From a virus, in the IMG/VR virus record IMGVR_UViG_3300003937_000051, positions 1 to 26,382 of that record: DNA of 26,382 nt; one strand, written 5' to 3'. The notes beneath the pieces were generated by a model. It saw nothing but the letters and a program-made list of their open reading frames with translations. It had not been told where the DNA came from and did not search any database. Positions 1 to 26,382 of this stretch are shown here, piece by piece (within the stretch, counting starts at the first letter, position 1; each line of letters starts with the position of its first letter). The position numbers were made by a program, and so were the translations under genes.

Positions 1-1314
1 TATGAGGGATTCTTGTTTGAAGTAACTGCTAAAAGAACGTCGGGGGTAGAAAACTTTTTAAGCCAATTGGTTTATTTGAATCAAAGTAATTATGAGTATT
101 CAAATCCTAAGCCGTTTATATTAGGTGAAACTCTTTGGTCGAAGTATATTAATTTAAAAGTACCTACACTTGTAAACCAAAACGCAGAGTTCAACGATAG
201 ATTTTATGGTGATGGAACTTTAGGTTCAAGTGATCTAGATACTACTTCTAATTACGGAATTAGATTTGCACTATTAGATAGTTTAAGAACTATTGAGGGG
301 TTTGATTATGTGTACACTGGAGAAGAGAATGTTTTTACAGTTTCAAGAGAAGATGAATTTGCTGATTTTACAGTTGTAGTTGAAGACGCAACAGACGGAG
401 ATTACTTTAATATCTATGGAGAGAAAGATAATTCAATCAATAATTTTGAAGGACATATATTAAATAGAATACAAACATCATCAGATGATATTGTAGTTAT
501 TTACGATGTAGATGTTTTTGAGCAAATAGGAACTGCCCAGATTAAATCATATACTACTCAGTTTACACAATATGAAGATTTTAATACACCTTTAAAGTTT
601 AGACCTGTAATTAATCAGGCTAATATTGCAGTTAATTTTTCTATTGAGGTAACAATGAGAATTTACAACCAAACAGATAATACACAAATTGTAAAGAGAG
701 CTAGCTTAACGGTAGATCAAGCTGCTAAGTACGGTAAAAAATTAAACTCATTAAAGATTGACAATCCAAATATATTAACTGAAGTTTACAATATACTACC
801 TAGCCTAGCTGCTAATAAAGTTATATCTGGTTTTATTACTGACAATTTACCAAGGTCTGTTAAAACAGTACCTGCATTTGTTGAAAGGCATAATGTAATT
901 GCTAGTTCTGCTAAAGTTAATTTAGTTGGTGCTGGTGATAATCCAATCATAAAAGATGTTGAAGAATTTGATACAACTGATTTTGTGAACGAAGGCGATT
1001 TATCTATTAGTATTCCTCCTTTTGCTTCTTATTACAAGTTTGCTATTGCAAAGAAAAGGGGAGATGATTTTGAAATGATTTCTTTTGAAAATGCTGAAAG
1101 AGTTATACTTACATTTAGCGACGGAGCTACTAAATTAAAATTCAATCATGTCTATAATAAAGATATTGATATGGGTAAAGGCGAAGTTCTATTTACAGTT
1201 AATGAGGCTAATGCGACTAGTATTAGAGGTATGCAAACAGACTCTTTTTATATAAGTATTGATAATGGAACAGAAGAAACTATGATTACTAAAGGTAAAT
1301 TTACTATTGGATAA
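1..1314 (+). CDS. Tail/baseplate-type structural protein, 5'-truncated by window edge
   Basis: The reading frame is open from base 1 (Tyr-Glu-Gly-Phe before the first possible TTG at 13), so the true start lies upstream and at least 437 residues are present. I do not recognise the family firmly. The sequence is rich in beta-strand-like Val/Ile/Thr/Phe alternation with few Cys, and the last ~100 residues (ending in a K-G-K-F-T-I-G strand) resemble the beta-sandwich layout of phage baseplate or upper-fin domains. The stop overlaps the start of a tail-tube-like gene by one base (TAATG), so the two are translationally coupled and probably belong to the same tail structure. A late virion role is inferred from position and composition only; a baseplate wedge or tail-associated protein is as plausible as a fibre-linked one. 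Confidence 0.5.
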   Translation, partial: YEGFLFEVTAKRTSGVENFLSQLVYLNQSNYEYSNPKPFILGETLWSKYINLKVPTLVNQNAEFNDRFYGDGTLGSSDLDTTSNYGIRFALLDSLRTIEGFDYVYTGEENVFTVSREDEFADFTVVVEDATDGDYFNIYGEKDNSINNFEGHILNRIQTSSDDIVVIYDVDVFEQIGTAQIKSYTTQFTQYEDFNTPLKFRPVINQANIAVNFSIEVTMRIYNQTDNTQIVKRASLTVDQAAKYGKKLNSLKIDNPNILTEVYNILPSLAANKVISGFITDNLPRSVKTVPAFVERHNVIASSAKVNLVGAGDNPIIKDVEEFDTTDFVNEGDLSISIPPFASYYKFAIAKKRGDDFEMISFENAERVILTFSDGATKLKFNHVYNKDIDMGKGEVLFTVNEANATSIRGMQTDSFYISIDNGTEETMITKGKFTIG

Positions 1315-1865
1315 TGATTTTAAATAGCAGAAATAACGCATACGATTTTAGATTCCCTAGGAAGTTTATTCCAGAAGAGGTTGCTAACAAGTATAAGAAA
1401 TATTTGAATAGAATTCCTGGTGGACTTTTAGCAGAACCGATTGATTTTGTAAATTATTCTATTCAAGGGCTTAATATTCCCGGTGTTTCTTTTGACCCAA
1501 TTACTCAAGCAGATAACGACGGTACAGTAAGAAATCATAGAGGAGCAGTCCCTATTCAAAATACTATAAATAAAGAATTTACAGTGACATTCCAGTTACT
1601 AGATGGTTTTGTTAACTATTGGATAATGATGGACACTTTACTTTATTATTATGCTAGATCTACTAGGCAGGCTTATATAGAACCGATGACTCTAAGGATT
1701 TTAGATGCAGAAGGTGCTTCAGTGGCTTACATGGAATTCAGCGGTATTATTATGAATTCAATAAACGAATTAAACCTAAACATGGCAGAAAACGTATCTG
1801 ATTTTAGTACGTTTGAATGTACATTTTTCTATAACAAGTTTAACTTGAGATTAGAAATAGATTAA
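1314..1865 (+). CDS. Tail tube-like protein (gp19/gp54-type fold suspected)
   Basis: This 183-residue protein has the size of a T4 gp19 tail tube subunit (about 163). It shows a typical order of elements: a short N-terminal arm, a 'hydrophobic-Pro-Gly-Val' strand near residues 52-60, a strongly alternating strand (residues 88-97, KEFTVTFQLL), an aromatic helix (NYWIMMDTLLYYY) and a final pair of strands ending the chain. That pattern is shared by gp19-like tube proteins and by baseplate tube proteins gp48/gp54, so I cannot tell a tube subunit from a tube initiator or cap. It starts on the ATG overlapping the previous stop by one base. No homology search was possible; the call comes from the fold-like pattern and the tail context. 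Confidence 0.45.
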   Translation: MILNSRNNAYDFRFPRKFIPEEVANKYKKYLNRIPGGLLAEPIDFVNYSIQGLNIPGVSFDPITQADNDGTVRNHRGAVPIQNTINKEFTVTFQLLDGFVNYWIMMDTLLYYYARSTRQAYIEPMTLRILDAEGASVAYMEFSGIIMNSINELNLNMAENVSDFSTFECTFFYNKFNLRLEID

Positions 1866-1868
1866 TAA

Positions 1869-1877
1869 GATATATAA
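1869..1877 (+). promoter_or_regulatory. GATATATAA motif, candidate late-promoter box
   Basis: GATATATAA lies directly before the ATG at 1881. The same or a one-base variant precedes genes at 3556, 8002, 12946, 17525 and 25351. It resembles the T4 late promoter box TATAAATA. Here only three bases separate it from the ATG, which is too close for a normal leader, so a role in translation start or chance AT-richness is possible. Confidence 0.3.
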
Positions 1878-1880
1878 ACT

Positions 1881-2258
1881 ATGAAAGATACTAAAACATT
1901 TAATCAATACTTAGTTGAGCAAAAGCTAACTGAGACTGATATGAAACTTTTAACAGAGAGCCTACAGTCTGAATGGACTAAAGATTTAGAAGATAAAGTT
2001 GATTTTGCTTTAGAGCAATTTGTACAACAATATCAAAACGAAGATGGTTCTTTTGATTTAGATAGATTAGAAGAGGGTATCGTTAATGAAGGACTTTTAG
2101 GTTCTATCTTTGGCGGTCTTGCAGGTTTTGCTTTAGGAAAATCTGTTGGTAAGATGCTTGCTAAAGTTCTTGGTATTCAAAAAGGTGTTTTCTACGATTT
2201 ATTAACCTCCCGTTTAGTTGGCGCTGCCTTAGGTGCTGCAATGGGTAAAAGAATCTAA
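1881..2258 (+). CDS. Small leader-bearing virion protein with glycine-zipper C-terminus
   Basis: The 125-residue product begins with a T4 capsid-targeting-like leader (M1-K-D-T-K-T-F-N-Q-Y-L-V-E13), in which the Glu sits at residue 13 as in several other proteins of this window. An acidic, helical middle part follows. A second candidate protease site, I-V-N-E70, sits just before a Gly/Ala-rich hydrophobic tail (residues 71-125) with repeated small-x3-small spacing and scattered Lys/Arg, typical of a glycine zipper or membrane-active helix pair. Cleavage at E70 would free a 55-residue basic hydrophobic peptide. I do not recognise a named family. The location between tail genes and later genes, together with the leader, suggests a packaged internal protein; membrane action on DNA entry is speculative. 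Confidence 0.6.
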   Translation: MKDTKTFNQYLVEQKLTETDMKLLTESLQSEWTKDLEDKVDFALEQFVQQYQNEDGSFDLDRLEEGIVNEGLLGSIFGGLAGFALGKSVGKMLAKVLGIQKGVFYDLLTSRLVGAALGAAMGKRI

Positions 2259-2259
2259 A

Positions 2260-2931
2260 TTGAATTTAGTTACAGTTGACTTCTCGCTTAATTCCCCTGG
2301 TATTTGTATCTGGCAGTCTGATACGAACAGGTATCACTTTATCTCATATCTTAAACCCAATTCCGGCACAAAAGCCGAACAGCGAAGACAAGAAGAAATA
2401 GAGGCATTTTCAGATGTTTCTTTAATACACCAGCCCGATTGGAAAGCTTCAGTTGGAGATTATTCTAAAAACGAGTTTGCTAAAATAATAAGATATAAGA
2501 CTACAGCTGAACACCTCATTAAATTAATTACAGGGATTACACAAACCACAGAAGATTATCATATAGCATTTGAGGGTTCGTCTTATGGATCTAAGATGGG
2601 AACTAATAATATTATTGATATGGCAGCAGGTGCAGCTATATTAAAAGAACAAATGATTTCAAAACTCGAGGTCAAAAATTTACTGACCGTTGCACCTACT
2701 ACTATTAAGAAACATGCTGGTAAAGGGAATATGAATAAAGCAGCTCTTTGGATGGCATTCTTAAATAATGTATGTGAATCTCCTGAGTTAGCTAACAGTC
2801 CTCTATATAAATATTGTGTCTCTGAAATTGGTGAGGTTAAAAAGGTGCCAAAGCCGTTTGATGATCTAGTCGATGCTTGGTTTCTTAATCATTACCTAGC
2901 CGCTAAACTTGGGGAAAATTTGCCAGACTAA
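2260..2931 (+). CDS. RuvC/RNase H-like endonuclease (Holliday-junction resolvase type)
   Basis: The fold is ribonuclease H-like. A first strand VTVDFSLNSPG carries Asp7 with the Ser-x-x-Ser/Gly turn typical of RuvC; a second strand IAFEGSSYG carries Glu105; a Pro-x-Thr-x-Lys-Lys-x-x-Gly-x-Gly stretch matches the RuvC substrate loop; and the last helix FDDLVDAWFLNHYL supplies Asp residues near 201-205. Together these give the four acidic metal ligands of a RuvC-type resolvase. The start chosen is TTG at 2260, one base after the upstream stop, because the catalytic strand then begins at residue 2. A GTG at 2233 would add nine residues that overlap the upstream gene. T4 itself uses the unrelated endonuclease VII (gp49), so this protein probably replaces it in resolving branched replication DNA before packaging. 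Confidence 0.72.
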   Translation: MNLVTVDFSLNSPGICIWQSDTNRYHFISYLKPNSGTKAEQRRQEEIEAFSDVSLIHQPDWKASVGDYSKNEFAKIIRYKTTAEHLIKLITGITQTTEDYHIAFEGSSYGSKMGTNNIIDMAAGAAILKEQMISKLEVKNLLTVAPTTIKKHAGKGNMNKAALWMAFLNNVCESPELANSPLYKYCVSEIGEVKKVPKPFDDLVDAWFLNHYLAAKLGENLPD

Positions 2932-2980
2932 CCAAATCTCTGCTTCAAGCCCCATCTGATACTAATCTCTGCTTACAGAC

Positions 2981-3022
2981 TTAAGGCCAACATTCCAGAA
3001 CCTTATCTGGCTTTGACCTTAA
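2981..3022. other. Two-part imperfect hairpin in the 2932-3107 gap
   Basis: TTAAGGCCAA (2981-2990) pairs with TTGACCTTAA (3013-3022) with one mismatch, and inside it CCAGA (2995-2999) pairs with TCTGG (3006-3010). A direct repeat of AATCTCTGCTT lies just upstream. The stretch sits between convergent genes and holds no gene that I can support. It may stabilise 3' ends or terminate transcription, but it has no U-run. Confidence 0.4.
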
Positions 3023-3059
3023 AGACATTACTTATATGCTAGTTCCCAGAAAAGGTTTC

Positions 3060-3089
3060 AAAAAGATTCAACAAATCTACAATCTTTTT
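3060..3089. terminator. Possible bidirectional terminator, AT-only stem
   Basis: AAAAAGATT (3060-3068) and AATCTTTTT (3081-3089) form a perfect 9-bp stem around a 12-base loop, with T-runs at the 3' side on both strands. It lies between the + strand nuclease gene and the - strand gene ending at 3108. The stem has only one G-C pair, so its strength is doubtful. Confidence 0.35.
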
Positions 3090-3107
3090 TAACAAGGCCA
3101 ATTCTGG

Positions 3108-3398
3108 TTAGCAGTATGAGTTAATTTTGTCCATTTGCTCTTTCCAATGTTTTGCAACATTTTTAGAAAACTGCTCTTCAGGATGATTAAATGAGTACCA
3201 AAGGTCTTGGATATTAATAGGACCAGCTCCACCAATCTTGTTTTCAATCCATTCACAGAACGCGTAGAGCGAGTCTGCTTCATCGATGTATAAACTCTCA
3301 TAAACATAATGATAACCCTCTGTAAAGCTTCCAGTGGTCTTAGCCCCCATTAAAAGGAGGTCTTTATTTCTTTCCGATAGATTTAATTTTGTATTCAT
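3108..3398 (-). CDS. Small early protein of unknown function (96 aa)
   Basis: This is the only minus-strand gene that I accept here. The product is soluble, mildly acidic and rich in Trp/Tyr/Phe, with no signal peptide, membrane segment or motif that I recognise. It is accepted because a 60-bp element lies just upstream of its start (3412-3471, reverse orientation), 59/60 identical to an element that precedes the gene at 18733 on the other strand. An ORF in another frame of the same strand (3089-3307) has less natural composition and does not start next to the element. Small early phage genes often target host functions, but nothing in this sequence says which. Confidence 0.6.
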   Translation of the reverse strand: MNTKLNLSERNKDLLLMGAKTTGSFTEGYHYVYESLYIDEADSLYAFCEWIENKIGGAGPINIQDLWYSFNHPEEQFSKNVAKHWKEQMDKINSYC

Positions 3399-3411
3399 AT
3401 ATTTTATCTTT

Positions 3412-3471
3412 TAATTACAGTACTAATATACGAAAAATAACTGACATAAAAAAATCTAGAGGCAATTATTT
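3412..3471 (-). promoter_or_regulatory. 60-bp conserved promoter-like element, copy B
   Basis: Read on the minus strand this is 59/60 identical to 18674-18733 on the plus strand; the only difference is A/G in the ATGTC[A/G]TT segment. It ends 13 bases before the ATG of the minus-strand gene. The core is AT-rich (TTTTTTTATG, then TATTTTTCGTATATTAG) with near matches to the Bacteroidetes -7 box TAnnTTTG. Conservation over a whole 60-bp block, immediately upstream of a gene in both places, argues for an early promoter recognised by host RNA polymerase. Confidence 0.65.
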
Positions 3472-3517
3472 TGCAAAAAAGTTATTAACATATTATGAAG
3501 AAACAAATTAAAAAAGA

Positions 3518-3526
3518 GATATATAA
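3518..3526 (+). promoter_or_regulatory. GATATATAA motif, candidate late-promoter box
   Basis: Exact GATATATAA, 29 bases before the ATG at 3556, a spacing that fits a -10 element with a short untranslated leader. It shares this motif with sites before 1881, 8002, 12946 (variant), 17525 (variant) and 25351. Confidence 0.4.
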
Positions 3527-3555
3527 TAAGTATAATAAACAATAACTACAGTGAT

Positions 3556-3750
3556 ATGTTGATAACAGCGGATTACTTTCGTCTCAGCGGAATACTCAAT
3601 AAAATGGTGGCAGCGAACCAGATCACGACTAAAGAGCGTGAGGAGTTACTACACAAATCAGGGCTGATTAAGCAAGAGGACGGCAGATGGAAGGAAATAC
3701 CCACAGACCCAAGGTCTGGGAACTCTCCAGCTATTTTGACATTAGACTGA
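3556..3750 (+). CDS. Small hypothetical protein (64 aa)
   Basis: The product has a helical N-terminal part with a possible two-helix turn (residues 5-40, charged Lys/Arg/Glu pattern) and a short Pro-rich tail. No family is recognised. Its base composition is visibly richer in G and C than its neighbours (for example CTCAGCGG, GAGCGTGAGG), which hints at a different origin or selection. A candidate late-promoter box lies 29 bases upstream. A short hairpin, CAGACC-caa-GGTCTG (3704-3718), falls within its 3' end. The coding status is moderately supported by the ATG, spacing and amino-acid composition. Confidence 0.5.
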   Translation: MLITADYFRLSGILNKMVAANQITTKEREELLHKSGLIKQEDGRWKEIPTDPRSGNSPAILTLD

Positions 3751-3835
3751 AACTATTGTATATTGTACAACTATAAGGTAACGAAAGAACATTAAAGTAA
3801 TTTCAAGTATTAAACAATTAAACAATTTAAAAGTT

Positions 3836-4759
3836 ATGAGTGATTCATTTGACATTTTTAATTTAGGCGTGGAAGATGTGGAGACACACCAGCCTGAAAG
3901 AACTTCAACAAACGAAGTTTACAAACCAACTGCCGATGACGGCAAAGATGGAACGTATAAAGCATTAATCCGTTTTGTACCTAATCCAGAGAACCCAAGA
4001 AAATCTTTGGTTCAAAAATACGTACACTGGTTAACTAACTCTTCTGGAGATGGTAAACTAGTAGACTCACCTCAAACAATCGGAGAACACTGCCCTATTG
4101 CAGATGTATTCTGGAAGTTGAGAAAATCAGATTCTGCTGTAGACAGAAAAGCTTCTGAAAAGCTTAAGAGACGTCAACAGTATTATTCTCTTATTAAGAT
4201 CATTAAAGATCCACAGAATCCAGAAATGGAAGGTACTTACAAAGTATTCAAATTTGGATATAAGATTAAAGAGAAGATTGATTCTGAGTTGAAGCCAGAC
4301 TTTGGTGAACCAACACAAGTATTCGACCTATTCGAAGGAAAGAACTTCGAGCTTGTAATTACAAGACAAGGTGAATATAACAACTACGATAAATCTAAAT
4401 TCTCTTCTAATACGGCTGCTATTTTAATGGGCGATGCTCCAGCAGAAAGAACGAAAGAGACTATGAGTGCTATCAAAGAAGAATTAGAGAATGCACCATC
4501 TTTAGCACAATACGACTACAAAGCGTGGGACGAAGACACGAGAGCCTTTGTAAACAATGTATTGAGAATGTATCTTAATCCAGGTGATGATATTGCAGCA
4601 GTAACTTCTGCTCCAAAATCTGCTCCAGCTCCAAAGGCGAAAGTAACTGAAACTGCAACTGCAGGTTCTGCTGCGCCAACAAAAGCTGAAGCTCCTGCTG
4701 AAAGTAAGGTAACTACAGATGATGATTTAGATTCTTTCTTAGATGACCTCAACATCTAA
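3836..4759 (+). CDS. 32: ssDNA-binding protein, T4 gp32 type, without zinc site
   Basis: The 307-residue protein coats single-stranded DNA at the replication fork and during recombination. Matching T4 gp32 features are the OB-fold core with FVPNPENP, a segment resembling T4's [20 protein letters not shown] (here IKDPQNPEMEGTYKVFKFG), the ...NYDKSKF... strand, an Ala/Pro/Lys linker (residues 255-290) and a strongly acidic tail (DDDLDSFLDDL) that in T4 contacts partner proteins. T4 gp32 binds zinc through His64, Cys77, Cys87 and Cys90. Here only one Cys (C86) exists in the whole protein and the Cys90 position is Ala (CPIA), so the zinc ribbon is lost. The primase gene overlaps its 3' end by 17 bases, coupling their translation. 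Confidence 0.88.
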   Translation: MSDSFDIFNLGVEDVETHQPERTSTNEVYKPTADDGKDGTYKALIRFVPNPENPRKSLVQKYVHWLTNSSGDGKLVDSPQTIGEHCPIADVFWKLRKSDSAVDRKASEKLKRRQQYYSLIKIIKDPQNPEMEGTYKVFKFGYKIKEKIDSELKPDFGEPTQVFDLFEGKNFELVITRQGEYNNYDKSKFSSNTAAILMGDAPAERTKETMSAIKEELENAPSLAQYDYKAWDEDTRAFVNNVLRMYLNPGDDIAAVTSAPKSAPAPKAKVTETATAGSAAPTKAEAPAESKVTTDDDLDSFLDDLNI

Positions 4760-5822
4760 TAACATACAATTAACTGAAGAGCTTAAGAGTAGAATAAAAG
4801 TTGCACTCAAACAAGTTTGTGTAGAACATCACGCTACTCCTAACAAGCAGCTGCTTAAAGATATGCCAGGGCGAATAACCCTGGCATGTCCTTATTGCGG
4901 TGATTCACATGAAGATGATACCAAGAAACGTGGTAACATGTATTGGGACACGCTTCAGTATCATTGTTACAATTGTTCTCACCACACTAACCTACATACA
5001 TTTTTAAAAGACCATGAGGTAAGAATGCCTAACACTGGTGACTCCTTTACTATTATAGACTATATTAAAGAGAATAAGCAACAGGTTAGTCAAGAACAAG
5101 TATTACAAAACCAGTCACTTGCAAGCGTCCAAGAACTGGCATTAACTATAGATGAATTTAAACAAGTATTTGGCGCTAAAGAAATTGAGCCTGGAGAATG
5201 GATTTGGTTTCAGTTAAAAGAGAGACTATTACACACTAAAGCTAGTGAGTTTCTTTTTTCCCCAAAAGGTAATCGCCTTTGGATTCTAAACATGGGGATT
5301 AACGGGAAGATTATCGGCGCACAATCCAGAAGAATGAAAGGCTATGGGTCTAGGTATTTAACTTATGACCTACCAAAAATATATGAAGAGTGGAATAAAC
5401 CGCTAGAGTTAGAACCTGAGGTAATGACTAAACTAGCAAAGGCTTCTACTCTATTTGGAATTATGCAGGTTAATTTCCAACAACCAGTCACTCTATTCGA
5501 GGGACCGATTGATGCGAAGTTTATGCATAACTCTATTGCCCTAGCAACTGCCGGTAGATCGACAGAAGAATTTGATGAAATGGCGACAGTCAGATATATG
5601 TTTGATAATGATGCAACAGGTAAAAAGAAAATGATTGAGAAGCTAAAGAAGGGAAGACCAGTATTTATGTGGTCTAAATTTCTAGACGATTTTAAGCTAG
5701 ATACATATAATATCAAAGATCTAAACGACTTGATAAAAGTATGTTACAAGCAGAAGTCTACAGCTTGGAAACAAATAGAAAATTATTTCACATCAAGCGA
5801 TTTAGACTTATGGTACGTATAG
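4743..5822 (+). CDS. 61: DNA primase, T4 gp61 type
   Basis: This enzyme makes the short RNA primers for lagging-strand synthesis and would act with a gp41-type helicase. The N-terminal zinc-binding domain has CPYC (C49, C52) and CYNC (C75, C78). A TOPRIM core follows, with FEGPIDA (catalytic Glu) and the MFDNDATGKKK acidic motif that binds metal. The 359-residue length is close to T4 gp61 (342). The ATG lies inside the gp32 gene in another frame, and the 3' end overlaps the next small gene by 13 bases, so these replication genes form a tightly packed unit. An ORF on the opposite strand within it is a shadow. Confidence 0.88.
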   Translation: MTSTSNNIQLTEELKSRIKVALKQVCVEHHATPNKQLLKDMPGRITLACPYCGDSHEDDTKKRGNMYWDTLQYHCYNCSHHTNLHTFLKDHEVRMPNTGDSFTIIDYIKENKQQVSQEQVLQNQSLASVQELALTIDEFKQVFGAKEIEPGEWIWFQLKERLLHTKASEFLFSPKGNRLWILNMGINGKIIGAQSRRMKGYGSRYLTYDLPKIYEEWNKPLELEPEVMTKLAKASTLFGIMQVNFQQPVTLFEGPIDAKFMHNSIALATAGRSTEEFDEMATVRYMFDNDATGKKKMIEKLKKGRPVFMWSKFLDDFKLDTYNIKDLNDLIKVCYKQKSTAWKQIENYFTSSDLDLWYV

Positions 5823-6019
5823 AGGAAATGGAAGATAATATAGAGGACTTTTTTAAGGATAGTGACCGCTTTAAGAAGATGAGAATGCTAATTGATTTCG
5901 AGATGCCAGAGTTTAAAAATGATAATCCCGATATGAAATTTAGCAAACCTAAACTTAAGAAGGGCCAAAAGGCCGCAAAGTTTATTAAACCAGATAGGAA
6001 CAAACCGTCACTATTTTAA
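5810..6019 (+). CDS. Small acidic/basic hypothetical protein (69 aa)
   Basis: The product has an acidic N-terminal half (EEMEDNIEDFF) and a Lys-rich C-terminal half ending KPSLF. The preferred start is ATG 5810, which overlaps the primase stop; ATG 5828 is an alternative and has a GAGG-like sequence just before it. A longer in-frame start at 5741 would lie deep inside the primase gene and is less likely. The position between primase and uvsY suggests a replication or late-transcription accessory protein, and T4 gp33, the late co-activator, is a similarly small acidic protein ending in a hydrophobic tail. That similarity is too weak for a call. Confidence 0.55.
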   Translation: MVRIEEMEDNIEDFFKDSDRFKKMRMLIDFEMPEFKNDNPDMKFSKPKLKKGQKAAKFIKPDRNKPSLF

Positions 6020-6030
6020 TATAAAGATAA

Positions 6031-6453
6031 ATGAGTAACGATAAGATATTAGCACTAGATCAAAAATTAAGTGCACAGAGAAACGAATGGTCAGTCACCA
6101 TTAGAAACCTAGCACAAAGTCTGCGTAATCTAAACACAATGGAGGTTACTATTGCAGATGTGTTATCTTCTAGGCAGACCCTAGTAGATCAAATGGCATA
6201 TATAAATGTCAAAATAAAACAACAAAAGAAGGCTATTGCTGCTAGATACCGAGAAGCATATATTAGATACTATAATTATGACTATAAATTAGGTGAAAAG
6301 CAGAAAGAGAAATTCTTAGAGAATGACTTAGCAGATGATAATATGATTTTGTCACATTTAGAAAATCAAATGGATTGGCTAAGGGATTCCGTAAAAACAT
6401 TAGATAATATGGGCTTTGCTATTAGAAATAGACTGGCTCTAAAAGATCTATAA
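6031..6453 (+). CDS. uvsY: Recombination mediator protein UvsY
   Basis: UvsY loads the UvsX recombinase onto gp32-coated single-stranded DNA. The length (140) matches T4 UvsY (137). The C-terminal part follows the T4 order: a Tyr-rich YYNYDY segment, a 'Lys/Glu + Phe-Leu-Glu' helix, an LSADKD-like segment (here LADDNMILSHLE), and a final helix in which NMGFAIRNRL corresponds to T4's SRGFAIKHIQ. The N-terminus is helical, with no metal or nucleotide motif, as expected. It sits five bases before uvsW, and the two genes also neighbour each other in T4. The start ATG has an A-rich leader rather than a Shine-Dalgarno sequence. Confidence 0.75.
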   Translation: MSNDKILALDQKLSAQRNEWSVTIRNLAQSLRNLNTMEVTIADVLSSRQTLVDQMAYINVKIKQQKKAIAARYREAYIRYYNYDYKLGEKQKEKFLENDLADDNMILSHLENQMDWLRDSVKTLDNMGFAIRNRLALKDL

Positions 6454-6458
6454 AATCA

Positions 6459-7967
6459 GTGGAATTAACGTTAACAGATAACAAGCAGTTTTTGCGTGTA
6501 GACGAAGCGTCTGAAATGGAAGTTGAACAACTCAACATCACATTAAATAGACGTATTGAATCTTGGAGATTTCATCCCCTAGTTAAAAAGGGTTTATGGG
6601 ATGGTTACATTTCGTATATCAAAGATGATAAATGGATTCCATCTGGTCTATGGCGAGAAGTAATGAATATGTGTAAGCAGTATAAATACGAGCTTAAACT
6701 AAATGGCATTACAAGACTGTTTGATACTAATATAAAAGCTGCAGACTTTGAAGAGTGGGCAATGGATTTCTTTGATGGCTCAGAGATACAACCTAGAGAC
6801 TATCAAATCGAAGCAGCATTTAATATCCTTAAATTTAGAAATTGTCTAAGTGAGTTGGCTACGTCAGCCGGTAAAACTCTTATTTCATTTATGGTAATTT
6901 CATATCTACTAGAAAAACAAAAGGCTGGTAGAATTCTATTCATTGTACCTAATGTTTCACTTGTTGTGCAGGGTTCAGAAGATTTCCAAGACTATAACTG
7001 GAGAAACCAAGCCAATATAAAAGTACAACAGATTTATTCTGGTCAAAAGATTAGACCGGGTAGAAATGTAGTAATAGGGACATATCAATCTCTAGTCAAA
7101 AAAGATAAAGAGTATTTCCAACAATTTGATGCAGTACTTATTGATGAAACACATAAGGCTAAATCTCAATCTATTAAAACTATCCTACAAAAATGTACAG
7201 CAGCTAATTATAGGTTTGGACTTTCGGGTACAATTCCAAAAGCTGGTAGTTTAGATAGATTAACCTTAATGGCATATACTGGTCCTGTAATTACAGAGGT
7301 TAGTGCAAACTTTTTACAAGAAGAAGGTTTTATTGCAGGTTGTAAAGTAAAAGTAATAAAAATGGACTATGCTGCTCAGAGTACAAAGAATGCTTTTAGA
7401 GAAATGTCCCAAAACAGATATGAGAGTAAAGACGTCTATAAATTTGAAAGCAATTATGTTATACAGTCGCCAGGTAGGCTTGCATTCATTTGCAGTATTA
7501 TTTCCAGAGTTAAGGGTAATGGTCTTGTCCTATTCCATAGGATTGAACATGGTAAAAAGATTTATGAGAAACTGCGTCAAGAGTCTGAAAAGAATGTTTA
7601 CTATGTAGACGGTAATACAGATAAAGATATTAGAGAAGAATACAAAAAGAAAATGGAAGCAGGTGCTGAAATTATTATTGTGGCTTCCTATGGTACATTC
7701 TCAACTGGTATATCAATTAACAAGATACATAACATATTCTTTACTGAATCGTTTAAATCAGAGGTGATTATTAGACAGTCTATTGGTAGAGGACTAAGAA
7801 AACATAAGTCAAAAACGGATGTAAATATTATAGATTTCGTAGATGACTTATCATCTCCTGATTGGGATAATTACCTTATCAGGCATTCAAAGGCTAGACA
7901 AAAGATCTACAGAGAACAGAAGTTCCCGTTTGAGATAAAAAATGTCACATTTGAAGGGGATATATAA
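6459..7967 (+). CDS. uvsW: UvsW-type SF2 DNA/RNA helicase
   Basis: UvsW unwinds R-loops and branched DNA and switches T4 from origin-dependent to recombination-dependent replication. The 502-residue product shows all the superfamily 2 motifs: QPRDYQIEA (111-119), Walker A ATSAGKT (134-140), DETH (229-232), SGT (256-258), a motif V-like TGISI, and QSIGRGLRK (motif VI, near 444-452). The N-terminal ~100 residues match the small UvsW DNA-binding domain, including a WDGYI element. The start is GTG at 6459, five bases after the uvsY stop. The last codons, GAT-ATA-TAA, also form a GATATATAA box that may serve the next gene. Confidence 0.88.
   Translation: MELTLTDNKQFLRVDEASEMEVEQLNITLNRRIESWRFHPLVKKGLWDGYISYIKDDKWIPSGLWREVMNMCKQYKYELKLNGITRLFDTNIKAADFEEWAMDFFDGSEIQPRDYQIEAAFNILKFRNCLSELATSAGKTLISFMVISYLLEKQKAGRILFIVPNVSLVVQGSEDFQDYNWRNQANIKVQQIYSGQKIRPGRNVVIGTYQSLVKKDKEYFQQFDAVLIDETHKAKSQSIKTILQKCTAANYRFGLSGTIPKAGSLDRLTLMAYTGPVITEVSANFLQEEGFIAGCKVKVIKMDYAAQSTKNAFREMSQNRYESKDVYKFESNYVIQSPGRLAFICSIISRVKGNGLVLFHRIEHGKKIYEKLRQESEKNVYYVDGNTDKDIREEYKKKMEAGAEIIIVASYGTFSTGISINKIHNIFFTESFKSEVIIRQSIGRGLRKHKSKTDVNIIDFVDDLSSPDWDNYLIRHSKARQKIYREQKFPFEIKNVTFEGDI
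7959..7967 (+). promoter_or_regulatory. GATATATAA motif, candidate late-promoter box
   Basis: Exact GATATATAA overlapping the uvsW stop codon, 34 bases before the ATG of the large virion-type gene at 8002. Motif and spacing fit a T4-like late promoter box (T4: TATAAATA). Confidence 0.45.
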
Positions 7968-8001
7968 TACAATACTAAAATAATAAAATAAAATTATTAA
8001 C

Positions 8002-9774
8002 ATGGGTTCACTAAAACTACAATCTTTTGAAGACTATGCAAATGCATCTAAAATAGCTGCAACTGCAAAGTTAGAAGAAGAACAAAAATCTGCTCGTGAA
8101 GATGCAGCATACGAATTTAAAACCTTGCTAGCTGAATTTGGAGTTACGTCTATAAAAGACCTTAACGAAGAAGATAGAAATAAGTTTTTTAGAAAGCTAG
8201 GTGCTTCTGAAATCTCTGAATCAATAGCAATTATCGAAGAAGGTACAAGATCTCAAATAGGTCTTATCAATAAAAAAGGAAAAATCCAATCAGTGTATAT
8301 GCACTATGATGGTTATCCAGATCACATGCTTCCTACTATTAAGAAGAGTTACATGAATTCTGGTGCAGTTAAGAACATTCTTAAGAAAGGAGGTGCCTCT
8401 TACTTGAAACCAAAGTTTTCTGAAATCGAATTCTACGGAGATAAAGCTACACTAGATGGTGATGTTGAAAAAATCAATAAATTTATTAAAGACGCTAACT
8501 ATGATGGAGGCGCTGAATTTGTATACCTATTTGATGAAAGAGATGGTAAGTGGTATATGGCAGATGTTTATGCTGAGACTGGTTTACAGAAAGCTTTTGA
8601 ATCTATGATAATTAACGAGGCATTTAAACCAAGTAAAGGTAATGCAAGAGATGCTAAGAAAGTAGCAAAATCTTTAGAGAAATTCTTTATGGATCATCCT
8701 GCCTTAGCAACACCTGGTATTATTTTAGGAGTATGTAAATATATGCTAGCAGAATCTTTAACAGATGCTAACTTTCACTCTTATAGAGAGCCAGTAAGTA
8801 AAGTAATTAAAGGTAAGCTTTCAACTATAATGGTAGAGCTTGATAACCTTGGTGGAATGTCAATTCCAGTTGGTAAGAAAACAATCATTAACCTATTAGA
8901 TGATAAAGGAGCATTCATGGCAAGCGCTGCAGGATGGTCAGGTATTGGTATTGTTGAAGGTATGGCTTTATTTTTAGATGGATTCGGACATAGTGATACT
9001 GCTCAAAAAATTGTAGATGCATTTGAATTAATATGGGCTAATGAGTCTGTAATGAATGAAGGTAATGCTTTCTTAGCTGCAAGAGCTAAAGCAATTGAAG
9101 AAGATGCTGAAGAGTTTGAGTTTAACGGTAAGAAATTTCCTGTAATTAAAGAAGATAAAGCTATTAAAGAAGAAGACAAAGCCGAAGATCCAGGAGAAGA
9201 GGTTCCAGGTGGCGAAGAGTCTGATGAAACTGAGGAGCAATTCCCAGATGATTTTGATGCAACAGATCCTGCTGAAGTAGGTAAGATGACTAACGAAGAG
9301 GAAGAAGCTGAAGTTACTGAGGCTAAATTTGTAAAAGATTTTGATAAAGATGTTTTAGATGCTGAAACTAAAGCAGATATAACAACCTATTATCCATCAG
9401 CTAAATTCTTTATTGGTAAATCATCACACTTCTTTGGAGAACTAGAACCAAACCTATTCTTTAAAGCTTACTATGCTAAGTATTACAAAGAAGATACAGG
9501 CAATAAAATTGATGGTGATTTTAAAATTACTTCAATCTATTCTGAAAAGGGTAGTAGATACGTACATTTATTTAACGAGTCCGCTCAACCTACTAACGAA
9601 GCTGAAGTAAAATCTGATGAAGAGTTTAAAGAGTACGCATTCGCAGTTTTAGGAAAAGCATTCGGAGATGATTTTGATGAAGCTAAAGCACAAGAAGTTG
9701 TAGACGGTTTATTGTCTAAACATGGTGAAGACTATGGTGCTGCTGTCGGCGCACTAACTGCATCATTAGGATAA
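8002..9774 (+). CDS. Large multidomain internal/virion protein, possible polyprotein
   Basis: This 590-residue protein begins with a degenerate capsid-targeting-like leader (KLQSFEDY, residues 5-12). Three modules follow. Residues ~85-200 contain the MHYDGYPDHMLP segment (100-111) and an AEFVYLFDERDGKWY strand pair, resembling a phage/plasmid family that I recall with an H-[WY]-D-G-Y-P core. Residues ~207-352 are helical and Gly-rich. Residues ~354-382 carry NAFLAARAKAI and EFEFNGKKF, a short phage-protein motif. An acidic linker (385-440) precedes a C-terminal domain (441-590). Candidate protease sites of the [LIVM]-[NT]-E type sit exactly between modules: IINE206, VMNE353 and EVTE440. No enzyme motif is seen. 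A late virion role is inferred from the leader and context. Confidence 0.6.
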   Translation: MGSLKLQSFEDYANASKIAATAKLEEEQKSAREDAAYEFKTLLAEFGVTSIKDLNEEDRNKFFRKLGASEISESIAIIEEGTRSQIGLINKKGKIQSVYMHYDGYPDHMLPTIKKSYMNSGAVKNILKKGGASYLKPKFSEIEFYGDKATLDGDVEKINKFIKDANYDGGAEFVYLFDERDGKWYMADVYAETGLQKAFESMIINEAFKPSKGNARDAKKVAKSLEKFFMDHPALATPGIILGVCKYMLAESLTDANFHSYREPVSKVIKGKLSTIMVELDNLGGMSIPVGKKTIINLLDDKGAFMASAAGWSGIGIVEGMALFLDGFGHSDTAQKIVDAFELIWANESVMNEGNAFLAARAKAIEEDAEEFEFNGKKFPVIKEDKAIKEEDKAEDPGEEVPGGEESDETEEQFPDDFDATDPAEVGKMTNEEEEAEVTEAKFVKDFDKDVLDAETKADITTYYPSAKFFIGKSSHFFGELEPNLFFKAYYAKYYKEDTGNKIDGDFKITSIYSEKGSRYVHLFNESAQPTNEAEVKSDEEFKEYAFAVLGKAFGDDFDEAKAQEVVDGLLSKHGEDYGAAVGALTASLG

Positions 9775-9794
9775 AAATAATCTAAAAACTTCTT

Positions 9795-11066
9795 ATGAAG
9801 ATATACACTAATTTTACAGAATTTTTAAACGAGAAACTCCAGGTGAACAACTTGGAGGATTTCGTATTTGAAGGTGGAGCAGCAGGACACATGATGCACC
9901 CATTCGATGACCACTCATTAACTTTTGCAGATTTTAAGACTATTGTCAAATCTTCATTACAAGGTGGATTAGATTTCGAAGAGGCTGCAACTGAAAAGAC
10001 CGATGGTCAAAACCTATTTGCAACTGTAAAAGATGGTCAAGCAATGTTTGCCAGAAATAAAGGGCAAATGATAAATCCACTAGATCTAAATGGTATCATT
10101 AAGATGTTCACTGGCCATGCCTCACAGCTGGTTGAAGAAACATATATCTTTGCTGCTAAAGATCTAGCAGAGGCGCTCCCAGCGCTTAAGGATCAATCAA
10201 TGTTCGCGAACGGATTAAATTTCGTTAATATGGAACTGATTTACTCTAAAAACCCTAATGTTATCTATTATGACAGAGATGTTATACAATTTCATGGTAT
10301 TATAGAGACAGATGGTGAAGGTAATCAAACTGGAAAACAAAACGTTGCTGGAGAACTAGTTAAAGCACTTAAAGAATTAAAGTCAGATGTTCAAAAGACG
10401 TTTACAATAATTCCCCCTCAAATTTTAAAGTTAGCTAAAGACGTTAACTTTGACGAGAGAGTCGGCTATTATGAAAAGGCGATAAATAAACTAAGAGATA
10501 CTTATAGTTTATCAGATCAAGATGAAGTTAAAATGTATCACGAGATGTGGTGGAGAAACCAAATCGAAGAAAACTTTGCAGATTTAGATCCTGTAATTAA
10601 AGAGGGTTTACTTTTAAGATGGGCTTACTTAGATAAAAAGACTCTTAATATGAGAGAGTTAAAGAAAGCAGTAACTCCAGAACAAGCAAAGGCTGTTAAA
10701 GATTATGACGGTCAAAGAAACAAGAAGTATAAAGAAAACATTTTACCCTTTGAGAATCTATTTTTAGAATTAGGTGCAGATGTTTTAAAGAACGCTTCTA
10801 ATTTTGTAGCTGCTAATCCAGATGCTGAGAAAGCAAGATTACACAATCAGATTAGAACTGAAGCTGACAAGATTAAAAAGAACGGAGACCTTACTCAAAT
10901 TGAAAAGGTTGAAAAAGAACTAAAAAGACTAGAGGGTATTGGTGGAATTGAGTCGATCATCCCAACAGAAGGAGTGGTCTTTAAATTTAAAGGAAAAACC
11001 TTTAAACTAACAGGTACTTTTGCTGCAATTAATCAGCTAATGGGTATCATAAAATACGGAAGATAA
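9795..11066 (+). CDS. Ligase-type nucleotidyltransferase with capsid-targeting-like leader
   Basis: The protein (423 aa) joins a leader to a covalent nucleotidyltransferase fold. Leader: M-K-I-Y-T-N-F-T-E-F-L-N-E13, then a second possible site F-V-F-E26 before GGAAGHMMHPFDD. Catalytic motif I is EKTDG with the predicted AMP-accepting Lys68. A motif III-like strand NFVNMELIYSK lies near 142-152, and motif IV/V is EGVVFKFKGKTFKLTG (392-407). This is the order found in RNA and DNA ligases; substrate cannot be told from sequence, but a small RNA ligase is most likely because no DNA-ligase OB or BRCT domain is visible. An all-helical middle part (about 215-385) is unusual. The stop overlaps the next ligase gene by one base, which suggests joint production. 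Confidence 0.72.
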   Translation: MKIYTNFTEFLNEKLQVNNLEDFVFEGGAAGHMMHPFDDHSLTFADFKTIVKSSLQGGLDFEEAATEKTDGQNLFATVKDGQAMFARNKGQMINPLDLNGIIKMFTGHASQLVEETYIFAAKDLAEALPALKDQSMFANGLNFVNMELIYSKNPNVIYYDRDVIQFHGIIETDGEGNQTGKQNVAGELVKALKELKSDVQKTFTIIPPQILKLAKDVNFDERVGYYEKAINKLRDTYSLSDQDEVKMYHEMWWRNQIEENFADLDPVIKEGLLLRWAYLDKKTLNMRELKKAVTPEQAKAVKDYDGQRNKKYKENILPFENLFLELGADVLKNASNFVAANPDAEKARLHNQIRTEADKIKKNGDLTQIEKVEKELKRLEGIGGIESIIPTEGVVFKFKGKTFKLTGTFAAINQLMGIIKYGR

Positions 11067-12925
11067 TGGCACTACATAATTTAAAAACATATTTCGAAGG
11101 AGTTAACTCTAATGAGTTTATGGATTTACTTAATAATAAATGTATTGTTAGTGAAAAAATAGATGGTTCATCTTTTCACGTAAAGAGAAATAAAACAGAT
11201 TTTTCTTACTATAAATCAGGTTCTAAAACAGAAATGAATGTGGTAGATCGTACTATTGTAAGATACTACGAAAATGCAATTAGACACTTTAAGACAATAA
11301 CAGAAGAGGCTAAATTGGATATGCCATTTGATTGGAAATTTGGTTTTGAATACTTAGGAGATAATAAGACTATTGATATTGAATATGATGTGCTACCTAA
11401 ATCTAATTTAGTACTAACACATATACAAGTATTACAACCATCTAATCCTAATAAGGTTAGAAAGGTAATTAGAGATAATACTATTTTAAATAAATGGGCA
11501 GATCTATTAGAAGTACAGAGACCTCCAGTTCTTTTTGAGGGTCTTTTACATTCAGGCCAAAAATCAGCTATTATTGATGTTTTAGAAACAAGTATAAATG
11601 AATTTGAAGATAGATTTGAAAATCCTGATAAACCTTCTTTTACAAGAGTAGTTTATAGTATTTTTAATGAAAATAAAAAAGCTTCTGCGTTAATGCATGA
11701 CCTTTCTAAAGACGTTTCAGGTTTCATAGTTAATTTTCATGATGGTAAAGGCCTTAAGTCTTTTGTTTTAGAAAAGTTTAATAAGAAACCTAGAGCAGAA
11801 AGAAAACCTTCTGACATGTATCAGATTTCTATTTTAGATATTGTAGAACATTTTATGCAGTTTGATATTGATACTATAGAATTAAAAGAAGAACAATCTG
11901 ATAAGAGATATTTAGAATTAATGTCTGAAATGTTTAATAAATATATTGAATCAAACGCAACGAAATATATCGGAGCTAAGTTTGACTCTGCTGATTTTGC
12001 AGAATCCCCAATGTTTGAATTAAACCATAAATTCTTACAAAATGAAAAAACACTAACTTTAGTGCAAGATAAAATTTTATCGGAATTGTTTAAAATTACT
12101 TTAGGTTCTTTTAGAAAAAAGAGAGTTAAAGAGACTGATATTATTAGTGGAGATATGTTATCTGCTTTAAACGATATTGTTGAAAAGGTTGAAGCTAAGA
12201 TTTTAGCTAAAGCAAACGAAGATAACGTAATGAACTTTAAACAATATTTAGTAAATCAAAAAATATCTGCTGAAGTAGCACCAGTCATGGAAGCTCTAAA
12301 AGTAGACCATCCAGAAAAAGGTAAGCAATTAGTAAATATGTTTGTTGGTAGATTTCAACCATTTACATTAGGACATGCTAAAGTTGTAGAAACAATCCAT
12401 AAGCAAAATGGTTATCCTGTAGTTATTCTATTAGTTAAAGCTAAGAATAAGAAAAAGGAAGATTCATTTAAGAGACCTTACGATGAGGCAACTCAAGTAG
12501 CTATGATAAACAGATTAAAAGGTAAATTACCTATTGAAGATATTTTTGTAATTCCAACAGGAGGTATTGACACTATGTTTAATGCAATGAGACCTAAATA
12601 CGAACCAGTATTATGGGGAACAGGAAGTGATAGAATGAAGACTTATGGTTACCAAGTAGATAAACAAGAATATAGAGATGCTCTAGATGTTAGAGATGAT
12701 TTTGGTTTATTTGAAATACCTAGAACAGGAAAGAATATATCAGCAACACAAGTAAGAAATGCAATGTTAGATGGTGATGAGAAGTTATTTAAGAAACTAA
12801 CTCCTAAGCCATTACATAATATGTATGCTGAGTTAAAACAAAAATTAGAAGACTCGATGGGAGTAATGGCAGAATCTACAGAAGTAGAGTTCTTAACCTT
12901 CGATGATTTTATTAAGAATATATAA
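11066..12925 (+). CDS. RNA ligase-like domain fused to NMN-adenylyltransferase-like domain
   Basis: Residues 1-388 form a ligase-type nucleotidyltransferase: motif I SEKIDGSS with predicted Lys31, motif III FGFEYLGDN, motif IV VSGFIVNF and motif V FVLEKFNKK. Residues ~389-619 form a cytidylyltransferase-fold enzyme with GRFQPFTLGH (428-437) and ISATQVR (558-564), the two nucleotide-binding signatures of NadM/NadR-type NMN adenylyltransferases. At the junction lies M389-N-F-K-Q-Y-L-V-N-Q, which looks like the leaders that start other genes here but ends in Gln instead of Glu. The C-terminus (TFDDFIKN) also resembles the leader core. An internal start at ATG 12230 could produce the C-terminal enzyme alone. 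Proposed roles are RNA end joining and NAD synthesis; the latter is known in T4-like phage KVP40 (NatV). A linked function is an inference. Confidence 0.8.
   Translation: MALHNLKTYFEGVNSNEFMDLLNNKCIVSEKIDGSSFHVKRNKTDFSYYKSGSKTEMNVVDRTIVRYYENAIRHFKTITEEAKLDMPFDWKFGFEYLGDNKTIDIEYDVLPKSNLVLTHIQVLQPSNPNKVRKVIRDNTILNKWADLLEVQRPPVLFEGLLHSGQKSAIIDVLETSINEFEDRFENPDKPSFTRVVYSIFNENKKASALMHDLSKDVSGFIVNFHDGKGLKSFVLEKFNKKPRAERKPSDMYQISILDIVEHFMQFDIDTIELKEEQSDKRYLELMSEMFNKYIESNATKYIGAKFDSADFAESPMFELNHKFLQNEKTLTLVQDKILSELFKITLGSFRKKRVKETDIISGDMLSALNDIVEKVEAKILAKANEDNVMNFKQYLVNQKISAEVAPVMEALKVDHPEKGKQLVNMFVGRFQPFTLGHAKVVETIHKQNGYPVVILLVKAKNKKKEDSFKRPYDEATQVAMINRLKGKLPIEDIFVIPTGGIDTMFNAMRPKYEPVLWGTGSDRMKTYGYQVDKQEYRDALDVRDDFGLFEIPRTGKNISATQVRNAMLDGDEKLFKKLTPKPLHNMYAELKQKLEDSMGVMAESTEVEFLTFDDFIKNI
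12917..12925 (+). promoter_or_regulatory. AATATATAA motif, variant of candidate late box
   Basis: One-base variant of GATATATAA overlapping the stop of the ligase-NMNAT gene, 20 bases before the ATG at 12946. It may allow separate late expression of the downstream leader-bearing genes. Confidence 0.3.
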
Positions 12926-12945
12926 AACAAATATAGCATAATACT

Positions 12946-13353
12946 ATGAAAAGAATACAAACATTCGAAAGCTTTAGTAATTCAGTAGATGAATCAGTTT
13001 CATTTGGATATAAATACTACTCCGGTTACTATGCCTACAAATGGGCGTATGAAGACATGGGCGAGCAACTTCCTGCTAAAGGAGAAACCTGTTGGCTAGT
13101 AAAAGCACATAATGAGGTAATGTGTGACGGCGAGAAAATAAAACTTGACGAAGGAAACGGCTACATGACAAGACATATAGGGGTTTACAAAACCGAAGAG
13201 GAAGCAAAGAAAGTATACGACAAGGTAGTTAAAGAACGTCCCTTCAGAACTGAGATTTCATTTTCAATGGGAACATTATATGCTAAAACTAAATTTGCCC
13301 GTGAGTATAACGAGACAGAAGGCGTTATGGGTAAAGTTAAAATAATGAGATAA
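12946..13353 (+). CDS. Leader-bearing protein of unknown function (135 aa)
   Basis: The N-terminus M-K-R-I-Q-T-F-E-S-F matches the first ten leader positions seen in this block, though the Leu-Asn-Glu cleavage site is replaced by Ser-Asn-Ser and the nearest Glu is E16. The rest is a small alpha/beta protein with many Tyr and Lys residues, including an YYSGYYAYKWAYEDM helix, a CWLVKAHNEVMCDGEKI strand pair with two Cys, and a Y-K-T-E-E-E-A helix. I do not recognise a family. Codons are slightly richer in G and C than in the large neighbours. It is three bases from the next gene and so probably co-expressed with it as a packaged small protein. Confidence 0.55.
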   Translation: MKRIQTFESFSNSVDESVSFGYKYYSGYYAYKWAYEDMGEQLPAKGETCWLVKAHNEVMCDGEKIKLDEGNGYMTRHIGVYKTEEEAKKVYDKVVKERPFRTEISFSMGTLYAKTKFAREYNETEGVMGKVKIMR

Positions 13354-13355
13354 CC

Positions 13356-15467
13356 ATGAACAAATTTGAAGATTTCTTAAAAGAAGGTAAAAAGATACAA
13401 ATCAAAAGAAAGTATACTGAGAACCACCCTGCTAGAACTGTAGGTAAAACAGCCAATGTTAGAAATGAGATTTTAAAAGCTGTAAAAGATGGTGTAATCA
13501 CAGAAGAAGAGTTTACTAAAATTCTTTCTAAATTATCTGGTGACCATAAACAATGGAGAACTAGAAATACAAAATACTTTAATGTTTCTGAAGACGGTAT
13601 TAAACTTTCTAAATGGGGTCTAAGAATTCTTTCTGAATTAAACTCTGATGAAGAGGAAATGATTTTATCTGATGAGATTAGTGAAAAGATTAAAATTACT
13701 AAAGATGAATGGCCTTATGTTGAATTTAAAGATGGTGGTAAAAAACACAAAGTAGAATTTGATTACGAAGATGTTATTGATGACCACGGTAACGAGGGAC
13801 AAGATCAATACTGGGTTGGTAAAGATGAAGATGGCCAAGAATGGCAAATAGATGTTTATGCTGATTATAGAGGTGAAGTACAAGATATATTATATGATAC
13901 ACTTGTTAAAGAATCTAAAGTAAATGAAGCTAAAGAATCAGCCTGGGACAAATTAAATAGAATTGCTGACGAAGAATACGGTGAGTTCGGATTTGCAACT
14001 TTAGATGAAGACGATATGGCAGACCATATCGATATGAAAAAAGCTGATAAATTAGCTGATAAAGAATATGGCGAGTTTGGATTTACATCTTTAGGTGAAG
14101 ACGATATGAAAGAGCTTATTAATAATAATCCAAAATTGGTTAAAGAATCTGTAGTTAACGAAAAAGACGATGCTGGTGACCATTTAGATAAACTTGCTGA
14201 ATTAGTAGGTAAAGCTAGAGATTTCTTTGCAATCGGTAAAGAATTAAAAGCAGGTAAATACAAATACGACTATAGTGATAGTATGATGCCAATGTATACG
14301 ATAAAAGCAGATGGTTTTAAATTTGCAATACTTAACAAAAGATACGTTGACAGCGGCGATAGAGAAGTTGGAGAGATTGCTATTGGTCTAATGGAAAATA
14401 TTAAAACAGAAATAACAAATATGGAAACATTTTCAATACACGAATCATTTGCATCATTTACTGGAGCAAACGGATTCTTAAACGAAAAATTAGGAAGTCA
14501 GATTTTAGCTAGCATCTTAATGGGTAACAAAGAGGGTAAGTATGGTAAGAAAAATCTAGCTGCTTTAGCTGGAGGTTTTTATCAAATGACTAAAGTAGCT
14601 CTTGATAAAATTCAAGACGAAGACTTTATTTTAGATAATGACCCACAAAAAGCATTTAAAAACCACGGCGGTTCTAAGAATATTATTTTCTTTATTTCAG
14701 ATAATGAAAAAGAGAATCCATATTTACCAAGTAATCAAGGTTCATACGGAAGTTTAGCTACTATTCCAGGTGGCGGTATTCTATTAGCAGCAATGGGTGG
14801 TGATAGAGAATTTTATACTAATGACTGGTCTAGATATTCTAAGAATAGAGCTTGGAAAAAAGATGGTAGAAAAGGTGCTGAGGATCAAATCGGTGTAAAT
14901 AAGAAATATAGAGGTTGGGATGCTTCAGGTTTAAGTAATGGTAAAAGAATTGCAGAAGTTTCTGATAGAGTTATTATTGTAAACCTAGATCTAATTAGAC
15001 AAAAGTATTCTACTCAACAATTAAGAGATGCAAGAGCCTCTGCTAAAGCAGGTGCAATTGCGTTTAAATCTGATAAAGATTTTAAAGCTGATAACAAAAA
15101 CAGATACCACAAGATACTAGCTACTAAAGCAGCTTCATTACCAATTGATAAAATGGTTGCAGATGCTATTGACTTATTAGCAAGTCAAATTAAAGATGGT
15201 TTAGCTAGTGGTGATAAAACTAAATATGATGAAATCAAAATAGGTACGAACTCAAAAGGTAGAGAAGCTAAATTAAGAGATGCTTCTAACCACATGTCAA
15301 ATATTTTAGATAATTATTCAAGATATTGTGATTATATTAGACAGGGTGAAGAATCTAAAGAAAGATACGGACAAGCCGAGTCTTACTATGAAAGAGAATC
15401 TAAAAACTATGCTAAAGAAATTAAAGACCAAATCTCTAAGATTAAAGGATTTGATTACGCTTGGTAA
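13356..15467 (+). CDS. Large leader-bearing internal protein, two-part, function unknown
   Basis: This 703-residue protein begins M-N-K-F-E-D-F-L-K-E10, the closest match here to the T4 leader MKTYQEFIAE, residue for residue in length and pattern. Residues 20-180 are a Lys/Glu-rich alpha/beta region. Residues 199-251 hold a tandem repeat (see its own entry) flanked by LVKESKVNE191 and LVKESVVNE269. A second leader-like stretch, M356-E-T-F-S-I-H-E-S-F ending GFLNE377-K, begins the C-terminal half, which has Gly-rich loops (IPGGGILLAAMGGD) and a LRDARASAKAGAIAF helix. The parts may be cut apart during head maturation. No catalytic motif is recognised. An internal start at ATG 14421 is possible. 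Confidence 0.6.
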   Translation: MNKFEDFLKEGKKIQIKRKYTENHPARTVGKTANVRNEILKAVKDGVITEEEFTKILSKLSGDHKQWRTRNTKYFNVSEDGIKLSKWGLRILSELNSDEEEMILSDEISEKIKITKDEWPYVEFKDGGKKHKVEFDYEDVIDDHGNEGQDQYWVGKDEDGQEWQIDVYADYRGEVQDILYDTLVKESKVNEAKESAWDKLNRIADEEYGEFGFATLDEDDMADHIDMKKADKLADKEYGEFGFTSLGEDDMKELINNNPKLVKESVVNEKDDAGDHLDKLAELVGKARDFFAIGKELKAGKYKYDYSDSMMPMYTIKADGFKFAILNKRYVDSGDREVGEIAIGLMENIKTEITNMETFSIHESFASFTGANGFLNEKLGSQILASILMGNKEGKYGKKNLAALAGGFYQMTKVALDKIQDEDFILDNDPQKAFKNHGGSKNIIFFISDNEKENPYLPSNQGSYGSLATIPGGGILLAAMGGDREFYTNDWSRYSKNRAWKKDGRKGAEDQIGVNKKYRGWDASGLSNGKRIAEVSDRVIIVNLDLIRQKYSTQQLRDARASAKAGAIAFKSDKDFKADNKNRYHKILATKAASLPIDKMVADAIDLLASQIKDGLASGDKTKYDEIKIGTNSKGREAKLRDASNHMSNILDNYSRYCDYIRQGEESKERYGQAESYYERESKNYAKEIKDQISKIKGFDYAW
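13950..14108 (+). repeat. Tandem 30-residue protein repeat (2 copies)
   Basis: Residues 199-221 and 229-251 of the 703-aa protein repeat the pattern [KN]-x-x-[IL]-A-D-[EK]-E-Y-G-E-F-G-F-x-[TS]-L-x-E-D-D-M with a 30-residue period. The DNA has diverged at third positions, so the duplication is old and kept by protein selection. It may be a short binding module. Confidence 0.75.
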
Positions 15468-15488
15468 TAAAACTAAAATAATAAAGAT

Positions 15489-16031
15489 ATGAAAACAATT
15501 CCAACATTTGAACAATTTTTAAACGAGAAGTCATATAGAATGACTGGTATCTACTCGGCTAAAGGCTTAGTAGGTAAAGTAATGCAAGCGTTTAAGCAAG
15601 AGATCAAAACAGTAAAATACGAAGGTATTAACGTAGTAACTCAAGAAGAAGTTAATAAAGAATGGGCTAAGTTCGAAGATAAAGCTAAGAAGATCATTTT
15701 AGATCAAGTAGAAAAAGGAGCAGGCGGCATGGACGGTGTACTATATGTTACTGCTAATCTTTTTAATGGATTCGCTATAGATGAGGTTAATGGTTTAAAT
15801 GATTTAGACCCGGACAACATATTATATCTTTCATACGAAGTGGTAATTAACGTAGGCTTTATGGATGATTTTAACGGTAAAAAAGCAGCTAGAAAAATCG
15901 ATAAGACTGGAATGATGAATTCCCCGTTAGCAGGTGAGAAAGATCTTATTTACGGTGAATATGATGCATCAGTTGGTAATAACAATCTTGAAATTAGAGA
16001 TAACGAACATATCCAAATAGACGGAAAATAA
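15489..16031 (+). CDS. Leader-bearing protein of unknown function (180 aa)
   Basis: The N-terminus M-K-T-I-P-T-F-E-Q-F-L-N-E13-K is the clearest leader in the window and is near identical in pattern to the ligase leader at 9795. After it, the predicted mature chain (from Lys14) is an alpha/beta protein with a Lys-rich helix (residues 30-75), hydrophobic strands (GVLYVTANLFNGFAI and ILYLSYEVVINVGF) and a Gly/Asn-rich tail. It is followed after one base by the next gene. I see no known domain or catalytic motif. Packaging into the capsid is inferred from the leader alone. Confidence 0.6.
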   Translation: MKTIPTFEQFLNEKSYRMTGIYSAKGLVGKVMQAFKQEIKTVKYEGINVVTQEEVNKEWAKFEDKAKKIILDQVEKGAGGMDGVLYVTANLFNGFAIDEVNGLNDLDPDNILYLSYEVVINVGFMDDFNGKKAARKIDKTGMMNSPLAGEKDLIYGEYDASVGNNNLEIRDNEHIQIDGK

Positions 16032-16032
16032 T

Positions 16033-17439
16033 ATGTCAGAAGATAAATCACTAGAAGAGAATTTTGAAACAGCTAACGCTAGAATAACACCAGGTGTTAC
16101 TATTGGTGGTATGGGAGAAGTTTCTTTGCCTAATTCTGAAAATGGCAATATAGGTTCTGGTGATGTTCCTGATGTAGCAGATATTGATGATGACGAAGAG
16201 GAAGCTAAGAAGGATAAAACAAAAAAGAAATTAGAGATGGAAGGTTTTAAACTATTTACACAATTTGATAATTTTGTTACTGAAGCTAAAATACCTAATT
16301 TTAAATTTGGCCAAAAGACACAATATTCATTTAATGACATTAACGATCAATACGGATTTTGGGGAACATTAGAGGTTAACATGGATCCTGAGTCAATCGA
16401 AGAAATTTGGCATGATGTATGGGGAATACTAACTAAGAGTTGGAAATTCTCAGATGCTGGAGCTTTATACTACTTAAACGCAAAAGCTGGTCGTCATTTA
16501 GCTGATAAAGTATGGAACGATATTAATTCTCAAATATCTCAACCTGATGCAATCGATATGATTTTATCTGATTATGCTAGACCATCTAAATGGAAAGCAT
16601 GGGCTAAAGAATATAATGAGTTTGCTCAAGAAGAATTAGCTGAGTCCGATAAAATTTATGAAGAGGCTGTACTTGAAAATGCAGTTAGAGATTTACATTT
16701 TGAAACAGATCCCGATAAAGCTGAAGAACTAAAGATTGAAATCGGTGCATCTCAAGGAGAGGTTACAAGAAGAAAACAAATTGAAGGTGGTGAATATTCA
16801 CTAAGAAGATTTAGAAAAGAAATTAAGTATGATGAGACTGGTGAAGATCTTGGTGTATTTAAACCTGGTAGTTATATGGCTGCTACTTCTAAACTAGGTG
16901 ATGGTCCACATAAGAAAGCAGTTAAAAAAGTAAGATGGAATCAAAAAATGTATGACCAATGGATCGAGGATGTAGCTTCTAACGGTGGCTGGCAACACGC
17001 ATTCGATATGGCTCAGAATGCCAAACATGAACGTGGGCTTATTGATTGGGTAAAGAAAAATCACAGAGGAGAAGATCCAATGCAAAGAATTCAATGGGAT
17101 ATTGAGGCATTTGCAGAATCAGTAACTAAAGATCGCTTCTCAGAATGGGCAACACTTAATGAGAAGAAAGAAGATAGAGACGGTATGATGAAGTTTATTA
17201 AAAAGCACATGAGCTTTGTAGGTACTTCTGAAGATTTTAACGGTTCTCAAGGAGGTATTCATGTTTCTGGTGAAAATTACGACGATGAGTTCAAAGGTCA
17301 ACAAATTTATGACTACTACTCTGAAGATTACAAGAATAGAGAATTTGGTGTACTTAACTCATGGGAAAAAGAATTAAATAAAAGAGGTTGGTATAGTGAA
17401 TGGTATGATGCAGGGACTGTATGTATATGGCCACTATAA
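16033..17439 (+). CDS. Internal/virion-type protein with embedded leader (468 aa)
   Basis: Residues 1-68 form a low-complexity acidic segment. Met69 then starts a leader-like stretch, M-E-G-F-K-L-F-T-Q-F-D-N-F-V-T-E84-A. The body (about 86-377) is helical and rich in Trp (IWHDVWGILTKSW, WKAWAKEY) with a basic KKAVKKVRWNQ patch, so nucleic-acid contact is possible. A second candidate site, T-L-N-E377-K, separates a ~90-residue C-terminal module (378-468) rich in Tyr and Gly. Internal initiation at ATG 16237 would yield a standard leader-first protein, so the upstream 68 codons could be an extension or an independent small product. No known family is recognised. It is the last gene before a strong terminator. 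Confidence 0.58.
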   Translation: MSEDKSLEENFETANARITPGVTIGGMGEVSLPNSENGNIGSGDVPDVADIDDDEEEAKKDKTKKKLEMEGFKLFTQFDNFVTEAKIPNFKFGQKTQYSFNDINDQYGFWGTLEVNMDPESIEEIWHDVWGILTKSWKFSDAGALYYLNAKAGRHLADKVWNDINSQISQPDAIDMILSDYARPSKWKAWAKEYNEFAQEELAESDKIYEEAVLENAVRDLHFETDPDKAEELKIEIGASQGEVTRRKQIEGGEYSLRRFRKEIKYDETGEDLGVFKPGSYMAATSKLGDGPHKKAVKKVRWNQKMYDQWIEDVASNGGWQHAFDMAQNAKHERGLIDWVKKNHRGEDPMQRIQWDIEAFAESVTKDRFSEWATLNEKKEDRDGMMKFIKKHMSFVGTSEDFNGSQGGIHVSGENYDDEFKGQQIYDYYSEDYKNREFGVLNSWEKELNKRGWYSEWYDAGTVCIWPL

Positions 17440-17461
17440 AATAACAAACTTTTTACAAAAT

Positions 17462-17496
17462 AAAGACCCAAACATTTTTCTGTTTGGGTTTTTTTG
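17462..17496 (+). terminator. Strong rho-independent terminator after leader-protein block
   Basis: ACCCAAACA (17466-17474) and TGTTTGGGT (17481-17489) form a perfect 9-bp stem with a TTTTTC loop, followed by a run of T to 17495. A-rich bases on the 5' side extend the pairing into the T-run, so it could also act on the opposite strand. It ends the 8002-17439 transcript. Confidence 0.9.
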
Positions 17497-17512
17497 TTTA
17501 CATTGTAAGGGA

Positions 17513-17521
17513 AATATATAA
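17513..17521 (+). promoter_or_regulatory. AATATATAA motif, candidate promoter after terminator
   Basis: A variant of the GATATATAA box located between a strong terminator and the next gene, where a promoter is expected. It ends three bases before ATG 17525, so a T4-like start point would fall at or inside the first codons; either the mRNA is leaderless or translation begins at a later Met. Confidence 0.35.
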
Positions 17522-17524
17522 AAC

Positions 17525-18679
17525 ATGATAGAATCATACTCAAATTACACGTTATTACTAGAGGCTCAACAGAGGCTTAAGATGAATGTACCTAAAGACG
17601 TTATCGATTTACATAAACTCTTTAAGAAAAATAAAAGAGAACTTTATGTAGTTGGTGGTGCAGTTAGGGATGCTATGCTTGGACAAAAACCAAAAGACTT
17701 TGATTTAGCTACTGATGCAAAACCAGAAGAAGTAATTAAGATCTTAAAATCTGGTGGTGTTCCAACCATTGGAGAAGTAGGTCAACAATTTGGAGTTGTA
17801 ATTGCTAAAACACCTAGCTTTGCTGAAGGTATGGAAATTGCAACATTTAGAGAAGATATTGGAAAGGGTCGTAGACCTGATGCCGTTAAATTCTCTACAA
17901 TAGACCAAGATGTTCTAAGAAGAGACTTGACAATTAATGCACTATTTTATGATATTGCAACTCAAGAAGTAGTCGATCTAGTTGGTGGTATTGCAGATAT
18001 TCAAAGTAATACTATTAGAACTGTCGGTAGAGCTCAAGAGAGATTTGAAGAAGATCCCCTAAGAAAACTAAGAGCCTTAAGATTTGCTGGTAGGACTGGA
18101 AGTAAATTAGAAAAGAATACTGCAGAAGCTATCATTAGTGATAATTCATTAGAAGATATTAGTCCAGAAAGAATTAGAGATGAATTTAAGAAATCTGTAA
18201 CTACTGCTAAATCACCAAAGAAATACTTGGAGATGGTAGAGTACTTTAAGATGTGGCCAGTAATGTTTCCTACTGTTTATGTTGATAAGAGATTCATAAA
18301 CTCTAAAGATTGGATAATTCAAATAGCAACTCTGTTTGGTGTTAATGAAAACGATCAAATAAAATCTCAATTAAATAGACTAACTTTTTCAAGTAAAGAA
18401 ATAGATTCTATTTTATTTCTTAAATCATTAATGACTCTAAAACCAGAGACTGTATTTGATATAAGTAAAAAGAGAGATATTGTAAAACTAGATAAAAAGA
18501 TTATCTTAGAGTTTGCAAAGCTAAATAAGTTAGACATTAAAATGATAAAGGCATTTATTAAATACAAGCCATCTACTAATGGCGGTGATGTCATGAAGCA
18601 GTTTGATGTGAAAGGACCTGCAATCGCAGATAAAATAAAAGAGATCGAAGCAGAAAAGTTTGCAAAACTTTACAAATAA
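17525..18679 (+). CDS. CCA-adding enzyme / poly(A) polymerase-type nucleotidyltransferase
   Basis: The enzyme adds CCA to tRNA 3' ends or A-tails to RNA; the sequence does not decide between them. Class II nucleotidyltransferase motifs are complete: VVGGAVRD (42-49), the metal-binding D-F-D (58-60), RRDLTINAL, and ERFEEDPLRKLRALRF for base selection. The length (384) is similar to bacterial CCA enzymes without an HD domain. The first 20 residues, M-I-E-S-Y-S-N-Y-T-L-L-L-E13-A, keep the spacing of the capsid leader with E13 and a Leu-x-Glu cleavage pattern. The fold itself needs nothing before about residue 25, and Met20 is an alternative start. The leader argues that the enzyme is packaged. 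Its stop lies inside the conserved 60-bp element that follows. Confidence 0.85.
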   Translation: MIESYSNYTLLLEAQQRLKMNVPKDVIDLHKLFKKNKRELYVVGGAVRDAMLGQKPKDFDLATDAKPEEVIKILKSGGVPTIGEVGQQFGVVIAKTPSFAEGMEIATFREDIGKGRRPDAVKFSTIDQDVLRRDLTINALFYDIATQEVVDLVGGIADIQSNTIRTVGRAQERFEEDPLRKLRALRFAGRTGSKLEKNTAEAIISDNSLEDISPERIRDEFKKSVTTAKSPKKYLEMVEYFKMWPVMFPTVYVDKRFINSKDWIIQIATLFGVNENDQIKSQLNRLTFSSKEIDSILFLKSLMTLKPETVFDISKKRDIVKLDKKIILEFAKLNKLDIKMIKAFIKYKPSTNGGDVMKQFDVKGPAIADKIKEIEAEKFAKLYK

Positions 18680-18733
18680 TTGCCTCTAGATTTTTTTATG
18701 TCAATTATTTTTCGTATATTAGTACTGTAATTA
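18674..18733 (+). promoter_or_regulatory. 60-bp conserved promoter-like element, copy A
   Basis: 59/60 identical to the reverse complement of 3412-3471. It overlaps the last codons of the upstream nucleotidyltransferase gene and ends at the ATG of the small gene at 18733. It starts the region of early/nucleotide genes. Near matches to a Bacteroidetes -7 box are TATTTTTC (18706-18713) and TATATTAG (18715-18722); I cannot fix the start point. Confidence 0.65.
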
Positions 18734-18873
18734 TGGACGAGAAGAGCAAAAAATTAAAAGAAGTAAACCTAACACTCCAAGAGTGGTTAGATGCTTTACG
18801 TATGCCTACTCCTGTAAGAAACAAAAAGAAATATAGACGTAAGAAGAAGCATAAAAATAAAGACGATGAGTAA
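18733..18873 (+). CDS. Small strongly basic protein (46 aa)
   Basis: The product is 46 residues with an LQEWLDALRMPTP segment and a C-terminal run of Lys/Arg/His (KKKYRRKKKHK). The ATG is at the 3' edge of the conserved 60-bp element and the stop overlaps the start of the phosphoesterase gene (ATGAGTAAA), a coupling that supports real translation. The basic tail suggests binding to RNA, DNA or an acidic host protein such as RNA polymerase. No family is recognised. It is likely one of the first proteins made from this promoter. Confidence 0.6.
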   Translation: MDEKSKKLKEVNLTLQEWLDALRMPTPVRNKKKYRRKKKHKNKDDE

Positions 18874-19561
18874 AGTAGTTTTCATAGGAGATATGCATGG
18901 ACATGATACATGGAAGCAGATTGTTGCAGACAATAGCACTGCAGATCACTTTGTATTCGTGGGTGATTACTTTGATGCATTCGTAATTACGCCTGCAGTA
19001 CAAATTCATAACTTTAAAGAGATTATTGAATTTAAAGAGTCTAATCCAGATAGAGTAACTCTGTTAATTGGTAATCACGATTATCATTATACTCCATATT
19101 GTACAGGAAGATATGGTGGTTGGAGTGCTTGGCATGCTGTTGAAATTGGTGAATTGTTAAAGGCAAATGCACATAATCTACAAGTTGCTTGGCAACATGC
19201 AAATGTATTAGCAACTCATGCTGGAGTAAGTAGTACATGGTATGATGAGCATGTTACTAATCTTGGTAATATGTTTGAGATTGCAGATACATTAAACCTG
19301 TTATGGTCAGAACGTCCGGATTATTTTAATCATTCCGGAAGAAATTCATTTGGTAACTCACCGTATGATGGACCTTTTTGGATTCGTCCAGAGGCTCTAA
19401 AGTCAGATCTTGTAGATCCAGACATTATTCAAATCGTTGGACATACTCAAAGAGAAAGAATTTCAAATGACGATAATGTATTCTGTATTGACACTCTACC
19501 CAGAGAGTATCTTATCCTCGAAGATGACGAGTTCGTGATCGCGAACGTTTACTCTAATTAA
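18866..19561 (+). CDS. Calcineurin-like metallophosphoesterase
   Basis: The 231-residue protein has the full binuclear-metal signature: GDMHGH (8-13, Asp9/His11), GDYFDA (33-38), GNHD (69-72), an ATHAG segment and VGHTQRE near the C-terminus. It most resembles the serine/threonine phosphatase/Ap4A-hydrolase branch, as in lambda phosphatase. The substrate could be phosphoprotein, a dinucleotide such as Ap4A, or a cyclic nucleotide signal; sequence alone does not say. It overlaps the upstream small basic gene by eight bases and is followed by a hairpin terminator, so the two form a two-gene early unit. An anti-defence role by degrading a signalling nucleotide is possible but unproven. Confidence 0.85.
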   Translation: MSKVVFIGDMHGHDTWKQIVADNSTADHFVFVGDYFDAFVITPAVQIHNFKEIIEFKESNPDRVTLLIGNHDYHYTPYCTGRYGGWSAWHAVEIGELLKANAHNLQVAWQHANVLATHAGVSSTWYDEHVTNLGNMFEIADTLNLLWSERPDYFNHSGRNSFGNSPYDGPFWIRPEALKSDLVDPDIIQIVGHTQRERISNDDNVFCIDTLPREYLILEDDEFVIANVYSN

Positions 19562-19567
19562 TCTACT

Positions 19568-19598
19568 GAAAGCCGTGAAACATTCGCGGCTTTCTCTC
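19568..19598 (+). terminator. Hairpin terminator after phosphoesterase gene
   Basis: GAAAGCCGTG (19568-19577) pairs with CGCGGCTTTC (19585-19594), one G-T wobble, around AAACATT; the tail is TCTCT rather than a pure T-run. It separates the two-gene early unit from the next gene. Confidence 0.6.
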
Positions 19599-19625
19599 TA
19601 TAATAAGTAATTAAATCTAGTTATT

Positions 19626-19961
19626 ATGAGCAAAAACATTCTAAAAGAAGCAGACGAAATAATCAATAACAGATCAGAAGAGAAAGAACGTATGTACGGT
19701 CCTTTCGAAGAAGGTATGAGACGTGCCGCTATGATCTGTGCAGGTATGACCGGTAAAGAATGGTCAGGATCTGATATGTATGCAGCGCTAGTCGCACTTA
19801 AATTAAGCAGACATTCTTACAACTATAAAGAAGACAACCTATTAGATGCAGTAGCATATATTGGCGGTCTTGATAATTACATTAAGAAGTATGGATATGG
19901 TCCAACTGAGAAGCCTATTAATTTAACTGACGCAGACGCTGGATATGGAGACAAAAAGTAA
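19626..19961 (+). CDS. DUF6378-like small protein (MazG-like context)
   Basis: The 111-residue product has the order seen in DUF6378 phage proteins: an R-x-x-x-Y-G-x-[FP] motif after an N-terminal helix, a helix ending in LKLSRHSYN, and the D-N-L-L-D-A-V-A-Y-I-G-G helix with acidic residues. These resemble the metal-binding helices of all-alpha NTP pyrophosphatases, so a nucleotide 'house-cleaning' role is plausible, though family function is not established. Its 3' end overlaps the next gene by 17 bases, starting a run of overlapping genes that continues to 23780. Confidence 0.55.
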   Translation: MSKNILKEADEIINNRSEEKERMYGPFEEGMRRAAMICAGMTGKEWSGSDMYAALVALKLSRHSYNYKEDNLLDAVAYIGGLDNYIKKYGYGPTEKPINLTDADAGYGDKK

Positions 19962-21018
19962 CCTAGTCTATTTTACAGACTTAGAGCAAGATAAAACACT
20001 TAAGATTGGTATTGCCGCACTTGTAGGTAAACTCAGTCCAAAATTAAGTTCACACAAATCCGGATGGGCATTCCATCTGGCTAATCAACTAACACATGCA
20101 GGCTACACTAATGTAGAAGTCATTACAGACACAGAGACCGAATGGTCAGATTTTGATGTAATGTTACTTGAACATGGTATGGAATTTAAGGGTAATTTTA
20201 ATATCTTTGGTGGGGCGAACGATGACTTGTACTATCAAATCACTAGAATGTTCGCTCAAGGTATCAAGCTATATTCGCTTCACCACGATATGCCCTGTGT
20301 AGGAACTCTAATTGAAAAGAGATTAAAAACAGGTTCAGAGCTATTCAAAACCCTAGAATCTAGAATCGATGAGGTAAAGAAAATTTGTTCCCAAATTCCC
20401 CGCGTGGACCGAATTGAAAAAACTTTCTGCCTGTGCTTTGGGGACTCTCATTCTTTTAGTCAATACACGCCGGGTTTCCAAACAGACAGACATGATGGTC
20501 TAACTCTTTTTGGCACTCTGAGAAGAGGGATTAAAAGTTATGTACCTAATTATATTCAATCATTACGTGTCTATCTAGGGAATATAGATATAAGACATCA
20601 CTTAATGAGACAAGACAATCCATCGAAGTCTTTAAAAACAATGATGGAAGAATATGAACAACAACTAATCGATTTAGAAATTGATAATATTGATGTTGTT
20701 CAGGCTTTACCAATTGAGAATGAGTCTAGACCACTACCAAAAACAGGCTTCTATAAAGATACACCTTTCTTTGGCACTTGGGCAGAAAGAACTGCACTGG
20801 TTAAAGAATTTAATCAATTAGTAGAAGCAATGTGTAATAGAAATGGTTGGAAGACTTGGAAACATTCCGATGTATTCTTAAACTCTTTTGGAGAGTTAAC
20901 ATTCGATGTAATGGAAAAACCAAAGTCTGTACATATTGCACGAGAGTTCTACAGATGGGACTTATTGAACGACGAACCAAATAAAAAATTAGTAAAAGTG
21001 ACGCAAGCACTATTTTAA
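19945..21018 (+). CDS. Two-domain protein with SGNH-hydrolase-like C-terminal part
   Basis: Residues 1-130 look like a Rossmann/GT-B-like domain (SGWAFHLANQLTHAGY, VEVITD, DVMLLEHGMEF). Residues ~160-357 carry FGDSHS (165-170), a GNIDIRHH block (212-219), and D321...H330 (FDVMEKPKSVHI). Together these match the GDS, G-x-N-D-like and D-x-x-H blocks of SGNH/GDSL hydrolases, with Ser168 as candidate nucleophile. Known SGNH enzymes remove acyl or related groups, but this match is remote and the enzyme may do something else. Its place in an overlapping run with a PLP enzyme, a pyrophosphorylase-like protein and gp56 suggests a step in making or trimming modified DNA bases. Confidence 0.4.
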   Translation: METKSNLVYFTDLEQDKTLKIGIAALVGKLSPKLSSHKSGWAFHLANQLTHAGYTNVEVITDTETEWSDFDVMLLEHGMEFKGNFNIFGGANDDLYYQITRMFAQGIKLYSLHHDMPCVGTLIEKRLKTGSELFKTLESRIDEVKKICSQIPRVDRIEKTFCLCFGDSHSFSQYTPGFQTDRHDGLTLFGTLRRGIKSYVPNYIQSLRVYLGNIDIRHHLMRQDNPSKSLKTMMEEYEQQLIDLEIDNIDVVQALPIENESRPLPKTGFYKDTPFFGTWAERTALVKEFNQLVEAMCNRNGWKTWKHSDVFLNSFGELTFDVMEKPKSVHIAREFYRWDLLNDEPNKKLVKVTQALF

Positions 21019-21022
21019 ATTT

Positions 21023-21187
21023 ATGAAAAAATATACCATTTTAATAACACCCATGGGTCTCAGATCCGGAGAACCATATACCATCATAATTGATTCTGAT
21101 AGAATTAACTGGTCTATGGAACAGTATCAAAGAAACAGAGATGCTTTCGACTGGGAAATACTAGAAGTGAATGAGTACGACGTGTAA
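21023..21187 (+). CDS. Small hypothetical protein (54 aa)
   Basis: The 54-residue product starts M-K-K-Y-T-I-L-I-T-P and contains a W-x-x-x-Q-Y-Q helix and an acidic C-terminus (EILEVNEYDV). It begins four bases after the previous stop and overlaps the next gene's ATG by 17 bases; this exact fill of the gap between two coupled genes supports it as real. The pattern strand-loop-strand-helix-strand could be a small ferredoxin-like or accessory subunit. No family is recognised. Confidence 0.6.
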   Translation: MKKYTILITPMGLRSGEPYTIIIDSDRINWSMEQYQRNRDAFDWEILEVNEYDV

Positions 21188-22400
21188 AATTAAGACTACT
21201 AGATACTATGATGAGTTTATCAGGTATTATGAGTTAGCCTTAGACCAGCAGAAAAAGAGTAACCTAGGCCACATTCCACATGCCGAGTCCAAGATGGACG
21301 ATCCGCTGATGGAACATATCGAGCTGTATGATGTGGTAGAAAGGAAGTATGCTGGATTTAGTCAAATCGTAAATGATGCTTTTTATGGTTGGACTGAAGC
21401 ACACCCTTATTGGTCAAGAATGCAGGCCGGACTCTATACGGAACAGCGCAAAGATGTCGCTACCAATTGGACCGGTAAACAAGAAGTCTTCGGCCTACCA
21501 GAATGGCTCTACATATTCATCCTGCACAGAGTATGTGGATCTGCAATTAACTATGCTACTAAACCAAGTGGCTATCACAACACGCTACTATTCGACTTGT
21601 GGCAATCTGATTCTATAGAACAAATGTGTGAGCAAGTTAAGGACAGAACCACACCATTCTACACTTCAGTTGGGTATCAATTCCCAGCTTTCCCAAAACC
21701 CCCGATTCCACAGCAAAGCGAGGAAGTCTTTGTTGGGATGGCGGGGTTCGAAGGTCCTCAATTTACTTACAAGAGAGGTGGCGACTATTTCCTATGTGAA
21801 TTTGCACCACGTCTAGCCAGAGAGATGGCAACATGGTTAGAGGCTGGTGGTAAGAAAGATCTTAGAGAAATAGGTCAATGGATGTTTGACTGGAATGTTG
21901 CAAATGGATTAAGACAATATAAATTCCAATATGCAGCAGTCTTAGCAGATATTGCAGATTGGTTTCCACAGTATGTCAATAAAGAATCAATGTTTTATTA
22001 TGGGACAAATGCAGTAGAATGTATTGGTTATCTTGCAGATCCTGTAGAAGGCAAAGGTAAAAAATCAGAACCATTCCTAGATGCAGTAATGACAAAGATC
22101 TATGAGCAAACAGGCTCTCTTCCGTATAACGCAGAGGATGTAGCATGTGACTTTATTAGATGGATTGAAAATTATATGAGACCAGGAAAAGATTATGCTC
22201 ATATTGATTTAGATAATACATTTAATAGTTCAACAATTATCGATCACCCTTATGGTAGACAAAGAGCTATGGTAGATTTAGGGTTGGTAGAAACATTTAA
22301 CGGAATGAAACATCATCCAAGTGATGATAAAGTAATTGCAGCTGCCGGTATTACACCAGAAGCATATAAGAAAAAAGTAAAAGAATTTTATGGCGCATAA
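21171..22400 (+). CDS. Putative alpha-glutamyl/putrescinyl-thymidine pyrophosphorylase-like protein
   Basis: This 409-residue protein shows features I associate with the aGPT-PPlase clade described for phages with hypermodified thymine (Iyer and colleagues' base-modification survey, from memory). These are an H-R-x-x-G-S motif (119-124) with GYHNT shortly after, a TPFYTSVGYQFPAFPKP segment (161-177), a KFQYAAVLADIADWFP helix (251-266) followed by YYGTNAVECI (276-285), and an EDVACDFIRW-ENY helix (322-335). Such enzymes displace pyrophosphate from an activated 5-hydroxymethyl-uracil in DNA and attach an amine or amino acid. The assignment is from pattern memory, not a search. It overlaps the downstream PLP-type gene by 11 bases, which fits a shared pathway. 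Confidence 0.5.
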   Translation: MSTTCKIKTTRYYDEFIRYYELALDQQKKSNLGHIPHAESKMDDPLMEHIELYDVVERKYAGFSQIVNDAFYGWTEAHPYWSRMQAGLYTEQRKDVATNWTGKQEVFGLPEWLYIFILHRVCGSAINYATKPSGYHNTLLFDLWQSDSIEQMCEQVKDRTTPFYTSVGYQFPAFPKPPIPQQSEEVFVGMAGFEGPQFTYKRGGDYFLCEFAPRLAREMATWLEAGGKKDLREIGQWMFDWNVANGLRQYKFQYAAVLADIADWFPQYVNKESMFYYGTNAVECIGYLADPVEGKGKKSEPFLDAVMTKIYEQTGSLPYNAEDVACDFIRWIENYMRPGKDYAHIDLDNTFNSSTIIDHPYGRQRAMVDLGLVETFNGMKHHPSDDKVIAAAGITPEAYKKKVKEFYGA

Positions 22401-23286
22401 TAAACACACCGATGTATTAATGAACCAGGATCTAAATCTAATGATGCCGAATAAACAGGCATGGTTGGATTTAGCAGGTGACTGGCAAGATCCATTCGAG
22501 GCTCCACAATTAGTAGACCATGATGGATTTAAAGTAGTCAGAGAAGATCTAATGGGATTTGGTTCTAAATGTAGATTTGGAGATATTCTAGTTAGTACTT
22601 GTAAACAAGATACTCTAGTATATGTTCAACCTAGATATGGATTTGCAGGTATCTCACTTGCGTATCTAGCAAAGAAGTATAATAAGAAACTTGTACTATT
22701 TAGTCCAAGTCAAAAAGAGATTTCAGACCACCAAGCCATTTGTGTTGAGATGGGAGCTGAAATGAAATTTAAAAGAATTGCAGCAATGCCAGTTTTAAAT
22801 GCTCACGCTAAGAAATGGGCAGAATCAAACAATGCATTTTTTATTCCCCTAGGACTTCGCCATGAATTGGTTACAGCAGCCGCTGTGAAGGTCGCGCATG
22901 ACCTTGCAGAGAAACATGGCTATCCAGAAGAAGTATGGTCAGCAATATCCACTGGCGTTCTACAACGCTCTTTACAAATAGCTTGGCCTGATGCTAAGTT
23001 TAATGGAGTTGCAGTAGCAAGAAATATTAAGAAGGGTGAAAGAGGTATTGCAGAAATATGGTCACATCCAAAAGCATTTACACAAGATGTAGATCCACAA
23101 TATAATCCACCATTCCCATCGGCTATGAATTACGATGCGAAGGCTTGGGAGTTTATGACAAAGCATGGAAATCCTGGTGCCTGGTTTTGGAATGTTGGTG
23201 GAGATCCTAAACCAAAAGATATTAACACAAAATCGTTAACAAAGTCCGAAAGAGCTTGGGGCGAAATACTTGAAACAGATAAGTAA
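22390..23286 (+). CDS. PLP-dependent enzyme, fold type II
   Basis: The protein (298 aa) has the layout of tryptophan synthase beta/cysteine synthase/ACC-deaminase-type enzymes. FGSKCRFGDI (57-66) offers Lys60 as the candidate Schiff-base residue in a G-S/N-K-x-R context. GFAGISLAYLAKKYNKKLVLFSP (84-106) is the phosphate-side Rossmann helix, and FIPLGLRHELVTAAA resembles a phosphate-binding Gly loop. It is shorter than most relatives (about 330-400), so part of the mobile domain is probably reduced. Fold-type-II enzymes act on serine- or cysteine-like amino acids by elimination or replacement. In this cassette it could alter an amino acid already joined to a DNA base, or make the donor amine. 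Confidence 0.6.
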   Translation: MAHNKHTDVLMNQDLNLMMPNKQAWLDLAGDWQDPFEAPQLVDHDGFKVVREDLMGFGSKCRFGDILVSTCKQDTLVYVQPRYGFAGISLAYLAKKYNKKLVLFSPSQKEISDHQAICVEMGAEMKFKRIAAMPVLNAHAKKWAESNNAFFIPLGLRHELVTAAAVKVAHDLAEKHGYPEEVWSAISTGVLQRSLQIAWPDAKFNGVAVARNIKKGERGIAEIWSHPKAFTQDVDPQYNPPFPSAMNYDAKAWEFMTKHGNPGAWFWNVGGDPKPKDINTKSLTKSERAWGEILETDK

Positions 23287-23315
23287 ATCTAACTATAACA
23301 ATTAAATAAAAATAT

Positions 23316-23780
23316 ATGGCGAACGCAGATAACAAATGTGCAGATTTGGAAGTCCAAGACTTTCATTCAGAAGCAGAAGACACATTGGGTCTTATTTACA
23401 ACAAACAAGTAGAATTACAAAAGCGTTTAGGCTTCGACTTTACAGGTTGGAACTTAAAGCAAATTGCAGATTTCTGGTGTGTAAATAAACACGCAATGTC
23501 AGATGAATTAAATGAAATGTTTGATGCCCTTGGAGGTATTAACGACGGTATTGCCTCAGGTGCATGGAAATACTGGAAGAGTACTAATGCTCAAGCAGCT
23601 GATATGAAGATTGAAGATCTTTCTAAAGCTGATAAATTAGAATTATTTTATGAATGGATTGATGGATTGCATTTCTATATGAACTTTGCAATTTCTATTG
23701 GTATGACGAGTAAGGATATTGTTAACCTGTACATGGCGAAGAACGCAGAGAACCATGACCGTCAAAACCGAGGATATTAA
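23316..23780 (+). CDS. 56: dCTP/dUTP pyrophosphatase, T4 gp56 type
   Basis: The enzyme hydrolyses dCTP and dUTP to monophosphates, which in T4 keeps ordinary cytosine out of phage DNA and supplies dCMP/dUMP for hydroxymethylation. The 154-residue protein (T4 gp56: 171) is an all-alpha NTP pyrophosphatase. The ExxE helix is SDELNEMFDAL (E64, E67), a second acidic helix is EWIDGLHFYMNF, and the end NLYMAKNAENHDRQNRGY closely matches T4's LYYLKNKENFARQDNGY; the middle W-K-x-W-K segment also matches. A stop-start overlap (TAATG) couples it to gene 43. Its presence beside modification-type genes supports a modified genome. Confidence 0.88.
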   Translation: MANADNKCADLEVQDFHSEAEDTLGLIYNKQVELQKRLGFDFTGWNLKQIADFWCVNKHAMSDELNEMFDALGGINDGIASGAWKYWKSTNAQAADMKIEDLSKADKLELFYEWIDGLHFYMNFAISIGMTSKDIVNLYMAKNAENHDRQNRGY

Positions 23781-25192
23781 TGCTATTAGATATTGAACAA
23801 AAAGAGAATGAGTTAATTGTATCTTACTTTAATAAAGAAGGTACAGTATCATTTAAACGCTATCCGGTAAAGCAGTTTCAAAATTGGGTCGTAACGAAAG
23901 ATGATGACAAGTGGAGAGACCCAAACATGAAAAACTGGGATGGCAGAACTTTAAAGAAGTCTAGATCCAGGACTTTTAATAAGTTTTCATTACTTTATTT
24001 TATGGATTCTCTTTCTCAAGAAGATCGAGATGAGATCTATGAGTTCAATATGCCTCGCACCTATTTTGTTGATATTGAGACTGAGATTGTAGATGGTTTT
24101 CCAAAACCTGAAGAAGCTAAGTCTCGTATATTAACATTCTCAATTATCACCCCAGAGCGTAAAGCTATCGTTCTTGGTCTAGAAGATTTGTCTGCAGAAC
24201 AAATTAAAAAGATCGAAGATGATACTAATGCTCATTTTAAAACAGGTGATTATGACCAGGACTGGGAATTTAGTTATTACAAGTTCAAAGATGAATACAA
24301 TATGTTGTATACATTCTTGCACAAGTTTTTACCTAAGTTTCCTATGATGACTGGTTGGAACTTTATCAACTATGACTGGCAATATATTGTCAACAGATGT
24401 AAAAGACTACAAATCGATTTAACCGATGTTGCTATCACAGGAGCATTAGATAAAAAAGATTCTAGACCTTTACACATGGGTATTTTAGACTACATGCAAT
24501 TGTACGATAAATATGATAGATCTGGACACGTAAAAGAATCAAACGCATTAGCATTTGTATCTGGCGCAGTCTTAGATGGTATAAGTAAGATTAATTATAG
24601 TGGTTCATTACAAGACCTTTATGAAAACGATTTTCAAAAATATGTTTTCTATAATGTAATTGACTCGGTATTAGTTTACTATATTGACCAGAAGCTTAGG
24701 TCAATGGAAGTTCTGCTAACGTTAGCAACTATTACTAAAATGCCACTATATAAAGCTGCCTCACCGGTGGCTATTACTGAATCTTTAATCGCTCGTAAGT
24801 TAGCCGAACAGGATAAACGTATCGGTACCGAGTGGGACAGAGAAGATGGTAAAAAAGATGCAAAGTACGCTGGAGCCTTTGTTAAAGAACCTTTATCCGG
24901 ATATTATAGTGGAGTAAGCGCATTTGACTTTGCGTCACTATATCCATCTGTGATGAGGCAATTTAATATATCTCCGGATTCGTTCATCGAAATTGTTCCT
25001 GAAGCGGAAGTTAAGGAACGTAGAAAAGACCAAGATGTTATAGTTTGTCAGAATGGAGTTGTTTACTCAAAAGAAGAAAGCGTTCTTAAAAAGATCTTAG
25101 GAGATTTATATGCTCAAAGAAAAGATTACAAGAAAACTTCTTATGATTATTACACTAAAGCTGATGAATTACAAAAAAAATTTAGTCTATAA
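23780..25192 (+). CDS. 43: DNA polymerase gp43, N-terminal half (split or broken gene)
   Basis: The 470-residue product is the first half of a family B polymerase (T4 gp43: 898 aa). It has the complete 3'-5' exonuclease domain: Exo I FVDIETE (D98, E100), Exo II GWNFINYDW, Exo III YNVIDSVLVYY. It continues into the palm with motif A DFASLYPSVMR (383-393) and stops after a Lys/Tyr-rich fingers segment (KTSYDYYTKADEL). Motif B (K-x6-Y-G) and motif C (D-T-D) are absent. No continuation exists in any frame in the 158 bases before nrdB, so this is not a simple frameshift. Split gp43A/gp43B genes with a break in the fingers are known in some Aeromonas T4-like phages; the second half is expected outside this window. 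A broken, inactive gene is the alternative. Confidence 0.85.
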   Translation: MLLDIEQKENELIVSYFNKEGTVSFKRYPVKQFQNWVVTKDDDKWRDPNMKNWDGRTLKKSRSRTFNKFSLLYFMDSLSQEDRDEIYEFNMPRTYFVDIETEIVDGFPKPEEAKSRILTFSIITPERKAIVLGLEDLSAEQIKKIEDDTNAHFKTGDYDQDWEFSYYKFKDEYNMLYTFLHKFLPKFPMMTGWNFINYDWQYIVNRCKRLQIDLTDVAITGALDKKDSRPLHMGILDYMQLYDKYDRSGHVKESNALAFVSGAVLDGISKINYSGSLQDLYENDFQKYVFYNVIDSVLVYYIDQKLRSMEVLLTLATITKMPLYKAASPVAITESLIARKLAEQDKRIGTEWDREDGKKDAKYAGAFVKEPLSGYYSGVSAFDFASLYPSVMRQFNISPDSFIEIVPEAEVKERRKDQDVIVCQNGVVYSKEESVLKKILGDLYAQRKDYKKTSYDYYTKADELQKKFSL

Positions 25193-25201
25193 ATCAGAAG
25201 T

Positions 25202-25249
25202 TTATTAGCACTTGCGGGATATATAAATCACTAGCAGCGCTGCTAATAA
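25202..25249. repeat. Nested inverted repeats between split gp43 and nrdB
   Basis: TTATTAGCA (25202-25210) and TGCTAATAA (25241-25249) are perfect complements, and the 3' part also belongs to a perfect 14-bp palindrome TAGCAGCGCTGCTA (25232-25245). The two pairings exclude each other. A GATATATAA box (25218-25226) lies in the loop of the larger structure. Confidence 0.6.
25218..25226 (+). promoter_or_regulatory. GATATATAA motif upstream of nrdB
   Basis: Exact copy of the candidate late-promoter box, about 125 bases before the nrdB ATG and upstream of a hairpin terminator, so a transcript from here would have to pass that terminator. Confidence 0.25.
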
Positions 25250-25270
25250 TTCAGATTACAGATTAGATTA

Positions 25271-25296
25271 AGAGGGGTCTCACAAGACCTTTTTTG
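25271..25296 (+). terminator. Hairpin terminator before nrdB
   Basis: GGTCT (25276-25280), loop CACA, AGACC (25285-25289), then TTTTTT to 25295, with G-T and A-T pairs extending the stem at the base. It ends the gene 43 transcript; 25297-25350 is AT-rich and holds no gene. Confidence 0.65.
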
Positions 25297-25350
25297 GCCT
25301 ATACTATTTTTAAAAACTTAAATTAACTAAAAAAACAACTTATTAGCAAT

Positions 25351-26355
25351 ATGTCATCATTATTTACAGAAAGAATTCCCTTTAAGCCTTTTGAATACCC
25401 AGAATACTACACAGAAGGTTGGTTAAAACAAGCTCAAGCCTTCTGGCTACATACAGAAATTTCAATGCAAGGTGATGTAAAGGATTGGAATGAAAATCTT
25501 TTACCACATGAAAAGCATTTAGTAGGAAATATCCTATTAGGTTTTGCACAAACAGAATGTGCAGTATCAGATTATTGGACAACTATGGTAACTAGATGGT
25601 TCCCAAAACATGAAATCAAACAAATGGCTATGATGTTTGGTTCTCAAGAAACTATTCACGCAACAGCATATTCATACTTAAATGAAACTTTAGGTCTAGA
25701 AGACTTTGAAGCATTTTTACATGAACCTTCTATGGCAGATAAATTTGACTTATTAACTTCAACTACTGCGGAATATACACATGATGACTTAGCCAAAGAT
25801 GCTACTGCAAGAAAAGAGGTTGCAAGATCTTTAGCAATTTTTTCTGCTTTTGCAGAAGGAGTAAGCCTCTACAGTTCTTTTGCAGTTTTATACTCATTCC
25901 AAATGAGAAACTTATTAAAGGGAATTGGTCAACAAATGAAATGGTCAGTAAGAGATGAATCTTTACATTCTAGAATGGGATGTCAATTATTTAAGCACAT
26001 GTGCCAGGAATATCCTGAATTGAAACAAGAGGTTTATGCTGACGTATTACAAGCAGCAGACTTAATGCGCAAAATGGAGCATAAGTTTATTGATAAAATC
26101 TTTGAGCAAGGCGATCTAGATAATCTAAAAGCTCAAGATTTAAAAGAATTTATTAACAAGAGAACTAACGAAAAGTTAGTTGAATTAGGATACGAATCCG
26201 AATTTGAGTTTGATGAAGAATCAGCAGGACAATTAGATTGGTTCTATCATTTAACAGGTGGACATACTCACACAGATTTTTTCGCAGTTAGACCAACTGA
26301 CTACGCAAAAGCTGGTGAAGGTGAAAACTGGGACGAAGACGATTTATTTGATTAA
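25351..26355 (+). CDS. nrdB: Class I ribonucleotide reductase small subunit
   Basis: NrdB holds the radical cofactor that lets the large subunit reduce ribonucleotides to deoxyribonucleotides. Aligned by spacing to E. coli R2, the ligands are E69 (D84 in E. coli), E100, H103, E169, E203 and H206, with the radical Tyr at Y107 (Y122) and Trp32 in the W48 position. The spacings between ligands (31, 3 and 34) equal those of E. coli. The first ligand is therefore Glu, as in Chlamydia R2, but the Tyr is kept. The acidic C-terminus (ENWDEDDLFD) would dock to the large subunit. The 334-residue length is a little short of E. coli (376). nrdA is not seen here and may follow. Confidence 0.88.
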   Translation: MSSLFTERIPFKPFEYPEYYTEGWLKQAQAFWLHTEISMQGDVKDWNENLLPHEKHLVGNILLGFAQTECAVSDYWTTMVTRWFPKHEIKQMAMMFGSQETIHATAYSYLNETLGLEDFEAFLHEPSMADKFDLLTSTTAEYTHDDLAKDATARKEVARSLAIFSAFAEGVSLYSSFAVLYSFQMRNLLKGIGQQMKWSVRDESLHSRMGCQLFKHMCQEYPELKQEVYADVLQAADLMRKMEHKFIDKIFEQGDLDNLKAQDLKEFINKRTNEKLVELGYESEFEFDEESAGQLDWFYHLTGGHTHTDFFAVRPTDYAKAGEGENWDEDDLFD

Positions 26356-26363
26356 ATATTAAT

Positions 26364-26382
26364 ATGAAAGACAATAATAAAA
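26364..26382 (+). CDS. Start of a further gene, cut by window edge
   Basis: An ATG eight bases after the nrdB stop opens a frame M-K-D-N-N-K that runs off the window. The A-rich context matches other starts here. The ribonucleotide reductase large subunit or an accessory gene would be typical at this place, but six codons cannot show it. Confidence 0.35.

Follow-up and report, generated by a model that had tools for sequence, protein, structure and literature searches.

The question raised by this locus is why 60 bp of viral DNA should occur twice, in inverted orientation and almost unchanged, within one short fragment. The fragment analyzed here (hereafter the window) is a 26,382-bp IMG/VR sequence, and all contigs compared with it are likewise fragments. 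The initial annotation reported that positions 3412-3471 (minus strand) and 18674-18733 (plus strand) share 59 of 60 bases, and this match held. A repeat search of the window returned the pair as 60 nt, 98% complementary, with 15,202 nt between the copies. It was the longest inverted repeat of the window, the runner-up being 30 nt at 73%. A self-search of the window gave the second copy an E value of 7.8e-26, and the last 19 bases (TATATTAGTACTGTAATTA) yielded 3 matches (≤3 mismatches) versus 0.02 expected, exactly at both copies. Chance alone would not produce such a pair, and its existence is confirmed. As also described, a small ORF follows each copy: 46 aa from 18733, and 96 aa from 3398 on the minus strand. 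Among relatives, the conserved unit measured approximately 65 bp rather than 60, corresponding to 18671-18735 (copy 1, plus strand) and 3474-3410 (copy 2, minus strand).

The proposed search for additional copies revealed many in relatives. Using a 65-column profile (about 75 bits), we identified 196 element copies among related contigs of uncultured viruses totalling 1.44 Mb. The lowest accepted score was 19.7 bits, while reversed sequence always scored -28 or lower. The copies were gathered partly by pattern, which inflates the apparent conservation of the core. Up to 6 copies were present per contig (e.g. 6 in an 82-kb contig, 5 in a 101-kb contig, and 2 in the 26-kb window). The exact 52-bp core was present in 16 other viral stretches and a degenerate core in 103. 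The core pattern had no match in bacterial and archaeal genome contigs sampled at one per species, and a host or prophage origin was rejected on this basis. Searches with half-elements retrieved 95 stretches with the left half alone and 90 with the right half alone. All of the left-half matches listed carried the TATATT box. Of 51 distinct right-half matches, 49 carried a TTTTTTTATGTCA box (≤2 mismatches). The halves therefore travel together. At 3 mismatches, there were no element matches in the nearest huge phages LR756500 (L106), LR756501, LR756502, or Lak-C1, and a second pattern had none in LR756500 or Tenacibaculum phage pT24. For LR756500, these two pattern searches, and not the profile scan, are the basis of the negative result. 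By these sequence comparisons, the 60-bp pair are two members of a dispersed element family. We found no description of this element in open-licence papers.

Copies were consistently placed with respect to genes, with 186 of the 196 immediately preceding a co-oriented ORF that begins with ATG. The downstream ORFs formed 52 protein families, 47 of which had 200 aa or fewer; BLAST clustering merged two lysine-rich and possibly non-homologous proteins into one of these (family 56). Most cargo genes were small and without recognized function. Those with domains encoded an ECF-like sigma factor (Sigma70_r2, E 2.5e-10), a PNKP-type phosphatase, a 5'-3' exonuclease, and a UvdE endonuclease. Further cargo in relatives included a homologue of the tRNA nucleotidyltransferase of the window. 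In the window itself, copy 1 (18671..18735, +) stands ahead of the 46-aa gene (18733..18873, +), which is 91% conserved, occupies the same slot in relatives, and had no Pfam match. This copy overlaps both neighbours. Its left arm includes the stop codon (18677-18679) of the gene upstream, and the final base of the original 60 is the A of the downstream ATG. Copy 2 (3410..3474, -) precedes the 96-aa gene (3108..3398, -), the sole minus-strand gene between the RuvC-like gene and gp32, with homologues at this slot in 25 loci.

The right part of the element reads as a Bacteroidetes-type promoter, judging by its -7 box and the spacing to the start. Among 124 distinct copies, the -7 box was TATATTAG in 107 and TATATTTG in 9. 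The Flavobacterium johnsoniae -7 consensus is TANNTTTG, located 4-5 nt from the start (PMC6847099). It was exact in 9 of the 124 distinct copies, and the prevalent TATATTAG is one mismatch from it. The predicted promoter would consist of this box and the initiation sequence TACTGTAATTA, and its reader would most likely be the main RNA polymerase of the host. Transcription would begin approximately 5 nt past the box, leaving a short A-rich leader to the small gene. In the window, the -7 boxes lie at 18715..18722 (+) and 3423..3430 (-), with putative starts at approximately 18727 and 3418 and leaders of about 6 and 20 nt, respectively. The family as a whole had a median leader of 21 nt (IQR 20-24), assuming a start 4 nt past the box. 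Promoter strength and early expression would likewise be predictions.

Similarity to the sigma ABfr promoter (TTTG / TANNTTTG) extends to the -7 box, the predicted start spacing, and an A-rich leader without an obvious Shine-Dalgarno sequence. The element differs by a T to A change at -6 in most copies, by the missing TTTG at -33 (where a T run is followed by ATGTCA), and by the additional, strict TTTTTTTATGTCA. We also considered an ECF-sigma promoter. Although CGTA precedes the -7 box, inspection alone indicated that an ECF-type -35 box is missing at the usual distance, and this reading was rejected. ECF-like sigma factors appear as cargo, with the gene located behind an element at approximately 12176 in L073 and also in L019, L021, L040, L060, L078, L079, L084, and L092. 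The copies at these genes mostly have TACAG, not TACTG, after the -7 box, and their leaders are longer (31-34 nt). The initial annotation had described the element as promoter-like and had argued that its conservation exceeds what a promoter box needs. Both points were borne out, as a promoter box alone is insufficient for this degree of conservation.

The TTTTTTTATGTCA box is located at 18691..18703 (+) in copy 1, about -36 to -24 of the predicted start, and at 3442..3454 (-) in copy 2. It was exact in 104 of the 124 distinct copies, partly by search design. Its strictness is unexplained by host sigma recognition, and it could be an activator site. We regard it as possible, though on balance doubtful, that the element is an activator-dependent phage promoter similar to T4 middle promoters, which swap the -35 box for a MotA box at -30 (PMC2988021). 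Here, a host-type -7 box would be combined with TTTTTTTATGTCA as a phage-specific box near -30, which a phage factor would bind or a sigma factor encoded by the phage would read, and the arms of the inverted repeat would be secondary. This would account for TTTTTTTATGTCA being more constant than anything else outside the -7 region, for the occurrence of TTTTNNNATGTC at the equivalent position in MA9V-2, a very distant phage, and for the absence of TTTG at -33. It would also agree with the presence of encoded sigma-like proteins (one ECF-like behind an element, two annotated in MA9V-2). However, the -33 element of F. johnsoniae is also weak (PMC6847099), so the missing TTTG is not diagnostic, and the conservation of TTTTTTTATGTCA is inflated by the search pattern. 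An activator leaves unexplained the tandem-limited covariation of the arms described below. Like the element, T4 early and middle promoters are phage promoter classes whose consensus extends past the host boxes (PMC2988021), but they have other boxes, serve another host polymerase, and contain no hairpin.

The inverted repeat is formed by the left part of the element and the stretch preceding the -7 box. The left arm AAAATAANTG is complementary to the right arm CANTTATTTT, with T residues after it. In copy 1, the left arm is CAAATAATTG (18673..18682, +; 9 nt pairing), and the right arm with its T run is CAATTATTTTT (18702..18712, +). Across all distinct copies, the folding energy was better than with randomly dealt left arms (z -5.2). 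As related sequences can mimic covariation, copies were split by the direction of the upstream gene. Direction was taken from simple ORF calls, and tandem copies were defined as those with a co-directional gene ending within 40 nt.

Covariation of the arms was confined to tandem copies (z -7.9, reached by 0 of 500 shuffles) and not seen in divergent copies (z +1.5). Restricting the analysis to one copy per downstream family gave a mean z of -6.1 for tandem and +1.1 for divergent copies. Stems below -8 kcal/mol were formed by 34% of 62 tandem copies versus 0 of 58 divergent copies (distinct copies), and the median stem energies were -5.65 and -2.5 kcal/mol, respectively. The difference had a Mann-Whitney p of 8e-5 for distinct copies and 0.003 at the family level. 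At one orthologous slot, that of the MSNILTFVL gene, L032, L011, and L066 differed by compensatory changes of both partners, C-G having become G-C and A-T having become T-A. As divergent copies have the same ancestry and no signal, selection for pairing where upstream RNA arrives is the simplest reading. The tandem set combines a stem, a T run, and maintained pairing, as expected of intrinsic terminators, while the divergent copies do not. The tandem-limited covariation is in keeping with a promoter into which an intrinsic terminator has been merged.

The same data bear on a promoter with a symmetric operator, in which the inverted repeat would be a dimer site and not a hairpin. This explanation would suit a repeat that adjoins the promoter and has a strictly conserved sequence between its arms. 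Nevertheless, the arms change sequence yet stay complementary, and do so in tandem context only, whereas a protein site should keep its sequence independent of neighbour gene direction. We therefore consider such an operator improbable. A more limited version of the operator role suggested in the initial annotation survives, as the TTTTTTTATGTCA box is stricter than host sigma recognition should need and may serve in this capacity.

For the merged promoter and terminator, we propose that the left arm, the conserved loop, and the right arm with its T run would fold in RNA arriving from an upstream co-directional gene, forming an intrinsic terminator. The 3' end of the upstream RNA would fall about 15-19 nt short of the new start. 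Termination would close the upstream unit and spare the promoter from overrun. Next to a divergent upstream gene, the hairpin would not be maintained, and the element would be a promoter only. Termination at the two window copies is doubtful: both have weak stems (-5.4, and -6.3 with G-U pairs), the first value being that of copy 1, and the gene upstream of copy 2 is divergent. Copy 1 is the tandem case, overlapping the 3' end of a co-directional gene of the tRNA nucleotidyltransferase / poly(A) polymerase family (17525..18679, +). Among the roles beyond a promoter box that had been suggested, a context-dependent terminator hairpin is the best supported. An RNA leader is disfavoured, with the element almost wholly upstream of the predicted start and an Rfam search of the window empty; a known RNA family was rejected from the same search.

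An inversion of about 15 kb between the two copies, also suggested previously, found no support among relatives. At the slot of copy 2, between the RuvC-like gene and gp32, the element had the same orientation with respect to both genes in 26 of 26 relatives. These loci were fetched for carrying the element, so the count informs orientation and not presence. On the copy 1 side, the neighbours were collinear in all five relatives holding that slot (L043, L045, L086, L101, and L152). All five also have another element before the tRNA nucleotidyltransferase gene, and the window does not.

Rather than inversion, the slots bear the marks of small genes exchanged between element copies. In L089, the copy 2 slot holds an unrelated 101-aa gene instead of the usual one. 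In L152, an additional 74-aa gene (MSTELK...) lies between the element and the 46-aa gene of the copy 1 slot. Upstream of the sigma-factor gene lies a third slot, in which two elements flank MSTELK..., MIREKQ..., or MSSTQL..., or no clear gene. The genes upstream of this slot are orthologous, with 67-94% identity across seven loci. The MIREKQ... gene also occurs elsewhere, at a divergent site in L103. Near-identical copies would allow recombination to swap small genes between them, and homologous recombination is the presumed mechanism. The recombination role raised in the initial annotation can thus be retained for gene exchange, and inversion of the pair is unsupported.

Near-identical copies in both orientations, with cargo exchanged between them, would also be expected if the element chiefly served DNA rearrangement, as an inversion or site-specific recombination site or as a small mobile element. 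We consider this highly unlikely. The copies keep one orientation and a near-fixed distance ahead of start codons, inversion at the copy 2 slot was seen in 0 of 26 relatives, and homologous recombination suffices for gene exchange. Separately, AATTGTTAATAACTTT was observed directly upstream of many tandem copies serving different genes (L011, L032, L040, L066, L079, L084, and others), and a similar TGTTAATAACTTTTTTG lies ahead of copy 2 (window 3472-3500, -). These recurring flanks hint that the exchanged cassette may extend past 65 bp.

The replication proteins of the window are closest to those of the 462-kb uncultured phage LR756500 (gp32, 51%; DNA polymerase, 48% identity). Next are larger uncultured huge phages (polymerase, 34-37%), followed by Prevotella Lak phages. 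Lak phages and the largest genomes of the huge-phage study form one clade, and genomes >634 kb were predicted to replicate in Bacteroidetes, like Lak phages (PMC7162821). As the replication proteins resemble those of these Bacteroidetes-linked phages (PMC7162821), the window phage likely has a Bacteroidetes host.

Cultured phages were reached with a 72-nt consensus, which matched the Chryseobacterium phages MA9V-2 (E 5e-8) and MA9V-1 (E 9e-5). In MA9V-2, 30 profile candidates scored >2 (control maximum -0.4), two of which are one sequence found at both record ends. All were on the plus strand, where nearly all MA9V-2 genes are located. In about ten candidates, AAAATAGTTGCC or a variant forms the 3' arm of a near-perfect, terminator-type hairpin (e.g. 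GGCAACTATTTTTAAAAATAGTTGCCTTTTT), such that the hairpin is built with the left box of the element. In the others, a separate hairpin ends just upstream. Two distinct copies contain TTCCCAAATG...CGTTTGGGAA within the element. Relatives in MA9V-2 were detectable for only 4 of 29 window proteins, at 24-33% identity, and the design therefore extends across phages that are very far apart. Promoters and terminators go unmentioned in the MA9V-1 paper (PMC10537231). In MA9V-2 we also observed a TnpB-family gene flanked by two separate polymerase genes (149314-155537).

Our data suggest that the 65-bp copies are most likely composite promoter-terminator cassettes of a large, probably Bacteroidetes-infecting phage, similar to PeSLs (promoter early stem-loops) but from another lineage. 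PeSLs are described as composite promoter-terminator motifs of T4-like myoviruses (Arbiol 2010, Comeau 2014; PMC4503421). With PeSLs as outlined there, the element shares many near-identical intergenic copies (up to 6 in the 82-kb contig, 2 in the window), a predicted promoter joined to a putative stem-loop terminator, and small-gene exchange points. The last is illustrated by L152 and by the sigma-factor slot with its three alternative genes or none. Regarding a possible T4-like myovirus as the carrier, the window phage, known from a partial genome, encodes gp32-, tail-tube-, and DNA polymerase-like proteins. Compared to the PeSLs of that account, the element belongs to another phage lineage and presumably another host phylum, has a Bacteroidetes-type -7 box and a strict TTTTTTTATGTCA inside the hairpin, and keeps its hairpin solely where a co-directional gene lies upstream. 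Class I intergenic repeats of halovirus HF2 (56-58 bp) are promoters by reporter assay and primer extension (PMC8707807). They are similarly dispersed, near-identical repeats of approximately 58 bp before genes, with positions kept among relatives, but have an archaeal TATA-type promoter, and the portion of PMC8707807 consulted describes no terminator role.

A broader proposal, which we offer only tentatively, is a dual-use cassette of very distant large Bacteroidetes phages. Here, TTTTTTTATGTCA would recruit a conserved transcription factor of the phage, retention of the terminator would depend on the direction of the adjacent gene, and the copies would act as the main exchange points for small takeover genes, among them the ECF-like sigma factor of the phage itself. 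The element provides a searchable marker of one putative transcription class in large uncultured phages and suggests a route for small-gene exchange among them. As its small cargo genes are mostly without known function, the marker would flag probable takeover or counter-defence genes. The contrast of tandem with divergent copies amounts to a natural experiment and indicates that the hairpin is under selection only where an upstream transcript arrives. MA9V-2 is cultured, so these predictions are testable now.

Other sequence features of the window were also recorded. The plus strand carries all 7 occurrences of ATATATAA; with 4.35 expected on both strands, this number is not significant. Five of these sites (1870, 3519, 7960, 12918, and 17514, +) precede, by no more than about 45 nt, gene starts that are without the 60-bp element. 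ATATATAA could be a second, late-type promoter box. A 78-nt repeat (13957-14124; two copies 78% alike, 90 nt apart) lies inside the 703-aa ORF at 13356-15467 and, by its sequence, is an internal duplication of that ORF. The family B DNA polymerase gene (23780-25192), with a ribonucleotide reductase gene after it, has just 470 aa, covering the exonuclease and the beginning of the polymerase domain. Between these two genes, a palindrome around GCAGCGCTGC (25221-25256) is perhaps a terminator.
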